Origin: Psychroserpens ponticola
GTDB taxonomy: Bacteria > Bacteroidota > Bacteroidia > Flavobacteriales > Flavobacteriaceae
Length of the DNA: 64,000 nt
NCBI RefSeq assembly: GCF_023556315.2
Contig: NZ_CP116221.1
Location: 2,367,001 to 2,431,000 of the forward strand
Direction of reading: 5' to 3'
Made by a program: the position numbers and the translations under genes
Shown: piece after piece, positions 1 to 64,000 of the stretch
Position numbering within the stretch: position 1 is the stretch's first letter
Layout of the letters: every line of letters starts with the position of its first letter
The notes under the pieces: model-generated
The model's database searches: none
What the model was told of the DNA's origin: nothing
The model's input: the letters and a program-made list of their open reading frames with translations, nothing else

Positions 1-493
1 CTTTCTTTTCAAGTTTAAAATCTAATTCTTTAATGAGCACATTTGCCTCAGCTAAATAGTCTGAATCTGGATACTTATTAATAAATAACTGTAATTTCTC
101 AAGAGCTTCAACAGTTTCTCTTTGTTCTTTTGAATAGACAGGAGACAACATATAGTAACTTTTAGCTGACAAAAAAGATGCTTCTTGAGCTTTATCACTT
201 CTTGGATAACTATTTTCAAAACGTTCAAAATGGTATCCTGAAATATGATAATCTTTTAATTCATATGAACACATAGCACTCATAAACATCAATCTCTCTG
301 CTTGAGGTTTACCTCTATATTTTGGTACGACTTGATCAAAAAGCTTATTAGCTTTCGAATACTTACCATTTTCGAATAACTTAGTAGCCATATCTAGTTT
401 AACCTTAACGTCTTCAGATTTCAAGGCTTTTTGGTACTCACTACAAGACGATAGTGTAATGGCTAATATAAGGATGTAAACAAATTTCTTCAT
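1..493 (-). CDS. bamD: Outer membrane assembly lipoprotein BamD, 3' end outside window
   Basis: Reading leftwards from an ATG at 493, the protein starts MKKFVYILILAITLSSC, a lipoprotein signal with the lipidated cysteine at residue 17, followed by SEYQKALKSEDV and helical TPR-like repeats. This matches BamD, the lipoprotein partner of BamA that helps insert beta-barrel proteins into the outer membrane. About 164 codons are visible and the C-terminal part lies beyond base 1. It follows dapA on the same strand, an order common in Flavobacteriaceae. The family call is from recognition of the N-terminus and repeats. Confidence 0.87.
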   Translation of the reverse strand, partial: MKKFVYILILAITLSSCSEYQKALKSEDVKVKLDMATKLFENGKYSKANKLFDQVVPKYRGKPQAERLMFMSAMCSYELKDYHISGYHFERFENSYPRSDKAQEASFLSAKSYYMLSPVYSKEQRETVEALEKLQLFINKYPDSDYLAEANVLIKELDFKLEKK

Positions 494-510
494 AAATAAA
501 AAACAGGTTG

Positions 511-518
511 CAAAAGTA
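511..518 (-). promoter_or_regulatory. Possible -7 promoter box for bamD
   Basis: The minus strand reads TACTTTTG, fitting the Bacteroidetes -7 consensus TAnnTTTG, about 18 bases before the bamD start codon. No TTG sits at the expected -33 distance, so the support is the single box and its position. Confidence 0.3.
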
Positions 519-616
519 CGCATTTCTAGCGTATAATAAAAACTAATATTTGATGCTAAAATAAACGTTGAAAACAGAGCATAAGTATGTTTAAGTATAT
601 TTTAACTTTTTAAAAA

Positions 617-1495
617 TTAACCGAGTACTTGAAGAGCTTCTTTTATTTCTTCTTTCAATGTTTTTGTTGCTTCTACTAACGGCAATCTTACATTCGATTT
701 AGCGAGATTAAGCGTTTCTAAAACTGCTTTTATTCCTGCAGGATTATTTTCAGAAAAAATTAAACTCGTTATATCCATCAATTTAAAGTGAATGGCATAA
801 GCTTGCTTAGCATGTCCTTCTAATCCTAATCGAATCATTTCAGAAAATTGCTTTGGCAACGCTTGCCCTATTACAGAAATAACACCTGCTCCACCAGCTA
901 AAACAACACCTAGCACCAAATCATCATCTCCTGAAATTATCAAGAAATCATCAGGTTTATCTCTTAATAATTTTAAGTACTGATGCACATTGTTTCCAGC
1001 TTCTTTTACTGCTATTATATTATTGAAATCTTTTGCTAAACGCAATGTTGTTTCTGGCGACATGTTTGATGAAGTACGTCCAGGAACATTATACATTATA
1101 ATATCAATTGGACAAGCCTTAGATATCGCTTTAAAATGTTGATATATGCCTTCTTGTGTAGGTTTACTATAATATGGAGAAACAGAAAGAATCCCATCAA
1201 TCTCACTTAAATTAGTGGATTCAATTTCATTGATAACTTCTGCAGTGTTATTACCACCAATTCCTAATACCAAAGGCACTCTACCTTTATTAGCTGAGAT
1301 GATTGTAGCACTAATATCTTTCTTTTCTTCTTTTGTTATGGTTACACTTTCTCCTGTTGTACCAGAAATAACAATATAATCTATACCGTTTTCAATATTA
1401 AAGTCTACCAAATTCCTTAGTGCTTCATGATCTACAGATAAATCATCTTTAAAAGGTGTAATTATGGCGATTCCTGTACCTTGAAATTTTGTCAT
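617..1495 (-). CDS. dapA: 4-hydroxy-tetrahydrodipicolinate synthase
   Basis: This 292-residue protein condenses pyruvate with aspartate semialdehyde, the first committed step of lysine and diaminopimelate synthesis. Visible landmarks are GTTGES (residues 45-50) for substrate binding, the catalytic tyrosine in IIMYNVPGR (Y135) and the Schiff-base lysine in IAVKEAG (K164). Length is normal for the family. Its ATG is at 1495, next to the stop of the DUF6913 gene, so the two are surely co-transcribed with bamD following. Nothing is missing or unusual. Confidence 0.96.
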   Translation of the reverse strand: MTKFQGTGIAIITPFKDDLSVDHEALRNLVDFNIENGIDYIVISGTTGESVTITKEEKKDISATIISANKGRVPLVLGIGGNNTAEVINEIESTNLSEIDGILSVSPYYSKPTQEGIYQHFKAISKACPIDIIMYNVPGRTSSNMSPETTLRLAKDFNNIIAVKEAGNNVHQYLKLLRDKPDDFLIISGDDDLVLGVVLAGGAGVISVIGQALPKQFSEMIRLGLEGHAKQAYAIHFKLMDITSLIFSENNPAGIKAVLETLNLAKSNVRLPLVEATKTLKEEIKEALQVLG

Positions 1496-2014
1496 TTATA
1501 ATTTATTTAAAACCGTTAAGTATTTTTTTAATTCAATTTTAAAAAGTTGAAATTCTTTAGTTTGAACATCTATCATTAAATCAAATACACGTTTATCATC
1601 TTGAATTAAACCGACTTTAAAATTGGCTTTTGAAGCTGTAGTAATCAGCTTTAATTCTAAACTTTCATTTTTATAAAAACTAATTAAAACATCAAATTCA
1701 GTATCGATAAAAGATTGTAAATCGATGTTATTTATTTTGCCTTTCCATCCAAAATCTTTAGGATTAAAATACGTATCCCAAAGTGGATTTGCATCTTTAA
1801 CATCATCAATAAATGCGATTACTTTAGTCTTTGCTGGTGAAATCCCAAGTTCATTAAAAAAGCTTCTAAAAGCATCAAAATCTGAAAATTCAGTCATATT
1901 CAAAATAACGCCAACCGAATTCATTTTCCTATTACTAACTGCTACTTGTCGTGCATTTAGCAATTTGTTAATATATTTTTGATTAGAATTTGCCTTAAAT
2001 GCCTTTAAAATCAT
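1496..2014 (-). CDS. DUF6913 family protein
   Basis: This 172-residue protein has no signal peptide or membrane segment. It is a mixed alpha/beta protein starting MILKAFKANSNQKYINKLLN and has a basic N-terminal helix. I recognise it as the flavobacterial family that regularly precedes dapA; its function is not known. The gene is directly fused in layout to dapA with no spacer, implying one transcript. No catalytic motif could be identified. Confidence 0.7.
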   Translation of the reverse strand: MILKAFKANSNQKYINKLLNARQVAVSNRKMNSVGVILNMTEFSDFDAFRSFFNELGISPAKTKVIAFIDDVKDANPLWDTYFNPKDFGWKGKINNIDLQSFIDTEFDVLISFYKNESLELKLITTASKANFKVGLIQDDKRVFDLMIDVQTKEFQLFKIELKKYLTVLNKL

Positions 2015-2032
2015 TTATATTTATGCTTTGTA

Positions 2033-2040
2033 CAAATGTA
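2033..2040 (-). promoter_or_regulatory. Possible -7 promoter box for the DUF6913-dapA-bamD unit
   Basis: The minus strand reads TACATTTG, a full match to TAnnTTTG, about 19 bases before the DUF6913 start codon. There is no convincing TTG at the usual 19-base spacing. Confidence 0.35.
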
Positions 2041-2086
2041 GTAAAAAAGTCGCTGCATGTTTTGTTAACAATTGCATAAATCCCTT

Positions 2087-2842
2087 ATGAAAAACATCTT
2101 TTTTTTAATAGGCTTATCCTTAATTCTGTTTACGTCTTGCAAGTCTAATAATCTCTATAAAATTGAAGGTAGACAAATTGCCATTACAGATAGTCTTAAG
2201 ACCAATCAATCTATAGAAGATTACATAAAACCTTACAGAATTCAGATTAATAAAAGCCTTGATAGTGTGATTTCATATGCCAAAGACACCTATTCAAAAA
2301 AAGACGGTTTCCTCAACACTGCCATAGGCAATATGATGGCAGATGCTGTATATGAGCAATCAAATCCAATATTTAAAGCAAGAACTGGACATACAATAGA
2401 TTTGGTTTTACTTAATCATGGAGGTATTCGTTCTATTATTTCTAAAGGAAATATTACAACTAGAACTGCTTATAATGTCATGCCTTTTGAAAACTCAGTG
2501 GTCGTTGTTACAATGAAAGGCAATAAAGTCAAAGAATTAGTTGATTATTTAGTTAGAGATCAACGTCCACATCCAATATATGGATTACAAATTGTTTTAA
2601 ATGAAGACTTACAGTTAAAATCAGCGACTATTAATGGCAAAAATATTGAAGACAATAAAAGCTATTACGTTGCAACAAATGATTATTTATATAGTGGTGG
2701 TGATAAAATGATCTTTTTTAAGCCAAATGAACATTTAGATGACCTTAACTATAAAATTAGAAATGTATTAATCGATTATTTCACAAAAAAAGACACAATT
2801 GCACCTGTAATTGATGACCGATTTATACAAATAAAACACTAG
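2087..2842 (+). CDS. 5'-nucleotidase C-terminal domain lipoprotein
   Basis: The likely start is the ATG at 2087, giving a signal peptide MKNIFFLIGLSLILFTSC whose cysteine (residue 18) ends a lipobox; an upstream in-frame TTG at 2072 would blunt the signal. The 251-residue protein carries the substrate-binding C-terminal domain of 5'-nucleotidases, with NHGGIR, a ...NVMPFEN segment and YSGGDKM. The matching catalytic metallophosphatase domain is the next gene, four bases downstream, so one enzyme appears split into two polypeptides. Expected to act at the cell surface or periplasm in nucleotide scavenging. Confidence 0.82.
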   Translation: MKNIFFLIGLSLILFTSCKSNNLYKIEGRQIAITDSLKTNQSIEDYIKPYRIQINKSLDSVISYAKDTYSKKDGFLNTAIGNMMADAVYEQSNPIFKARTGHTIDLVLLNHGGIRSIISKGNITTRTAYNVMPFENSVVVVTMKGNKVKELVDYLVRDQRPHPIYGLQIVLNEDLQLKSATINGKNIEDNKSYYVATNDYLYSGGDKMIFFKPNEHLDDLNYKIRNVLIDYFTKKDTIAPVIDDRFIQIKH

Positions 2843-2846
2843 CCCA

Positions 2847-3758
2847 ATGAAAAGAAGAGCGTTTATTCAACAAACAACTGCAGCTACTGCTTTAATCGGA
2901 CTTGGTGGTTTTGGTTTATCGTCATTTAAATCGTCACAGAAAAAAATCACAATTTTACACACCAACGATGTGCATAGCCACGTTGACCCATTTGGTCCCA
3001 ACGATGGTAGAAATCCAAATAAAGGTGGCGTAGCTAGACGTGCTAGTTTAATTACTTCTATAAGAAAAGAAAATCCAAATACCTTATTATTAGATGCAGG
3101 TGACATTTTTCAAGGCACACCTTATTTTAATTATTATGGAGGTGAGCTAGAATTTAAACTAATGAGCATGCTTAAATATGATGTTGCAACCATAGGAAAT
3201 CATGACTTTGACAATGGTATTGATGGGTTATTTGCACAATTACCTCATGCAGATTTCGACTTTGTTTCGGCAAATTATGATTTTTCAAATACTATTATGG
3301 ATACGCATGTCAAGCCATATAAAATCATAATTAAAGATGGAATTAAAATCGGAATATTCGGTTTAGGTGTTCAACTAACCGGATTAGTAAATCAAGACTT
3401 ATACAAAGAAACCGTCTACAATGATCCTACTGAAACCGCTCAAGATATGAGTCGGATTTTAAAAGAAGACGAACACTGCGATCTTATTATTTGTTTATCC
3501 CATTTAGGTTATGATTATAGTAATAAGCCTCATAGAATAAGTGATTTAAAACTGGCTGAAGCAACAAAAGATATTGATTTGATTATTGGTGGTCACACAC
3601 ATACATTCTTAGACAAACCAACTGTTGTAAAAAATAAAAATGGCAAAAAAACGCTAGTAAATCAAGTTGGTTGCTACGGAATTAATTTAGGTAAAATTGA
3701 TTTCTATTTTGATTCTAATAAAAATAAATCAGCTAATGGCACATCAATTATTGTTTAA
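2847..3758 (+). CDS. 5'-nucleotidase catalytic (metallophosphatase) domain protein
   Basis: This 303-residue protein starts with a twin-arginine-like leader (KRRAFIQQTT followed by an alanine/glycine-rich stretch), which suggests Tat export. The calcineurin-like metal-binding motifs are present in order: LHTNDVHSH (about residues 38-45), DAGDIFQGT, TIGNHDFDNG, a HLGYD segment and GGHTHTF. It lacks the C-terminal substrate domain, which the preceding gene encodes. Together they would hydrolyse nucleoside 5'-monophosphates or related phosphoesters in the periplasm. Confidence 0.85.
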   Translation: MKRRAFIQQTTAATALIGLGGFGLSSFKSSQKKITILHTNDVHSHVDPFGPNDGRNPNKGGVARRASLITSIRKENPNTLLLDAGDIFQGTPYFNYYGGELEFKLMSMLKYDVATIGNHDFDNGIDGLFAQLPHADFDFVSANYDFSNTIMDTHVKPYKIIIKDGIKIGIFGLGVQLTGLVNQDLYKETVYNDPTETAQDMSRILKEDEHCDLIICLSHLGYDYSNKPHRISDLKLAEATKDIDLIIGGHTHTFLDKPTVVKNKNGKKTLVNQVGCYGINLGKIDFYFDSNKNKSANGTSIIV

Positions 3759-3771
3759 AACAATGATTCAT

Positions 3772-4599
3772 TTAATCTAATACTCCATCAACTCTAATAT
3801 CACGCAATTCCTGAGTTGTTTGCACAAAATAATCGCTAAACTTCATTTTCTCATCTTCATTCACCATAGTATGGTGATCATAAACATACTTATACAACAG
3901 AAACAAGCCGCTTATATGAAGCGTTCTTTCAAAGACTTCAAACAACCAATAATAGATATATAACGTATTGATATAATCTAAAACATCAGCAAAAACAAAA
4001 CAAAATACCATTAATAAAAAAGTGATGGATTGCCCAGTCTCTTTACTTAAATAGACAGCAAAAGAAAGATAAGTCAATGCTATTAAAGTTATTCCATGAA
4101 ATACATACAACACTAAATTTACTTCGTCTACAAAATTTTCTTTTGCAACCTCGAAAAGCACATATAAAAAATAAGAATTTAGTAATAATACGAGGATTAA
4201 ATAGACAGATACTAGGCTATCAAATTTTATTTTTTTAAGCTTTCCAAGCAATATAAAAATTAGCAATAAATAAGCTCCAATATACATGCTTTTAGAGAGT
4301 TTTAGCATGATCTCACCAAAACTAAACACTGCAAAAGCATCTCCTATAAAAAATATTAAAAACGTAGTTAAAAACACATTCGCCATTGTATTCAATTGAC
4401 AAAAATAGAAAGTCATCAAAATGGTAACAGTAATAAGCTTGACCGTTTTAGGCACCATTATAGAATTGAAATAAGTTGCTACTGCAGAACACAAAACAAT
4501 GACTACAAGAACAAGAACCATAATCAAATTTGGTTTAAATTTACGGGCTTTTTTCATGATATTTCTAATAAGTAGGTAAGCAAACATACAAAAAAACAT
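3772..4599 (-). CDS. Polytopic membrane protein of unknown function
   Basis: This protein of up to 275 residues has seven or eight hydrophobic segments and a hydrophilic C-terminal tail of about 40 residues (YDHHTMVNEDEK...). A second start at 4557 (MKKARKF) would remove a short hydrophobic N-terminus, and I cannot decide between the two. The general build resembles the second membrane gene at 5086-5832, on the same strand beyond the intervening DoxX gene. No known motif was recognised. It converges with the nucleotidase gene, and no clear terminator lies between them. Confidence 0.6.
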   Translation of the reverse strand: MFFCMFAYLLIRNIMKKARKFKPNLIMVLVLVVIVLCSAVATYFNSIMVPKTVKLITVTILMTFYFCQLNTMANVFLTTFLIFFIGDAFAVFSFGEIMLKLSKSMYIGAYLLLIFILLGKLKKIKFDSLVSVYLILVLLLNSYFLYVLFEVAKENFVDEVNLVLYVFHGITLIALTYLSFAVYLSKETGQSITFLLMVFCFVFADVLDYINTLYIYYWLFEVFERTLHISGLFLLYKYVYDHHTMVNEDEKMKFSDYFVQTTQELRDIRVDGVLD

Positions 4600-4705
4600 G
4601 TAGTTAAACGGTATTTATACGTATTTTATCGATTATAATGATGATTTCAACCTGTTTTTGTAGTTTTTTTGAAATGTTACGTCTAATCATTAAATCATAA
4701 TTAGC

Positions 4706-5089
4706 ATGAAAAAATATTTTCCATTAGTTTTAAGAATAATAGTTGCAATAATTTTGATTCAAACGTTGAGATTTAAGTTTTCTGCTCATCCTGATAGTGT
4801 TTACATTTTCACCAAAGTAGGATTAGAACCTATTGGTAGAATTGGTATTGGAATTGCAGAACTTATTGCTGGTATTTTACTTTTTTTTAGAAAAACTGCT
4901 TGGACTGGAGCAATATTAACACTAGGAATTATTGGAGGTGCAATTATGATGCATCTCACAAAATTAGGAATCGAAATACATGGTGATGGTGGTGTTTTGT
5001 TTGGTACAGCTATAGTAACTTTTATACTTTCTGGGATTATACTATATAGTTACAGAAAAGACATTCCAATAATTGGCAAACGACTTTAA
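4706..5089 (+). CDS. DoxX-like small membrane protein
   Basis: This 127-residue protein has four hydrophobic segments. The pattern (FKFSAHPDSVYIFTKVG, a GIAELIAGILLFF helix, then GGAIMMHLTKLGIEIHGDGG) is that of DoxX/DoxD-family proteins. These sit in the inner membrane, and some members work with thioredoxin-like or redox proteins; its substrate is unknown. It lies between two similar membrane genes of opposite orientation, and its last bases overlap the 3' end of the next one. Confidence 0.72.
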   Translation: MKKYFPLVLRIIVAIILIQTLRFKFSAHPDSVYIFTKVGLEPIGRIGIGIAELIAGILLFFRKTAWTGAILTLGIIGGAIMMHLTKLGIEIHGDGGVLFGTAIVTFILSGIILYSYRKDIPIIGKRL

Positions 5090-5832
5090 TCTGAAACAGG
5101 TATATCAACATCCTGTTGACTATAATCTACTATTTGTCTATTTTCTAGACGTGATTGTAAATAAAAGAACAGAAAAGCAAACACTAAAAACAAAGAGCAC
5201 AGAACATTAAGTAAATTAAATTCTGCAATATAAAAGTAAGCAAGCTGAATGACTTCAGAAAACATAATACAAATAGTCCCAAGAAGTAAGTTCATCGATT
5301 TTTTATCATCTTTAGACATATAATTTATAAGCGCTAATGCCATTAATAGCATAATTACTGCGTTATAAAATAACTCCAAGTAGTATTCATTAGTATTAAA
5401 TTCTTTTTTAGCTGTATCTGAAACGAAATACACAAAAAATAAACTGAGTACAAATAACAAAACAATTTGAATTGGAAATTTAACAACTATTCTTTTCATG
5501 TTCATTCCAACTGTAATTCTAGCTACTAAAAACAAGTAAGACAATATATAAAGGGTATTCCCTATATAATAATAATAGTCTATTTCTTCAGCTATATCTA
5601 AGTCAACTACCCATGTAAAGTAATTAAATACTTCAGCTAAAACGAAGACTATTAAAAAGGATAAGAAAAGAGGATGTCTATTTTTTATTCTAATTACATA
5701 TAAGGCAGTCAGCATAACAATAGTTAAAGCTCTCACTCCAGCAGCCTCAACTTCAAGACCCTTGAACTGTAATCCAAGAAAAAACAAACTAAGAACTAAA
5801 GTAAGCGCTCCTAAAAATTTCCCTATCTGCAT
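5086..5832 (-). CDS. Polytopic membrane protein of unknown function
   Basis: This 248-residue protein has about seven or eight hydrophobic segments and a short polar C-terminal tail (LQSRLENRQIVDYSQQDVDIPV). Overall length, the segment order and a final aromatic-rich helix before the tail recall the protein encoded at 3772-4599, so the two may be diverged paralogues. The 3' end overlaps the DoxX gene by four bases. No enzymatic motif is visible and I do not recognise a named family. Confidence 0.6.
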   Translation of the reverse strand: MQIGKFLGALTLVLSLFFLGLQFKGLEVEAAGVRALTIVMLTALYVIRIKNRHPLFLSFLIVFVLAEVFNYFTWVVDLDIAEEIDYYYYIGNTLYILSYLFLVARITVGMNMKRIVVKFPIQIVLLFVLSLFFVYFVSDTAKKEFNTNEYYLELFYNAVIMLLMALALINYMSKDDKKSMNLLLGTICIMFSEVIQLAYFYIAEFNLLNVLCSLFLVFAFLFFYLQSRLENRQIVDYSQQDVDIPVSD

Positions 5833-5930
5833 ATTATTATCTCATTATTAATGAAGCAAATATAAAAATAACTTGATATTAAACGTTTAAAATCTTATTT
5901 AATCGATAAGATACATTTAAAAGTAAGAAT

Positions 5931-7952
<2,022 letters not shown>

Positions 7953-8039
7953 CTACTTTAAATTCAAAGCATCTAATATACTAAAATGAATGTCAGAATA
8001 ATTGTGATTCACTTACTTTTTATCAGCTTTTTATTCAAG

Positions 8040-8909
8040 TTATTTTATCCCTTTTATCATTCGGTCTTTACCAAATATATCCGTTTTCAGTTCAATCGAT
8101 TTGAAACCAAAATCATTAAGAAGCTGAATCATATCTTCGCCTAAATATTCATTAATTTCCAGATACAAAGCTCCTTTATCCTTAAGATTTAATTGCGCAA
8201 ATTCACAAATGACTTTATAAAACTGTAACGGATTATCATCTTCAACAAATAAAGCTAAATGCGGCTCGTTGTCCAGAACATTAGGCTTGATTTCTTCTTT
8301 TTCTAAATTGCGAACGTAAGGTGGATTAGATACAATGATGTCAAATTTATGAGATACTGAAATCAGTTTAGCATGACTTGGATTTAAAATATCATCATGA
8401 ATAAAGCCGACTACTACTTTATTCAATTCTGAATTCTGCTCAGCAATGCTTAAAGCTTCTTTAGAAACATCTAGAGCTGAAACATTTGCTTTAGCTAAGT
8501 TTTTAGCTAATGAAATAGCAATACAACCTGTTCCAGTTCCGATATCAAGGATATTTAAAGACTTTTCTACAGTGTTCGAAGTGACATCTTCCAAAATAAA
8601 AGTTACTAATTCTTCGGTTTCTGGTCTCGGAATTAAAGTATGCTTATTGACTTTAAAGGACAACCCATAAAATTCGGTTTCACCTATAACATATTGTATG
8701 GGTTTATGGTTCTTTAAATCTGATAACGCATTTAAAAACAATATGCCTTGTTTAGCTGTTATGTTATATTCAGGATTTAAGACCAATTGAATTCGTTTTG
8801 ATTCTAAGTAGTGTTCCATTAAAATACCAAAGAATGAATTGACTTCATCTTTACCATATAATGCATCTAATTCCGTGTGATAATTGTTTAGAATATCTTT
8901 TAAAACCAA
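8040..8909 (-). CDS. prmC: Peptide chain release factor N5-glutamine methyltransferase
   Basis: This 289-residue methyltransferase modifies the glutamine of the GGQ motif in release factors RF1 and RF2, using S-adenosylmethionine. The S-adenosylmethionine loop ILDIGTGTGCIAISLA and the NPPY catalytic motif in IIVSNPPYVRN are present, behind the helical N-terminal substrate domain. The only in-frame start after the upstream stop is a TTG at 8909, so a TTG start is likely. A short palindromic repeat separates it from the next minus-strand gene. Confidence 0.92.
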   Translation of the reverse strand: MVLKDILNNYHTELDALYGKDEVNSFFGILMEHYLESKRIQLVLNPEYNITAKQGILFLNALSDLKNHKPIQYVIGETEFYGLSFKVNKHTLIPRPETEELVTFILEDVTSNTVEKSLNILDIGTGTGCIAISLAKNLAKANVSALDVSKEALSIAEQNSELNKVVVGFIHDDILNPSHAKLISVSHKFDIIVSNPPYVRNLEKEEIKPNVLDNEPHLALFVEDDNPLQFYKVICEFAQLNLKDKGALYLEINEYLGEDMIQLLNDFGFKSIELKTDIFGKDRMIKGIK

Positions 8910-8925
8910 ATCTTAAGTTTAAAAT

Positions 8926-8952
8926 AGGTCTCGACTGCGCTTGACCTGACAG
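8926..8952. repeat. Short interspersed repeat, copy 1
   Basis: This 27-base stretch contains GGTCTCGACTGCGCTTGACC followed by TGACAG. It differs by one base from the copy at 11023-11049. GGTC and GACC at its ends can pair, and the TCGA tetramers form an imperfect dyad. It lies between prmC and the acetyltransferase gene. I recall similar sequences recurring in flavobacterial genomes, but only the copies in this window are seen directly. Confidence 0.7.
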
Positions 8953-8963
8953 TTAATTAAAAA

Positions 8964-9455
8964 TTATAAATTTTTCATCATCCAAACACCACATGAATAA
9001 TGACCTGTATTTCCTAAAGGCTCTTCTCTATGCTCAAATCCGTAGTCTTCATAAATATGAATCGCAGCTTTTAATTGTAAAGCCGATTCGAGATAACAGG
9101 TTTCAAATTCGAAGTCTTTTGCAGCTTTCAAACAGGCTTCAAACATCTTTCTACCAAAGCCTTTTCCGCGTACTTTTGGCGAAAAATACATCTTTTGTAA
9201 CTCGCAAACATTTCCATCAAAATTTTTCAATTGTTTTATTCCAGCTCCTCCAAAAACTTCAGTGCTACTGGCAACAACATAATACACTTCTTTATCACCT
9301 TGATAAGATTCGTACATTAAAGGTGTTTCGGCATCTTCATAAGCTGTGCCTTTTAATGGAATTTTAAATTCTGGAAAACAACCTTTTATAACAGCTTCAA
9401 TTTGCGGGTTGTCTTCTGGACGGATTTCTCGTATAACAATAGTATCTTTGCTCAC
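8964..9455 (-). CDS. GNAT family N-acetyltransferase
   Basis: This 163-residue protein has the GNAT fold: an IREIRPEDN start strand, a YVVASSTEVFGGAGIKQL core, the acetyl-CoA loop around SPKVRGKGFGRKMFEACL (the R/Q-x-x-G-x-G/A motif as RGKGFG), and a YEDYGFEHREE end. It transfers an acetyl group from acetyl-CoA to an unknown amine, probably a small molecule or protein N-terminus. It lies downstream of no obvious partner and its target cannot be deduced. Confidence 0.85.
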   Translation of the reverse strand: MSKDTIVIREIRPEDNPQIEAVIKGCFPEFKIPLKGTAYEDAETPLMYESYQGDKEVYYVVASSTEVFGGAGIKQLKNFDGNVCELQKMYFSPKVRGKGFGRKMFEACLKAAKDFEFETCYLESALQLKAAIHIYEDYGFEHREEPLGNTGHYSCGVWMMKNL

Positions 9456-9508
9456 TTTAATAATCTATTTTTGCGCTGTGAAGATAGTACAAATCTAAAA
9501 ACACTAAT

Positions 9509-9964
9509 ATGAAGAAACTTATAATCTTATCAACATTAGTCTTCACTTTTATATCCTGTTCGGTTAAAGAAAAGCCTAAATTTTTACGTGTTGAAAATAT
9601 TAAAGTTTTAGAATCCACAAGCAAAACGATTACTTTAACTGCTGATGCTTTATTTATGAATCCAAATGATATTGGAGGCGAATTAAAAACTGACGGAATA
9701 AAAGTAATTGTAAATGGTAATGAAATGGCTTCAGTATCTACAGAATCTTTTAAAGTTCCAGCAAAAAAAGAATTTTCAATTCCGCTTAGAGCTGATGTTC
9801 CAACAGATAGTTTGTTTAGTGATAAAAATTTAAGTGGTTTACTAGGAAGTTTATTCAACAAAAAAATGAAAGTGCAATATAAAGGAGATATAAAATATAA
9901 AGTTTTAGGCTTTTCGCATACCTATACGGTTGACGAAACTGAAGATGTTAAAATAAAATTCTAA
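9509..9964 (+). CDS. LEA type 2 (WHy domain) lipoprotein
   Basis: This 151-residue protein begins with a lipoprotein signal (MKKLIILSTLVFTFISC, cysteine at 17). The mature part has the beta-rich LEA-2/WHy pattern, including ALFMNPNDIGGELKTDGIKV and a KVPAKKEFSIPLRADVP strand. Such domains are thought to stabilise or bind hydrophobic partners; the bacterial role is unknown. It directly abuts ribD with no spacer, suggesting co-transcription rather than shared function. Confidence 0.75.
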   Translation: MKKLIILSTLVFTFISCSVKEKPKFLRVENIKVLESTSKTITLTADALFMNPNDIGGELKTDGIKVIVNGNEMASVSTESFKVPAKKEFSIPLRADVPTDSLFSDKNLSGLLGSLFNKKMKVQYKGDIKYKVLGFSHTYTVDETEDVKIKF

Positions 9965-11011
9965 TTGACCACTCACGAAACATATATTAAACGCTGTATA
10001 GACATCGCAAAACAAGGTTTAGGCATAACAGCTCCTAATCCGATGGTTGGCAGCATAATTGTTTATGATGGCAAAATTATTGGCGAAGGTTCCACAAGTG
10101 CTTATGGTGGCAATCATGCAGAAGTGAATGCCATCAATTCGGTTAAAGACAAAGAGATACTCAAACAAGCGACCTTATATGTGACGCTTGAACCTTGTTC
10201 GCATATTGGAAAAACGCCTCCATGTTCAGATTTGATTATTAAGCATCAAATTCCAAATGTCGTGATTGGTTGTGTCGATGACAATCCGCAAGTCGCTGGA
10301 AAAGGCATCGCAAAACTTAAAGCATCTGGTTGCCATGTTACAGTAGGAATTTTAGAAGTAGAATGCAAATCACATCACAAGCGGTTTTTTACATTTCACA
10401 ATAAAAAACGACCTTATATTATTTTGAAATGGGCAGAAACGAGTGATGGTTTTATTGCTCCAGCAACAAAAGACAAAAAAGAACCGGTTTGGATTACCAA
10501 TACCTACTCAAAACAATTGGTCCATAAATGGCGAGCTGAAGAACAAGCTATTTTAGTTGGAACCCATACTGCTTTAGAAGATAATCCGAGTTTAACAGTA
10601 AGAAATTGGACAGGAAATAACCCGATTAGAATTGTAATTGACAAAAACAATACACTTCCTAAAGATTTTTCAGTCTTTAATACAGAAGCTGAGACCATCA
10701 TCATTTCTAAAAAAGAAGTAGATTTCAACAAACCCTTAGGACATGAAATTTGCACATTTTTATATTCAAAAAATATCAATTCAGTCATTATTGAAGGTGG
10801 AGCACAGACACTTCAAACCTTTATAGATGAAAACCTTTGGGATGAAGCTCGAGTTTTTAAAGGGACTTCCATTTTTAAAGCTGGAACAAAAGCACCTCAA
10901 TTTTCGGGAGAATTAATTTCTGAAGATCATATTTTAGATGATTCATTGAAGCATTATATAAATCTCACTTCTAATAGTCATCTCGAGCGCAATCGAGAGA
11001 TCTTAATCTGA
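9965..11011 (+). CDS. ribD: Bifunctional riboflavin biosynthesis deaminase/reductase
   Basis: This 348-residue enzyme deaminates and then reduces the pyrimidine intermediate of riboflavin synthesis. The deaminase zinc motifs HAEVNAI and PCSHIGKTPPC are in the first third. The reductase part follows, with KWAETSDGFIA and IIEGGAQTLQTFI. Translation starts at a TTG immediately after the preceding stop codon. The last roughly ten codons (SHLERNREILI) are read through a palindromic interspersed repeat, so the C-terminal tail is probably an accretion and not conserved enzyme sequence. Confidence 0.93.
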   Translation: MTTHETYIKRCIDIAKQGLGITAPNPMVGSIIVYDGKIIGEGSTSAYGGNHAEVNAINSVKDKEILKQATLYVTLEPCSHIGKTPPCSDLIIKHQIPNVVIGCVDDNPQVAGKGIAKLKASGCHVTVGILEVECKSHHKRFFTFHNKKRPYIILKWAETSDGFIAPATKDKKEPVWITNTYSKQLVHKWRAEEQAILVGTHTALEDNPSLTVRNWTGNNPIRIVIDKNNTLPKDFSVFNTEAETIIISKKEVDFNKPLGHEICTFLYSKNINSVIIEGGAQTLQTFIDENLWDEARVFKGTSIFKAGTKAPQFSGELISEDHILDDSLKHYINLTSNSHLERNREILI

Positions 11012-11049
11012 CAATAATAATTAGGTCTCGACTGCGCTCGACCTGACAG
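10979..11049. repeat. Paired copies of the interspersed repeat at the ribD 3' end
   Basis: The first half (10981-10998) is TCTCGA-GCGCAA-TCGAGA, a perfect six-base-pair hairpin lying inside the ribD reading frame. The second half (11023-11049) is nearly identical to the copy at 8926 and is an inverted relative of the first. The pair could fold into a larger structure between ribD and the HAD phosphatase gene. Confidence 0.75.
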
Positions 11050-11058
11050 AATTTAAAA

Positions 11059-11673
11059 ATGAAAATTAAAACAATCATATTCGACTTTGGAGATGTGTTC
11101 ATCAATTTAGATAAAGAAGGTGCAATGCAAAATGCACTCACATTATTTCAATTAAACGAACTACCTGAAGATCTTATAGCAATTAATACCTTATACGAAC
11201 AAGGTTTAATCTCTTCAGATGAATTTATAGAATTCTATACTGATAATTTTCCTAAGCTTTCAAAGAAAGACATTTTAGATGCATGGAATTTCATCCTAAA
11301 AGATTTCCCTGAAGAACGCTTAACATTCCTTAAAAACTTAAAAAAAGAACAGAAACACAAACTTATTTTGTTAAGTAATACTAACGAAATTCATATTAAT
11401 TGGATTAAAGAACATGTTTCGTTTTATGAGGAATTCAAAGCTTGTTTTGATCAATTCTATTTATCTCATGACATAAATTTAAGAAAACCTAACCAAGATA
11501 TTTATCAGTTTGTTTTAAATCAAAATAAACTAAAAGCAGATGAATGCTTGTTTATCGACGACACAAAAGACAATACTGATGCTGCTGCTGCTTTAGGAAT
11601 TCATATTTGGAATATTGATGAAACTAAAGAAAATGTTATAGATTTATTCTCCATTAAAGAAGACTTGTTTTGA
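11059..11673 (+). CDS. HAD family hydrolase
   Basis: This 204-residue protein is a HAD-superfamily phosphatase of the IA type. Motif I is DFGDVFINLD (nucleophile aspartate at about residue 9), with an unusual G-D-V spacing after it. Motif II is LLSNTNEIH, the motif III lysine lies in LRKPNQDIY, and motif IV is FIDDTKDN. The substrate is unknown; members act on sugar phosphates, nucleotides or FMN. The next gene overlaps its stop codon by four bases, so they are co-translated. Confidence 0.85.
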   Translation: MKIKTIIFDFGDVFINLDKEGAMQNALTLFQLNELPEDLIAINTLYEQGLISSDEFIEFYTDNFPKLSKKDILDAWNFILKDFPEERLTFLKNLKKEQKHKLILLSNTNEIHINWIKEHVSFYEEFKACFDQFYLSHDINLRKPNQDIYQFVLNQNKLKADECLFIDDTKDNTDAAAALGIHIWNIDETKENVIDLFSIKEDLF

Positions 11674-12533
11674 TATATCTACTTTTAAGCATAACTGCTT
11701 CTACCCTTTTATTTATCATTTTTAAACTCTTAGATAGATTCAACATCAATACATTTCAGGCGATTGTTGTGAATTATTTCACTGCTTGCCTATTTGGAAT
11801 CTGGAGTTATGATGAACCTTTAAACGTAAAAAGCATTTTAGAATCGCAATGGTTATTTGGTGCAATTGGTCTCGCCTTTTTATTTATTGCAGTCTTTAAT
11901 GTCATGGCGCTAACGGCTCAACGCAACGGGATTTCAGTGGTATCTGTAGCTTCAAAAATGAGTGTCATTATACCAGTGATTTTTGGAGTTTATGCCTATA
12001 ATGAAGGAGTTGGGTTTCAAAAAATTATTGGAATAATTTTCGCACTAATTGCTGTATATCTCACTTCTGTTAGACCCAAAACTACAAGCAATTTTGCAAA
12101 AGGTTTACTGCTACCAATATTATTGTTTTTTGGCTCAGGAGTTATTGACACCTCAATAAAGTATCTTGAAACCACCTATGTTTCAGAAAATGGAATCCCT
12201 ATTTTTTCAGCAACCATATTCGCTTTTGCTTTTATTATTGGATCATTTATCCTTATATATAAATACATTAAGAAACCTGGACAAATTCAATTAAGAACCA
12301 TTATTGCAGGTAGTATTTTAGGAATTGTGAATTACTTTTCTATTTATTATTTATTAAAAGCTCTCAATCACGAAAGCCTAGAAAGCTCTACAATATTCAC
12401 AGTGAACAATGTAGCTATTGTAATGGTATCAACACTCTTAGGGCTTATGGTTTTTAGAGAAACTATATCAAAAACAAATTGGTTTGGAATCATATTGGCT
12501 CTAATTTCAATTGTATTAGTAACTTTGTCTTAA
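11670..12533 (+). CDS. EamA/DMT family transporter
   Basis: This 287-residue inner-membrane protein has about ten hydrophobic segments arranged as two repeated five-helix halves, typical of the drug/metabolite transporter (EamA) family. It probably exports a small metabolite, not identifiable here. Translation starts at a TTG at 11670 that overlaps the stop of the HAD gene, and its own stop overlaps the start of the YigZ gene by one base (TAATG), so three genes form a coupled unit. Confidence 0.82.
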   Translation: MIYLLLSITASTLLFIIFKLLDRFNINTFQAIVVNYFTACLFGIWSYDEPLNVKSILESQWLFGAIGLAFLFIAVFNVMALTAQRNGISVVSVASKMSVIIPVIFGVYAYNEGVGFQKIIGIIFALIAVYLTSVRPKTTSNFAKGLLLPILLFFGSGVIDTSIKYLETTYVSENGIPIFSATIFAFAFIIGSFILIYKYIKKPGQIQLRTIIAGSILGIVNYFSIYYLLKALNHESLESSTIFTVNNVAIVMVSTLLGLMVFRETISKTNWFGIILALISIVLVTLS

Positions 12534-13153
12534 TGACCGAAAAAGATATTTACAAAACAATTACCAAAGCATCACCTGAAGTACTTTTCAAAGATAAGAA
12601 TAGTAAATTTTTTGGTTATGCGTTTCCTGTAACTACTGAAGAAGACGTTAAATCACACTTAGAAACACTAAAAAAAGAACATCATCAAGCTAGACATTGG
12701 TGTTATGCCTATCAAATCGGAAAATCAAAAAAAGACTACACGTATAGAGCTAATGATGATGGTGAACCTAATAATAGTGCAGGAATGCCAATTTATGGAC
12801 AAATACAATCGTTTGAAGTTACAAATGTTCTTATTGTTGTGGTAAGATATTTTGGTGGTGTAAAATTAGGTGTTAGCGGACTTATAAACGCATACAGAAC
12901 TAGCGCACAAATGGCTTTAGAAGCCTCAAAAATAATTTCAAAAACAATTAACTTTGAATATGCAATTACTTTTGATTACAAAAACATGAATAAAGTGATG
13001 CGTATAGTAAAAGAAAAAAATCTAAATGTCATAAATCAAACTTTAGAATTAAGTTGTGAACTAATCATTTCTGTAAGGTTAAAAGAAGCAACTTCCATAT
13101 TTGAAATATTTGACAGACTTTATGAAATTGAAATCAAAACTTTAAACGATTAA
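12533..13153 (+). CDS. YigZ/IMPACT family protein
   Basis: Starting at the ATG at 12533, the protein has 206 residues; a longer reading frame upstream is inside the EamA gene. The family signature DDGEPNNSAGMPIYGQI and VVVRYFGGVKLGVSGLINAY is clear and forms the UPF0029/Impact N-terminal domain. A C-terminal ferredoxin-like domain (DUF1949) follows. YigZ proteins are conserved and possibly associated with translation or proline peptidase, but the biochemical role is unsettled. The last bases overlap the convergent thioesterase gene. Confidence 0.88.
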   Translation: MTEKDIYKTITKASPEVLFKDKNSKFFGYAFPVTTEEDVKSHLETLKKEHHQARHWCYAYQIGKSKKDYTYRANDDGEPNNSAGMPIYGQIQSFEVTNVLIVVVRYFGGVKLGVSGLINAYRTSAQMALEASKIISKTINFEYAITFDYKNMNKVMRIVKEKNLNVINQTLELSCELIISVRLKEATSIFEIFDRLYEIEIKTLND

Positions 13154-13560
13154 ATTAGCAGTTGGTCTAAAATATAGTCTGGACATCTTGTAGGTCGATT
13201 CTTATTAATATCCATAAATACTAAAACAGAATTTCCAGTTGTTAAAACTTCGTCTTTTTCATTTAGAATTTCATAATCAAATTCAATTTTAGCCGTTGGT
13301 TTTTTTACGAGTTTAGTTTTCACTTTAATGAGATCATCATAACACGCTGACTTTTTGTATTTTATAGACAAACTAACAACTGGCAACATAATTCCATCTT
13401 CTTCCATTTGTTTATAAGAAAACCCCATTTTACGCAACCACTCTGTTCTGCCTATTTCAAAATATTGCGCATAATTACCATGATAAACAACTCCCATTTG
13501 ATCAGTTTCGCCATAACGGACTCTAAATTGTATTTCATCGGGTTTAGTTAAATTGGACAT
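13150..13560 (-). CDS. Acyl-CoA thioesterase (YbgC/FadM-like hotdog fold)
   Basis: This 136-residue protein begins FRVRYGETDQMGVVYHGNYAQY, the 4-hydroxybenzoyl-CoA thioesterase-type hotdog motif with the catalytic aspartate followed by a YHGNY segment. Enzymes of this group hydrolyse acyl-CoA thioesters, and YbgC works with the Tol-Pal system in proteobacteria. It is divergent from dnaA with a shared upstream region of about 190 bases. The substrate is not predictable. Confidence 0.86.
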   Translation of the reverse strand: MSNLTKPDEIQFRVRYGETDQMGVVYHGNYAQYFEIGRTEWLRKMGFSYKQMEEDGIMLPVVSLSIKYKKSACYDDLIKVKTKLVKKPTAKIEFDYEILNEKDEVLTTGNSVLVFMDINKNRPTRCPDYILDQLLI

Positions 13561-13687
13561 CGTTATTGATATTTTTTTTGTAAATTCGAATCGATTTAAA
13601 CATGAGGAAAAAATTCTAGAAAATCAACACATTTTGATTTTTTTATTAAATAATTTGTTCACATATTTGCCATGTAAAAATCAACAC

Positions 13688-13714
13688 AGAGAAACTCGAA
13701 TTTCTCTTTTTTTT
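13688..13714 (+). terminator. Hairpin plus T-run in the dnaA leader, possible attenuator
   Basis: AGAGAAA (13688-13694) pairs with TTTCTCT (13701-13707) across the six-base loop CTCGAA, and is followed by a run of T to 13714. This looks like an intrinsic terminator, but it lies 38 bases upstream of the dnaA start codon on the coding strand, and the only neighbour upstream is divergent. It could therefore act as an attenuator within the dnaA transcript. The stem is only seven pairs and A/T-rich. Confidence 0.5.
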
Positions 13715-13751
13715 GCTAACTAACTAACAACACAAAAATTACACTTAGAGA

Positions 13752-15179
13752 ATGGATGTAACTGCGCAATCGGTTTGGACTAACTGTCTGTCTTTTATAA
13801 AAGACAATATTCAACCTCAAGCCTATAAAACATGGTTTGAGCCTATAGTAGCAGTTAAACTTTCTGATAATGCTTTGAACATTCAAGTACCAAGTAAATT
13901 TTTCTACGAGTGGCTTGAAGAACATTATGTAAAAATTCTTAAAGTAGCTTTAACTAAAGAATTAGGAGAAACAGCAAAATTAGTTTATGTTATCAAAATG
14001 GAAAATACGTATGGTAACAAACAACCATTTACGGAAAAGATTCCAAGTTCAAATCGTGGAGCTATGAAATCTCAAGATGTTGATGTTCCACTTAATAATA
14101 AAAATCCTGAACTCAAAAATCCATTTATAATTCCTGGAATTAGAAACGTTAAGATCGAATCTCAACTCAATCCGAATTATAGTTTTGAAAATTTCCTAGA
14201 AGGAGATTCTAACAGATTAGCAAGAAACGCTGGTTTAGCTGTTGCTAACAAACCTGGTGGCACTTCATTTAATCCGTTATTGATTTTTGGTGGTGTTGGT
14301 TTAGGAAAAACACATTTAGCACATGCTATTGGTGTTGACATTAAAGATAAGTATCCTGAAAAAACAGTCCTTTATATTTCTGCTGAAAAATTCACACAGC
14401 AATATATTGATTCTGTAAAAAAGAATAATAGGAATGATTTTATACACTTCTATCAAATTATAGATGTCTTAATTATTGATGATGTTCAGTTTCTTTCTGG
14501 AAAATCTGGAACCCAAGATGTATTCTTCCATATTTTCAACCATTTACATCAAAACGGAAAACAGGTCATATTAACGAGTGACAAAGCTCCAGTTGACATG
14601 CAAGATATTGAGCAACGCTTATTATCTCGTTTTAAATGGGGACTTTCTGCAGAATTACAAAGCCCTGACTTTGAAACTAGAGTTTCAATTTTAAAAAACA
14701 AATTATATCGTGATGGTGTTGAAATGCCTGATGATATTATCGAGTATGTTGCAAAGCATATAAAAACAAATGTTCGTGAACTTGAAGGCGCTATCATTTC
14801 ATTAATCGCACAATCATCATTCAACAAAAAGGAAATCACTGTTAATCTTGCTAAAGAGATTGTTGAAAAATTCGTTAAAAACACTAAACGAGAAGTTTCT
14901 ATCGATTACATCCAAAAAGTCGTGTCAGATTATTTCCAAATGGATGTTAGCACTTTACAATCTAAAACAAGAAAACGTCATATTGTTCAAGCAAGACAGC
15001 TAGCAATGTTTTTTGCTAAAAAATACACAAAAGCTTCATTAGCAAGTATAGGTTCTCAAATTGGTAAGCGAGATCATGCTACAGTTCTTCATGCATGTAA
15101 AACTGTAGACAACTTATCATCTACCGACAAACAATTTAGAAAGTATGTAGAAGATCTTTCTAAAAAACTTTCTTTATAA
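13752..15179 (+). CDS. dnaA: Chromosomal replication initiator protein DnaA
   Basis: This 475-residue AAA+ ATPase binds DnaA boxes and opens the replication origin. It has the N-terminal DnaB-interaction domain (VWTNCLSFIKDNIQPQAYKT), Walker A GGVGLGKTHLA, Walker B VLIIDDVQF, sensor motifs with LLSRFKWGL, and the C-terminal helix-turn-helix with the signature GKRDHATVLHACKTV. The start at 13752 follows a leader that contains a hairpin and T-run. No cluster of consensus DnaA boxes is obvious around it, so the origin is probably elsewhere, as is usual in Bacteroidetes. Confidence 0.98.
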   Translation: MDVTAQSVWTNCLSFIKDNIQPQAYKTWFEPIVAVKLSDNALNIQVPSKFFYEWLEEHYVKILKVALTKELGETAKLVYVIKMENTYGNKQPFTEKIPSSNRGAMKSQDVDVPLNNKNPELKNPFIIPGIRNVKIESQLNPNYSFENFLEGDSNRLARNAGLAVANKPGGTSFNPLLIFGGVGLGKTHLAHAIGVDIKDKYPEKTVLYISAEKFTQQYIDSVKKNNRNDFIHFYQIIDVLIIDDVQFLSGKSGTQDVFFHIFNHLHQNGKQVILTSDKAPVDMQDIEQRLLSRFKWGLSAELQSPDFETRVSILKNKLYRDGVEMPDDIIEYVAKHIKTNVRELEGAIISLIAQSSFNKKEITVNLAKEIVEKFVKNTKREVSIDYIQKVVSDYFQMDVSTLQSKTRKRHIVQARQLAMFFAKKYTKASLASIGSQIGKRDHATVLHACKTVDNLSSTDKQFRKYVEDLSKKLSL

Positions 15180-15187
15180 ATTCTCTT

Positions 15188-15652
15188 ATGACTAGTATTT
15201 TAATGGTTTGTTTAGGCAATATTTGTCGTTCACCATTAGCTCATGGTATATTAGAATCAAAATTACCTTCTGATCAATTTTATATAGATTCTGCTGGAAC
15301 TGCAAACTATCATGTTGGAGATTCTCCAGATCATCGTTCAATAGCAGTTGCAAAATCTAATGGAATTGACATTTCAAACCAACGTGGCAGACAATTCAAA
15401 GTGTCAGATTTTGATACATTTGATTACATTTTCACTATGGACGATTCCAATTACCAAAACATAATTGCATTAGCGAGAGGCGCTAATGATATCGCTAAAG
15501 TAAAATGCATTCTGGAACTAGAAGACACAATTCAACTTACTCATGTACCTGATCCTTACTATGGAGATATTTCAGATTTTCAAAATGTTTTTCAATTACT
15601 CGAAAAAGTTTGTAACACATTATCAAACAAGCTACAAAACATTACCTTATAG
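15188..15652 (+). CDS. Low-molecular-weight protein-tyrosine phosphatase
   Basis: This 154-residue protein has the signature P-loop near the N-terminus, VCLGNICRSPLAHG, with the nucleophile cysteine and the C-x5-R arginine, and the general-acid DPYY motif in VPDPYYGDISDF. It would dephosphorylate protein tyrosines or small acyl phosphates in the cytoplasm. It lies eight bases downstream of dnaA and is probably co-transcribed with it. Confidence 0.93.
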   Translation: MTSILMVCLGNICRSPLAHGILESKLPSDQFYIDSAGTANYHVGDSPDHRSIAVAKSNGIDISNQRGRQFKVSDFDTFDYIFTMDDSNYQNIIALARGANDIAKVKCILELEDTIQLTHVPDPYYGDISDFQNVFQLLEKVCNTLSNKLQNITL

Positions 15653-15722
15653 GAATTTTCTTTAATCATTCATTTGTTTTTTTGTATTTTTAGCAAAAAG
15701 AGTCCTAAAAAATTACAAAGCT

Positions 15723-17093
15723 ATGAAAAAAATTACCCTATACTTTATGTGTATGATGTGCGCATATGGTTTTTCTCAAAACATTGAATTAGAATTATTT
15801 GCATCTGGATTTTCAGACCCAATAAAAGTACAAAACGCAGGTGATGACAGACTTTTTGTTACTGAACAAGATGGTACTATCCAAATTTTAAATACTGATG
15901 GCACAACCAATTCAACTCCATTTTTAGATATCGATGCAAGAGTTGCTAGTGGTGGTGAACGTGGATTATTATCCCTTGCATTTCATCCAAACTATGCTTC
16001 TAATGGTTATTTCTATGTGAATTATACTAATAATTCTGGAGATACTGTAATCTCAAGATTTTCTAGAAGTACAGTAAGTACAGCAGACTCAGGTTCTGAA
16101 TTAATTTTAATGACCATACCTCAACCTTATAGCAATCACAATGGTGGTGATTTACACTTTGGACCAAATGATGGGTATTTGTATATTTCAACTGGTGATG
16201 GTGGATCAGGTGGTGATCCAGGAGATAGATCTCAAGATTTAATGGAATTACTAGGAAAAATGCTTAGAATTGATGTTGACAATGTTGCTAACGGAAATAA
16301 TTATGCCATTCCTACAGACAACCCTTTTGTCGGAAATCCTAATGCTCTAGAAGAAATTTGGGCTTATGGATTGAGAAACCCATGGAGGTTTTCTTTTGAC
16401 GAAGAAACTAATGAGATGTGGATTGGTGATGTTGGACAAAATACCACTGAAGAAGTCAATAGAGTCGCAGTTAATCCTGTAGGTTATAATTTTGGTTGGA
16501 GATGCTATGAAGGCTCAAACACATACAACACTAACGGCTGCCCAGCTATGGAAACTCTAACTTTCCCTGTTGCTGAATACCCAATTCCACCTTGTTTTTG
16601 CAATATAGCTGGTGGACAAGTTTATAGAGGAAGTGTTTACAGTGATATATTTGGAGTATATATTTTTGGCACAACTGGAGACTTTACAATCAGCACAGTT
16701 GATGCTTCAAATAATTTAATAAATCATGGTGCTTTTAATAATGGGTATTGGGTCTCTTTTGGAGAAGATATTAATAAAGAAATGTATGCCGTAGATATTA
16801 CAGGTAGTATTTATAGAGTTAAAGGGACTGTATTATCGGTTTCTGAGTTTGAAAAACAAAATATTTCTATTACTCCTAATCCTGCATCAGAAAATCTTAA
16901 CATAACACTTTTTAATAATACTATTAATGCTATTTCAATAATCGGCTTAAATGGAAGTGTTCTCTTCAATGAGGAGAATATTTTATTATCTGAAAAAAAT
17001 ATAGATGTTTCATTTTTAAGCAACGGAATGTATCTTATTAATATTGAATTCAATGACAAATCTACTATTGTTAAAAAATTGATAGTAAAATAA
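15723..17093 (+). CDS. PQQ-type sugar dehydrogenase-like beta-propeller with T9SS sorting domain
   Basis: This 456-residue exported protein has a signal peptide (to about residue 19, ending GFSQ) and a six-bladed beta-propeller of the soluble glucose/sorbosone dehydrogenase or hedgehog-interacting-protein type. Landmarks are DGTIQILNTDG, GERGLLSLAFHPNY, NHNGGDLHFGPNDGYLY, GDGGSGGDPG and AYGLRNPWRFSFD. The C-terminal 80 residues (ITPNPASENLNI... IVKKLIVK) form a type A sorting domain for type IX secretion, so the protein is probably secreted or surface-attached. The sugar substrate and cofactor are not established. Confidence 0.87.
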   Translation: MKKITLYFMCMMCAYGFSQNIELELFASGFSDPIKVQNAGDDRLFVTEQDGTIQILNTDGTTNSTPFLDIDARVASGGERGLLSLAFHPNYASNGYFYVNYTNNSGDTVISRFSRSTVSTADSGSELILMTIPQPYSNHNGGDLHFGPNDGYLYISTGDGGSGGDPGDRSQDLMELLGKMLRIDVDNVANGNNYAIPTDNPFVGNPNALEEIWAYGLRNPWRFSFDEETNEMWIGDVGQNTTEEVNRVAVNPVGYNFGWRCYEGSNTYNTNGCPAMETLTFPVAEYPIPPCFCNIAGGQVYRGSVYSDIFGVYIFGTTGDFTISTVDASNNLINHGAFNNGYWVSFGEDINKEMYAVDITGSIYRVKGTVLSVSEFEKQNISITPNPASENLNITLFNNTINAISIIGLNGSVLFNEENILLSEKNIDVSFLSNGMYLINIEFNDKSTIVKKLIVK

Positions 17094-17099
17094 TATTCG

Positions 17100-17816
17100 A
17101 TGCACACTGAAAAAGGAAAACTATATCTCATTCCAACGCGTTTAGGTGACAATCCACCATTAGAAGTATTACCAATTTCAGTAAAAAAAATAATTGAATT
17201 GGTAGATCATTATATTGTTGAAAATGAAAAAACAGCTAGACGATTTATAAAAAAAGTCGATTCTAGAAAACAACAATCTACTCTTAAATTTGAGATTATA
17301 AATAAGTATACACAGCCAGAAGAAACCCAACATTTTCTTGACACTTGTAAAAACGGAAAATCAATGGGTTTACTATCTGAAGCTGGCTGTCCTGGAATTG
17401 CTGATCCAGGTGCAGATATTGTAAAATTAGCTCATGAAAACAACATACAAGTAGTGCCTTTGGTAGGCCCTTCTTCTATTGTATTGGCTTTAATGAGTTC
17501 GGGAATGAATGGTCAAAGTTTTGCATTTAATGGCTATATCCCAATTGATAAAAGCGAAAGAAAAGCGACTCTAAAAAAATTAGAACGTATTTCGTATGAG
17601 CAAAATCAAACGCAATTATTCATAGAAACACCATACCGAAATAATAAAATCATAGAAGATATTTGTAATGCACTACATCCTCAAACACGAGTTTGTATAG
17701 CTTGTGATATTACTTTACCAACAGAATATATAAAAACTTTAACGGTTAAAGAATGGAAACATGTTAATGTAGATTTACATAAACGTCCAGCAATTTTTGT
17801 AATTCATAAAGACTAA
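17100..17816 (+). CDS. RsmI-type SAM-dependent methyltransferase
   Basis: This 238-residue protein of the tetrapyrrole methylase fold begins LYLIPTRLGDNPPLEVLP and contains GLLSEAGCPGIADPGADIV and VPLVGPSSIVLALMSSGMNG, the features of RsmI. RsmI methylates the 2'-O-ribose of C1402 in 16S rRNA with S-adenosylmethionine. The Bacteroidetes version differs in its first strand (PTRLGD in place of PTPIGN), so the exact target is inferred from family. It begins only six bases after the preceding gene. Confidence 0.85.
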   Translation: MHTEKGKLYLIPTRLGDNPPLEVLPISVKKIIELVDHYIVENEKTARRFIKKVDSRKQQSTLKFEIINKYTQPEETQHFLDTCKNGKSMGLLSEAGCPGIADPGADIVKLAHENNIQVVPLVGPSSIVLALMSSGMNGQSFAFNGYIPIDKSERKATLKKLERISYEQNQTQLFIETPYRNNKIIEDICNALHPQTRVCIACDITLPTEYIKTLTVKEWKHVNVDLHKRPAIFVIHKD

Positions 17817-17870
17817 TTTCTTTTAAGTTAAAGAAACATTAAAACAAACCACTACCCTAGATTACTTTGC

Positions 17871-17878
17871 TATATTTG
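17871..17878 (+). promoter_or_regulatory. Possible -7 promoter box for the PIG-L gene
   Basis: TATATTTG matches TAnnTTTG fully and lies 22 bases before the PIG-L start codon. A TTG at the usual -33 distance is not evident. Confidence 0.4.
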
Positions 17879-17900
17879 ATTTTAAGCTAACAAATCTAAT

Positions 17901-20402
17901 ATGCAAAGACATTTACAATTCCTAATTTTATTACTATTTACTTCATCACTAACGTTTGCACAACAACAAAAAAAACCAACATCTTCCGAGATTTTTGAAT
18001 CCATAAAAAAATTAAACTTTTTAGGATCTGTTTTATACGTTGCAGCACATCCAGATGATGAAAACACACGACTTATTTCATACATGTCTAATGAAGTCAA
18101 AGCAAGAACTGCTTACCTTTCATTAACCAGAGGCGATGGAGGTCAAAACCTTATTGGTCCTGAAATTAGAGAATTACTTGGAGTTATGAGAACTCAAGAA
18201 TTATTAGCTGCAAGACGCGTAGATGGAGGCGAGCAATTATTTACACGAGCAAATGATTTTGGGTATTCAAAACATCCAGACGAAACTTTGTCCATTTGGG
18301 ATAAAAACAAAGTACTTAGCGATGTCATATTAGCTATCAGAAAGTTTAAACCAGATGTTATCATTAATAGATTTGATCACAGACGAGCTGGAAAAACTCA
18401 TGGACATCATACGAGTTCAGCATTATTAAGCATGGAAGCTTTTGATCTTGTAAACAACCCTTTATCCTATCCAGAGCAATTATCTACAACAGGTTTATGG
18501 CAACCAAAGCGTTTATTTTATAACACATCTTGGTGGAGATATGGCGGCAAGGAAGAATTTGACAAAGTAGATAAAAGCAATATGATCATGTTTGATATTG
18601 GTGTTTATTACCCATTAAAAGGACTTTCAAATAACGAACTAGCTTCAATGGCAAGCAGCCAACATTTATGTCAAGGATTTGGCAGATTAACGCAACGTGG
18701 ATCTCAAGAAGAATATATAGAATTCTTAAAAGGTGAATCTCTAAATGGAAGCACTAATGTTTTTGAAGGCATTGATACAACATGGAATCGCGTAAAAGGC
18801 GGAAATGCAATTGGAGAACTTCTTCAAGATGTTGAAACGAATTTCAATTTCAGAAATCCTTCAGAACACCTTCCTAAACTATTACAAGCTTACCAACTAT
18901 TATCTAAAGTTGAAGACAAACACTGGAAAACCATTAAAATCAAAGAATTAAAATCAATTATTGTAGCTTGTGCTGGATTGTATTTAGAAGCTTCAGCTGA
19001 AACTAATTGGGCTACTTCCAATGAAACGATCAATCTTAATATTGAAGTTCTTAATCGAAGTCAACAATCTATAACCTTAAGAAGCATTAACACTTCTAAT
19101 AACTTACAAATTTCTAAAGAGATCAAACTTATTGAAAACATGAAGTTTGATTTTAAAGAACCAATCACTATTCCAAATAATCAAAACCCAACAACACCAT
19201 ATTGGTTAGCTGAGAAAGGCACATTAGGAATGTATAAAGCGGATGCTAAGTATATTGGACTTCCTGAAACACCTCGAGTTTTCAATGTTGACTTCAACCT
19301 GTTGATTGATAAAACTCCTATAACATTTACAAAACCTGTGGTGTATCGCTATTCTAAACCAGATAAAGGTGAATTATACAAACCTTTTGAAATTATTCCT
19401 GAAGCTTCCGCTAAACTATCAGAAGGAGTTATCATTTTAGATTCTGATGCACAACGTGACATTGAAGTTATTGTAAAAGCTGGTCGAGACAATCTTGAAG
19501 GCTATGTTCAAATTGCGCATCCAAAAGACTGGAGTATTTTCCCAGAAAAACAAAAAGTTAATATTACGAACAAAGGTCAAGAACAACGTTTGACGTTTAC
19601 TATTATTCCTCCTAAAGAACAAAGCGAAGGACTTTTAACACCTATGGTACATGTTGGAGAACAAACATACACCAGAGATTTAATAGAAATTGATTATGAC
19701 CATATCCCATTTCAAACTGTATTATTACCTAGTGAAAGTAAAATTGTAAGATTAGACATTCAAAAACGTGGTGAAAATATTGGATATATTGAAGGTGCTG
19801 GTGATGTTGTCCCTGAAAGTCTGAGGCAAATTGGATATAATGTAACCACTATTACACCAAAGAATATTACAGCAGAAAACCTAAATCATTTTGATGCTAT
19901 AGTTGTAGGGATTAGAGCCTATAATACAGTGGAAGAGCTGAAATTCAAACAGCAAATTCTTTTTGATTATGTCGCTCAAGGCGGAAATATGATTGTGCAA
20001 TACAACACCAGTTATAGAGTAAAAGTTGACGCTATTGCGCCTTATGATTTAAAATTATCTAGAGACAGAGTTACTGATGAATTGGCTGATGTCACCTTAT
20101 TAGCGACAACTCATGAAATTTTAAATTATCCTAATAAAATTACTTCAAAAGACTTTGAAGGCTGGACTCAAGAACGTGGTTTATACTTTCCAAATGAATG
20201 GGCAAACGAGTTTACTCCTATTCTTTCAATGCATGATAAAGGTGAATCAGCAAAAGAAGGCAGTCTTTTAGTCGCTAAACACGGAAAAGGATATTTTGTA
20301 TACACAGGACTAAGTTTCTTTAGAGAATTTCCTGCTGGAGTTCCAGGAGCTTACAGACTATTTGCAAACATGCTGTCTTTAGGAAAAAACAATATCAACT
20401 AA
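17901..20402 (+). CDS. Exported PIG-L family deacetylase, large form
   Basis: This 833-residue protein has a cleavable signal peptide (to about residue 20, ending TFAQ). Its N-terminal 300 residues carry the LmbE/PIG-L deacetylase zinc motifs: AAHPDDENTR and the downstream RRAGKTHGHHTSS. A long C-terminal extension is predicted to be beta-rich, with a second alpha/beta segment near residues 620-800 (LRQIGYNVTTI, VGIRAYNT). PIG-L enzymes remove acetyl groups from N-acetylglucosamine-type sugars. The signal indicates a periplasmic or surface role, possibly in glycan use together with the neighbouring symporter. The substrate is unknown. Confidence 0.85.
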   Translation: MQRHLQFLILLLFTSSLTFAQQQKKPTSSEIFESIKKLNFLGSVLYVAAHPDDENTRLISYMSNEVKARTAYLSLTRGDGGQNLIGPEIRELLGVMRTQELLAARRVDGGEQLFTRANDFGYSKHPDETLSIWDKNKVLSDVILAIRKFKPDVIINRFDHRRAGKTHGHHTSSALLSMEAFDLVNNPLSYPEQLSTTGLWQPKRLFYNTSWWRYGGKEEFDKVDKSNMIMFDIGVYYPLKGLSNNELASMASSQHLCQGFGRLTQRGSQEEYIEFLKGESLNGSTNVFEGIDTTWNRVKGGNAIGELLQDVETNFNFRNPSEHLPKLLQAYQLLSKVEDKHWKTIKIKELKSIIVACAGLYLEASAETNWATSNETINLNIEVLNRSQQSITLRSINTSNNLQISKEIKLIENMKFDFKEPITIPNNQNPTTPYWLAEKGTLGMYKADAKYIGLPETPRVFNVDFNLLIDKTPITFTKPVVYRYSKPDKGELYKPFEIIPEASAKLSEGVIILDSDAQRDIEVIVKAGRDNLEGYVQIAHPKDWSIFPEKQKVNITNKGQEQRLTFTIIPPKEQSEGLLTPMVHVGEQTYTRDLIEIDYDHIPFQTVLLPSESKIVRLDIQKRGENIGYIEGAGDVVPESLRQIGYNVTTITPKNITAENLNHFDAIVVGIRAYNTVEELKFKQQILFDYVAQGGNMIVQYNTSYRVKVDAIAPYDLKLSRDRVTDELADVTLLATTHEILNYPNKITSKDFEGWTQERGLYFPNEWANEFTPILSMHDKGESAKEGSLLVAKHGKGYFVYTGLSFFREFPAGVPGAYRLFANMLSLGKNNIN

Positions 20403-20421
20403 ACTAAATAAATTTCAACCA

Positions 20422-20517
20422 ATGGAAAAGTATAAATGGAATCGAATGTACACACTTGTACTTCTTGCTAATGTTATTTACATCATTGCGTTTTACTTCA
20501 TAACAAAAGCCTTTTAG
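20422..20517 (+). CDS. 31-residue single-span membrane peptide upstream of the symporter
   Basis: The reading frame from ATG at 20422 to TAG at 20517 encodes MEKYKWNRMYTLVLLANVIY and eleven more residues. A basic N-terminus is followed by one hydrophobic helix of about 20 residues. Its stop codon is one base before the symporter ATG, so the two are almost certainly co-transcribed and coupled. This resembles small accessory peptides of transport systems, but that role is an inference. The frame was read directly; a longer protein is not possible here. Confidence 0.6.
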   Translation: MEKYKWNRMYTLVLLANVIYIIAFYFITKAF

Positions 20518-20518
20518 T

Positions 20519-22222
20519 ATGCAAACATTAGATTGGATTGTACTTATTAGTACATTATTGCTTATTGTCGTTTATGGAACATATCAGTCTCGAGGCAGTA
20601 AAAATGTAAAAGATTTTTTAAAAGGTGGTAATACATCAAAATGGTGGACCATTGGCCTATCTGTAATGGCAACTCAAGCAAGTGCTATTACATTTCTTTC
20701 TACTCCTGGACAAGCCTTTAATGACGGAATGGGATTTGTGCAATTTTATTTCGGATTACCAATTGCTATGGTTGTAATTTGTATGGTGTTTATTCCATTA
20801 TACCATCGACTGAAGGTATATACAGCTTATGAATTTTTAGAAGATCGTTTTGACTTAAAAACCAGAACATTAACAGCTATCTTATTTTTAATTCAACGTG
20901 GACTGGCTGCAGGAATTACCATTTTTGCACCTGCAATTATATTATCAGCAGTTTTAGGATGGAATTTACTACTACTAAATGTGATTATTGGTGTATTAGT
21001 TATTATTTACACCGTTTCTGGAGGAACAAAAGCCGTAAATGTGACTCAAAAACATCAAATGATTGTCATTTTCACAGGAATGATTATTGCATTTGTTTTG
21101 ATTATTGACAAGCTTCCAACTGACATCACTTTCTCAAAAGCACTTGATATTGCTGGTGCTAGTGGCAAAATGGAAGTTCTAGATTTTTCATTTGATTTTA
21201 ATAATCGTTATACTGTTTGGAGTGGACTTATTGGAGGAACATTCTTAATGTTATCCTACTTCGGAACAGATCAAAGTCAGGTGCAACGTTATTTATCCGG
21301 AAAATCTTTAAAGGAAATGCAAATTGGGATGATGTTTAACGGACTTTTAAAGATACCAATGCAATTTTTCATCTTATTGGTAGGTGTTATGGTATTTGTT
21401 TTTTATCAATTCAACCAAGCTCCTGTAAACTTTAATCCAACTGCCACTGATGTCGTTTTAAATTCTGAATATGCTGAAGAATACAAGTCCATTCAAGACA
21501 AACAACAGCTTATATTTGAAGACAAACAAGCTTTAATTTCATCGTTTGTTGCATCAAATGATAGTGATCTCTCTAAAGAAATCGCTTCCTTAAACACTTT
21601 AAATGATAAACTTAGAGCAGACGCTAAAGTATTGATTGAAAAAGCTGGAAATTCCCAAAATATTAAAGTTGAAAGTAATGATAAAGATTATGTATTTATA
21701 CACTTTATTTTAAACAATTTACCTAGAGGCTTAATAGGATTGCTCTTAGCTGTAATTTTAAGCGCAGCCATGTCTAGTACTTCTAGTGAATTAAATGCTT
21801 TGGCAAGTACCACAACTATGGATTTATACAAAAGGAACACTCCTGAAAAGTCTGATACCGAAATGGTAAAAGTGTCTAGATGGTTTACTTTAGGATGGGG
21901 AATTATTGCTATTGGAGTCGCTTGTGTCGCTAATCTTGCCGAAAATTTGATTCAGCTGGTAAATATTATTGGTTCTATTTTCTACGGAAATGTCTTAGGC
22001 ATATTTCTACTTGGCTTCTTCTTTAAGTTCGTAAAAGGCAATGCTGTATTTTCTGCAGCTTTAATCACACAAGTTCTTGTCATTGGATTATTCCTACTTA
22101 ATGAATATGAATTGATCAACCTTCCATTTTTATGGTTGAATTTTGTTGGTTGTGTGATTGTTATAAGCATAGCATGTATAATTCAAAGCTTAAGTAAAAA
22201 CAATACGCATTCAGAAGCATAA
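20519..22222 (+). CDS. Sodium:solute symporter family transporter
   Basis: This 567-residue inner-membrane protein has about 13-14 hydrophobic segments. Its early sequence LSVMATQASAITFLSTPGQAF is the sodium-binding and gating region of the SSS (SLC5-like) family. A central polar loop of about 100 residues (residues 305-400) interrupts the helices, and a cluster of small residues (AMSSTSSELNALASTTTMDLY) follows. It would co-transport Na+ with a sugar, nucleobase or similar solute. Adjacency to the PIG-L gene suggests an acetylated sugar, but this is an inference. Confidence 0.92.
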   Translation: MQTLDWIVLISTLLLIVVYGTYQSRGSKNVKDFLKGGNTSKWWTIGLSVMATQASAITFLSTPGQAFNDGMGFVQFYFGLPIAMVVICMVFIPLYHRLKVYTAYEFLEDRFDLKTRTLTAILFLIQRGLAAGITIFAPAIILSAVLGWNLLLLNVIIGVLVIIYTVSGGTKAVNVTQKHQMIVIFTGMIIAFVLIIDKLPTDITFSKALDIAGASGKMEVLDFSFDFNNRYTVWSGLIGGTFLMLSYFGTDQSQVQRYLSGKSLKEMQIGMMFNGLLKIPMQFFILLVGVMVFVFYQFNQAPVNFNPTATDVVLNSEYAEEYKSIQDKQQLIFEDKQALISSFVASNDSDLSKEIASLNTLNDKLRADAKVLIEKAGNSQNIKVESNDKDYVFIHFILNNLPRGLIGLLLAVILSAAMSSTSSELNALASTTTMDLYKRNTPEKSDTEMVKVSRWFTLGWGIIAIGVACVANLAENLIQLVNIIGSIFYGNVLGIFLLGFFFKFVKGNAVFSAALITQVLVIGLFLLNEYELINLPFLWLNFVGCVIVISIACIIQSLSKNNTHSEA

Positions 22223-22240
22223 CTTATAATACACATAAAA

Positions 22241-22270
22241 AAAGACCTTCTGATATTTCAAAAGGTCTTT
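22241..22270. terminator. Bidirectional intrinsic terminator
   Basis: AAAGACCTT (22241-22249) pairs with AAGGTCTTT (22262-22270), giving a nine-pair stem. An A-run on the left and a T-run on the right allow it to end transcripts from both sides: the symporter gene on the plus strand and the DUF2911 gene on the minus strand. Confidence 0.88.
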
Positions 22271-22293
22271 TTTTTATATAATTATGAATAGGA

Positions 22294-23142
22294 TTACATT
22301 GCTCCCCATTCTTTTAAAGACTCCATATTCATTTTAACATAACCATCATTCTTTGCTTCCTTAGCTCCAGCCATTGATGCTTTTGCAGCTTCAATAGCTT
22401 TGTCTTTATTACCAGCTTTAGCATGAATTAAAGCCTGCTGACGCAACCACCAAAAACGCGGTTGATCTTTTGTCATATCAATTGCTCTATCAATCCATTT
22501 TACTGCTGTATCAATATCTTTATCAGATTCTAAGTAATAACGTGCAGCAGCATAATAATCATCTGCTCCAGGTCCAGCCATAATTTTATCAATAGCATTA
22601 GTAACTGACTTATCTGTTGGTACATCAAACTTAACACCAACATATGCGTTTTCCCACATCAATCCTATATTAGCAGATTCACTAGTCAAATCATCAAAAG
22701 AAATAGTAAATGTTTCTATTTTCATTGGAATTGGATATACTTCAGCAGTAACTTTTGCTGCAACTTTAGTGTCATCCCATTCACTTGGAGTTCCCCAATT
22801 TTCAGTGTTTGAATAAAAAACAACTTCCCAAGATTTTTCAGAAGGTGTTACAAAAATAGCATATGATCCTGCCTTAAGCTCCTTACCTTCAACAGTAACA
22901 TCATCACTGAATGTTATCATTGTATTTTTGTTAGCTCCAGTTCTCCATAGTTTACCATAAGGTACTAGATCTCCAAAAATAGTACGCCCTCTCATGTTAG
23001 GTCTAGAATATTCAATAGATACATCTGTTAACCCAACTTTTTGTTCCACTTTAGAAAATGGACTAGGTTGTGGTGTTTCAATTTGAGCATTTACATTGAA
23101 AGCAATTGCAAACACTGCAAATACGAGTAATAATTTTTTCAT
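22294..23142 (-). CDS. Exported DUF2911 family protein
   Basis: This 282-residue protein has a signal peptide (to about residue 19, ending NVNAQ). Its core (VEYSRPNMRGRTIFGDLVPYGKLWRTGANKNT) is the DUF2911 signature common in Bacteroidetes. The C-terminal third contains helical TPR-like repeats (YYLESDKDIDTAVKWIDRAIDMTKD). Function is unknown; the location is probably periplasmic. It shares a terminator with the convergent symporter and has no operon partner. Confidence 0.87.
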   Translation of the reverse strand: MKKLLLVFAVFAIAFNVNAQIETPQPSPFSKVEQKVGLTDVSIEYSRPNMRGRTIFGDLVPYGKLWRTGANKNTMITFSDDVTVEGKELKAGSYAIFVTPSEKSWEVVFYSNTENWGTPSEWDDTKVAAKVTAEVYPIPMKIETFTISFDDLTSESANIGLMWENAYVGVKFDVPTDKSVTNAIDKIMAGPGADDYYAAARYYLESDKDIDTAVKWIDRAIDMTKDQPRFWWLRQQALIHAKAGNKDKAIEAAKASMAGAKEAKNDGYVKMNMESLKEWGAM

Positions 23143-23368
23143 AGTATTAGATTTATTGATTAGTTTATAATTCTTGTAAAATTACGAACTAGACGAGTCT
23201 TTATTTGTTAATAAAACTATAAATTAAAGTGTACTGAACTATTCAAAACCACTACATTAAAAATTCAAAACTAAACCACAAAGTCCTTCTTAATATCTTA
23301 CAAGTTTTCTATTTTCAAGATGGATGCTGTATTAAATTTTTAAGTATTACTAATGTCTTGTTAAATTT

Positions 23369-23411
23369 TGTTTAACATATATCTAAAATAGTTAAACATA
23401 TCGTATATTTA
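23369..23411 (+). promoter_or_regulatory. Promoter with paired dyad TGTTTAA-N16-TTAAACA, unit 1
   Basis: TGTTTAA (23369-23375) and TTAAACA (23392-23398) form an inverted repeat with 16 bases between. Five bases later comes TATATTTA (23404-23411), a near match to the -7 consensus. The start codon of the TetR gene is 18 bases further on. The same sequence, spacing and distance to the -7 box recur at 26932-26974. No TTTG is present at the -33 position, which falls between the half-sites. This looks like a regulated promoter for the TetR-ABC1-DUF2867 operon. Confidence 0.72.
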
Positions 23412-23428
23412 CATCGTAATATTTTATC

Positions 23429-24082
23429 ATGGGAAAAAAGAAAAACATAAATAGCAATGATTTAATTACTTTCTACATGGATTACGTTTTAGAACACAAC
23501 CATAATCCTAAAACTGTATATGCATTTGCAAAAGCTAATAATTTTGAAGAGCAAAAATTTTATGAATTCTTCAGTTCTTTCAAATCCATAGAGAAACACA
23601 TATTCAAAGCATTTTATGATAATACATATAATGCTCTAGAAAGAAATGATGACTACCATTCGTTTGATGCAAGACATAAATTGCTAAGCTTCTATTTTAC
23701 ATTTTTCGAAAATTTAACAGCCAACAGAAGCTACGTTATTTATGCTCTTGAAAACCACAAAAATAGCTTAAAGGGTTTACAACTACTTTCTGAACTAAAA
23801 CATGCTTTTATCAATTACATTGGAGGTTTAGAAATAGAACTTATAGACGTTAAGCAAGCGCAAATAGATAAAATTCAACGTCGTGGGCTCAAAGAATCTG
23901 CTTGGTTACAGCTATTAATAACTCTCAAATTCTGGATGGATGATACATCTTCTAGCTTTGAGAAAACAGACATTTTTATTGAAAAATCAATCAATACAAG
24001 TTTTGATATTCTCGACGTTGCACCTATGAAAAGCATTATAGACTTTGGAAAATTTATTTTCAAAGAAAAAATTCAAATGTAA
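23429..24082 (+). CDS. TetR-family regulator-like protein
   Basis: This 217-residue protein has an N-terminal helix-turn-helix region (TVYAFAKANNFEEQKFYEFF) and a helical C-terminal domain of the Bacteroidetes TetR C-terminal type. Compared with classic TetR proteins the DNA-binding segment is diverged (FAKANNFEEQKFYEFFSSFKSIEKHIF), so DNA binding is likely but less certain. The 14-base gap to the ABC1 kinase gene implies co-transcription. An upstream dyad could be its own operator, a common arrangement. It is not known what ligand it senses. Confidence 0.72.
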   Translation: MGKKKNINSNDLITFYMDYVLEHNHNPKTVYAFAKANNFEEQKFYEFFSSFKSIEKHIFKAFYDNTYNALERNDDYHSFDARHKLLSFYFTFFENLTANRSYVIYALENHKNSLKGLQLLSELKHAFINYIGGLEIELIDVKQAQIDKIQRRGLKESAWLQLLITLKFWMDDTSSSFEKTDIFIEKSINTSFDILDVAPMKSIIDFGKFIFKEKIQM

Positions 24083-24096
24083 TAAATTAGTCCAAA

Positions 24097-25407
24097 ATGA
24101 AAACGATAGATAACATACCAACATCAAAAATACAACGTGCATCGAAATTAGTTTCAACAGGTGCCAAAGTTGGCGTGAACTATCTAAAGTATTATGGAGA
24201 TAAATTAACCAAAACAGAACTAGAAGCAAAAGAACGTTTAAACAAAAATAATGCTACAGATATTTACGATGGATTAAAACAATTAAAAGGAAGTGCTCTA
24301 AAAGTTGCTCAAATGCTAAGTATGGAAAAAAGCATAATGCCTCAAGCCTATGTAGAAAAATTCTCTTTAGCCCAATTTTCTGTACCACCTCTTTCACCAC
24401 CTTTGGTAATAAAAACATTTAAAAAATACTTTGGAAAACTTCCAAGGGAATTATATGATACTTTTAATGCAACGTCTGTAAATGCTGCCAGTATTGGACA
24501 AGTCCATGTGGCAACTAAGGATGGGAAAAAACTTGCTGTGAAAATCCAATATCCAGGCGTTGCAGAAAGTATCGCTTCAGATTTAGCCATGGTAAAACCA
24601 ATTGCCATGAGCATGTTTAATATTAAAGGAAAAGGCTCTGATAAGTATTTTAAAGAAGTTGAACATAAATTAGCAGAAGAAACAGACTATATTCTAGAAG
24701 TAAAACAAAGCAAAGAAATTGTTGAAGCTTGCAGTCATATTCAAAATCTAAAATTTCCTCAATATTATGAAGCACTTTCTAATGAGAGAATCATCACTAT
24801 GGATTATATGGTTGGTGAACATCTTTCAGAATTTGCAGCACATAATACAAATCAGGAAGTCGCTAATAAAATAGGACAAGCTCTTTGGGACTTTTATATG
24901 TATCAAATTCACAATCTTAAAAAAGTACATGCAGATCCGCATCCAGGAAACTTTCTTATTTCTGAGGATTCTAAACTCATCGCTTTAGATTTTGGTTGCA
25001 TGAAGATAATTCCAGAAGAGTTTTACAAACCTTATTTTGAATTGGCTGAAACAGAAAACATAGTAAACAAAGCAAAATTTGAAACAAAACTCTACGAGCT
25101 TGAAATTTTACGCAAAGATGACTCAAAAGAAGAAATTGTTTTTTTTACAGCAATGTTTCATGAAATGTTGAGTCTTTTTACACAACCATTACATGCTGAA
25201 ATCTTTGATTTTTCAGATGATACATTCTTCGGAAAAATTGCAGCATTAGGTGAAAAATATTCTAAAAATACGGAGTTACGCAAAATGAATGGAAATAGAG
25301 GTTCTCAACATTTCATCTATATGAATCGAACATTTTTTGGCCTATATAATTTAATGTTCGATTTAAAAGCGAAAGCTATTACCATTAATAATTTTCGAAA
25401 CTTATAA
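24097..25407 (+). CDS. ABC1/AarF (UbiB-like) atypical kinase family protein
   Basis: This 436-residue protein has the UbiB/ADCK-type kinase layout: an A-rich ATP loop in NAASIGQVHVA, the lysine in KLAVKIQYPG, the catalytic HADPHPGNFLI and the metal-binding LDFGCMKI. The usual KxGQ N-terminal motif appears as KVAQMLSME, with alanine for glycine. Family members act in isoprenoid quinone or lipid homeostasis as atypical kinases or ATPases. Within this operon it may protect membrane lipids or quinones from oxidative damage; that is inference. Confidence 0.87.
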   Translation: MKTIDNIPTSKIQRASKLVSTGAKVGVNYLKYYGDKLTKTELEAKERLNKNNATDIYDGLKQLKGSALKVAQMLSMEKSIMPQAYVEKFSLAQFSVPPLSPPLVIKTFKKYFGKLPRELYDTFNATSVNAASIGQVHVATKDGKKLAVKIQYPGVAESIASDLAMVKPIAMSMFNIKGKGSDKYFKEVEHKLAEETDYILEVKQSKEIVEACSHIQNLKFPQYYEALSNERIITMDYMVGEHLSEFAAHNTNQEVANKIGQALWDFYMYQIHNLKKVHADPHPGNFLISEDSKLIALDFGCMKIIPEEFYKPYFELAETENIVNKAKFETKLYELEILRKDDSKEEIVFFTAMFHEMLSLFTQPLHAEIFDFSDDTFFGKIAALGEKYSKNTELRKMNGNRGSQHFIYMNRTFFGLYNLMFDLKAKAITINNFRNL

Positions 25408-25422
25408 TACTTCTATTAGGTT

Positions 25423-26847
25423 ATGAAAATCCTTGTAACAGGTGCAACAGGCTACATTGGGAAACGGATAATTCCGTTATTACTCAATGACCATCATCGT
25501 GTTGTTTGTGCGATTAGAGATAAACTTCGTGCTGATAAAAATTATGCAAATGAAGATTTAATTGAAATTGTTGAAGCCGATTTCTTAAAGCCTGAAACAC
25601 TACACAATATTCCAAAAGATATTGATATTGTCTATTACTTGATTCACTCTATGTCCAACTCTTCAAACGATTTTGAATCACTAGAGGAACGTTGTGCTAT
25701 TAATTTCAAAAACTACATAGAAACCACAAATGCCAAACAAGTCATTTACCTTAGTGGAATTACCAATGAAACTAATTTATCTAAACATCTTCAATCACGA
25801 AAAAATGTGGAAGACTGTTTAAAATCTGATGCCTATGGTCTCACCATTTTTAAAGCAGGAATCATTGTCGGCTCTGGTAGTTCTTCATTTGAAATTATAA
25901 GAGATTTAGTTGAAAAATTACCATTTATGATTGCTCCAAAATGGTTAAACACAAAAACACAACCTTTAGCTGTTAGAGATGTTTTGGCATTCTTACACAG
26001 AAGTGCCGGAAAAGAGAAATTATATAATAAATCGTATGATGTTTTTGGTTCTGAAGTATTAACCTATAAACAAATGCTGTTACAATTTGCAGAAGTAAGA
26101 AGTCTAAAACGGTACATTTTAACGGTTCCTATTATGACTCCTAAACTATCCTCCTATTGGTTGTATTTTGTCACTTCAACGTCTTACAAATTAGCATCTT
26201 CATTGGTAGATAGTATGGGAATTCAAATCATTGGAAAACCAAGTAATATCAATAAAATTCTAGAGGTCAATCCTATGACTTACAAACAAGCTGTTGAATT
26301 AGCTTTCGAAAAAATAGAACAAAATAGTATTGTTTCTAGCTGGAAAGACTCTATGATAAGCAGCGGAAGACTTAGAAATAATCTTCATAAATATATCAAT
26401 GTACCAAAATATGGTTGTTTTACAGATTATAAAGAACGTAAAGTCATAAATACTGAAAAAACTATTGATAAAATCTGGAGTATTGGCGGAAAAAATGGTT
26501 GGTATTACGGTACATTTCTTTGGAAAATAAGAGGTTATATCGATAAACTATTTGGAGGCATCGGTTTACGCAGAGGTAGAACAAGTCCTACCAATTTAGA
26601 AGTTGGTGACGCCTTAGATTTTTGGCGAGTTATTTATGCAGACAAAGCACAACAAAAACTTCTACTCTATGCAGAAATGAGACTTCCTGGTGAAGCTTGG
26701 TTAGAATTCAAAATTGAAGAGGGTTTACTCAAACAAACAGCTACTTTCAGGCCTAGAGGGATTTGGGGCAGATTATATTGGTATAGTGTATTACCTTTTC
26801 ATGGTTTTATATTCAAAGGAATGATAAACAAGCTTGTAACAGTTTAA
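25423..26847 (+). CDS. NAD(P)-binding DUF2867 domain protein
   Basis: This 474-residue protein has an N-terminal Rossmann fold with the GATGYIGKRIIP nucleotide loop, an atypical SDR catalytic region (YLSGITNETNLSKHLQSR) and a C-terminal DUF2867 domain (residues about 320-474: IWSIGGKNGWYYG, LDFWRVIYAD, RPRGIWGRLYWYSVLPFH). Such proteins often occur with photolyase and TIGR03643 genes. The reaction is unknown. It is 15 bases downstream of the ABC1 kinase gene and appears to end this operon. Confidence 0.83.
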   Translation: MKILVTGATGYIGKRIIPLLLNDHHRVVCAIRDKLRADKNYANEDLIEIVEADFLKPETLHNIPKDIDIVYYLIHSMSNSSNDFESLEERCAINFKNYIETTNAKQVIYLSGITNETNLSKHLQSRKNVEDCLKSDAYGLTIFKAGIIVGSGSSSFEIIRDLVEKLPFMIAPKWLNTKTQPLAVRDVLAFLHRSAGKEKLYNKSYDVFGSEVLTYKQMLLQFAEVRSLKRYILTVPIMTPKLSSYWLYFVTSTSYKLASSLVDSMGIQIIGKPSNINKILEVNPMTYKQAVELAFEKIEQNSIVSSWKDSMISSGRLRNNLHKYINVPKYGCFTDYKERKVINTEKTIDKIWSIGGKNGWYYGTFLWKIRGYIDKLFGGIGLRRGRTSPTNLEVGDALDFWRVIYADKAQQKLLLYAEMRLPGEAWLEFKIEEGLLKQTATFRPRGIWGRLYWYSVLPFHGFIFKGMINKLVTV

Positions 26848-26931
26848 GAGATCTTAGTTAGACATTAATGAATTCATTTTTACTTAATTCACAATACTAT
26901 AACTAAAATCTATAGTGATATGTTATTTTTT

Positions 26932-26974
26932 TGTTTAAACATACATTATAAACATTAAACATTTTGTAAATTTG
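26932..26974 (+). promoter_or_regulatory. Promoter with paired dyad TGTTTAA-N16-TTAAACA, unit 2
   Basis: TGTTTAA (26932-26938) and TTAAACA (26955-26961) flank 16 bases; five bases on, TAAATTTG (26967-26974) matches the -7 consensus exactly. The left half-site is part of the ten-base palindrome TGTTTAAACA. All spacings equal those of the dyad at 23369-23411, and the -33 TTTG is missing here too. It would drive the eight-gene operon ending with photolyase. Predicted transcription start is near 26980. Confidence 0.75.
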
Positions 26975-27035
26975 AGTATTATGAAATCTATAATCATCAG
27001 GTTTTAGATTACAGGATTCCAAATAATTAATTAAA

Positions 27036-27071
27036 ATGAGGTATCTGCAATTTAATTTTCAATTTACGTAA
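27036..27071 (+). other. Possible 11-codon leader reading frame coupled to the next gene
   Basis: ATG at 27036 opens a frame encoding MRYLQFNFQFT. Its TAA overlaps the ATG of the TIGR03643 gene (TAATG at 27069-27073). In a transcript starting near 26980 this frame would be translated just before the first gene and could couple or tune its translation. Such short frames also arise by chance in AT-rich leaders. Confidence 0.3.
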
Positions 27072-27343
27072 TGAAATTAGATCTAATTACGACTGATAGA
27101 ATCATAGAAATGGCTTGGGAAGATAGAACCACTTTTGAAGCTATAGAATTTCAATTTGGCTTAAAAGAACAAAACGTCATTAAACTGATGCGGAAAGAGA
27201 TGAAACCCAAAAGTTTCAAAATGTGGCGCAAACGAGTTCAAGGTCGTAAAACAAAACATGAAAAATTACGAACATTTTCAGAGGGTAGATTTAAATGTTC
27301 CAGACAAAAACAGATAACCCAAAACTCGATATCTAAACGATAA
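27071..27343 (+). CDS. TIGR03643 (DUF2805) family protein
   Basis: This 90-residue basic protein matches the TIGR03643 pattern: RIIEMAWEDRTTFEAIEFQFGL, then EQNVIKLMRKEMKPKSFKMW and KRVQGRKTKHEKL. A helix-turn-helix-like fold is likely. These small proteins are found next to photolyase, SDR and related light- or oxidative-stress genes in many bacteria; the molecular function is unknown. It is the first gene of an apparent eight-gene operon. Confidence 0.87.
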   Translation: MKLDLITTDRIIEMAWEDRTTFEAIEFQFGLKEQNVIKLMRKEMKPKSFKMWRKRVQGRKTKHEKLRTFSEGRFKCSRQKQITQNSISKR

Positions 27344-27397
27344 TATTTTTTTAGATTGAAAAAACAAGAATACACAACTACATAAACATATAAAATT

Positions 27398-27622
27398 ATG
27401 GAATTAATAAACAAAGCCTTAGAGTTCGAGAAAAGAAAGATGAAGTCACTTTCAACAAGTGATCGTGTTAAAATTTCTCGTGAAGCAAAAGCCTTGATAT
27501 TAGATTTAAATAAAATTTACATTGAACGTAAAGATCAAAAAATAATGGACCTTATGAAGCGCTTAACTCTAATCAAAAGAAAAGTTGAAAAGCGTTTAAA
27601 AGGCGCTCCATTAACAGCATAA
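27398..27622 (+). CDS. Small helical protein of unknown function
   Basis: This 74-residue protein is strongly basic and almost wholly helical (NKALEFEKRKMKSLSTSDRV... RLTLIKRKVEKRLKGAPLTA), possibly a short coiled-coil. The start at 27398 is an ATG preceded by an A-rich leader. No family was recognised. It lies between TIGR03643 and the SDR gene, where many genomes carry other small proteins, and it has no cysteine pairs of the DUF2256 type. Confidence 0.55.
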   Translation: MELINKALEFEKRKMKSLSTSDRVKISREAKALILDLNKIYIERKDQKIMDLMKRLTLIKRKVEKRLKGAPLTA

Positions 27623-27633
27623 CTTAACTTCAA

Positions 27634-28317
27634 TTGAAAACATATATCATTATTGGAGGTAGTCGAGGTATTGGCAACGCAATAGTTCATACGCTACTTA
27701 AACATCATAAGGTGATTAATATTAGCAGAACAAAACCAGAGCTAGTGCACAACAACCTCATGCATTACAATTGTGACATTCTTACTGATGATTTACCAGA
27801 AATAGAAATAGCAGACGGCTTAGTCTATTGTCCTGGTAGTATCAATTTAAAACCGATAAATCGTTTAAACTTAGATGAATTTAGATCAGATTATGAAATA
27901 AATGTCATAGGTGCTGTAAAAGCGATTCAAAAGTATTTGACTATTATTAAAAATGGCAAAAACCCATCTATCATTTTGTTTAGTACAGTTGCTGCTAAAT
28001 TAGGAATGCCATTTCATGCAAGTGTTGCAGCTGCTAAATCTGGAGTTGAAGGCTTAGTAAAATCATTAGGAGCAGAACTAGCTACCACACTTAGAATAAA
28101 CGCTATTGCTCCTACTGTAACGAATACTGATTTAGCTTCAAAACTATTACGCAATGACAAAATGATTGAAAATATTGCAGAACGTCATCCAATGAAAAAA
28201 TTCTTACAACCAGAAGATGTGGCTGGTATGGCTGAATTTTTATTATCCGAAAAATCAAGTTCAATTTCAGGACAAATCTTTGAAATGGATTGTGGAATCG
28301 TGAGTTTCAAATTATAA
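27634..28317 (+). CDS. SDR family oxidoreductase with atypical active site
   Basis: This 227-residue protein starts at a TTG 12 bases after the preceding stop. The Rossmann loop GGSRGIGNAIVH and the NVIGAVKAIQ helix are those of classical SDRs. The catalytic Tyr-x3-Lys is altered: the segment HASVAAAKSGVEGL keeps the lysine, but the tyrosine position holds valine. The usual serine region is LFSTVAAKLG. A role in redox metabolism under light or oxidative stress is inferred from the operon. Confidence 0.85.
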   Translation: MKTYIIIGGSRGIGNAIVHTLLKHHKVINISRTKPELVHNNLMHYNCDILTDDLPEIEIADGLVYCPGSINLKPINRLNLDEFRSDYEINVIGAVKAIQKYLTIIKNGKNPSIILFSTVAAKLGMPFHASVAAAKSGVEGLVKSLGAELATTLRINAIAPTVTNTDLASKLLRNDKMIENIAERHPMKKFLQPEDVAGMAEFLLSEKSSSISGQIFEMDCGIVSFKL

Positions 28318-28318
28318 T

Positions 28319-28798
28319 ATGGATCAAACTTCTATTTACGATATCAAAATTAAGAACCTTAACGGAAAACCTTTAGAACTATCAAATTTTAAAGGCAAAT
28401 ACATTCTCTTTGTTAATGTCGCATCAAAATGTGGATTTACACCTCAATACAAAAGCTTGCAAGAACTATATGATAATTATAAGGACAAGCTTGTTGTCAT
28501 CGGTATTCCTTGCAATCAATTTGGAAAACAAGAACCAGGAAATGCAAAAGCTATTGAATCCTTTTGTGAAATAAATTATGGTGTCACCTTTCCTATAACC
28601 GAAAAATTAGATGTAAAAGGAACCAACCAACACCCTTTATATACTTGGCTAACTCAAAAGCAATTGAATGGATCATCAAATTCTAGTGTCAAATGGAATT
28701 TTCAGAAATATCTAGTTGGTCCACAAGGTGAATTTATCAACTATTATTTTTCGTTGACGTCACCAACAAGTTCAAAAATCACTAAACACTTAAAATAG
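28319..28798 (+). CDS. Glutathione peroxidase-like thiol peroxidase
   Basis: This 159-residue protein has the family signature NVASKCGFTPQYKSLQ, with the peroxidatic cysteine at about residue 38. The glutamine motif is PCNQFGKQEPG and the tryptophan-asparagine motif is SVKWNFQKYLV. A second cysteine in ESFCEINYGV could be the resolving residue, making it thioredoxin-dependent rather than glutathione-dependent. It reduces hydroperoxides in the cytoplasm. It starts one base after the SDR gene. Confidence 0.92.
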   Translation: MDQTSIYDIKIKNLNGKPLELSNFKGKYILFVNVASKCGFTPQYKSLQELYDNYKDKLVVIGIPCNQFGKQEPGNAKAIESFCEINYGVTFPITEKLDVKGTNQHPLYTWLTQKQLNGSSNSSVKWNFQKYLVGPQGEFINYYFSLTSPTSSKITKHLK

Positions 28799-28806
28799 CT
28801 ACTATT

Positions 28807-28974
28807 ATGTTCGGATTATTTAAGACAAGTTCTGAAGCTGATAAACTTCAAAAAAAGTATAAAAAACTTATGAAAGAATGGCATACATTATCGACTACAA
28901 ATAGATCTGAAAGCGATAAAAAATACGCTGAAGCCGAGAAGATTCAAGAACAAATAAAGCACTTACAAAACTAA
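28807..28974 (+). CDS. Lacal_2735 family small protein
   Basis: This 55-residue protein (MFGLFKTSSEADKLQKKYKK...) is an amphipathic helical protein with the YAEAEKIQEQI end characteristic of the flavobacterial Lacal_2735 family. Its start lies eight bases after the peroxidase gene and its stop overlaps the TspO start (TAATG). Function is unknown; the operon suggests expression in oxidative or light stress. Confidence 0.8.
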   Translation: MFGLFKTSSEADKLQKKYKKLMKEWHTLSTTNRSESDKKYAEAEKIQEQIKHLQN

Positions 28975-29441
28975 TGCTCATGAAGTTCTTCAAACCATTC
29001 ATCATTTTCTTAATCATTAACTTTAGTGCTTTAGGTATTGGCTCTTTATTTATGGCTAATGGTCCAAAAGGCGATTGGTATATGCAGTTAGAAAAAGCAC
29101 CTTGGACTCCTGAAGGATGGGTTTTTGGAGCCGCTTGGACCATCATAATGATTTGCTTTTCAATTTATATGGCATTTCTGTATTTAAAACGATTCACCAA
29201 AAAAGTAATAACACTTTTTATCATACAGTTTATCCTTAATATAAGCTGGAACCTTCTGTTTTTTAATCTGAAATTAGTTGATTTAGCTTTAGTTAATATC
29301 ATATTACTTACCTTAATTGTGATTGCATTTCTCATTACTTATGCTAAAGATTTAAAAGGTAAATCGCTATTAATCTTACCTTATGCTATTTGGCTATGCA
29401 TTGCCACTTCACTCAATCTATACATTTCATTATATAATTAA
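28974..29441 (+). CDS. TspO/MBR family tryptophan-rich sensory protein
   Basis: This 155-residue protein has five hydrophobic helices and the tryptophan-rich motif around residues 25-55 (WYMQLEKAPWTPEGWVFG, AAWTIIMICFSIY). TspO proteins bind tetrapyrroles and influence porphyrin handling and light- or oxidative-stress responses. The start may be the overlapping ATG at 28974 or the ATG six bases later. Its place next to a photolyase fits protection from photosensitising porphyrins, as inference. Confidence 0.92.
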   Translation: MLMKFFKPFIIFLIINFSALGIGSLFMANGPKGDWYMQLEKAPWTPEGWVFGAAWTIIMICFSIYMAFLYLKRFTKKVITLFIIQFILNISWNLLFFNLKLVDLALVNIILLTLIVIAFLITYAKDLKGKSLLILPYAIWLCIATSLNLYISLYN

Positions 29442-29451
29442 TATGCTCTAA

Positions 29452-29919
29452 ATGAAAATTTACAGGTTACATAAAAAGCAAAATTTACCTATATCAATTG
29501 ATACCGCTTGGGAATTTTTATCCAATCCAAAAAACCTAAAAACAATAACACCAGATTATATGGGATTTCATATTCTCTCAGGAGCAGACAGGCCAATGTT
29601 TGCAGGACAAATCATTCAATATATTGTCACTCCAGTTTTAGGTATCAAAACAAAATGGGTGACTGAAATCACACATAGTGTAGACAAAAAGTATTTTGTT
29701 GATGAACAACGTTTCGGACCATATGCATTATGGCATCACAAGCATTTTATAAAAGAAATTGATGGAGGTGTTGAAATGGAAGACATTATAGATTATAAAG
29801 TCCCTTTCGGAATTTTAGGTCAACTCGTTCATCCATGTATTGTAAAACCAAAATTGGAAGAAATTTTCAATTATCGGACTAAAAAATTGGAAGAAATATA
29901 CGGAACTTATAATTCATAA
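29452..29919 (+). CDS. SRPBCC (START-like) family protein
   Basis: This 155-residue protein has a helix-grip fold pattern (SIDTAWEFLSNPKNLKTITPDYMGF near the start; YVDEQR-type strand FVDEQRFGPYALWHH; C-terminal long helix LEEIFNYRTKKLEEIY). Members bind hydrophobic ligands or act in polyketide and cell-division-related roles. It is ten bases after tspO and 15 before the photolyase gene. Genes of this type often neighbour photolyases in flavobacteria. Confidence 0.8.
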   Translation: MKIYRLHKKQNLPISIDTAWEFLSNPKNLKTITPDYMGFHILSGADRPMFAGQIIQYIVTPVLGIKTKWVTEITHSVDKKYFVDEQRFGPYALWHHKHFIKEIDGGVEMEDIIDYKVPFGILGQLVHPCIVKPKLEEIFNYRTKKLEEIYGTYNS

Positions 29920-29934
29920 ATCAATAGTATTTTA

Positions 29935-31239
29935 ATGAAACAACCACTGAATATTTTCTGGTTTAGACGTGATTTACGTTTAGATGACAATGTTGGACTA
30001 TTTAACGCATTAACAGACGAACACCCTGTATTACCTATTTTCATTTTTGATTCAGAAATCTTAAGCGAATTACCAGAAGATGATGCTAGAGTGACATTCA
30101 TTCATGACACTTTACAAAACATGCTTATATCACTTCAAAATGACTATGGTAGTAGTTTAGCTATATTCCACGGAAAACCTATTGATATTTACAAGCAGTT
30201 AATTAACGACTATGAAATTCATTCTGTGTTTACAAATCACGATTATGAACCTTATGCGAAACAACGAGATTTAGAAATAAAAACCCTTTTATCTAATCAT
30301 AATATTGAATTCAAAACATTCAAAGATCAAGTGATTTTTGAAAAAGATGACGTTGTAAAACAAGATGGAAAACCTTATTTGGTTTACACGCCTTATATGA
30401 AAGTTTGGAAGACACAGTTCAGATCTCAAAATCTAGAAATCTATGATACTACATCTCACTTCGGAAACCTTATTAAAAATTCAGAGTTCCCTAATCTAAG
30501 TCTCAGTGATATTGGGTTTACAGCATCAAAACAAAAGATTGCTCAATATTCTGTCTCGTCATCACTTATTCAAAACTATGAAGCCACAAGAAATTTCCCA
30601 GCGAAAGATGCTACATCACGATTAGGACCTCATCTACGCTTTGGAACGGTTAGCATTCGTAAAATGGTTCAAAAAGCTATTTCAGAATCCAATGAGGTGT
30701 TTTGGCAAGAATTAATTTGGAGAGAATTTTTCATGCAAATCTTATGGCATTTTCCACATACCGTTAAAGATGCTTTCAAATCGAAATACGATAGAATACA
30801 ATGGCGTAATAATGAAACTGAATTTAAGCATTGGTGTGAAGGAAAAACAGGTTATCCGTTAGTAGATGCTGGAATGCGTGAACTCAACGAAACTGGCTTT
30901 ATGCATAACAGAGTTCGGATGTTGGTTGGCAGCTTTTTATGCAAACATTTATTAATTGATTGGCGATTAGGCGAAGCTTACTTTGCTGAAAAATTACATG
31001 ATTATGAAATGGCTAGTAATATTGGTAATTGGCAATGGGTTGCTGGTTCTGGTGTTGACGCTTCACCTTATTTTAGGATTTTCAATCCGACTACTCAAAT
31101 ACAGAAGTTTGACAAAAACCATAACTACATAAAAAAATGGGTTCCAGAATATCAAGACGTCTCCTATCCAGGACCAATGGTCGACCATAAAGAAGCTAGA
31201 GAGCGTTGTTTAAAAGTGTATAAGGAAGCTGTTAGCTAA
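29935..31239 (+). CDS. Cryptochrome/deoxyribodipyrimidine photolyase family protein
   Basis: This 434-residue flavoprotein has the N-terminal photolyase domain (NIFWFRRDLRLDDNVGLF), the FAD-binding region (RLGPHLRFGTVSIR), and the C-terminal signature NIGNWQWVAGSGVDASPYFR with the EMASNIGNW helix. It uses blue light to split cyclobutane pyrimidine dimers; some relatives are cryptochromes. Length and motifs fit a class I CPD photolyase (phrB type). It is the last gene of the operon started at 26932. Confidence 0.92.
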   Translation: MKQPLNIFWFRRDLRLDDNVGLFNALTDEHPVLPIFIFDSEILSELPEDDARVTFIHDTLQNMLISLQNDYGSSLAIFHGKPIDIYKQLINDYEIHSVFTNHDYEPYAKQRDLEIKTLLSNHNIEFKTFKDQVIFEKDDVVKQDGKPYLVYTPYMKVWKTQFRSQNLEIYDTTSHFGNLIKNSEFPNLSLSDIGFTASKQKIAQYSVSSSLIQNYEATRNFPAKDATSRLGPHLRFGTVSIRKMVQKAISESNEVFWQELIWREFFMQILWHFPHTVKDAFKSKYDRIQWRNNETEFKHWCEGKTGYPLVDAGMRELNETGFMHNRVRMLVGSFLCKHLLIDWRLGEAYFAEKLHDYEMASNIGNWQWVAGSGVDASPYFRIFNPTTQIQKFDKNHNYIKKWVPEYQDVSYPGPMVDHKEARERCLKVYKEAVS

Positions 31240-31316
31240 TTCAAGATTAACATTCTTTTTAAGTTTCATATTTCCTTTTTTATTAATTTTAGTGACAATC
31301 TAAAAATCGATTAAAA

Positions 31317-31679
31317 ATGAACACAAATGATGTCGCTCAAAAATGGGCTCAAATGTGCAGAGAAGGTAAAAATCTAGACTGTATAAACGAACTTTACGCA
31401 GATAATGTTGTAAGCAAAGAAATGCCTGGAATGCCTGGAGAAGTTATTTCAGGAAAACAAAATGTATGGAATAAAAGCAAAGAGTGGTTAGATAGTGTTG
31501 AAGATTTTCATGCGAGTTCTATTAGCGAACCTGTAGTTGCTGGCAACTGGTTTACAGCAAAAATGGGATTTGATTGCACGTTTAAAGAACGCGGAAGACA
31601 GAAGATGGAAGAAGTATGCGTATATGAAGTAAAAGATGGCAAAATTGCAAGTGAGCAGTATTTTTATTCAATGGAATAA
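31317..31679 (+). CDS. SnoaL-like/NTF2-fold protein
   Basis: This 120-residue protein has the NTF2-like cone fold pattern: an N-terminal helix (DVAQKWAQMCREGKNLDCINELYA), then strands and the end EVCVYEVKDGKIASEQYFY. Ligand or reaction is unknown. It begins 77 bases after the photolyase gene, with no dyad element of the type seen upstream, and ends at an intrinsic terminator. Confidence 0.82.
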   Translation: MNTNDVAQKWAQMCREGKNLDCINELYADNVVSKEMPGMPGEVISGKQNVWNKSKEWLDSVEDFHASSISEPVVAGNWFTAKMGFDCTFKERGRQKMEEVCVYEVKDGKIASEQYFYSME

Positions 31680-31699
31680 CAGTCTTAATTAGTAATAAA

Positions 31700-31725
31700 A
31701 AAAGCCTCGAAAATTCGAGGCTTTT
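31700..31725. terminator. Bidirectional intrinsic terminator
   Basis: AAAAGCCTCGA (31700-31710) and TCGAGGCTTTT (31715-31725) form an eleven-pair stem with loop AAAT, flanked by A- and T-runs. It can serve both the SnoaL-like gene and the murA gene on the other strand. Confidence 0.9.
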
Positions 31726-31748
31726 TTAATATTTATTATGAATAGAAA

Positions 31749-33065
31749 TCAATTCCCTTCTACTCTAGTAATCTTAGCTCCAATAGCTCGTAAACGTTCG
31801 TCTATGTTTTCATAACCTCGATCAATTTGTTCAATATTATGAATGGTTGATGTTCCTTTAGCAGATAACGCTGCAATAAGTAAAGAGACTCCTGCTCTAA
31901 TATCTGGCGACGTCATTGTTGTCGCTTTCAATGTCGATTTAAAATCATGACCAATAACTGTCGCTCTATGAGGATCACAAAGAATAATTTTTGCTCCCAT
32001 ATCTATTAACTTATCTACAAAGAATAATCGGCTTTCAAACATTTTTTGATGCACAACTGCTGCGCCTCTTGCTTGAGTTAAGACCGTTAGGATAATACTC
32101 AATAAATCTGGAGTAAATCCTGGCCATGGTGCATCAGAAACAGTTAAAATTGAACCATCAATATAATTCTGTACTTCATAACCATTAATGTGTGCAGGAA
32201 TATGAATATCATCACCTTGACGTTCGATATTGATTCCTATTTTTCTAAAGACGCTTGGTATCTGACCTAAATCGTCCCAACTTACGTTTGTAATTGTCAG
32301 TTCACTTTTAGTCATAGCGGCTAAACCAATCCAACTTCCAATTTCAATCATATCTGGAAGCATTCTGTGCTCTGTTCCACCTAACTCATCTACACCTTCA
32401 ATAATTAACATGTTAGAACCTACACCACTAATCTTTGCGCCCATTCTGTTGAGCATTTTACAAAGCTGTTGCAAGTATGGTTCACAAGCTGCATTGTAGA
32501 TTGTGGTTGTTCCTTCTGCAAAAACAGCTGCCATAACAATATTAGCAGTTCCTGTCACAGAAGCTTCATCAAGGAGCATATACGCTCCTTTTAATTTTTT
32601 TGCTTCAACACCATAGAACAAATCTTCTTTATTATATCTGAATTTTGCTCCTAAATTTATGAAGCCTTCAAAGTGTGTATCCAAACGACGACGACCAATT
32701 TTGTCTCCTCCTGGTTTCGGAATGTATCCTTTACCAAAACGTCCTAATAACGGACCAACAATCATAATCGAACCTCTTAATCCTTTTCCGTCTTCTTTAA
32801 ATTCTGCTGATTCAAGATAGTTTAGATTTACGTCATCTGCTTTGAATGTATAAGAGCCTTTTCCTACTTTATTGATTTTAACGCCTAACTTTTTAAGTAA
32901 AGCAATCAATTTATTGACATCAATAATATCTGGTATATTGTCGATTTTAACTTCTTCAGCAGTTAAAAGTACTGCACATAAAATTTGTAAAGCTTCATTT
33001 TTTGCTCCTTGAGGTTGTATTTTACCTTTTAATTGATGACCTCCTTCAATAATAAATGTTGACAT
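31749..33065 (-). CDS. murA: UDP-N-acetylglucosamine 1-carboxyvinyltransferase
   Basis: This 438-residue protein transfers enolpyruvate to UDP-GlcNAc, the first committed step of peptidoglycan synthesis. Motifs include QPQGAKNEALQ near the start and MIVGPLLGRFGKG. In the active-site loop (PKPGGDKIGRRRLDTH) the usual cysteine is aspartate (residue 121). That substitution is known from fosfomycin-resistant MurA enzymes of other bacteria, so intrinsic insensitivity is likely. The gene follows the DUF4290 gene on the same strand. Confidence 0.96.
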   Translation of the reverse strand: MSTFIIEGGHQLKGKIQPQGAKNEALQILCAVLLTAEEVKIDNIPDIIDVNKLIALLKKLGVKINKVGKGSYTFKADDVNLNYLESAEFKEDGKGLRGSIMIVGPLLGRFGKGYIPKPGGDKIGRRRLDTHFEGFINLGAKFRYNKEDLFYGVEAKKLKGAYMLLDEASVTGTANIVMAAVFAEGTTTIYNAACEPYLQQLCKMLNRMGAKISGVGSNMLIIEGVDELGGTEHRMLPDMIEIGSWIGLAAMTKSELTITNVSWDDLGQIPSVFRKIGINIERQGDDIHIPAHINGYEVQNYIDGSILTVSDAPWPGFTPDLLSIILTVLTQARGAAVVHQKMFESRLFFVDKLIDMGAKIILCDPHRATVIGHDFKSTLKATTMTSPDIRAGVSLLIAALSAKGTSTIHNIEQIDRGYENIDERLRAIGAKITRVEGN

Positions 33066-33075
33066 GTACTAGCTA

Positions 33076-33726
33076 TTAATAACGTTTCCTATTTCGGTTA
33101 GAATTATTTTTTTTGTGATGCGATTTCTTATTATTAGAGTTAGAATATTTCTTCTTGTTACGCATCAAACTTGTAGAGTCAGATAAGTCTTCAGCACCTT
33201 CTTTTAAGTTAATTTTACCATCAGATAATTCATATAAATGATTAAATATCACATAATCGTCAACGGTGTCTTTATTCCAATTTAAGAAACACTTCTTCAT
33301 GTGATTAGCAATCGTATACACAAGTGCTTCTTTTAATTCACCTTCCTCCCAAGTATTTGCCACATCAATCATCGTCTTGATATTATTTCCGTAGAAACGA
33401 TATTTAGGAAAATTTTGTGGATATTTTAATGGTTCCGGCTTTTCGTTCAACTCTTCCTTTGTCGTTGTTGGATAAGGAGAATCTGCATCCAATTCGAAAT
33501 CTGCTATAATAAAAAGCTGATCCCAAAGTTTATGCTGAAAATCTGGTACATCTCGTAAGTGCGGTTGTAAATTACCCATCACATTAATGATAGATTTTGC
33601 AACTTTATTGCGTTCTTCTTTTGTTGGTAATCCTTTCGCGTAATTAACCATCTTTTGAAGATGTCTTCCGTATTCAGGAATAATTAAATGTTCACGCTCT
33701 GTGTTGTATTCTATATCGTCAATCAA
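33076..33726 (-). CDS. DUF4290 family protein
   Basis: This 216-residue protein belongs to the Bacteroidetes DUF4290 family (IIPEYGRHLQKMVNYAKGLPTKEERN). The last 30 residues are a low-complexity basic tail (NKKKYSNSNNKKSHHKKNNS). Function unknown. It sits directly upstream of murA in the same operon, an arrangement typical of flavobacteria, so a cell-envelope-linked role is possible but not shown. Confidence 0.87.
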   Translation of the reverse strand: MIDDIEYNTEREHLIIPEYGRHLQKMVNYAKGLPTKEERNKVAKSIINVMGNLQPHLRDVPDFQHKLWDQLFIIADFELDADSPYPTTTKEELNEKPEPLKYPQNFPKYRFYGNNIKTMIDVANTWEEGELKEALVYTIANHMKKCFLNWNKDTVDDYVIFNHLYELSDGKINLKEGAEDLSDSTSLMRNKKKYSNSNNKKSHHKKNNSNRNRKRY

Positions 33727-33816
33727 AATATATATTTGTGTAGTGTTTGTAAATCATGCATGAAGTACTTCTGCATATGGATGCAAAATACAAAAAAATA
33801 GTTAGCAATCTAAATA

Positions 33817-34110
33817 TTAAAGTGAAATAACACCTTCAATTTTTTCTGCAACTTCTTTATATTTAGCGATCACAGCATCTGGATCTTTCATATCTACATT
33901 AATAGATACGCTAGTGTACGTTCCTTTACCTGATTCTTTAGTTGTTATTACTGCACCAAGATTGTTAAATAAACCTTCAATTTGATTTATTTTATGCTCA
34001 TCCGTTGGTACAATAAATTTATACAAATATTCTGTTGGCCAGCTCGCAGTTTCAAAAAGCTGACTTCTTAATTTGTTGTAAAATTCTTCTGTTTTTTTAT
34101 CTGAACTCAT
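33817..34110 (-). CDS. DUF493 family protein
   Basis: The preferred start is the ATG at 34110, giving 97 residues (MSSDKKTEEFYNKLRSQLFE); an in-frame upstream extension to 34188 would cover the promoter region. The protein has the small alpha/beta (ferredoxin-like) fold of DUF493, with YLYKFIVPTDEHKINQIEGLF and a KGTYTSVSINVDMKDPDAVI end. Function is unknown. It is divergent from the neighbouring ATPase gene. Confidence 0.85.
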   Translation of the reverse strand: MSSDKKTEEFYNKLRSQLFETASWPTEYLYKFIVPTDEHKINQIEGLFNNLGAVITTKESGKGTYTSVSINVDMKDPDAVIAKYKEVAEKIEGVISL

Positions 34111-34200
34111 AATATTTCTTCTTCGGAAGCAAAGATACGCTTTACTTACATTTTGCTTTGCATAATTAATTGTTAAATTTACAACCAAAACCTTGTCAAT

Positions 34201-34743
34201 TTGAATACACGAAAAATAGTCATTACTGGTGGACCTGGAACAGGTAAATCTTCTATTATAAATGAACTTATAAAACGTGAGTATACTTGCTTTGAAGAAA
34301 TATCAAGACAAGTAATTCTTGACGCAAGAAAAGATGGCATCGAGCAACTTTTTTTGAAAAAACCACTACTCTTTAGTGAATTACTTTTAGAAGCTAGAAC
34401 GAAGCAATACATAGAAGCCGAATCACTAGATAAAGACCTTGTGTTTTTAGATAGAGGTTTGCCAGATGTCGTAGCTTATATGGACTATTTTAATAGTGAC
34501 TACCCAAAACACTTCGTGGATACTTGCGAAAAACATGCATATGACAAAGTATTTGTTTTAGCGCCTTGGCAAGAAATATTTGTTAATGATAGCGAACGTT
34601 ATGAAAATTTTGATCAAGCTGTCGAAATCCATCATGCCTTATTAAATACATATGAACGTTTTGGTTACAAACTTATAGACGTTCCTTTTGATAGTATAGA
34701 AAAACGTGCAGATTTTATCATAGATGCTTTAAATTTGAAGTGA
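34201..34743 (+). CDS. AAA_28-type P-loop ATPase
   Basis: This 180-residue protein starts at a TTG and has a Walker A motif at once (VITGGPGTGKSSIINEL). It has an acidic second motif (LVFLDRGLPDVVAYMDYF) and a short all-alpha end. This is the AAA_28 domain found alone in Bacteroidetes. No partner or substrate is visible. Its stop overlaps the RecQ start (TGATG), so the two are co-expressed. Confidence 0.82.
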   Translation: MNTRKIVITGGPGTGKSSIINELIKREYTCFEEISRQVILDARKDGIEQLFLKKPLLFSELLLEARTKQYIEAESLDKDLVFLDRGLPDVVAYMDYFNSDYPKHFVDTCEKHAYDKVFVLAPWQEIFVNDSERYENFDQAVEIHHALLNTYERFGYKLIDVPFDSIEKRADFIIDALNLK

Positions 34744-36641
34744 TGTCACATCCTATAAACATATTGGAGCGTTACTGGAATCACACGTCTTTTAGACCGC
34801 TTCAAGAAGATATTATCAATGCCGTTTTGAACAATGAAGACACCTTTGTTTTGTTACCAACTGGTGGAGGAAAATCGATTTGCTTTCAAATTCCAGCATT
34901 AATAAAAGAAGGGATTTGTATTGTTGTATCTCCTCTTGTCGCTCTTATGAAAGATCAAGTCAAAAGTCTTAAGGACAAAGGCATCAAAGCTATGGCTATC
35001 ACTAGCGGAATTAGTTATAAAGAACTTGACACTTTATTAGATAATTGTATTTACGGAAATTATAAGTTTTTATATGTATCTCCTGAACGCCTTCAACAAG
35101 ATATTGTTAAGCATCGCATTCAGCAAATGAACGTTAACCTTATTGCTGTTGATGAAGCACACTGCATTAGTCAATGGGGAAATGATTTTAGACCTGCTTA
35201 TAAAAACATTAGCTTATTAAGAGAATTACAACCAAGTGTTAACATTATTGCACTAACGGCAACAGCAAAACCTAAAGTCATTGATGAGACAATAGTTGAA
35301 TTAGATTTTATTGCGCCTAAAATTTTCAAAGCCTCTTTTAGCAGACCAAACATTGCTTATAAAGTTGTTTATAGTGAAGACAAACTCTATGATTTAGAAC
35401 GTTTATTAAAAGCACACAAAGGGGCTTCAATTATATATGTGCGAAGTAGAAAATTAACCATTGAAATTCATGAGCAGTTAGAAAAACTAGGATTTAGTTC
35501 TACGTTTTTCCATGGAGGCATTCCAACAAAAGATAAGCAAGTACGATTAGACCAATGGATGAACAACCAAAAAGAAATTATGGTTGCAACGACTGCTTTT
35601 GGAATGGGAATTGATAAACCTGATGTAAAAACTGTTTTTCATATTAATTTACCAGAAAGTCTCGAAAGTTATTATCAAGAAGCTGGACGAGCTGGAAGAA
35701 ACAATGAAAATGCATTCGCGATATTACTAACCAACAAATCTGACGAACAACGTTTAAAAAGTCAATTTATAAACACATTACCATCAGTAGATTATATTAA
35801 GGCAGTCTACAGAAAACTCTGTAACTATTTTCAGATTTCTTATGGTGAAGGTGAATTTTCATCGCATCAATTTAATTTTAACACCTTTTGTAAAACTTAC
35901 GATTTCAAAACAACGCAGACCTTTAACACACTTCAAATTTTAGATAGAAATAGTATCATAAAACTATCACAGCAATTTAATTATAAAACGACATTACAAT
36001 TCATTATCAGTAGTGCTGCTTTATTTGCTTATCTAGAACGGCATAAACATATTGAACTTATTATTAAGTCTATCCTTAGAACCTATGGTGGAATTTTCGA
36101 ACATACATTAGCTATTAACCTTACACTTATTGCTGGAAAAACAGCAACAACAGAAAAACAAATTATAGCAGTTTTGCAACAATTAGATAGAGATGACGTG
36201 GTTGACTTTATGTATTCTAATACAGATTCTGAAATTGTGTTCCTTCAGCCTAGAGAAGATGATAAAACAATTAATAGAATAATAACAATTGTTGAGCAAC
36301 AACAAGATTTGAAAAGGCTTCAGGTAAATGAAGTTTTAAAATACATTGAAAATAATTCCGTATGCAAACAGTTACAATTACTAAATTATTTTGGGGAAGA
36401 TTCAGTTGAAACTTGTGGTAAATGCTCGGTGTGTATCGCAAATTCAAAATCTAAAAATTCAAGTGATATAAAAACCATTCAGAAGCATATTATTTCAATA
36501 TTAACAAATAAGAATTGTAATTCAAGACAGCTTACAGAAGCTTTACCATATAAAGACACTGAAATTTTTGACGTTTTAAAACTATTATTAGAACATCAAA
36601 TTATAGAAACTACACCATCAAACACCTACAAAATAAAATAA
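34743..36641 (+). CDS. recQ: RecQ-family ATP-dependent DNA helicase
   Basis: Starting at the ATG at 34743, the protein has 632 residues. It carries the superfamily 2 motifs: LLPTGGGKSICFQIPAL, AVDEAHCISQWGNDFRPAY, HGGIPTKDK and QEAGRAGRNN. The zinc-binding region is shown by CGKCSVC and the winged-helix part follows. It unwinds recombination and replication intermediates 3' to 5'. Some Bacteroidetes have more than one RecQ, so the symbol denotes the family. Confidence 0.93.
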   Translation: MSHPINILERYWNHTSFRPLQEDIINAVLNNEDTFVLLPTGGGKSICFQIPALIKEGICIVVSPLVALMKDQVKSLKDKGIKAMAITSGISYKELDTLLDNCIYGNYKFLYVSPERLQQDIVKHRIQQMNVNLIAVDEAHCISQWGNDFRPAYKNISLLRELQPSVNIIALTATAKPKVIDETIVELDFIAPKIFKASFSRPNIAYKVVYSEDKLYDLERLLKAHKGASIIYVRSRKLTIEIHEQLEKLGFSSTFFHGGIPTKDKQVRLDQWMNNQKEIMVATTAFGMGIDKPDVKTVFHINLPESLESYYQEAGRAGRNNENAFAILLTNKSDEQRLKSQFINTLPSVDYIKAVYRKLCNYFQISYGEGEFSSHQFNFNTFCKTYDFKTTQTFNTLQILDRNSIIKLSQQFNYKTTLQFIISSAALFAYLERHKHIELIIKSILRTYGGIFEHTLAINLTLIAGKTATTEKQIIAVLQQLDRDDVVDFMYSNTDSEIVFLQPREDDKTINRIITIVEQQQDLKRLQVNEVLKYIENNSVCKQLQLLNYFGEDSVETCGKCSVCIANSKSKNSSDIKTIQKHIISILTNKNCNSRQLTEALPYKDTEIFDVLKLLLEHQIIETTPSNTYKIK

Positions 36642-36643
36642 CT

Positions 36644-37597
36644 ATGAGTAACGACACCTTAAGAATCGTATTTATGGGCACACCAGATTTTGCTGTTGCC
36701 ACATTAAAAACTTTAGTTGATGCCAATTATAACATTGTTGGAGTCATTACAGCTCCAGACAAGCCTGCAGGACGTGGTAGAAAACTAAACGAATCTGCTG
36801 TTAAAAAGTATGCACAATCTGAAGGGCTAAACATTTTACAACCTACAAATCTAAAAGCAGAATCTTTTTTAGAAGAATTAAAAGCTTTAGAAGCCAACTT
36901 ACAAATCATAGTCGCTTTTAGAATGCTTCCAGAGGTTGTTTGGAGCATGCCTAAACATGGCACATTTAATCTTCATGCATCACTGTTACCAAACTACAGA
37001 GGCGCAGCACCAATACATTGGGCCATTATTAATGGAGAAACTAAAACTGGTGTAACAACCTTTTTTATAGATGAAAAGATTGACACTGGAGCGATGATTC
37101 TTCAAGAGGAAATTACGATTGAACCCGATGAAACAGTTGGAACACTTCATGATAAGCTTATGGAGATTGGTAGTAAACTTGTTTTAAAAACAGTTCAGTT
37201 AATTGAAGATGACGCAGTAGAAACTACGATTCAGCCAAATACTGAAGAGTTAAAAACCGCATATAAACTGAATAAGGGCAATTGCAAGATTGATTGGACT
37301 TTACCTATTGATGATATTTATAATAAAATTAGAGGCTTAAATCCGTTTCCATCTGCTTGGTCTGACCTTAATAATGAAAATGAAACAGTAACTGTCAAGA
37401 TTTTTAAAATTGAAAAAGAAGTCGAAACCCATCATTTAGATATTGGAACACTCCTCAGTAATAAAAATGAATTGAAAGTAGCTGTAACTGATGGATTTAT
37501 AAATATCATAGAAATTCAATTACCTGGTAAACGAAAAATGAATATAAAATCTTTATTAAATGGATATCATTTTGATAAAAACGCAAAACTGCTCTAA
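36644..37597 (+). CDS. fmt: Methionyl-tRNA formyltransferase
   Basis: This 317-residue enzyme formylates initiator methionyl-tRNA. The family motifs are RIVFMGTPDFAVATLK at the start and the catalytic segment FNLHASLLPNYRGAAPIHWA, with the conserved histidine and a downstream DTGAMILQ. The C-terminal OB-fold domain is present. It begins three bases after recQ stops. It is full length and has no irregularities. Confidence 0.95.
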   Translation: MSNDTLRIVFMGTPDFAVATLKTLVDANYNIVGVITAPDKPAGRGRKLNESAVKKYAQSEGLNILQPTNLKAESFLEELKALEANLQIIVAFRMLPEVVWSMPKHGTFNLHASLLPNYRGAAPIHWAIINGETKTGVTTFFIDEKIDTGAMILQEEITIEPDETVGTLHDKLMEIGSKLVLKTVQLIEDDAVETTIQPNTEELKTAYKLNKGNCKIDWTLPIDDIYNKIRGLNPFPSAWSDLNNENETVTVKIFKIEKEVETHHLDIGTLLSNKNELKVAVTDGFINIIEIQLPGKRKMNIKSLLNGYHFDKNAKLL

Positions 37598-37701
37598 ACC
37601 CTTATTACCATTGATATTATAAAAAATCCGATAAAATGCACATCCTTTATTAACAAATCAACTAAGTTATCAACAAATAACTGTATTTCCCTTGCTATTA
37701 C

Positions 37702-37731
37702 TTGCGTAGATGGATTTTACATATAAATTTG
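37702..37731 (+). promoter_or_regulatory. Bacteroidetes-type promoter of the HU gene
   Basis: TTG (37702-37704) is followed after 19 bases by TAAATTTG (37724-37731), the canonical -33/-7 pair of Bacteroidetes vegetative promoters. The HU start codon is 62 bases downstream of the -7 box. Confidence 0.8.
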
Positions 37732-37793
37732 TAAGAGGATTTAACAAAAATGTTTAACCCAACTATTTATTAATAATTTAAAATTTAATTTTT

Positions 37794-38066
37794 ATGAACA
37801 AAACAGATTTAATCAATGGAATGGCAGAAAATGCTGGAATTACAAAAGCAGCTGCTAAGAAAGCATTAGATTCATTATTAATCGACATCGAAGGATCTTT
37901 ACAAAAAGGAAACAGAGTTTCTTTAGTTGGATTCGGTTCTTGGTCAGTTTCTAGAAGATCTGCAAGAGAAGGAAGAAACCCTCAAACTGGTAAGACTATA
38001 CAAATCAAAGCTAAAAACGTAGTAAAGTTTAAAGCTGGTTCTGATTTAGGTAAAGCTGTAAACTAA
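37794..38066 (+). CDS. HU family DNA-binding protein
   Basis: This 90-residue protein shows the HU/IHF fold: NKTDLINGMAENAGITKAAAKKALD, the strand GNRVSLVGFGSWSVSRRSAREGRNPQTG and the basic DNA-binding arm. It compacts and bends DNA. It has its own promoter with a long leader and a strong terminator, consistent with high expression of a single gene. Confidence 0.95.
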   Translation: MNKTDLINGMAENAGITKAAAKKALDSLLIDIEGSLQKGNRVSLVGFGSWSVSRRSAREGRNPQTGKTIQIKAKNVVKFKAGSDLGKAVN

Positions 38067-38087
38067 GCAACACTTAAAAATAGATTT

Positions 38088-38114
38088 AAAGCCCACTTTT
38101 TTAAAGTGGGCTTT
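38088..38114 (+). terminator. Intrinsic terminator of the HU gene
   Basis: AAAGCCCACTTT (38088-38099) pairs with AAAGTGGGCTTT (38103-38114) around a three-base loop, then a T-run follows. It is a strong hairpin located 22 bases after the stop codon. Confidence 0.92.
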
Positions 38115-38225
38115 TTCTTTTATATAACTTCTACCATATAAGAAATTTCAAGTATTTGGTTTAGTTATAAAATTTATTGGTTTTTAAAGAAATATGTTTT
38201 AGATTTAGTACATATATCATATGCT

Positions 38226-38786
38226 ATGATTACCATAAAGCCCAAAAAAGGTGATTTATTAATTGCAGAGCCATCCATAATTGGTGATTTATCTTTTAAT
38301 AGATCCGTTATACTACTTGCTGATTATAACAGTCAAGGTTCTATTGGTTTTATTTTAAACAAACCATTAGAGTACACCCTTCAGGATTTAATACCCGAAA
38401 CTCAAGCGGACTTTAAAGTATTTAATGGTGGTCCTGTTGAACAAGACAATTTGTATTTTATACATCAGGTACCAGAATTAATTCCAGATAGTATTGAGAT
38501 TTCTTTAGGTATTTTTTGGGGCGGAAACTTTGATGTTGTTTTAAAATTACTTGAAGAAAACAAACTCTCAAATTCAGATATACGTTTCTTTCTTGGATAT
38601 TCAGGATGGGATTCTCAACAACTTGAAAACGAATTACTTTCGAACTCTTGGATTATTACTAAGAATGTCTATAAAGAGGAACTTATAGAGAAATGCTGTG
38701 AGACGTTCTGGAAAGAAAAAATGTTAGAATTAGGAGGCAACTATCAATTATGGTCTAACGCTCCTGAAAATCCGAGTTATAATTAA
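38226..38786 (+). CDS. YqgE/AlgH family protein
   Basis: This 186-residue cytoplasmic protein has the family start KGDLLIAEPSIIGDLSFNRSVILL, the FKVFNGGPVEQDNLYFIH segment and DIRFFLGYSGWDSQQLENEL. YqgE-type proteins are widespread but have no agreed biochemical role. The last bases overlap the convergent aminotransferase gene. Starting ATG is at 38226. Confidence 0.92.
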   Translation: MITIKPKKGDLLIAEPSIIGDLSFNRSVILLADYNSQGSIGFILNKPLEYTLQDLIPETQADFKVFNGGPVEQDNLYFIHQVPELIPDSIEISLGIFWGGNFDVVLKLLEENKLSNSDIRFFLGYSGWDSQQLENELLSNSWIITKNVYKEELIEKCCETFWKEKMLELGGNYQLWSNAPENPSYN

Positions 38787-39628
38787 GATACTCTTAATTT
38801 GATATTTAATCGTCTTATAATATCTTCAGCAATTGTTGTTACAAACTCTTTTTTACGGTATTTTAGTATGGGCTGAATTCCTGTAATGACATTACTTAAA
38901 AACAACTCATCTGCTTTTTGTAGTTCAAAAGGTGAAATAGATGCTTCTTCAATAACGTAATCACCAGAATTCACAATCACTTCTATAAGCTGTTTTCTCA
39001 TGATTCCTTTTAAACATCCATCTTCTAAAGGTGGCGTTTTTATGGTTTCACCAGAGACAACAAATAGGTTTCCGTTTAACGCTTCAACAACGTTCTTATT
39101 GGTGTTTAACAATAAACAATTCTCCCAACCATTTTCATCAGCATAGATGCTGCCTAAAACATTAATGGCTTTGTTGTTTGTTTTTAGTGTAGATAACAAT
39201 CCTGGAGCAACAAAAAAGTCTTTATATAAATCGACAGTATAGTTGTCTTGTTTTGATATTGAATAGAAATCAGTTGCTAAGGCTTCAACAGAGATATTAT
39301 AACTGATGGCTTTTAGTTTTGGAAGATATTTCCCTCCATCTCCTCTATCGACGTTTAATCGTACTCTGGCTGAAGACTTTAAAAGTGCATTGGCTTCAAT
39401 TGTTTTTAAAATTTCGGACTCTAAGAATTCCATAGTAAAGTTCATAGGGATTTCCATGCGCATAATACGCATAGAAGCCATAAGTCTGAAATAATGGTCT
39501 TCCCAAAACAACAATTTACCATGCACTGCTTTTATAGTTTCAAATACAGCATCGCCATATTTATAACCTCTATTTTCGCTAGTGATAAAATTTGAATCTT
39601 CTATTAAATTACCGTTGAGATTTATCAT
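38783..39628 (-). CDS. Class IV (PLP) aminotransferase, aminodeoxychorismate lyase-like
   Basis: The likely start is the ATG at 39628 (MINLNGNLIEDSNFITSENR), giving 281 residues. Class IV fold landmarks are GDAVFETIKAVHGKLLFWEDH, RLNVDRGDGGKY, the lysine region TLKTNNKAINVLGSIYADENG, and LLNTNKNVVEALNGNLFVV. It could be a 4-amino-4-deoxychorismate lyase (folate synthesis) or a branched-chain aminotransferase-like enzyme; sequence alone does not decide. The start codon follows directly on a terminator hairpin, which is unusual. Confidence 0.8.
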   Translation of the reverse strand: MINLNGNLIEDSNFITSENRGYKYGDAVFETIKAVHGKLLFWEDHYFRLMASMRIMRMEIPMNFTMEFLESEILKTIEANALLKSSARVRLNVDRGDGGKYLPKLKAISYNISVEALATDFYSISKQDNYTVDLYKDFFVAPGLLSTLKTNNKAINVLGSIYADENGWENCLLLNTNKNVVEALNGNLFVVSGETIKTPPLEDGCLKGIMRKQLIEVIVNSGDYVIEEASISPFELQKADELFLSNVITGIQPILKYRKKEFVTTIAEDIIRRLNIKLRVS

Positions 39629-39635
39629 AAAAAAA

Positions 39636-39656
39636 GTCTCGATTAAACATCGAGAC
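39636..39656 (-). terminator. Hairpin and T-run directly before the aminotransferase start
   Basis: GTCTCGAT (minus strand, 39656-39649) pairs with ATCGAGAC (39643-39636) around a five-base loop, and the minus strand then runs T7 into ATG at 39628. It can end transcripts from the START-like gene, but it leaves no room for a leader before the aminotransferase, so it could also serve as an attenuator. Confidence 0.72.
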
Positions 39657-39685
39657 AAATATAAAACTTATATAAGTTAGAAGTC

Positions 39686-40078
39686 TTAAGCGGAACCTAA
39701 AACTTGTTTTAAATCTGAAATTTGATTATCCCAAAGCATTTTAGCCTCTTCTAATTCATCTTCTTCTGTAAAATCTGTAACGATAATAGACACGTCTTTA
39801 GTTATTTCATCAACTTGAATTCTAATTTCGAAGAAGTAATTATCGCCTTCCTCTTCATCTGTTACCCATCTAAATTTGATTCGTTCACCACTTTTTTTAC
39901 TCAATAATTTTGCCGTTTCTTCAGAGTCATCCCAAATAAAAGTGAATACTTCACCTCTAGAATTTACATTATCAGAAAACCATTCGGATAAGCCTGAAGG
40001 TGTTGATATATATTGATATAAAAGTTGAGGAGATGCATGTATTGGAAACTCCATTTCGAACTTGACTTTATCTTCCAT
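39686..40078 (-). CDS. START-like (AHSA1/SRPBCC) domain protein
   Basis: The likely start at 40078 (MEDKVKFEMEFPIHASPQLLYQYIS) gives 130 residues. A helix-grip fold of the START-like type is suggested by PSGLSEWFSDNVNSRGEVFTFIWD and the acidic C-terminal helix (EDELEEAKMLWDNQISDLKQVL). Ligand and role are unknown. It is the last core gene before the tRNA and island. Confidence 0.82.
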   Translation of the reverse strand: MEDKVKFEMEFPIHASPQLLYQYISTPSGLSEWFSDNVNSRGEVFTFIWDDSEETAKLLSKKSGERIKFRWVTDEEEGDNYFFEIRIQVDEITKDVSIIVTDFTEEDELEEAKMLWDNQISDLKQVLGSA

Positions 40079-40164
40079 TTGTATTTTTATTATAAGGCTC
40101 AATATATACAATTAATTGATGAGTATAAAACTAAACTGTAAAAAAATATTTTAATCATTTAATG

Positions 40165-40195
40165 TTTGTTGCCATAGATTTTGTTTTTATATTTG
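40165..40195 (+). promoter_or_regulatory. Bacteroidetes-type promoter of tRNA-Met
   Basis: TTTG (40165-40168), 19 bases, then TATATTTG (40188-40195): both elements match the consensus. The tRNA begins 13 bases downstream. Confidence 0.82.
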
Positions 40196-40208
40196 CACCC
40201 GAAATTAT

Positions 40209-40282
40209 GGCGAGGTAGCTCAGTTGGTTAGAGCGTTGGATTCATAACCCAGAGGTCACGAGTTCAAATCTCGTTCTCGCTA
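40209..40282 (+). tRNA. tRNA-Met (CAT anticodon)
   Basis: The 74-base sequence folds as a cloverleaf. The acceptor arm is GGCGAGG/TCTCGCT with two G-U pairs. The D-arm is GCTC/GAGC and the anticodon loop TTCATAA has CAT. The T-arm is ACGAG/CTCGT around TTCAAAT. The discriminator base is A and CCA is not encoded. The anticodon stem contains one A-C mismatch next to the loop. With CAT the gene could be elongator Met or a lysidine-modified Ile tRNA; Met is more likely. Its 3' end probably served as an integration site for the island. Confidence 0.9.
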
Positions 40283-40306
40283 CAACATCTTAATTATGTG
40301 AAAATT

Positions 40307-40337
40307 AACGGTTTAGTTCACTCTAAACCGTTTTTTT
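40307..40337 (+). terminator. Terminator between tRNA-Met and the integrase
   Basis: AACGGTTTAG (40307-40316) pairs with CTAAACCGTT (40323-40332) around TTCACT, followed by T to 40337. The integrase ATG starts on the very next base, 40338. Confidence 0.9.
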
Positions 40338-41717
40338 ATGCTTACATTAAATAAAGTCATTACCTTTGAATATGATTTAGAACACGATTCAGAACACGAT
40401 TTGTCACACAAAAAAGATTTTTCGGCTCCAAAAATTTATACCGCTAACGGCGATTTATCGAAGCGTTGGTATGTATATTTCTCATTTAGAGACCCTGAGA
40501 CCAAAAAGCTAAAACGACAAAAAAATATTTACGGAAATGCTAATTCTTTTAAAAATAAAGAAGATCGTTTAGCTCTATTATCTCGTTATCGCAGACGGCT
40601 TTTAAAACTGCTTCAGGAAGGTTATAATCCATCTTTTAATAATACGGAACTCTACAAGTCTAAATTAATTAAGAAAGGCACAGCTAACGGTTCTCAAGAC
40701 AGTTCTAAAAAAGAACTCCTTCCGCAAATTAAATATCCCAAGACAACTGTTAACAAAGTTGAAACTAATAGCACGACTAAAACCATAGAAGACGTTGATA
40801 CTAATGATTCTGGTATGACGCTTAGAGAAGCCTTAGACTTCAGTTTAAAAATCAAAGAAAAGGAAATTAGCCCTAGATCACATATAGATTATAAATACAC
40901 AACCAATGCATTGGTTAAATGGATTAAAGAAAATCGCCCTAAACTAAAAACAATTAATCAGTTTGATAAAAAAGCTGCTTTAGATTTTTTAAATGCAGTA
41001 CTACTCAGATCAAGTGCTAGAAATAGAAATAATTATAGACTTAATTTAAGTAGTTTATTTCAGGTATTGGAGGATAATGAACTTATCCCATCCAATCCAA
41101 TCAAAAAAATCAATGCCTTAAGAAGTATTCCAAAACGGAACAAGTCTTATTCAACAAAAGAGCATACAAAGATTTTTGAATATCTAAAAAAAGAAGACCC
41201 ATTACTCCTACTGTATATAAAGTTTATTAGCTATAATTTTTTAAGACCTGTTGAAGTATGTCGATTAAAAATAAAAGATATCAATCTTGAAGACAAAACA
41301 ATGCAGTTTAAAGCCAAAAACAGTCCATTAAAAACTAAACTAATTCCGAAGAAAATAATTGATGAACTTCCTGATTTATCAAAATTAGATCCTGAATTTT
41401 ATTTATTCACACCTATAAAGATTGGAGGTAAATGGAATACTACTGATACAAATAAAAGCACCTACTTTTCTAAACGCTATAGAACGGTTGTAAAAGATCA
41501 TTTTAATTTAGATAAGAATCAGACCTTATACAGTTTTAGACATACTTTCATTACCATATTATACAAATCATTACTAAAAGGGTCATCACCACATGCTGCT
41601 AAAAGTGAATTAATGAATATTACAGGACATAATTCAATGGATGCCCTTGAAAAATATTTAAGAGGTGTTGATGCTACTTTGCCTAACGATTATTCTAAAC
41701 ATTTTGACAATGACTGA
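40338..41717 (+). CDS. Tyrosine recombinase (site-specific integrase)
   Basis: This 459-residue protein has an arm-binding N-terminus, a SAM-like core-binding region (residues about 170-280) and a catalytic domain. Active-site residues are visible: R in FLRPVEVCRLK, H-x-x-R in YSFRHTFIT, and H...Y in TGHNSMDALEKYLRG. It lies 55 bases after tRNA-Met on the same strand, the typical position for an integrase using the tRNA end as attachment site. It would catalyse integration and excision of the island. Confidence 0.93.
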   Translation: MLTLNKVITFEYDLEHDSEHDLSHKKDFSAPKIYTANGDLSKRWYVYFSFRDPETKKLKRQKNIYGNANSFKNKEDRLALLSRYRRRLLKLLQEGYNPSFNNTELYKSKLIKKGTANGSQDSSKKELLPQIKYPKTTVNKVETNSTTKTIEDVDTNDSGMTLREALDFSLKIKEKEISPRSHIDYKYTTNALVKWIKENRPKLKTINQFDKKAALDFLNAVLLRSSARNRNNYRLNLSSLFQVLEDNELIPSNPIKKINALRSIPKRNKSYSTKEHTKIFEYLKKEDPLLLLYIKFISYNFLRPVEVCRLKIKDINLEDKTMQFKAKNSPLKTKLIPKKIIDELPDLSKLDPEFYLFTPIKIGGKWNTTDTNKSTYFSKRYRTVVKDHFNLDKNQTLYSFRHTFITILYKSLLKGSSPHAAKSELMNITGHNSMDALEKYLRGVDATLPNDYSKHFDND

Positions 41718-42378
41718 TATCTCGGCAACCTTAATTGAAAACACCTCTAAGAACTATATCTTTTATATTCCTAGTACGATGTATGCGATGGTTGAAAATT
41801 CAGAATTTAAAGGCATTATTCCCAAAGACGAATATGACACTATTGTATTTTACGAAGACAAGACTAAAATTAGGACATCAAATTTAGGTAAGATTATTCT
41901 TTTTAAGGTTCTAAATAAAAAAGATGATTTAAAAAACAATCTATTAAGTTTATTAGAGGCGAAAACTACATTAAACAAAGCTGTATTTGACATTATTCTA
42001 AACGATTATCAAGAACACCTGAAGTGTCATCTACATATTACCTCTTGGATGTACAATCATATTAATAAGTTCTTTCATGATATTGACGAGACTTTGGCTA
42101 ACGCATTCAAATTTCAAGCTCAAAATTTCGCTGCACATAGCTTACAAATAGACCAACATTTTCAATTAAAGAATGAGGATCGTCATTTTGATACGATTGA
42201 TGTTATCAAAAATTTAGAATCAACATTCTCTACTTCTGAAGTAAAAAACAACATTTTTAAAAACAAAAATAGTTCAAAAAAAGAAACGCTAACACCATTA
42301 CAAAAGAGCAAAGCGTCTATCAAAGATGAGGATATTGATCTCTTTTTATTGCAAACCGTATTTAATGTTGAATTGTAA
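41710..42378 (+). CDS. Hypothetical protein linked to the integrase
   Basis: The ATG at 41710 (MTDISATLIENTSKN) gives 222 residues and overlaps the last codons of the integrase. The protein appears to be soluble and mainly helical, with a charged C-terminal tail (KNKNSSKKETLTPLQKSKASIKDEDIDLF). No family was recognised. Translational coupling suggests a role in integration or its control, without direct evidence. Confidence 0.6.
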   Translation: MTDISATLIENTSKNYIFYIPSTMYAMVENSEFKGIIPKDEYDTIVFYEDKTKIRTSNLGKIILFKVLNKKDDLKNNLLSLLEAKTTLNKAVFDIILNDYQEHLKCHLHITSWMYNHINKFFHDIDETLANAFKFQAQNFAAHSLQIDQHFQLKNEDRHFDTIDVIKNLESTFSTSEVKNNIFKNKNSSKKETLTPLQKSKASIKDEDIDLFLLQTVFNVEL

Positions 42379-42415
42379 GTTTTAAATTCAATTTTTATTG
42401 AAATATTATATTATC

Positions 42416-42431
42416 TAGTGTAAAAACACTA
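42416..42431. other. Perfect hairpin TAGTGT-AAAA-ACACTA
   Basis: A perfect six-pair stem with loop AAAA lies between the integrase-linked gene and the zinc-finger gene. No T-run follows, so it is not a standard terminator. It may be a binding site or part of the leader of the zinc-finger gene. Confidence 0.4.
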
Positions 42432-42432
42432 A

Positions 42433-42466
42433 TTTAGCGTAAAACAAACGTTTATTTTGCGCTAAA
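42433..42466. promoter_or_regulatory. Inverted repeat overlapping the zinc-finger gene start
   Basis: TTTAGCGTAAAA on the left and TTTTGCGCTAAA on the right form an inverted repeat with 11 of 12 positions matching. The right arm ends on the A of the start codon at 42466, so a bound protein would block or alter expression of this gene. Autoregulation is a plausible reading. Confidence 0.5.
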
Positions 42467-42891
42467 TGGAAGAAAAAGAATTATACAATTGTAAGTACTG
42501 TTTTAAGGAATTTGAGCCAAAACGACGTCGTGTGCAAGTATATTGTTGTAATTCTTGTCGGTCTAAAGCGTATCATGCTCGAAAAACAAAGTCGCAAGCT
42601 CTAGCTACAAAATCAATAGAAGAATCTTTATCAAATAACACTCCTACTCCTTCAAAAGAAAAAATGTCGACTACAGGAATTGGAAATGCGGCAGTTGGAA
42701 CTTTAGCAGCTGATGCGTTAAAAGCTTTATTTACTAAAGAACAAAATAAGCCTGCTACAAAAGGAGATCTAACTTTACTGTTAGAAAAGCTAAATAGTAG
42801 ATACCATTTGATTACCAATTTGGCGCCAAATGCATTAGGTAGGCATCCTTATTATGATATGGTTGAGGGTGTTGTGGTTTATTTTAAATGA
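42466..42891 (+). CDS. Small zinc-finger protein
   Basis: This 141-residue protein has an N-terminal zinc-binding module (NCKYCFKEF, then YCCNSCRSKAYHARK) with paired cysteines around residues 9-12 and 28-32. A hydrophobic glycine/alanine segment (GIGNAAVGTLAADALKALF) and a tail follow. It could be a DNA- or RNA-binding accessory protein of the island. The start lies at an inverted repeat. No known family was assigned. Confidence 0.65.
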   Translation: MEEKELYNCKYCFKEFEPKRRRVQVYCCNSCRSKAYHARKTKSQALATKSIEESLSNNTPTPSKEKMSTTGIGNAAVGTLAADALKALFTKEQNKPATKGDLTLLLEKLNSRYHLITNLAPNALGRHPYYDMVEGVVVYFK

Positions 42892-42942
42892 TAATAAATT
42901 TGGCATTATTGAATCTTTCATAAGAAAGATGTAATTTTAAAT

Positions 42943-43755
42943 TTAATACACAGGACTACTAATCATTGCTTTAATAAGTACTATTTTCCAATTATTAATG
43001 CCATCTATGGCTTCTTTTGTTGAATAATGATTACTAATTTCTTTAAAAAGCACTATGTCATCACTAATTAAACGCTTAAATGATGAAATTAAAATATCTA
43101 ATTCTGAAATAACTCCATCTGAATTTTCTCTAAAACGCTCAAGTAAACCTAATTGACCATAATGACTTTTTATTATTTCAAATAAATCACTATCAATACC
43201 TGTTCTATTTTCTATCCTAAATTCAAACTCTGTTTTAGATGTAATATCTACAAATAAATACTGGGTTAAAGGTATTATATGAGAATATAAATTTATAAAT
43301 AATAGGCTACTGTCATTTTTCCATTTATCTTTTTTCTTCGAATTACATATTGTGCAACATGGAATTAAATTTATTGGATTTACAGAAAACTCAGGAAACT
43401 CCTCTTTAGGTATAAAATGATCCAAAGAAGACACATTATCTATTGTGCAATTAGGACACGTATTTATTCTCTGCTCAAACTCATTCGTGGTTAAAGTTTT
43501 TTTTAATTCAATTAATGCTTTTCGTTCAGAAGAATATAGCTTCAAAAGATTTGTTTTAACTTCTCCATCAAATCCATGTGGATTTAAAGAATATAAATCG
43601 TTATCATCAAACTTTTGCTTGTAATCAGTAAATTTTTCTAAAATAATATCTTCATTAGCAAGCAAATTCTTTTTTGTTTCTCCTGTATTTAGACTTTTTC
43701 TTAAATCTTTATAGAAGTCTAATGCATCACCTGAATAAACCTTAATGTTTTTCAC
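42943..43755 (-). CDS. HNH endonuclease, Septu PtuB-like
   Basis: This 270-residue protein has an HNH-type core in its middle (CPNCTIDNVSSLDHFIPKEE and NLIPCCTICNSKKKDKW), with a CxxC...DHF...CxxC zinc and catalytic arrangement. It overlaps the ATPase gene by four bases. An ATPase followed by an HNH protein is the layout of the Septu anti-phage system, where PtuB acts as the nuclease. The identity as Septu is based on gene pairing and motifs. Confidence 0.78.
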   Translation of the reverse strand: MKNIKVYSGDALDFYKDLRKSLNTGETKKNLLANEDIILEKFTDYKQKFDDNDLYSLNPHGFDGEVKTNLLKLYSSERKALIELKKTLTTNEFEQRINTCPNCTIDNVSSLDHFIPKEEFPEFSVNPINLIPCCTICNSKKKDKWKNDSSLLFINLYSHIIPLTQYLFVDITSKTEFEFRIENRTGIDSDLFEIIKSHYGQLGLLERFRENSDGVISELDILISSFKRLISDDIVLFKEISNHYSTKEAIDGINNWKIVLIKAMISSPVY

Positions 43756-45683
43756 AACAATTTACTTTTTAGATACAGTTTCGCATTTAAACTTAAAGGC
43801 ATGTTTTCATTTTCGATTTTTTTAACAATAAACTCATAGTTATGATAATTCTCAATCATTTTATCGAGTATTACTTTATAATGCTTATCTATATCTCTAT
43901 TCGTAAAAACATCTTCCGTTAATACCGTAAGGTTCTCTCCAAAACTTTCAACACCAATCTTCCTCAAAAAAGGGGTATTATTATCCTTCTCCATAACATA
44001 GACATTCTTTCCAAATATGTTTTGAATGATTATTGGTGAATGTGTCGTTATCAAACAATACGAATCAAATGATTCGACTAATTCATAAATTGAACTTATA
44101 AGTTGAGAAATTGCATTTGGGTGTAAATGCGTTTCTGGCTCATCAAATAGAATTAATGAATCGAATCTAATATTTGCTATTATTTTCGTCATTATTTCTA
44201 GCATGATACTTTGACCTGAGCTTAATTTATCAATATTAATGATAAACCTACCTTCGTTTATCACAAACTCATTATCATCGCCATTTCCATGTGATTCGTT
44301 TATAACAAAAACATCATTTAAAACGTCTTCATCTATAAATTTTGATAAAATCTGTTTCCATTTTTCAATTCTATTATGATACTTTATTTTACCATATGCT
44401 TCAAGAATTTTTTGGTTCTTCTCTGTTTTCGAAGGAAAACTTTTGTCATCATTCAATAAACCACAAAACACGTAGTTGAAATCAACTTTTTGATTGGGCT
44501 TTTTAAAATTGTCAAACACACTATAAGAAACAGCTATAACTTTACTGAATATTGGTTTATGAGGTTCAAAAGACTCTTCTTTTGATTCAGAAATATCTAA
44601 TGGTAAATTTGTAATTAGTTGCGTTTTACCTGCTCCATTTTTTCCAATTACAGCAAAAATTCTATCTGAGAACTCTAAAGTGTCGTTGAATTTTAAATCA
44701 ATCTCTATAGGAGTAGATGAGTAATTAGGTGTAAAACTATAAGTAAAACTGTATTTGTCATCAAGACTTCTTCCCTCTAAAACATACCTAATGCTTCTTG
44801 AAAGTTGCTCAGCATAATCTCCTCTTATTAAAGAATACTTATATATGCTGTTAGAGGAAAATTTATCATTAATTTCAATAAAATATGCAGCGTCCTTTAG
44901 GGCATATAAAATACTTGGCAATTTGTGATTAAAAATTCTTTTAAGATTTTCATAATATTCATCTTCTTGACCAAGTGAACAAAATGAATTCTTTAAAGAT
45001 GTAAATTCTTTATCTATTACTTCTCTGGTTTTATCACTTTCACCATTTGTTATTTTTACATCTCCTATTTTTTCAAGATCATCAATACCCTTATAATAAA
45101 ACAATCTAAAGGTAGTTTCGCTTCCATAGTCATCCCAATCATTTATTTGTAAATAAAAATATGGATATTCGTTGATATGATGACCTACTACAAATGGTAT
45201 TTCATTCTCTAATATATGAACATGATCATTTTGCTTACTTTCCCTTAAAGTATAAATAGGTAAATCCTCTTTATAGTCTGAAACAGCCAAAGTGTAATTA
45301 ATACTCGCTAATTCAACATTAATCAGAGTCACAAACAATTCTATTTCCTGCAAGTCATTTCTGAAATCAGGATGAACTAAAGTTTCTAAAAACTTAGTAA
45401 AGCCCTCATCATTTTCTAATAATTTGAAATAATCAATGAATGTTTGTTCGTAAGTCCAATCCTCATTATTTACTAGATGTTGAACAGCATCGTCATAAGC
45501 ACTTGTCCATTTATCATCATTCGAAACTCTAGGAAGCCCTTTTAAATCCCATATATTATTTAAAAAATTTATAATCCCATTATTACCCCATCCATCACCA
45601 TCATCTTTTACATTAAAAGCGTTAGGGTTTTTATTTATTAAATTAAAAAGTTTAGACTTTAACTGTTTAGTGTATTTTATCAT
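43752..45683 (-). CDS. ABC-type ATPase, Septu PtuA-like
   Basis: This 643-residue protein has a long N-terminal extension and a C-terminal ABC-like ATPase. Walker A is VIGKNGAGKTQLITNLP, the signature is INIDKLSSGQSIMLEI and Walker B is DSLILFDEPETHLHPNAI; the following TTHSP is the H-loop. These are features of OLD/PtuA-like defence ATPases. With the HNH gene it forms a probable Septu-type module. It starts 24 bases after the DUF262 gene, the largest gap in this operon. Confidence 0.82.
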   Translation of the reverse strand: MIKYTKQLKSKLFNLINKNPNAFNVKDDGDGWGNNGIINFLNNIWDLKGLPRVSNDDKWTSAYDDAVQHLVNNEDWTYEQTFIDYFKLLENDEGFTKFLETLVHPDFRNDLQEIELFVTLINVELASINYTLAVSDYKEDLPIYTLRESKQNDHVHILENEIPFVVGHHINEYPYFYLQINDWDDYGSETTFRLFYYKGIDDLEKIGDVKITNGESDKTREVIDKEFTSLKNSFCSLGQEDEYYENLKRIFNHKLPSILYALKDAAYFIEINDKFSSNSIYKYSLIRGDYAEQLSRSIRYVLEGRSLDDKYSFTYSFTPNYSSTPIEIDLKFNDTLEFSDRIFAVIGKNGAGKTQLITNLPLDISESKEESFEPHKPIFSKVIAVSYSVFDNFKKPNQKVDFNYVFCGLLNDDKSFPSKTEKNQKILEAYGKIKYHNRIEKWKQILSKFIDEDVLNDVFVINESHGNGDDNEFVINEGRFIINIDKLSSGQSIMLEIMTKIIANIRFDSLILFDEPETHLHPNAISQLISSIYELVESFDSYCLITTHSPIIIQNIFGKNVYVMEKDNNTPFLRKIGVESFGENLTVLTEDVFTNRDIDKHYKVILDKMIENYHNYEFIVKKIENENMPLSLNAKLYLKSKLL

Positions 45684-45707
45684 TTAATTAATATGAAATA
45701 TATAGTT

Positions 45708-47555
45708 CTATTTATCTAATGAAGCTTTCAATATTTCTTCTTTTCTTGCTAATAAACCTAAAACATCGTAATAATGATTTAGAATTTCTTCTTTTCCCCA
45801 TTTATGTTTTAAATTAGTCTTGTTATATATTATTAATTGTTTTGCTGGTAAACTTGCTTTATAATATTTTCCTGTTTTATCTGCTTTTCCTTTTGGAGAT
45901 TCGTCATTCATTTTAGAATTTCCACTTTTACTAACTAAACATAAATTCCCTAAACAATCTAAAACATCTGCATTCGCTTTATTTCTGTATGATTGTGGTA
46001 AATGGTGTTCTACTGAATTTCTATATTTAAACTCAAAACTATATTCGTTTGGGCATTCTGTCCAATATAAATAATCTATAAAATTAAAAAGAAAATGTGG
46101 CGTACTTGTGCCTTCATTATAATGCGGCTCTTTTACTAGATTATCATAATTTCTATTATCATTAAATGTATTAATTACCAAAGCATTTAATTTTGTTAAG
46201 AAGTCTTTAGACTCTATTTCTAAATCTTCTACATCAGTAAACCAACTTAGTATTTCTTGTAAATAATTTTTGTACTTCTTTGTTCTAAACGTTACTTGCA
46301 ACATAGAAAGACATTTAATTATAGGCTCTTGAAATGCAGAAAAAGTGTTCTTATATTGTAGCTTTTTATATTTTTTATTGCCTTTTTTGTAATAATACAT
46401 TTCTGGCTTATGCAAAATCCATTTAGAATTATCTTCCGATTTTTCATCCTCAATAACCGTTACTATAAATCGGTCGAAAACAACTCTGTAATACAATAGA
46501 AAATCAATAAATTCCAATGGATCTATTTGATCCTCTAAGTCTTCAAACCACTTTAATAGCTCATCACCATTTAAAGGAATATTTAAAGCCTCATCATCTT
46601 CAAAGTATAATTTTAAAACATGCATTAAAAAGTTAGGAAAATCGATAATAGACTCAAAGTCTTCTTTCTGATCTATATCGTTACTTTCCTCTGTATCTAA
46701 AATTGATTCTCCAGATAAAATCTGATGGATACTTAAAGAAGTGTCTTTAGTACCATCTTCATTGATGTCTTCATCAGCCTTAAAATGATAACTATTAAAG
46801 TTTTTACCAAAAAAACCTGCTCTATCTTTTTTGAATAATCGCTGTATTGGTTGATTCATTTGTGAACAAGCATCCCATATTTTTGAAAATTGAGCTGTAC
46901 CACTTTTATTAGTTTGAATCTTATCTAAAAGTCTCGCTTTTATTATTTCATGTTCTTCTAATTGTTCTCCTCTATTATTCATAACCTCAAAATAATGAGC
47001 AACATCAATATCTGAAGGTATTTCTACTTTTACTAACTGTACTTGGTTAAAAAAATAGTCTTTAAAACCACTTATAGCATCCATTTTTAAAAAATCTATA
47101 AACTTTAGTGTTTCATTAGGTGCTTTTATTTTTAAATCTACTGTTTCTATATATTCAATAGCTTCATTAAAATGAGAAACTAAATGATTAGTGGTTGTTG
47201 TAACAACTTCTCCTCTTTGGTAATAAGTGCTTAAAAAACTCTCCACTTCTGGTCTAGAATCGTATTGCAGTTTTGAGGTGTGTAAACTGGTATCTAGTTT
47301 TTTAGCAATTAATGAAAGTGTAGTTAATCGTTGCTGACCGTCAATGACTTCAAAATCTCCATTTTTTCTTTTTAAAACGACTAATGTTCCTATAAAATAA
47401 AAGCCTTTTGGGTCTTTATTATAGTTCTCGTAAATATCCCTTAGTAATTGGTGTATTTCGTCATCTGTCCAAGCAAAATTTCTTTGGTACAAAGGCACTA
47501 CATAATTAGACTGAAAAATTTCGCGAATACTTTTATTTAAATCCTTTACTCCCAT
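45708..47555 (-). CDS. DUF262-DUF1524 (GmrSD-like) protein
   Basis: This 615-residue protein has an N-terminal DUF262 domain (VPLYQRNFAWTDDEIHQLL, FYFIGTLVVLKR, FEVIDGQQRLTTLSLI), the DGQQR motif proposed for nucleotide use. A C-terminal DUF1524-type HNH nuclease follows (SVEHHLPQS... DVLDCLGNLCLVSKSGNSKM). GmrSD-like enzymes cut DNA carrying modified bases. It overlaps the next DUF262 gene by one base. Substrate specificity is unknown. Confidence 0.85.
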   Translation of the reverse strand: MGVKDLNKSIREIFQSNYVVPLYQRNFAWTDDEIHQLLRDIYENYNKDPKGFYFIGTLVVLKRKNGDFEVIDGQQRLTTLSLIAKKLDTSLHTSKLQYDSRPEVESFLSTYYQRGEVVTTTTNHLVSHFNEAIEYIETVDLKIKAPNETLKFIDFLKMDAISGFKDYFFNQVQLVKVEIPSDIDVAHYFEVMNNRGEQLEEHEIIKARLLDKIQTNKSGTAQFSKIWDACSQMNQPIQRLFKKDRAGFFGKNFNSYHFKADEDINEDGTKDTSLSIHQILSGESILDTEESNDIDQKEDFESIIDFPNFLMHVLKLYFEDDEALNIPLNGDELLKWFEDLEDQIDPLEFIDFLLYYRVVFDRFIVTVIEDEKSEDNSKWILHKPEMYYYKKGNKKYKKLQYKNTFSAFQEPIIKCLSMLQVTFRTKKYKNYLQEILSWFTDVEDLEIESKDFLTKLNALVINTFNDNRNYDNLVKEPHYNEGTSTPHFLFNFIDYLYWTECPNEYSFEFKYRNSVEHHLPQSYRNKANADVLDCLGNLCLVSKSGNSKMNDESPKGKADKTGKYYKASLPAKQLIIYNKTNLKHKWGKEEILNHYYDVLGLLARKEEILKASLDK

Positions 47556-49021
47556 TAACTATCAAGATTAAATTTTGATAAATCTATTTTAACTTTTTCT
47601 GCTTTTTTAATTTTAACCTTCAATCCTTTAAAGAAATAAACAATAACATCTTCTACTTTCGCACAAACAATATCCTTTTGTGCCATTTCATTAAGTGCTC
47701 TTAATTCAAAATAGTTTTTACTTTGTTCTATGATAGAAAAGATTTCCATTTCTGATGGATACTTAGCTACCGCAGCATATTTTACTTGCTGTTTTTCTAA
47801 TCGTAAACGATATACAACGGCATACAATACTTTATAATATTTGTTTACGCCTTCTTCTCCGTATTTATCAAATAGTAAAATGATAAGCGATTTATAAAGC
47901 TCTCTTAAATATTGATCTCCTGTTCTATAACTTTTAGGATAATGACATTGCTTTTCATAAAAACATTTAAATGCTTTTAAGAAAGAAGTATCGTCTTTAT
48001 GGATAAAAAGTTGCTTGTAAATCTCTACATAAGACTCTATATAATCGAAAAAAGACTTACCATTTAAAATTGGCTGATTAATAGAGACAAAATCATTAAC
48101 GTTAGATAGGTGTTTTTGGTTAAAACGAGATTTCATTCCTTTAACCTGAACTTGTAAACCGTTAAAATAATTTAGTGCAACCGAATGCAATAAGTTACTA
48201 TTATGAAACGGGTATTCCATTTCTTCTTTATACTTAATGGTGTGTCCTTTAAACTCAACAATAGTATTTTTACTAAAACCAAATGCGGCTTGCTTTTTAC
48301 TCCAAATTCTGGTTCTATACAATTGTTCATTAAACAACTGCTTTAAAACATCTTGTGGTGTCTCTTTTGTATTTAAAGGATCTATAACAAAACGCGTGGC
48401 GTTTTCCCATCTACGGTCACTATTCATTTTATCTGCATCGGTAGCTTGTTCGTCTTCCATTGCTCTAATATGGTAGGCTTTTAAGAGATTATAAGGCTCT
48501 AAAGTTTTACCTCTACTATTTTGCGAATCGAACATTTGAAAAGATTCGGAAAGTTTAGTTACTCGCACCTCAACAAATTCGCAAAACTTTGTTATATAGT
48601 TTAAAAAATCTGCTTTTTCCTGTGCTACATTTTCTTGTAACCAATAGGCTATAAATTCGTTATTAGTACGAATGCATTTTTCGGAATCACTATGGTTAAA
48701 CTTTAGGTTTTTAGATAAAGCTATAGCTTCTGGAGAGGCTAACTGACATAAAATTAAGATTAACGTAGTTATACGTTGTTGTCCGTCTATAATTTTAAAT
48801 CCCTCTTTTCTATCCGTTGTATTTTCGTATAAAATAACACTCCCAATTCTATAAGCGCTTTTTACTTGCTGCCAACTACCATAAATATCTTCTAGTAGCT
48901 GCGCTACATTTTTTGGTTGCCAACGATAAGGGCGTTGATAAACTGGTATTTGTAAATCTTGATTTAATACAGCACTTACCTTTTTTATTTCGGCGTGTAT
49001 TGTTTTTTCTTTTTCACTCAA
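47555..49021 (-). CDS. DUF262 protein without an obvious HNH domain
   Basis: This 488-residue protein has the DUF262 domain (IPVYQRPYRWQPKNVAQLLEDI, YRIGSVILYE, FKIIDGQQRITTLILIL). The C-terminal half is helical and shows no clear DUF1524 HNH motif, unlike its neighbour. The two DUF262 genes may form a functional pair like GmrS and GmrD. The start overlaps the stop of the kinase gene by four bases. Confidence 0.83.
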   Translation of the reverse strand: MSEKEKTIHAEIKKVSAVLNQDLQIPVYQRPYRWQPKNVAQLLEDIYGSWQQVKSAYRIGSVILYENTTDRKEGFKIIDGQQRITTLILILCQLASPEAIALSKNLKFNHSDSEKCIRTNNEFIAYWLQENVAQEKADFLNYITKFCEFVEVRVTKLSESFQMFDSQNSRGKTLEPYNLLKAYHIRAMEDEQATDADKMNSDRRWENATRFVIDPLNTKETPQDVLKQLFNEQLYRTRIWSKKQAAFGFSKNTIVEFKGHTIKYKEEMEYPFHNSNLLHSVALNYFNGLQVQVKGMKSRFNQKHLSNVNDFVSINQPILNGKSFFDYIESYVEIYKQLFIHKDDTSFLKAFKCFYEKQCHYPKSYRTGDQYLRELYKSLIILLFDKYGEEGVNKYYKVLYAVVYRLRLEKQQVKYAAVAKYPSEMEIFSIIEQSKNYFELRALNEMAQKDIVCAKVEDVIVYFFKGLKVKIKKAEKVKIDLSKFNLDS

Positions 49022-49626
49022 ACCTCATCCGTTTTAGGCATTGAATCAATTAGTATTGCAATTATTTCATTTGCTATGTCTATTTTTGATTTTCCTTTTA
49101 TTTCAATGATATGCCTTGCAACCTTATTAAACAATTTACTTTTAATAAAACGAAAATTATAATCAGCTTGCTCCTGTAAAACCTCATTACTATCATGATT
49201 TGGTCGATTCATTATTCTTTCTGATAATTCATTGTAACTTTCCATAATATCATTAGAGTAAGATAACAGTATAACATTAGGATATTCTTCTAAAATCTTT
49301 TGACAACTCTCAAAATCTTTTGAATTATTCCAATCGATTAAATCTCCTCCAATATTAATAATGTGATTAGTACCAGCTTTTTCTAAAATAGTTCTTAAGT
49401 GATCAGGATTTAAGAAAGACCGAGCATAATCATTCGCTTTTGTCCAACTATTATTAGTCAATAATGTTTCATATTGATTGCTATCAATTTTAGTTTGGTT
49501 AATTAAAACCTGTTTCTCTATATCAGAATCAAAAATTGAATACGCTTCATTATCATCACAAATCACTTTTGAAATAGTAGTTTTCCCAACACCCATTGCT
49601 CCAATCAAAACTATATTATAACTCAT
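49018..49626 (-). CDS. P-loop kinase-like protein within the defence operon
   Basis: This 202-residue protein has a Walker A motif at its start (VLIGAMGVGKTTISKVI), an acidic DSD motif (IFDSDIEKQV) and a GGD motif (HIINIGGDLIDWN), in the order found in shikimate-kinase-like nucleoside/small-molecule kinases. Arginines in ELSERIMNRPN may form the lid. It overlaps both hsdS and the DUF262 gene by four bases, so its product is co-expressed with restriction genes. Function in defence is unknown. Confidence 0.75.
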   Translation of the reverse strand: MSYNIVLIGAMGVGKTTISKVICDDNEAYSIFDSDIEKQVLINQTKIDSNQYETLLTNNSWTKANDYARSFLNPDHLRTILEKAGTNHIINIGGDLIDWNNSKDFESCQKILEEYPNVILLSYSNDIMESYNELSERIMNRPNHDSNEVLQEQADYNFRFIKSKLFNKVARHIIEIKGKSKIDIANEIIAILIDSMPKTDEV

Positions 49627-51356
49627 ACCGCAACCGTTTTACTTTCCTTCTCAAAAACCTCCCTCAAAACACTCTGCATCATCATCTCACTATGTGCTTG
49701 GCTTTGTTGTACTTCTTGCTCCAACCTATCACATAAACCCATTAAAGCATTTACTTTCTTTACAATGGCCTTTTGTTCTTCTAGTGGTGGAAGTGGAAAT
49801 TTAAGTTGATATAAAATTCCTAAGTTTATATTCTTTTGAGCAGTTGAAGGCGCGAACTTTTCTAAATCCGATTTCATAATTGTTATAAAATACTCAACAT
49901 AACTAGCTAAAGAATTTCCATTATCTATTATTTCTGTAAACCCAACAACACTATCTGGAAAACAAGCGTTAAAACCTAGTATACCAGTTTCAGCAATATT
50001 TGCAGCTATTGTAATACATAAAGTTCCTTTGTCCCACATTCGACTTTGAGCTAAACCAAAATTATTATAAAGGGATTTATGAGTATTAATAATGCCTCCA
50101 TTTTTTTTTGCACTAGAAACGTCACCTGTTTGGACGAGTGGATATTTACCATCACTAAATAATCTGAAATCATTTCTTGGACGATGTTTTGATTTACCTC
50201 TTTCAAATAATCCTATTTCTTGCATCCTGCACCAAACCCAACCAACAGGTAAATCATAAGGAATTTCATCTTTGGTAATTGGTGGCAAGGCTTTTTCCTT
50301 TTTTATTTTTTTGTCTTTTATCAGTTGCGTTTTCTCTTTTTGTATGCGCTTTAATAGTTGGCTAGCATCTTCTGTATCTGGATTATTTGCTCGCCAATCT
50401 ACTGTCAATTTACCTTGTACTGCTAATTGTAAAACCGCTTCTCGTAATTTTTTAATGTTGGTTGTTTCATTAAAGAAACTTTTAAAATGGTCTTGTAAAA
50501 AAGTCCATTCTTGTTTAGCATTAATGGTAGTGAGTTGGTTTAATGCAGACGTAACAAAATCTTCTTTTAACCCAATACGAGCTACCGTTAATTGCTCTAA
50601 TTGCTCTACTTCTTTAAAAAGGGTTTCTACTACTTTTACGATTTCTTTTTGTTCTTCTACTGGTGGAAGTGGAACGGCTGTAGCTTTTAAATTCCCTTGT
50701 GTTATTTGATTTATTGTCGTGGTTTCAACTCCATCTAACTTTGACCTATATTGAGGCGATTGTATAAATAATTGCAAGTAAGGATTGAATTTAGACCTGA
50801 AAATTGCCATAAACGCACCGAAAACCATAATCTCATCAATCTGTCCAATTATTGTACATTTTCCAACAAGTCTCCTACTTCCGTTTCTAGCACAAATAAG
50901 TAAATCACCTTCTTCTATAATATCTTTTTCTCTGTAATCAGTATTAACTCTTACCAAATCTTGTAAACACAATTCTCCTTCTTGAATATTTGAAGACCTT
51001 AATACAGGAACTCCAATTTCATTTTTATGCGCAGGTTTATAAGTCAACCCTACATTTGTTGTACCGATTTCTCCAAGTCTTGTCCAAACCCAAGTTTTAG
51101 CGATTCCAAAAGGTATTTCTTCTTTTGAAATCTTTGGTAAAGCTTTATCTTTTTTAAACTTCTTCTGTTTAACAAGGTTTTCTTTTTCTAATGATACTTG
51201 TTTTAATAATTCTGAAGCAGGTTCAAAACCTTTATTTTTTGCTCTCCAATCTGCAGTCAATTTACCTTGAATTGCCAATTGTAAAATCAATCCTTTTAAT
51301 TCTTCGGCATTTTTAGGACGAATGGTTAATTCTTTAAAGTGTTGTAGTAGTTGCAT
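49623..51356 (-). CDS. hsdS: Type I restriction specificity subunit
   Basis: This 577-residue protein has two tandem target-recognition halves with repeated helical regions: LKGLILQLAIQGKLTADWRA at the start and LREAVLQLAVQGKLTVDWRA near residue 300. Each is followed by a coiled-coil and a LPPVEEQ/LPPLEEQK segment. HsdS selects the bipartite target sequence for the methylase and nuclease subunits. It is one base from hsdM, in the usual order. Confidence 0.93.
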   Translation of the reverse strand: MQLLQHFKELTIRPKNAEELKGLILQLAIQGKLTADWRAKNKGFEPASELLKQVSLEKENLVKQKKFKKDKALPKISKEEIPFGIAKTWVWTRLGEIGTTNVGLTYKPAHKNEIGVPVLRSSNIQEGELCLQDLVRVNTDYREKDIIEEGDLLICARNGSRRLVGKCTIIGQIDEIMVFGAFMAIFRSKFNPYLQLFIQSPQYRSKLDGVETTTINQITQGNLKATAVPLPPVEEQKEIVKVVETLFKEVEQLEQLTVARIGLKEDFVTSALNQLTTINAKQEWTFLQDHFKSFFNETTNIKKLREAVLQLAVQGKLTVDWRANNPDTEDASQLLKRIQKEKTQLIKDKKIKKEKALPPITKDEIPYDLPVGWVWCRMQEIGLFERGKSKHRPRNDFRLFSDGKYPLVQTGDVSSAKKNGGIINTHKSLYNNFGLAQSRMWDKGTLCITIAANIAETGILGFNACFPDSVVGFTEIIDNGNSLASYVEYFITIMKSDLEKFAPSTAQKNINLGILYQLKFPLPPLEEQKAIVKKVNALMGLCDRLEQEVQQSQAHSEMMMQSVLREVFEKESKTVAV

Positions 51357-51357
51357 A

Positions 51358-52788
51358 TTACTTTAAAGCTTCGGTTAATACATTTATAATTTCGTCTTGT
51401 ATGCTAGAAATTTTTTGTTCTGTAGTTCTGAATTTTTCTAATAGTATTTCTGGACTTTCTAAAGTATCTGCTTCTTGGTGTGGATTTTTAATATCAAGAT
51501 TGTAGTTACGCTTTTTAATATCTTCAATAGATACTTTCCAAGCGTATTCATTTTCCACACGTTTGTTCCACCATTTTTTTTCAACATCAAACTCTTTAAC
51601 GTTAATGGGTTTACTTTTGTTATAACTTTTGGCTCCTTTAGGGTATTGGTGCTCGTAATACCAAACGTCTTTAGTTGGTGTTCCTTTTTCAAAAAATAAT
51701 AAATTGGTTTTAATACTTGTGTATGGGTTAAAAACACCATTTGGTAAACGCACTATGGTATGTAAGTTACATTTATCTAGTAACTCTTCTTTTAGCCGTG
51801 TTTTCATCCCTTCGCCAAACAAGGTACCATCTGGTAATACAATAGCACAACGACCGTTATTTTTTAATAGCTTAATAATCAAGGCTAAGAATAAATCGGC
51901 TGTTTCTTTGGTTCTAAACTTTTTAGGGAAGTTGGTTTCGGTACCATCTGCTTCTACTCCTCCAAAAGGTGGATTAGAGAGTATAATATCTAACTTGTCT
52001 TTGGCTCCCCAATCTGCATAGGGTTTGCTTAACAAATTATCTCTACGTACGGCTGGCAAATCAAAACCATGTAACATTAAATTTGTGGTACACAGTAAAT
52101 GTGGTAATGGTTTTTTCTCTATACCACGTATCGATTTTTGTAATACGTCTCTTTCCTTATGTCCTTTTACTTGGTTTCTAACATGATCTATAGTACAAGT
52201 TAAAAAACCACCTGTACCACAAGCAGGATCTAATACACTTTCGCCTAATTGCGGATTAATCATATCTACCATAAACTGCGTTACAGCTCTTGGTGTGTAA
52301 TACTCACCTGAAGAACCTGCAGATTGTAGGTCTTTTAATATGGTTTCGTAAATATCGTTAAATACGTGGCTTTCTTTAGAGTCGTTAAAATCTATTTGGT
52401 TAATCACATTTATGACTTGACGGAAGAGTGTTCCGTTTTTCATAAAGTTATACGTATCATCAAAAACAGAACGTATAATTTTAGCTTGTGGACTTAATGT
52501 AATATCCAGTTCTTTTAAAGCTGGAAATAGTTCAGTTTCTATAAACTCCATTAAAGCATCGCCTGTTAAGCCCTCATCATCAGCTGCCCAATTTTGCCAT
52601 TTTAAGTGTTCGGGAATTGGCGATTGGTAATCGTCTATGGTAATTTCCCATTCTTCTTCTTTATCGGCAAATATTTTCATAAAAAGCATCCATACCATTT
52701 GCGAGATACGTTGTGCATCTCCATCTACTCCAGTGTCTTTACGCATGATATCGCGTATGCCTTTTATGTTTGTTGTTATGTTACTCAT
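51358..52788 (-). CDS. hsdM: Type I restriction-modification methylase subunit
   Basis: This 476-residue adenine-specific methyltransferase has the SAM-binding loop (VLDPACGTGGFLTCTI), the catalytic NPPF motif (ILSNPPFGGVEADG) and the SGEYYTPRAVTQFMVDM segment typical of HsdM. The N-terminal helical domain (MVWMLFMKIFADKEEEW) is present. The gene overlaps the end of hsdR by one base. It protects host DNA and is needed for restriction. Confidence 0.95.
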   Translation of the reverse strand: MSNITTNIKGIRDIMRKDTGVDGDAQRISQMVWMLFMKIFADKEEEWEITIDDYQSPIPEHLKWQNWAADDEGLTGDALMEFIETELFPALKELDITLSPQAKIIRSVFDDTYNFMKNGTLFRQVINVINQIDFNDSKESHVFNDIYETILKDLQSAGSSGEYYTPRAVTQFMVDMINPQLGESVLDPACGTGGFLTCTIDHVRNQVKGHKERDVLQKSIRGIEKKPLPHLLCTTNLMLHGFDLPAVRRDNLLSKPYADWGAKDKLDIILSNPPFGGVEADGTETNFPKKFRTKETADLFLALIIKLLKNNGRCAIVLPDGTLFGEGMKTRLKEELLDKCNLHTIVRLPNGVFNPYTSIKTNLLFFEKGTPTKDVWYYEHQYPKGAKSYNKSKPINVKEFDVEKKWWNKRVENEYAWKVSIEDIKKRNYNLDIKNPHQEADTLESPEILLEKFRTTEQKISSIQDEIINVLTEALK

Positions 52789-55157
52789 TAAGCTATATTG
52801 TATATTTCGTTTTCTAATTCTTTAATCGCTTGTTCAAAATCTTTCTTTTTACCAAATGCTCTTACCAATTCAACTGGAGAACCCATTTGGCTTAAAGGTT
52901 GTACTTTGAGTACAGAACCTTGTTCTATAGACACAATGCCTTCTTTTTCGTATTTATCTAATAAACTATTTAAAACCTTTTGTGCTGTTTCACTATACTT
53001 AGAAAAGTAATTGCGCTTACGAACATTGTTTGCACGTTCTTGTCGTGTTAAAGCAGGTTGATCAAAAGCAATGTGGCAGATTAAATCGAATGCATCTAAA
53101 TCTTGACCAACATCTTCACGAAGAGCTTCTAACAACACACCATGTTCGGCTAGTTCTTTTATGAGCTCTTCTTTCTTTTCTGAGTCGTTCCATCGTTGGA
53201 TAAAATCGTCTAAAGAAGCAAACTCTTTTGTTATATTTTTTCTAGAATAATCTTTTAAAGATTCTGTTATTAACTTACCGTCTTTTCCGTAATACTGTAC
53301 GCGTTCATTAACTATGGAAACAGGTATTTGATTGACGTAGTATTTTTTTACTTCGTCGTCTTCTCCATCAATAGTTATGTCTGGAGTTGTTGGCTTAAAA
53401 ACATCAGGCTTACTTGGATCTCCAATATCTGGTTCTGTTGGGTCAATAACATCTGGCGGAACTACTGGTTCGTTGGGAGCAGGCTCATAGATTTGAACGG
53501 GATCTCCATCAAAATCTGGTCTAGCGAATATGTTAGTAGCTTTTCTGAAATCCATTATAGTAAAATAGACTTTACCTTCAGCCTCTCTAATGCGAGTTCC
53601 TCTACCTATAATTTGCTTAAATTCTGTAACCGATTGAATGTTGGATTCTAAAACAATAAACTTTACCATTTTAGTATCGATACCTGTTGTTAGCATTTTA
53701 GACGTTGTAGCAATTACTGGAAAACGTTCTTCAACATCTGTAAAGTTATCTAACTCCTGTTTTCCAACTTCATCATCACCAGTTATCTTAACACAATAGT
53801 TCCAATGTTTAGCAACTAGATCAGCGTTTTCATTTATTAAAGCTTGTCGCATTCTGTTAGCATGGTCAATATCTACACAGAATACAATAGTTTTGGCGAA
53901 GCGATCTGTTGCTTTTAAGTATTCAGTAATTTTTTGTGCTACAACTTGTGTTCGTTCATCTATTGCTAATTTTCTATCGTAATCTTTAAGGTTATAGATA
54001 CGATCTTCCACCTCATTACCATACTTGTCTCTCAAGCCAGCAGTTGGTCTCCAGCCATCATCTACATTTGTTGTGATTCTTACGACTTTATAAGGCGCTA
54101 AAAAGCCATCATCAATTCCTTGTTTTAATGAATATGTATAAACAGGCTCTCCAAAATATTCCATATTAGAAACATCTTTAGTTTCCTTTGGCGTTGCTGT
54201 CAATCCAATTTGTGTAGCTGAACTAAAATATGTTAACACATCTCGCCATGCTGAAGCTTCTGAAGCACTTCCTCTATGGCACTCGTCAATAACTATTAAA
54301 TCGAAAAAATCTGGACTAAATTCTTTGTACGCATTTTTATCCTCGTCTGTACTTGTTAAGCCTTGATACAATGCGAAATATATTTGATAGGATTTGTCAA
54401 TCTTTCGGTTTTTAATAATGTGCATGATATCATTTCCGAAAGGAGAAAAGTCGCCATTCTTTGTTTGTGTTAATAAAGCATTTCTATCTGCAAGAAATAA
54501 AATACGCTTCTTCACTCCTGTTTTCCATAGTCGCCAAATTATATTAAATGCAGTATAGGTTTTTCCAGTTCCTGTTGCCATAACTAGGATAATCCTATTT
54601 TGCTCTTTAGCAACAGCTTCTAACGTTCTATTAACTGCGTTTTGTTGGTAATACCTTGGCGTCATTCCGCTATCATCTGCGTAATAATCCTTTTGCACAA
54701 TTTCTTGAGCTTCTGGAGTTTCAATATTTGCATGCTTTAAATACTTCTTCCATAGAGTTTCAGGAGAAGGGAAATTATCTAAAGTTAACTCTTCTTCTAA
54801 AGTTCCGTCTGTTCTTGTTTTATCATGAAAGACAAAAGAATCTCCATTAGAAGTAAACACAAATGGAATTTGTAAAATTTCGGAATATTCTAAAGCTTGT
54901 TGCATACCATGACCAACTGCTTTTTTATTGTCCTTAGCTTCAATAATTGCAATTGGGATATTAGACTTATAATATAGAATGTAATCTGCTCGTTTATTTT
55001 TCCCTCTAGTATAGAGGTTTCCTTGAACAATGATTCTACCATCTGTAAAAGAGACTTCCTCTCTTACCTGAGTTCTCATATTCCATCCTGCTTTTTGAAT
55101 AGCTGGATTGATAAACTTTGTGCATATATCTCTTTCTGAGAGGTCTTTTTTATTCAT
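52788..55157 (-). CDS. hsdR: Type I restriction endonuclease subunit R
   Basis: This 789-residue motor-nuclease has an N-terminal nuclease region (IPIAIIEAKDNKKAVGHGMQQ), superfamily 2 helicase motifs (VMATGTGKTYTAFNI, IVIDECHRGSA, LTATPKETKDVS, QIIGRGTRIREAEGK) and a C-terminal EcoEI-type domain. A proline- and aspartate-rich linker occurs near residue 575-600 (EPVVPPDVIDPTEPDIGD). It translocates DNA and cuts unmodified targets. First gene of the operon. Confidence 0.95.
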   Translation of the reverse strand: MNKKDLSERDICTKFINPAIQKAGWNMRTQVREEVSFTDGRIIVQGNLYTRGKNKRADYILYYKSNIPIAIIEAKDNKKAVGHGMQQALEYSEILQIPFVFTSNGDSFVFHDKTRTDGTLEEELTLDNFPSPETLWKKYLKHANIETPEAQEIVQKDYYADDSGMTPRYYQQNAVNRTLEAVAKEQNRIILVMATGTGKTYTAFNIIWRLWKTGVKKRILFLADRNALLTQTKNGDFSPFGNDIMHIIKNRKIDKSYQIYFALYQGLTSTDEDKNAYKEFSPDFFDLIVIDECHRGSASEASAWRDVLTYFSSATQIGLTATPKETKDVSNMEYFGEPVYTYSLKQGIDDGFLAPYKVVRITTNVDDGWRPTAGLRDKYGNEVEDRIYNLKDYDRKLAIDERTQVVAQKITEYLKATDRFAKTIVFCVDIDHANRMRQALINENADLVAKHWNYCVKITGDDEVGKQELDNFTDVEERFPVIATTSKMLTTGIDTKMVKFIVLESNIQSVTEFKQIIGRGTRIREAEGKVYFTIMDFRKATNIFARPDFDGDPVQIYEPAPNEPVVPPDVIDPTEPDIGDPSKPDVFKPTTPDITIDGEDDEVKKYYVNQIPVSIVNERVQYYGKDGKLITESLKDYSRKNITKEFASLDDFIQRWNDSEKKEELIKELAEHGVLLEALREDVGQDLDAFDLICHIAFDQPALTRQERANNVRKRNYFSKYSETAQKVLNSLLDKYEKEGIVSIEQGSVLKVQPLSQMGSPVELVRAFGKKKDFEQAIKELENEIYNIA

Positions 55158-55736
55158 TTAAAGCTAAAAATATTCGTACGATTAAATGATAATTGATATC
55201 ATACAATCATAAATTAATTATTAAAAGTGTCAACAATCTAATTAATTATATAGGGAGAGTTTAAAGATAGAAACTTTAAGAATTAAGCAAAAGGAAAACA
55301 CTAAAATTATTACCTTTGATTTGCGATGCAGAGATTTATTTTCAAGGCGCTCCATAATAAAGTGTAGTTCCTATTGGACTGTATCCTTCAAGGCGATGGC
55401 TTTGGTGTCTTTATTTGTTAGTCTTCCTTATAATTTATTCGTTTACGAATGCCTCCACTTTCAAGATAGATAATGACACCCGCTTTATAACACTTGTCTA
55501 ATGTTTAAGTTTCACGAATGGCTGCACTTTGCTTATTTTTTTAGAAGTAATCCGCTTATTCCCTTCTCGTCTCACAGCCAAACGGACTTAATAAACCACA
55601 AGTTAGAGTCATATTTTGAAAAGCCCAAACTTTTAAGAATGGCTACTATGAGTTATTATATGCTTTTTACTAATGTATTTAATGGACATCTGATATTCCT
55701 TATTAGATTAGAAATCTAATAAAACAATTTAATTTA
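55158..55736. other. 579-base gap upstream of hsdR
   Basis: No convincing gene is seen here. Two related 17-base segments, at 55445-55461 and 55514-55530 (ACGAATGCCTCCACTTT and ACGAATGGCTGCACTTT), match at 15 positions, 69 bases apart. A weaker third relative is near 55634. A 72-codon open frame at 55501 has no family signature. The region probably holds the promoter of the defence operon, on the minus strand near 55160-55330. Confidence 0.4.
55186..55202. promoter_or_regulatory. Small inverted repeat upstream of hsdR
   Basis: ATGATA (55186-55191) and TATCAT (55197-55202) with a five-base spacer form a perfect dyad, 29 bases upstream of the hsdR start codon. It could be an operator. In such AT-rich DNA a six-base dyad may occur by chance. 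Confidence 0.25.
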
Positions 55737-56849
55737 TTAAAAGCTAAACTTATCAAGACTTAAAGTAATACCTGTTTGAATTGAATATATAATATCATCA
55801 TATCTAATATTTAAATAATCTCTACCATAATAAGCAGAAATAAAGTAACCAATTGCTCTATGATTCTTAGGAGCAATTTCGAATAGCCCCTTTACTCCTA
55901 GACGATATTTATTATTGTCATTAATTAAATTTGGACTAAACTTATCTAAATTATCCAAAATATATTCAAAATCAATTCTAGCATGATGTTCAAATCTTTT
56001 TGCTAATCTTTTTGTTCTATAATCATACTTTAACAAAACTCTGTGCCTCCCATAAGTATCTTCTTGCTCTTTAGAATATGCTAAAGCACTTGTGTCATCT
56101 CCAAAATCATATCTATAACCTAAACTAATTTGACGTAAAGACCCTATTGACTTAACATAAGTCCCTTTAGTAGCCTCTAGATAAATATAATTTGTTGAAA
56201 AATCACCATCTAAATATGAATTTCTATATGAAGTTAAATCATTATCATCTGGATAGTAATAAAACCCAGGAGGTTGCCCATTACTATAATGATGTACTCT
56301 TAAAAGAGTATTTACAAATTTTAAATTTTCAGTTTTTGAATTAATCATTTGGTTTTCTGGAGTTTGATCTTTCCCAAACACCCATCCTGTGTAATTATTA
56401 TATAAAGATAAATACCAACTAAACCCTACTTTATTATTACCAGGAGTAAGCGGTTTTGAATCGTCTAAAGTCATTCGAAAAGTACCATTATAATCAAAAG
56501 TGATCTTATTTCTTTTATAACTTTGATATCCTGTATTTCTTCCAAAAAATAATGGGAAGCTTAAATTTATGTTTGCCTCCATTAAATAATTATTACTACT
56601 ATTACCTTCCCCATTTATTAATGGGATTCTTCGATCTGATACTGAAGATACTAATGGTAATATTGATAAATAAGATACTTCTTGATTGGCAATCCATGAT
56701 TTTTGTAAAATATTATAAATGGTCTCTTCATGTTTGATTTGTTTTAAATCAATTTTATCTCTTGAAATTAAAGTATCATTCTGTGCTATTACAAAAGAGT
56801 TTATCAAGCACATCATTGGAAGCGCAATTGTTAATTTACTGATTTTCAT
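55737..56849 (-). CDS. Outer-membrane beta-barrel protein, phospholipase A-like
   Basis: The start at 56849 (MKISKLTIALPMMCLINSFVIAQ) gives 370 residues with a signal peptide; an in-frame start at 56879 lies upstream. The mature protein has many alternating amphipathic strands (for example KITFDYNGTFRM, EHHARIDFEYIL) and ends in an aromatic residue, as outer-membrane barrels do. A segment HHYSNGQPPG resembles the H-x-S-N-G active site of outer-membrane phospholipase A. The catalytic function is uncertain. It follows a lipoprotein gene by four bases. Confidence 0.62.
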   Translation of the reverse strand: MKISKLTIALPMMCLINSFVIAQNDTLISRDKIDLKQIKHEETIYNILQKSWIANQEVSYLSILPLVSSVSDRRIPLINGEGNSSNNYLMEANINLSFPLFFGRNTGYQSYKRNKITFDYNGTFRMTLDDSKPLTPGNNKVGFSWYLSLYNNYTGWVFGKDQTPENQMINSKTENLKFVNTLLRVHHYSNGQPPGFYYYPDDNDLTSYRNSYLDGDFSTNYIYLEATKGTYVKSIGSLRQISLGYRYDFGDDTSALAYSKEQEDTYGRHRVLLKYDYRTKRLAKRFEHHARIDFEYILDNLDKFSPNLINDNNKYRLGVKGLFEIAPKNHRAIGYFISAYYGRDYLNIRYDDIIYSIQTGITLSLDKFSF

Positions 56850-56853
56850 GCTT

Positions 56854-57462
56854 TTAATTTTCTTTAGTCTCGATTTCACTTTCCTTCTCTTTTACATCCT
56901 CCTCATTTTCAGAATCATCAATATCATCATTTTCTGATTTTTTATCCATTAATTGTAATTCTTGTAATTGTAATTCCTTAGTAGTATTTATTAATTCTTC
57001 AAACAATACTTTGTACTCGTCTTTTGTTATAAAATTATTATAAGCTGCTTCGTTTAATCTATACAATCCGCTTCTTAAGATATTTAAGGAATATGATTTT
57101 AAAGTTATCTGCTCTAAACTTTTTGTGATATTTTTAGTAATATCTGCGGTTGCAGTTAGATCACTTCCTTTATTAGCACTTAAATTAGCAGTTAATTCTT
57201 TAATTATAGATAATCCAGCGTCGGGTTGTTCTTCTGCTAGATATTTGACTTTATATATGCTATCGATATAAATACTTGATATACCAACTCTTTTTGTAAC
57301 ATCGAAATAAGAAGTACCAAATGAGCCTTTGGGATCAATTGTACTTATTCTATTTGGAATATACCCAGCGGTTGTATCACCTTTTAATTTGACTACTCCA
57401 GATGCACATCCAGATAACTGGATTAATAAAATAATTGCAATAAATTTTAATGAGTTTTTCAT
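56854..57462 (-). CDS. Lipoprotein of unknown function
   Basis: This 202-residue protein starts with a lipoprotein signal (KFIAIILLIQLSGC). It has mixed strands then a helical region with a strongly acidic C-terminal tail (ENDDIDDSENEEDVKEKESE). It stands before the barrel protein and is probably co-transcribed with it. No family was recognised. It may assist or cover the barrel. Confidence 0.6.
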   Translation of the reverse strand: MKNSLKFIAIILLIQLSGCASGVVKLKGDTTAGYIPNRISTIDPKGSFGTSYFDVTKRVGISSIYIDSIYKVKYLAEEQPDAGLSIIKELTANLSANKGSDLTATADITKNITKSLEQITLKSYSLNILRSGLYRLNEAAYNNFITKDEYKVLFEELINTTKELQLQELQLMDKKSENDDIDDSENEEDVKEKESEIETKEN

Positions 57463-57842
57463 AATATGATTGGTTTAGTTAATTGCTAACCTAACATCAA
57501 GCACATACAAGTAGATCTATACCCAATATAGGGTACATTGTTATGCGATTAATTAAAGGTATACACAGTGTCATTATTTGTGTACATCGTTGGTGTCAAC
57601 AACATTAATTAAACCTCATGAGCTTAAGTAGCTCAATTATAGAAGTATCTAAATATAATGAAAAATGTAATGGGTTGATTGAAAAGATATTAACAGTTTG
57701 TTGAAAAGGGACTTTGCTAAGCTTTTTTTATACCTAACGTTATTCTATTAAGAAGGTGTTAGTCACTTTTTTAATCTGTACATTAAAGATTGGGTAATTA
57801 AGTAATTGATTATACACGTTGGTGGCAATCTTATTATTATTA
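57463..57842. other. 380-base gap with cassette-type boundary motifs
   Basis: No gene is apparent. On the minus strand a CAACGTGTATAATCAA motif lies at 57821-57806, just after the RNase HI gene. A second, weaker relative (CACCAACGATGTACA) is at 57595-57581. A short hairpin TGAGCT-TAAGT-AGCTCA is at 57619-57635. The region is probably the tail of the cassette carrying the RNase HI gene. Confidence 0.45.
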
Positions 57843-58580
57843 TTATTCAAATAATTTTTTTTCATTAATGATTTCTCTTTTTGCGTCTTCTGTCATATAC
57901 ATTGTTTTACAAGATGGACAAAATAAATAGTATTCATAATAATATGATTGGTTTGCTTTAATTTTTCTTTTTTTTGGTTTCTTTTTTATTACAGATTCAC
58001 CACATTTTCTGCATTCGTCCCCTACGTTTTCTATTTTAACCTTACTTTTTTCGGTATATGTCCTATTAGAATAAGAAGTTTGTTCACTATCAACTTCTTG
58101 TGGTTCATATCCAATGTCCTCAATGAGTTCTTTTGAGTTTATTCCATTATTTGCAAGAGTATCACACCTTTCATTTTCTAGATGTCCAGAATGACCTTTA
58201 ATCCAATTAAATTCAACATTATGTTCAGATATCACATTTAATAATCTATTCCATAAATCACTATTAATTGCTGGTACATTCTTTTTTCTTTGCCAACCAT
58301 TTTTATTCCATTTTTCAGCCCAGCCCTTTGTAATTCCGTTAATCACATATTTTGAATCGGTAAAAACCTGAACATTAGATTTAGTTTTTAGTTGTTCAAG
58401 ACCAAAAATTACTCCCATTAATTCCATTCGGTTATTTGTAGTTAATTCATAACCTTTAAAAAACTCTTTTCTTCTTCCTTTGTACGACAATATAACTCCA
58501 AAACCACCTTTACCTGGATTTGGTGAAGCTCCTCCATCTGAAAAGAGTTCAATATCTGGAATTTCTGTCCATTCTTTCAT
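57843..58580 (-). CDS. Ribonuclease HI with C-terminal zinc ribbon
   Basis: This 245-residue protein has the RNase HI fold in the first 150 residues: ELFSDGGASPNPGKGGFGV (first catalytic aspartate), NRMELMGVIFGLEQLK (glutamate), VFTDSKYVINGI (aspartate) and NERCDTLANN (aspartate). A 90-residue extension contains two CxxC pairs (ECRKCGES and LFCPSCKTMY), a zinc ribbon. It degrades RNA in RNA-DNA hybrids. The gene is flanked on both sides by motifs that also flank the next gene pieces, suggesting it travels as a unit. Confidence 0.87.
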   Translation of the reverse strand: MKEWTEIPDIELFSDGGASPNPGKGGFGVILSYKGRRKEFFKGYELTTNNRMELMGVIFGLEQLKTKSNVQVFTDSKYVINGITKGWAEKWNKNGWQRKKNVPAINSDLWNRLLNVISEHNVEFNWIKGHSGHLENERCDTLANNGINSKELIEDIGYEPQEVDSEQTSYSNRTYTEKSKVKIENVGDECRKCGESVIKKKPKKRKIKANQSYYYEYYLFCPSCKTMYMTEDAKREIINEKKLFE

Positions 58581-58594
58581 GGTTGCTCATGTGT

Positions 58595-58641
58595 TTGCTA
58601 ACGTGTTCGATGGTTTCATAACGGTATTACCAAGTTAGCAA
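58595..58641. repeat. Inverted repeat between the RNase HI and helicase genes (attC-like)
   Basis: TTGCTAAC (58595-58602) and GTTAGCAA (58634-58641) are perfect inverted repeats 31 bases apart. On the minus strand the right-hand motif reads CGAACACGTTAGCAAAC. A related motif, GGAACACGTTGGCAAC, lies upstream of the helicase gene. The layout recalls integron attC sites, though the core sequence differs. Confidence 0.55.
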
Positions 58642-59480
58642 TTAAAACTAAACCATTGTTCAGTAGTGTTATAACTTCAGATAGGAATTTCAGAGTAATG
58701 ATCTATACCTGTTTTTGGCAAATGGTTTTAATCTAAATTCTGTTCATCTCCGCAATATGGACAAAAGGCAAAACCTTCATCTAACCTGTTACTACATTCT
58801 GAACATAGTGTTATTTCTTCTATTACTGATTTAAAAGGAACATTTGTTTTGAAAGTGAAATCATCTGGAATTTCTTTTAAAAAACTAGATTCATTTCCTT
58901 TTTCTGTTATCAAGAATAGTTCATCTTTCGCTCTAGTAATTGCTACGTAAAAAAGTCGTCTTTCTTCTTCAAGTAACATATCGTGATTTGATTCTTTTAT
59001 CACTTGATAAATTCTATCCTCCATCCAAATGTCAGGAAATCCTCCCGCACCTTGGGTAAGTCCAATTATAAAAACAGCTTTAGCTTCTAAACCTTTAGAA
59101 GCGTGAATAGTCTTCCCAGAAACAAATACTCCTTCTTATTTAAATCGTTCAAAATATGGACTATACATTTTGGTTCTTCGATAAAGAAACAATATATCCT
59201 CTTTATTATAACCTTTATTTTTTAATTGATTCACTTGGTTAAGAACATATTCTAAGTTTTCAGATTGATCTTTCCCTGAGTAGATATGTATTTTACTACT
59301 GGATTTTTTATTGGATTTGACGTCTTTATCTACTTTAAATTTATTATGTTTAATAACCTCATTACTTGCTCCGACAATATGTTCAGTACTTCGGTAATTC
59401 ATACTCAACTTAATTGTTTCTGAATCTGAACTTTCCTGAAATAGGTTGACTAAAAATTAATCACTTAATTATAGTCACTT

Positions 59481-59939
59481 ATGAAAACACAAAATGAACA
59501 CTGGCGAAAAAAAAGCTATCAAAAAGTAACTTTAGAAACCAAACTTTTAGTTGTTGACCAAATCTTAAACGGTCAAGTATCTACCAACTTCGCATCTAAA
59601 AAGTATGATGTTCCGAGAACTACCATTACCTATTGGTTGAGAAAATACAGTACCTTAGTACAACAAAACAATGGTATGAGTAAAGACAAGGAAATTAAAA
59701 AACTTAAGGAAAAGATTGAAGAACTAGAGTTTCAAAAAGACTTTCAGCAAGATATCATTGCTGATATGGAACTCATTACAGGAGTCGATATGTCAAAAAA
59801 GTCATTACCCAAAACATTAGCAAAAGAGATAGAGCTAAAGAAAAAACAGCGTATAAAAGAAAATGGCTCTATGGATGTTTTGGGATATCTAAACAAGCCT
59901 TCTACAAAAGACTCAAAGCCCAACAAAAACAAGAAATAG
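59481..59939 (+). CDS. IS3-family transposase subunit OrfA
   Basis: This 152-residue protein has a helix-turn-helix near the start (VDQILNGQVSTNFASKKYDVPRTTITYWL) and a leucine-zipper-like coil (KEIKKLKEKIEELEFQKDF). OrfA binds the element ends. After about residue 120 the natural product shifts by -1 into the OrfB frame, so the C-terminal part here is read only by unshifted ribosomes. Confidence 0.85.
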   Translation: MKTQNEHWRKKSYQKVTLETKLLVVDQILNGQVSTNFASKKYDVPRTTITYWLRKYSTLVQQNNGMSKDKEIKKLKEKIEELEFQKDFQQDIIADMELITGVDMSKKSLPKTLAKEIELKKKQRIKENGSMDVLGYLNKPSTKDSKPNKNKK

Positions 59940-59959
59940 ACCATCAAAAACTTATTAAA

Positions 59960-60733
59960 ATGGTTAAAGACTACCGTAAAAAAGTAGGCTCCAAAACTGG
60001 TGGAATAAAACTACATACTGAACTTAAACAAGACTTTATTAACGATGATATTAAAATTGGTAGAGACAAATTCTATCGCTTTTTAAGGTATTATAATTTA
60101 CTGGTTCCTAAACGCAAAAACTACATCACAACCACAAACTCTAATCACATGTACAGAAAATACAAAAATATCGTAAAAGACCACGTTCCTACTCGACCAG
60201 AACAACTATGGGTAAGTGATATAACATACATTAAAACCCAAGACGGTCATAATTATTTAGCAATCGTAACTGATGCGTATTCTAAGCAAATTATGGGCTA
60301 CAAAATAGATAATCATATGAGAACATCACTTTGCACAGATGCCCTCGCTATGGCTATTAAAAATAGAAAGTATCCCAGTCATAAACTTATTCATCATTCT
60401 GACAGAGGGTTTCAATACTGTAACCCAAAATACACCGAGTTTGCTGAAAACAATGGAATTACCTTGAGTATGACCGAGCAATACGACCCTTATGAAAATG
60501 CTATTGCCGAACGCATTAATAGAACTCTTAAATATGAATACGGATTAAAACAAACCATTAAAAACACTGACCTAGCTCAAAAAATGACCGAGCAAGCTGT
60601 ATATATTTATAACAATCTGAGAACGCATTTTAGCCTGGATCTAAGAAAACCTGCCGAAGTCCATTTAAATCCAAACATCAAATACAAATCCTATCGAAAA
60701 AATAATGTAAATTTACCTGAACTAACGATTTAA
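59960..60733 (+). CDS. IS3-family transposase catalytic subunit OrfB
   Basis: From the ATG at 59960 the frame encodes 257 residues, but it is open upstream to about 59840 (KWLYGCFGISKQAFYKRL). This suggests -1 frameshifting from orfA at the A-run AAGAAAAAAC around 59838-59847. The DDE triad is visible: D in LWVSDITYIK, D in HHSDRGFQY, and E in ENAIAERINRTLKYE. It catalyses strand transfer. Internally intact, so the element may still be active. Confidence 0.87.
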   Translation: MVKDYRKKVGSKTGGIKLHTELKQDFINDDIKIGRDKFYRFLRYYNLLVPKRKNYITTTNSNHMYRKYKNIVKDHVPTRPEQLWVSDITYIKTQDGHNYLAIVTDAYSKQIMGYKIDNHMRTSLCTDALAMAIKNRKYPSHKLIHHSDRGFQYCNPKYTEFAENNGITLSMTEQYDPYENAIAERINRTLKYEYGLKQTIKNTDLAQKMTEQAVYIYNNLRTHFSLDLRKPAEVHLNPNIKYKSYRKNNVNLPELTI

Positions 60734-62332
60734 AAACAGACCTAGTTCAAACTATTTTTTTGCCTTATAAACGGCTGAAAAAAATCTTTTGAACGTCGAA
60801 ATAATAAATAAAAAAGGTCAACCTATTTCAGTATAATACAATCTTTGAAATGTTCTTTAAAGTTGACTATATAATCTACATTAGAACCTCTAAAGCCATA
60901 AATACTTTGCCAATCATCACCAACACAGAAAAGTTGATTTTTATCTGAAAGTAAAAGCTTAATTAATTCAACCTGCAAGTTGTTTACATCTTGAAATTCA
61001 TCTACTAAGATATATTCGTATTTTTTTCTAAATTTCTCTACTATTTCACAATGGTTTTTAAAGAGTGAAATGGTTTTGGTAATCATATCATTGAAGTCCA
61101 AATATGATTTGTTTGTGCAATATGCTTGATATTGTTCAATAATAGGAATAGTTAGTTTGTAAAAATCTCTTACACGTTCGTGTTGGTCTTTTTGAGATTC
61201 ATTCAACACAGTTTGCGTAGGAATGTTTTCCACTTTAAACATATCAACTACTCTCATTGTTTGGCGTAAAAAATCCTTTACTTCCTTATGATAAGTGCTA
61301 AATTCTTCTTCAAATGATAAGGCAGTTGAAAAGTGATAATTTGAAGGAAGTCGGTTTTTTACAATCCTTTCTAATACCAAATTAAAAAGAGCTGTATCTT
61401 TAGTTTGATGCTCAAAGGTTTTAACTAAAAGTTTATTTGCTTCATTAAATTGTTGTTCTTTTCCTTTCGTTGGATAACTTTTATTACTTACGTGTTCTAT
61501 GTAGAGATTTGCTTCGGGAATAAAAAAGTCTGGTCGAAAGTCAAAATCTCTAAAATTCACCTTGGGCTCATACTCAAATTTAATACTATGTCGATAAAGC
61601 CAATCCGAAATATACTGTTCCGATTTTGAACGAACTTTAGTTCCATTCAATGTTGTATAAAACTTGCCATCTTTAGGTAATGAAAACCGTTTGCTTTTTT
61701 CAACATGAATTTTGTCAATCATGTAATCCAAAATATACCTCTTAAGATCGAGCAAATACTTATTTGATTCACAATTTTCTATAAGTATTTTATGAATTAC
61801 TTCAAAAGATGTTTCTGTAGCAGAATATCTTGCAAATTCATCATTTGTTGCTTTGTTTTCACCAATAATTTTGAATTTATTATCAAATTCATTTACTCCA
61901 AAATTCCTGAGAATACTATAACAGAGACTATGGAATGTTCTTAAAGTTAGGTTATCAATCCATTTGTATTTCTTCGTAAAAAAATGACGTTCAGTATCTT
62001 TCTCTTTTATGCTTCTATTTTTGTCTACAAGTATCTCAGCATATTCTTCTGTGTCATCGGCAGAAATGATTAGCCTATCTAACATTTCATTTGCAGCATT
62101 TTTTGTAAATGTAATTGCTAGAATATTGCTTGGATTAACACCTTTTTCTTCAATTAGATATATCAGTTTTGAAGTAATGTTTTAGTCTTACCTGAGCCAG
62201 CGCCAGCTAAAACTAACAGTCTTCTGCATTCGCTTACAACTGCTTGCCTTTGTTTTTCATTAAGGCCGCTTAAATCAGTTTTTGTTTCTCGCACAGATTG
62301 TGTTTTTTTCTGTTATTTGCCAAATTTGTTGC

Positions 62333-62456
62333 CAACGTGTTCCTGTATGACTAGTTGTGTTGACTAGGTCTAAGTTAATAAAAGAAAACGAACCTGAGGA
62401 AAACCCGCTAGGATTTTCCGAGTATACAAAGAATAAATGTTTAATTATACACGTTG
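62333..62456. repeat. Inverted repeat element between the helicase and nuclease remnants (attC-like)
   Basis: CAACGTGT (62333-62340) and ACACGTTG (62449-62456) are inverted repeats bounding about 108 bases. The interior includes GGAAAACCCGCTAGGATTTTCC, whose ends GGAAAA and TTTTCC can pair. The same outer motifs occur near 57811-57822 and 58600. The element resembles a folded recombination site or a mobile intergenic repeat. Confidence 0.55.
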
Positions 62457-62688
62457 TTAGCAGCTGGAATAATTTTATTAATTACAATTCTATGTTCTTT
62501 AGTATCTGGTAATGCAATTCCGCCTTTTGTTTTCTTTCCAACTGGCATGTTTGAAATAACTTTCATAGTTGCCAATAAAGCTCCTGAAGTATCAGATTTT
62601 ACTTGATTCCTATCAAATAGAGATCCATTTTTTTTGAAGTTACAACAGAACTCGTTTCTCCTTTTGCTTCTATATTCAAAATGTGATA
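62441..62688 (-). pseudogene. Remnant of a small nuclease-like protein
   Basis: Reading leftwards, the segment encodes HILNIEAKGETSSVVTS, then a break in an A8 run (62630s), then KNGSLFDRNQVKSDTSGALL and further residues to a stop at 62441-62443. The E-x-K motif followed by GETSS resembles a PD-(D/E)XK-type nuclease motif. The N-terminus is missing, because a stop lies just upstream in frame. The last codons (AANNVYN) are read through the flanking repeat. Confidence 0.5.
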
Positions 62689-62800
62689 CTTATTTCATTT
62701 ACACAATTGTGTACAACGGGATTTTATATTGAAAGTAGCCGGTTTTTAAGTACTAATTTTCAATCTATAATGGATTTGTATTTTATTAAGTATAGTTCAT

Positions 62801-64000
62801 TTAAGCGCCTAAACCTCTATTTTTTTTTGCTTTGTTGTGTTTAAGACTATCAATGTTAAATTCCTTAATTAAATCTTCTCCATTTTTTTCCGTAAATGAG
62901 TTATTTAATATTTCTTTAACTGACTTGATATAATAATCTTCTAATAATTCTAACTTATTATTAATACCTTTATTATAATCAAAGTATTCATAATCTTCTT
63001 CGATTCGAAATTCTCTTTTTAAAAATATTTGGCAACTATTCAAGATATTTAAGAACATTAAATTCGGATTATCGTCATTCAATGGTGTATAATGTCCGTT
63101 TGACTTTAGACAAAACGTTTTTCTATAATGGATAAACCAATCTTTGTAACCTTTATTTATTAGTTTAGTTTTAATGCTGTTTAGTCCGTTTAAATGCATA
63201 TGAGCCATATGAGCTAACAATCGTAAAAAAGCATAAATAGTTTTTACAGTAATAGGTTGAATATCATTAAAATTAAATCGTGAACCATTTACCTTAATCT
63301 TACTTGAGCGCATTTGAGAAATAATACTAATAAATTTCAAATGGGAATAACTTATAAGATAATAAGCTCTTGGTGTAATTGATATTTCATCTTCAAGTTT
63401 TATATCGTTATAAGAATTGATATCAATAAAATGAGATAATTCGATTATACCTTTGTCAAAGTTCAAATGAGAGTCTTTAATAAGATAAAATATTCTCTGC
63501 TTGATAGTTTCTTCATCATAACCTAAATCTTCTAAATTTTTTACAACAAGCGAAACGTATGTTTTTCTATCGAACGAAAAATCGCTCCTAACTATTGTTT
63601 GTTTACTTAAATTAAAAATAGATATTAAGATTAGATGATCTAAACTGCAATCAAGAGCGTTTTTATTACCTTCTAACCAATTTTGAACATCTTGAGGTAT
63701 GTTATATATATCTTGAGGTATAAATATACCTTTAGTATTAGACCATCCATAAAAGTATGATTCCAAAATGAATTGTTGTCTATCTCTATTTGAGTTAAGC
63801 AAATCAATTTTTAAATTTATTTCTTCTTTAAGATAATAAATAAAATTGATTATGTTAATGAGCATTTCTCTTCGGTCATAATTACTTAAATCTAAAAATG
63901 CGACTCTTAATTTTTCGGTATCCAATAATAATTTAGAATAACTTTCTAACTCTTTAACACTTTCAATATGAATTGTTTCATTTTTATTTTGTGACTCAAC
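62801..64000 (-). CDS. Protein of unknown function, 5' end outside window
   Basis: The frame is open from the stop at 62801 to the window edge, so the true start is further right; at least 399 codons are visible. The protein is mainly helical with charged coil-like stretches and a probable winged-helix segment (EDEISITPRAYYLISYSHLKFI). It ends with a basic tail (LKHNKAKKNRGLGA). No motif pointing to a function is recognised. Its place beside a cassette array and a defence island makes a defence or mobile-element role possible. Confidence 0.6.
   Translation of the reverse strand, partial: VESQNKNETIHIESVKELESYSKLLLDTEKLRVAFLDLSNYDRREMLINIINFIYYLKEEINLKIDLLNSNRDRQQFILESYFYGWSNTKGIFIPQDIYNIPQDVQNWLEGNKNALDCSLDHLILISIFNLSKQTIVRSDFSFDRKTYVSLVVKNLEDLGYDEETIKQRIFYLIKDSHLNFDKGIIELSHFIDINSYNDIKLEDEISITPRAYYLISYSHLKFISIISQMRSSKIKVNGSRFNFNDIQPITVKTIYAFLRLLAHMAHMHLNGLNSIKTKLINKGYKDWFIHYRKTFCLKSNGHYTPLNDDNPNLMFLNILNSCQIFLKREFRIEEDYEYFDYNKGINNKLELLEDYYIKSVKEILNNSFTEKNGEDLIKEFNIDSLKHNKAKKNRGLGA

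Follow-up and report, generated by a model that had tools for sequence, protein, structure and literature searches.

Paired dyads before TetR and photolyase gene runs in Psychroserpens ponticola as probable operators of a CarH-type, B12-based photoreceptor

Two inverted repeats of the form TGTTTAA-N16-TTAAACA stand in front of two gene runs of Psychroserpens ponticola, and they raise the question of whether one regulator acts on both and, if so, which. An earlier note on this DNA had described the two dyads, each followed by five bases and a -7 box, and both their sequence and their register were verified (Table 1); the five bases are TATCG behind dyad 1 and TTTTG behind dyad 2. The gene content claimed downstream, TetR-ABC1-DUF2867 and TIGR03643 to photolyase, was found as described, and both runs appear to be operons. 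Proteins that resemble, by eye, the 155-aa protein of the second run have a dyad of their own in two other genomes. The -7 boxes match TAnnTTTG, the flavobacterial -7 consensus quoted in the available text of PMC3587595, TATATTTA with an A replacing the final G. The TTTG said to be missing at -33 is indeed missing: no -33 element was found in either promoter, since the 27 bases 5' of each -7 box contain no TTG, except one that abuts the second box. The two dyads are the only exact ones in the window (the whole 64-kb stretch analysed); among 400 dinucleotide-preserving shuffles, one contained a single match and none reached two, in agreement with the claim that such a pair is hard to obtain by chance. 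A tolerance of two mismatches gives no excess in the window (4 sites observed vs a mean of 2.7 expected), so the signal resides in the exact form of the dyad.

Table 1. Dyads, promoter elements and genes of the locus (positions in the window)
Feature	Position	Strand	Basis
Extra half-site TGTTAAA, 10 bp upstream of dyad 1 left arm, common in TetR class	23359..23365	+	TetR-locus comparison
Dyad 1, TGTTTAA-N16-TTAAACA, putative CarH operator upstream of TetR-ABC1-DUF2867	23369..23398	+	sequence, genome counts, TetR-locus comparison
-7 box TATATTTA of dyad 1 promoter	23404..23411	+	offset 35 from dyad start
TetR family protein (TetR_C_23)	23429..24082	+	family search
ABC1/UbiB-like kinase	24097..25407	+	family search
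NAD(P)-binding protein with DUF2867	25423..26847	+	family search
Dyad 2, TGTTTAA-N16-TTAAACA, putative CarH operator upstream of photolyase gene run	26932..26961	+	sequence, genome counts
-7 box TAAATTTG of dyad 2 promoter	26967..26974	+	offset 35 from dyad start
TIGR03643 / DUF2805 protein	27071..27343	+	family search
74-aa protein, no match in family searches	27398..27622	+	
Short-chain dehydrogenase-like protein	27634..28317	+	family search
Glutathione peroxidase-like protein	28319..28798	+	family search
TspO	28974..29441	+	family search
155-aa protein, no Pfam match	29452..29919	+	
Photolyase/cryptochrome family protein	29935..31239	+	family search

A genome-wide scan for the dyad itself returned four exact sites and none for the reversed control. 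Outside the window, one lies on the start of crtI, whose message would be leaderless, next to where a MerR-B12 protein of the CarH/LitR type is encoded, and one adjoins a fasciclin gene. With one mismatch allowed, the genome contains six dyad sites vs eight reversed-control sites, so the two additional ones (G000:C1:2586673 and 3325119) may be due to chance; as near-matches with one or two mismatches do not exceed the control, we claim no members in this genome beyond the exact sites.

The gene for the CarH-like protein (G000:C1:1036709-1037605, minus strand) is situated about 1.36 Mb from the window, and no second homologue was found in this genome. It is associated with carotenoid genes: downstream lie those for an amine-oxidase-type desaturase, which we take to be crtI, a squalene/phytoene synthase, a hydroxylase and a lycopene cyclase. 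The protein has an N-terminal MerR DNA-binding domain (Pfam MerR_1, E 2.5e-15) and a C-terminal B12 domain (B12-binding_2, E 3.9e-7) containing W-x9-EH and ExHxxG (family pattern E/DxHxxG), with W143, E153, H154, E191, H193 and G196 invariant in 16/16 aligned sequences. Its predicted fold is of the CarH type: the whole structure model (pLDDT 87.7) compares with Thermus CarH 5c8e at Z 18.5 and rmsd 11.2 over 269 aligned, the domains being shifted, and its B12 part with 9s06 at Z 18.1 and rmsd 2.4 over 196. Against the NCBIfam CarH equivalog NF052513 it scores 78 bits vs a curated cut-off of 400, and it is therefore not filed as that equivalog. A cobalamin adenosyltransferase is encoded in the same genome, which also has one cobalamin riboswitch. 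MliR of Bizionia, a MerR-like protein without an effector domain according to the accessible part of its description, is not the CarH-like protein.

In the family sample, the exact dyad is present in 312 of 397 genomes, vs about 46 of 397 (a hand count) for the reversed control. It was found in 287 of the 293 genomes with a close CarH, six lacking it, vs 15 of the 76 without CarH, at all completeness levels (20 of the 76 read from the listing, the other 56 obtained by subtraction). At completeness of at least 95%, the corresponding counts, from genome lists compiled by hand, are 249/255 and 0/23. One genome (G338), whose CarH match reaches only E 3e-19, was counted in the weak class on that score. 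Against CarH as the binder stand the six close-CarH genomes and the 15 CarH-less ones just named, 5 of 30 carH loci with no dyad near by, and the TetR promoters of G023, G029, G032 and G039, four genomes that have a CarH match but no dyad at this place.

In relatives, the dyad recurs 5' of TetR genes, the photolyase operon, crtI, katG, and fasciclin and proteorhodopsin genes. According to the earlier note, many hits inside genes or before unrelated genes would have spoken against a regulon. Of 73 exact sites, which are part of the family's dyads among the matches listed (G017:C69:23047 and G009:C1:14996 being left out), 56 adjoin seven recurrent families by our own assignment and 17 do not, some of the latter adjoining housekeeping-like genes; a single site was flagged within an open frame. 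The suggestion that both window operons belong to a candidate stress regulon is upheld. The offset of the -7 box from the dyad start is 15 at 27/73 sites and 35 at 22/73. In the first register, seen at crtI, katG, proteorhodopsin and some fasciclin genes (6 of 14 fasciclin sites fall outside it), the -7 box and the start site fall beneath the dyad; the second, that of both window promoters, shifts the dyad 20 bp upstream, onto the -33 region. The distance from dyad to gene start is near-fixed for TetR and crtI genes, and the dyad occupies the same place 5' of TetR in 25 of the 30 loci read.

Among 98 genomes with a proteorhodopsin match, 70 promoters were examined and 28 left out; a dyad with at most one mismatch was present at 45/53 proteorhodopsin promoters of CarH-containing genomes, eight being without it, vs 3/16 in CarH-less ones. 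A second collection, of 80 named loci from which four without upstream DNA were dropped, has such a dyad at 62/76, vs 0/76 for the reversed control. In Olleya aquimaris, the dyad at the proteorhodopsin promoter is exact. These sites suggest that the CarH-like protein likely controls proteorhodopsin, which is a new proposal. The regulation of proteorhodopsin in flavobacteria is called in need of work in the available text of the 2013 Dokdonia genome paper (PMC3587595); one Dokdonia paper speaks of constitutive expression in strain PRO95, which counts against the CarH model.

It is thus highly probable, in our view, that the two window dyads are operators of the CarH/LitR-type MerR-B12 photoreceptor, which would act by dark repression and light release. 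The sites, their registers, the co-occurrence and the co-variation described below are read directly from the DNA, and the fold is predicted. They argue strongly that CarH would bind the dyad directly, while repression and the dependence on B12 and light are carried over, by analogy, from the studied CarH proteins only. In the dark, adenosylcobalamin-bound CarH would sit on the dyad and block RNA polymerase; in the light, the Co-C bond would be broken and CarH released, which would induce both TetR-ABC1-DUF2867 and the run of photolyase, TspO and peroxidase genes. Carotenoid synthesis and a fasciclin protein would be co-induced, as would katG and proteorhodopsin in relatives, and one CarH would serve both registers, that over the start site and -7 box and that over -33, 20 bp upstream.

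Rather unlikely is a variant in which the same protein would activate at the window promoters but act as a repressor wherever its dyad overlaps the -7 box. The two registers, 20 bp apart, and the lack of a -33 consensus in the upstream class would fit activation too, and most MerR-family members are activators, as stated in the accessible part of PMC9478572. However, a -33 box at the expected distance is missing from the overlapping class too, so its absence is no mark of activation. The classical MerR activator layout, with the dyad centred between -35 and -10 in a spacer of 19-20 bp, was not observed; the centre of the dyad coincides with the -33 region or with the -7 box, and a -33 box was not found. 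Moreover, Thermus CarH (whose site includes -35) and Bacillus CarH (-35 or -10) are repressors, and under this variant photolyase and carotenoids would respond to light and dark with opposite signs.

That the dyad belongs to another factor co-occurring with CarH, such as a further MerR protein or a sigma or anti-sigma system, is improbable. It draws on the 15 CarH-less genomes that contain dyads, all of them less than 95% complete, and on one ECF sigma gene with a dyad, in G046. Against it stands the co-variation of CarH itself with the dyad. A divergent CarH class has Lys in place of Ile at residue 26 of the recognition helix (a position chosen after inspection) and is accompanied, in some but not all genomes, by an altered dyad, TGTCTAA-N16-TTAGACA, upstream of genes of the kinds named above; the fourth arm base is T with Ile and C with Lys. 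Altered dyads are found in the space separating carH from fasciclin or crtI genes. The regions searched for them were TetR promoters and stretches no longer than 20 kb, and 15 of 21 Lys-type carH stretches are without one; G297, of the Ile type, has a mixed TetR site, and ExHxxG is unmatched in 3/27 of the divergent class. The earlier guess of an unseen MerR or sigma factor proved right in kind as to MerR, given the MerR-B12 protein beside crtI; as for a sigma factor, the -7 boxes are ordinary, and a special one is unnecessary for the window promoters.

The TetR protein of the first gene run could be thought to bind both dyads, controlling itself and the photolyase genes, as its gene stands directly behind a dyad and autoregulation is common among TetR genes. 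Yet the dyad's distribution follows CarH, not TetR. In genomes at least 95% complete, it is present in 36/39 with a close CarH but no TetR match and in 0/5 with TetR but no CarH match (56/59 and 6/13 at all completeness levels), again with hand-compiled genome lists. The TetR promoters of CarH-less G103, G224, G340 and G202 have no dyad (best 3-5 mismatches), and dyads also precede crtI, katG and proteorhodopsin genes. TetR is therefore a very unlikely binder and was rejected on the presence/absence pattern and the promoters of the CarH-less genomes; of the earlier claim of a shared regulator, shared control stands and the TetR protein does not. Chance in AT-rich DNA, which the missing two-mismatch excess might recall, is a negligible explanation in view of the shuffles, the reversed control across genomes and the near-fixed distances to TetR and crtI starts.

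Two AdoB12 photoreceptor repressors, the CarH proteins from Thermus thermophilus and Bacillus megaterium, likewise combine MerR and B12 domains with W-x9-EH and ExHxxG, the Thermus fold resembles that predicted here, and crt targets, as well as sites that overlap the -35 or -10 region, are common to both systems. Their operators are three to four tandem 11-bp direct repeats (nnnnTnnACAn), whereas ours is an inverted repeat with 7-bp arms and a 16-bp gap, to which one class adds another half-site 10 bp outside the arms; by eye, only the half-site core TnnACA fits, as TAAACA. The targets here, unlike theirs, are many and scattered and include proteorhodopsin. LitR of Pseudomonas and others, a light regulator of the MerR type, also has photolyase and related genes among its targets; to our knowledge, Class II LitR lacks a B12 domain. 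In Myxococcus xanthus, CarA and CarH repress a carotenoid promoter, through an operator of about 55 bp at the crt promoter, whereas here short dyads stand at several unlinked places; inverted repeats in the CarA operator are noted in the available text of PMC9304148. The Sediminicola sp. YIK13 announcement (PMC4732338), in its accessible part, already notes that a MerR-family gene precedes crtI and that proteorhodopsin has a carotene dioxygenase gene as its neighbour, with no link there to an operator, a regulon or proteorhodopsin control. No description of a CarH dyad regulon or of such control was found among the literature matches listed, most subscription papers lying outside the search; the operator design, the two promoter registers and the likely proteorhodopsin control are likely new.

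Tentatively, and as something quite possible that we would not yet count on, a B12-based green/blue-light photoreceptor could be the master switch that times proteorhodopsin phototrophy, carotenoids, photolyase and peroxidases in Flavobacteriaceae, tying light harvesting to vitamin B12 supply, with one protein giving different outputs from two registers 20 bp apart and a single Ile/Lys recognition-helix change accompanied by parallel rewriting of the operator. The pairing of Ile with T and Lys with C would be a natural specificity switch, and the dyad may add a new type of operator to those of a photoreceptor family employed in optogenetics. It provides a candidate regulator and a mutable site for the proteorhodopsin and photoprotection regulon of a large bacterial family; the model predicts dark repression and B12 dependence and, if true, would link phototrophy to B12.

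Re-reading of the sequence showed the two copies of the dyad TGTTTAA-N16-TTAAACA, their spacing and their -7 boxes exactly as the earlier note had described them. Its view that these promoters have no -33 element also holds: the 27 bases before each -7 box contain no TTG, save one abutting the second box. Chance is indeed an improbable source of the exact form, as two copies in the 64-kb window compare with none of 400 dinucleotide shuffles holding two and a single one holding one match; the excess in the window was gone once two mismatches were permitted. The 4.03-Mb genome of Psychroserpens ponticola (G000), of which the window is G000:C1:2367001-2431000, contains four exact dyads and no match to the reversed motif, used as a control. 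Beyond the dyad at crtI lie genes for a squalene/phytoene synthase, a hydroxylase and a lycopene cyclase, and the gene upstream of crtI encodes a MerR-family protein that bears a B12-binding domain and is of the CarH/LitR type, here called CarH. A passage of PMC4732338 already notes a MerR gene before crtI in Sediminicola.

Exact dyads and related features of the P. ponticola genome (G000, contig C1)
Feature	Position	Context
Dyad in window	window 23369-23398	before TetR-ABC1-DUF2867
Dyad in window	window 26932-26961	before DUF2805...photolyase run
Dyad at crtI	G000:C1:1036652	end abuts ATG of phytoene-desaturase-like gene (Pfam Amino_oxidase)
Dyad at fasciclin	G000:C1:709618	between fasciclin-domain gene and MORN-repeat gene
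carH	G000:C1:1036709-1037605, minus	beside crtI
Cobalamin riboswitch	G000:C1:2486155-2486358	single match

A genome search at E 0.01 gave no second homologue of CarH. The protein matches Thermus CarH in sequence at E about 5e-13, and its predicted model (pLDDT 87.7) aligns with DNA-bound Thermus CarH (5c8e) at Z 18.5 over 269 residues, the rmsd of 11.2 arising because the domains are shifted; the B12 part matches 9s06 with Z 18.1 and rmsd 2.4 over 196 residues. Residues W143, E153, H154, E191, H193 and G196 are invariant in all 16 aligned relatives. The genome also encodes a cobalamin adenosyltransferase and carries a cobalamin riboswitch.

Of 57 genomes, 42 have a CarH match and 15 have none; the dyad occurs in 35 and 1 of these, respectively, and the reversed control in 4 of the 57. 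Among the 23 included members of the genus, G001 alone lacks a CarH match and alone lacks the dyad, and it is also without TetR. Family-wide, in 397 genomes, the dyad occurred in 287/293 with close CarH (E 1e-60 or better), 10/28 with divergent CarH only and 15/76 with none, the control in about 46 by hand count. At completeness of at least 95%, these values became 249/255, 10/26 and 0/23, all 15 dyad-bearing genomes without CarH falling below that level. Genomes were also compared by hand within genera: in g1, g50, g66, g78, g127, g167, g200, g7, g52, g222, g249 and g132, the member without close CarH (at least 94% complete) was dyad-free and close-CarH members had at least one dyad. Contrary cases are less complete, CarH-less members of g40, g70, g125, g216, g223 and g252 that carry dyads, and a CarH-bearing, dyad-free member of g40.

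The earlier note had offered the TetR-type protein as a possible regulator. Against TetR as the binder, the dyad is present in 36 of 39 genomes with close CarH and no TetR match and in none of five with TetR and no CarH (at least 95% complete); over all completeness levels the values are 56/59 and 6/13. Of 30 TetR loci, 25 show an exact or one-mismatch dyad upstream of the start; the distance to the start is nearly always 28-32 bp, and a -7 box comes four or five bases after the dyad. The dyad is missing in G023, G029, G032, G037 and G039, all except G037 having a CarH match. An exact dyad precedes TetR in 9/9 further close-CarH genomes.

The recognition helix reads HTIRIWE in close CarH proteins (16/16 and 9/9 in two sets), while 27 of the 28 divergent proteins, when read, gave HTxRKWE (21), HTxRIWE (5) and HTLRVWE (1); Thermus CarH has Q at the Ile/Lys position (position 26) in the alignment. 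This position lies within the helix, though it was singled out post hoc by inspection. Each of the five divergent genomes of Ile type holds 2-4 TGTTTAA dyads, and the 21 Lys-type genomes have none (16) or one (5). In regions surrounding carH, at most 20 kb long, the 21 Lys-type loci contain seven copies of TGTCTAA-N16-TTAGACA, in 6 loci (none in 15), and no TGTTTAA dyad; the 14 Ile-type loci contain eight TGTTTAA dyads, in 8 loci, and no TGTCTAA dyad. The latter form lies in the carH-fasciclin gap in five genomes and in the carH-crtI-like gap in one. At TetR promoters it is exact in G083, G305, G306 and G388, present as half-forms in G274 and G110, and absent in G059, G085 and G212. A counter-example is the Ile-type G297, with a mixed site. 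Lys opposite G is chemically plausible.

The concern that the motif might lie inside genes or before unrelated ones was addressed with the neighbours of 73 exact dyads from P. ponticola and 17 other genomes. By our own assignment, 56 fall next to genes of seven families that recur: 14 at fasciclin, 13 at TetR, 9 at a 143-aa family that has no Pfam hit, 7 at katG, 6 at crtI, 5 at a Porph_ging gene and 2 at a relative, judged by eye, of the protein at window 29452-29919. One dyad each lies in front of folE, CIA30, proteorhodopsin/blh and an ECF sigma gene; the neighbours of several more are seemingly unrelated (putative obg, metK and hsp90-like genes). One of the 73 was flagged within a frame, probably through a mis-called start.

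The distance from dyad start to -7 box is 15 for 27 dyads (crtI 6/6, katG 7/7, Porph_ging 5/5, fasciclin 8/14, one other), and 35 for 22 or 34 for three (TetR 13/13, 143-aa family 9/9, the window DUF2805 dyad, two others). In the first class the dyad covers the -7 box together with the presumed start; in the second, window promoters included, it sits over the -33 region, frequently with an extra half-site TGTTAA 10 bp upstream. Of the 30 carH loci, 25 carry an exact or one-mismatch dyad no more than about 120 bp behind the gene, and at 21 of the 30 the dyad abuts an ATG, which suggests that the crtI message is leaderless.

Other features accompany individual dyads. In the long katG leader, a block TTATCGC-N2-GATAA downstream of the dyad at five of seven loci (L131, L134, L139, L155, L157; absent at L121 and L146) may be the site of another regulator. 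In relatives the dyad precedes a 141-148-aa protein of the 143-aa family (L106, L115, L122, L124, L135, L138, L144, L149, L158); over window 26932-27071, by contrast, the second dyad is followed first by the DUF2805 frame, 109 bp off. At L100 (G046, an outlying family) a dyad lies in front of a gene for an ECF sigma factor, with carH some 0.7 kb away, an arrangement that resembles LitR-LitS pairs.

Proteorhodopsin genes occur in 98 of the 397 genomes. In the 70 whose upstream DNA was read (260 bp, once slightly more), an exact or one-mismatch dyad was present in 45/53 with CarH, 3/16 without and 0/1 with a weak match, the reversed control giving 0/53, 1/16 and 0/1; the three CarH-less genomes that have it are G123 (81% complete), G191 (73%) and G099 (86%, where the control matches too). 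A second, named collection, possibly overlapping the first, has the dyad at 62 of 76 readable loci (control 0/76), with the -7 box at offset 14, within the dyad, in 38 of the 62; exact examples include Olleya aquimaris, Pricia antarctica, Flavobacterium luteum and Robiginitalea sediminis. Two public MAG records with flavobacterial-type proteorhodopsin genes, titled Bifidobacterium breve (L259) and Rhodobacteraceae (L308), are probably mislabelled or mixed bins. Among the papers listed by our literature search, none was seen to link CarH to proteorhodopsin or to name the dyad operator. Passages of published work report photolyase-related genes as enriched in proteorhodopsin-bearing Flavobacteriia (PMC5932025) and term flavobacterial proteorhodopsin control unresolved (PMC3587595).

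As described in parts of PMC9304148 and PMC8156234, the CarH proteins studied so far occupy DNA in darkness as oligomers carrying AdoB12 and release it in light, at operators that overlap -35 or -10 elements, which provides a precedent for repression in both registers seen here. Those operators are tandem 11-bp direct repeats, whereas the present one is a wide inverted repeat; as in the studied systems, TnnACA is found within each dyad arm. The upstream register, with the dyad over the -33 region, could also serve activation.
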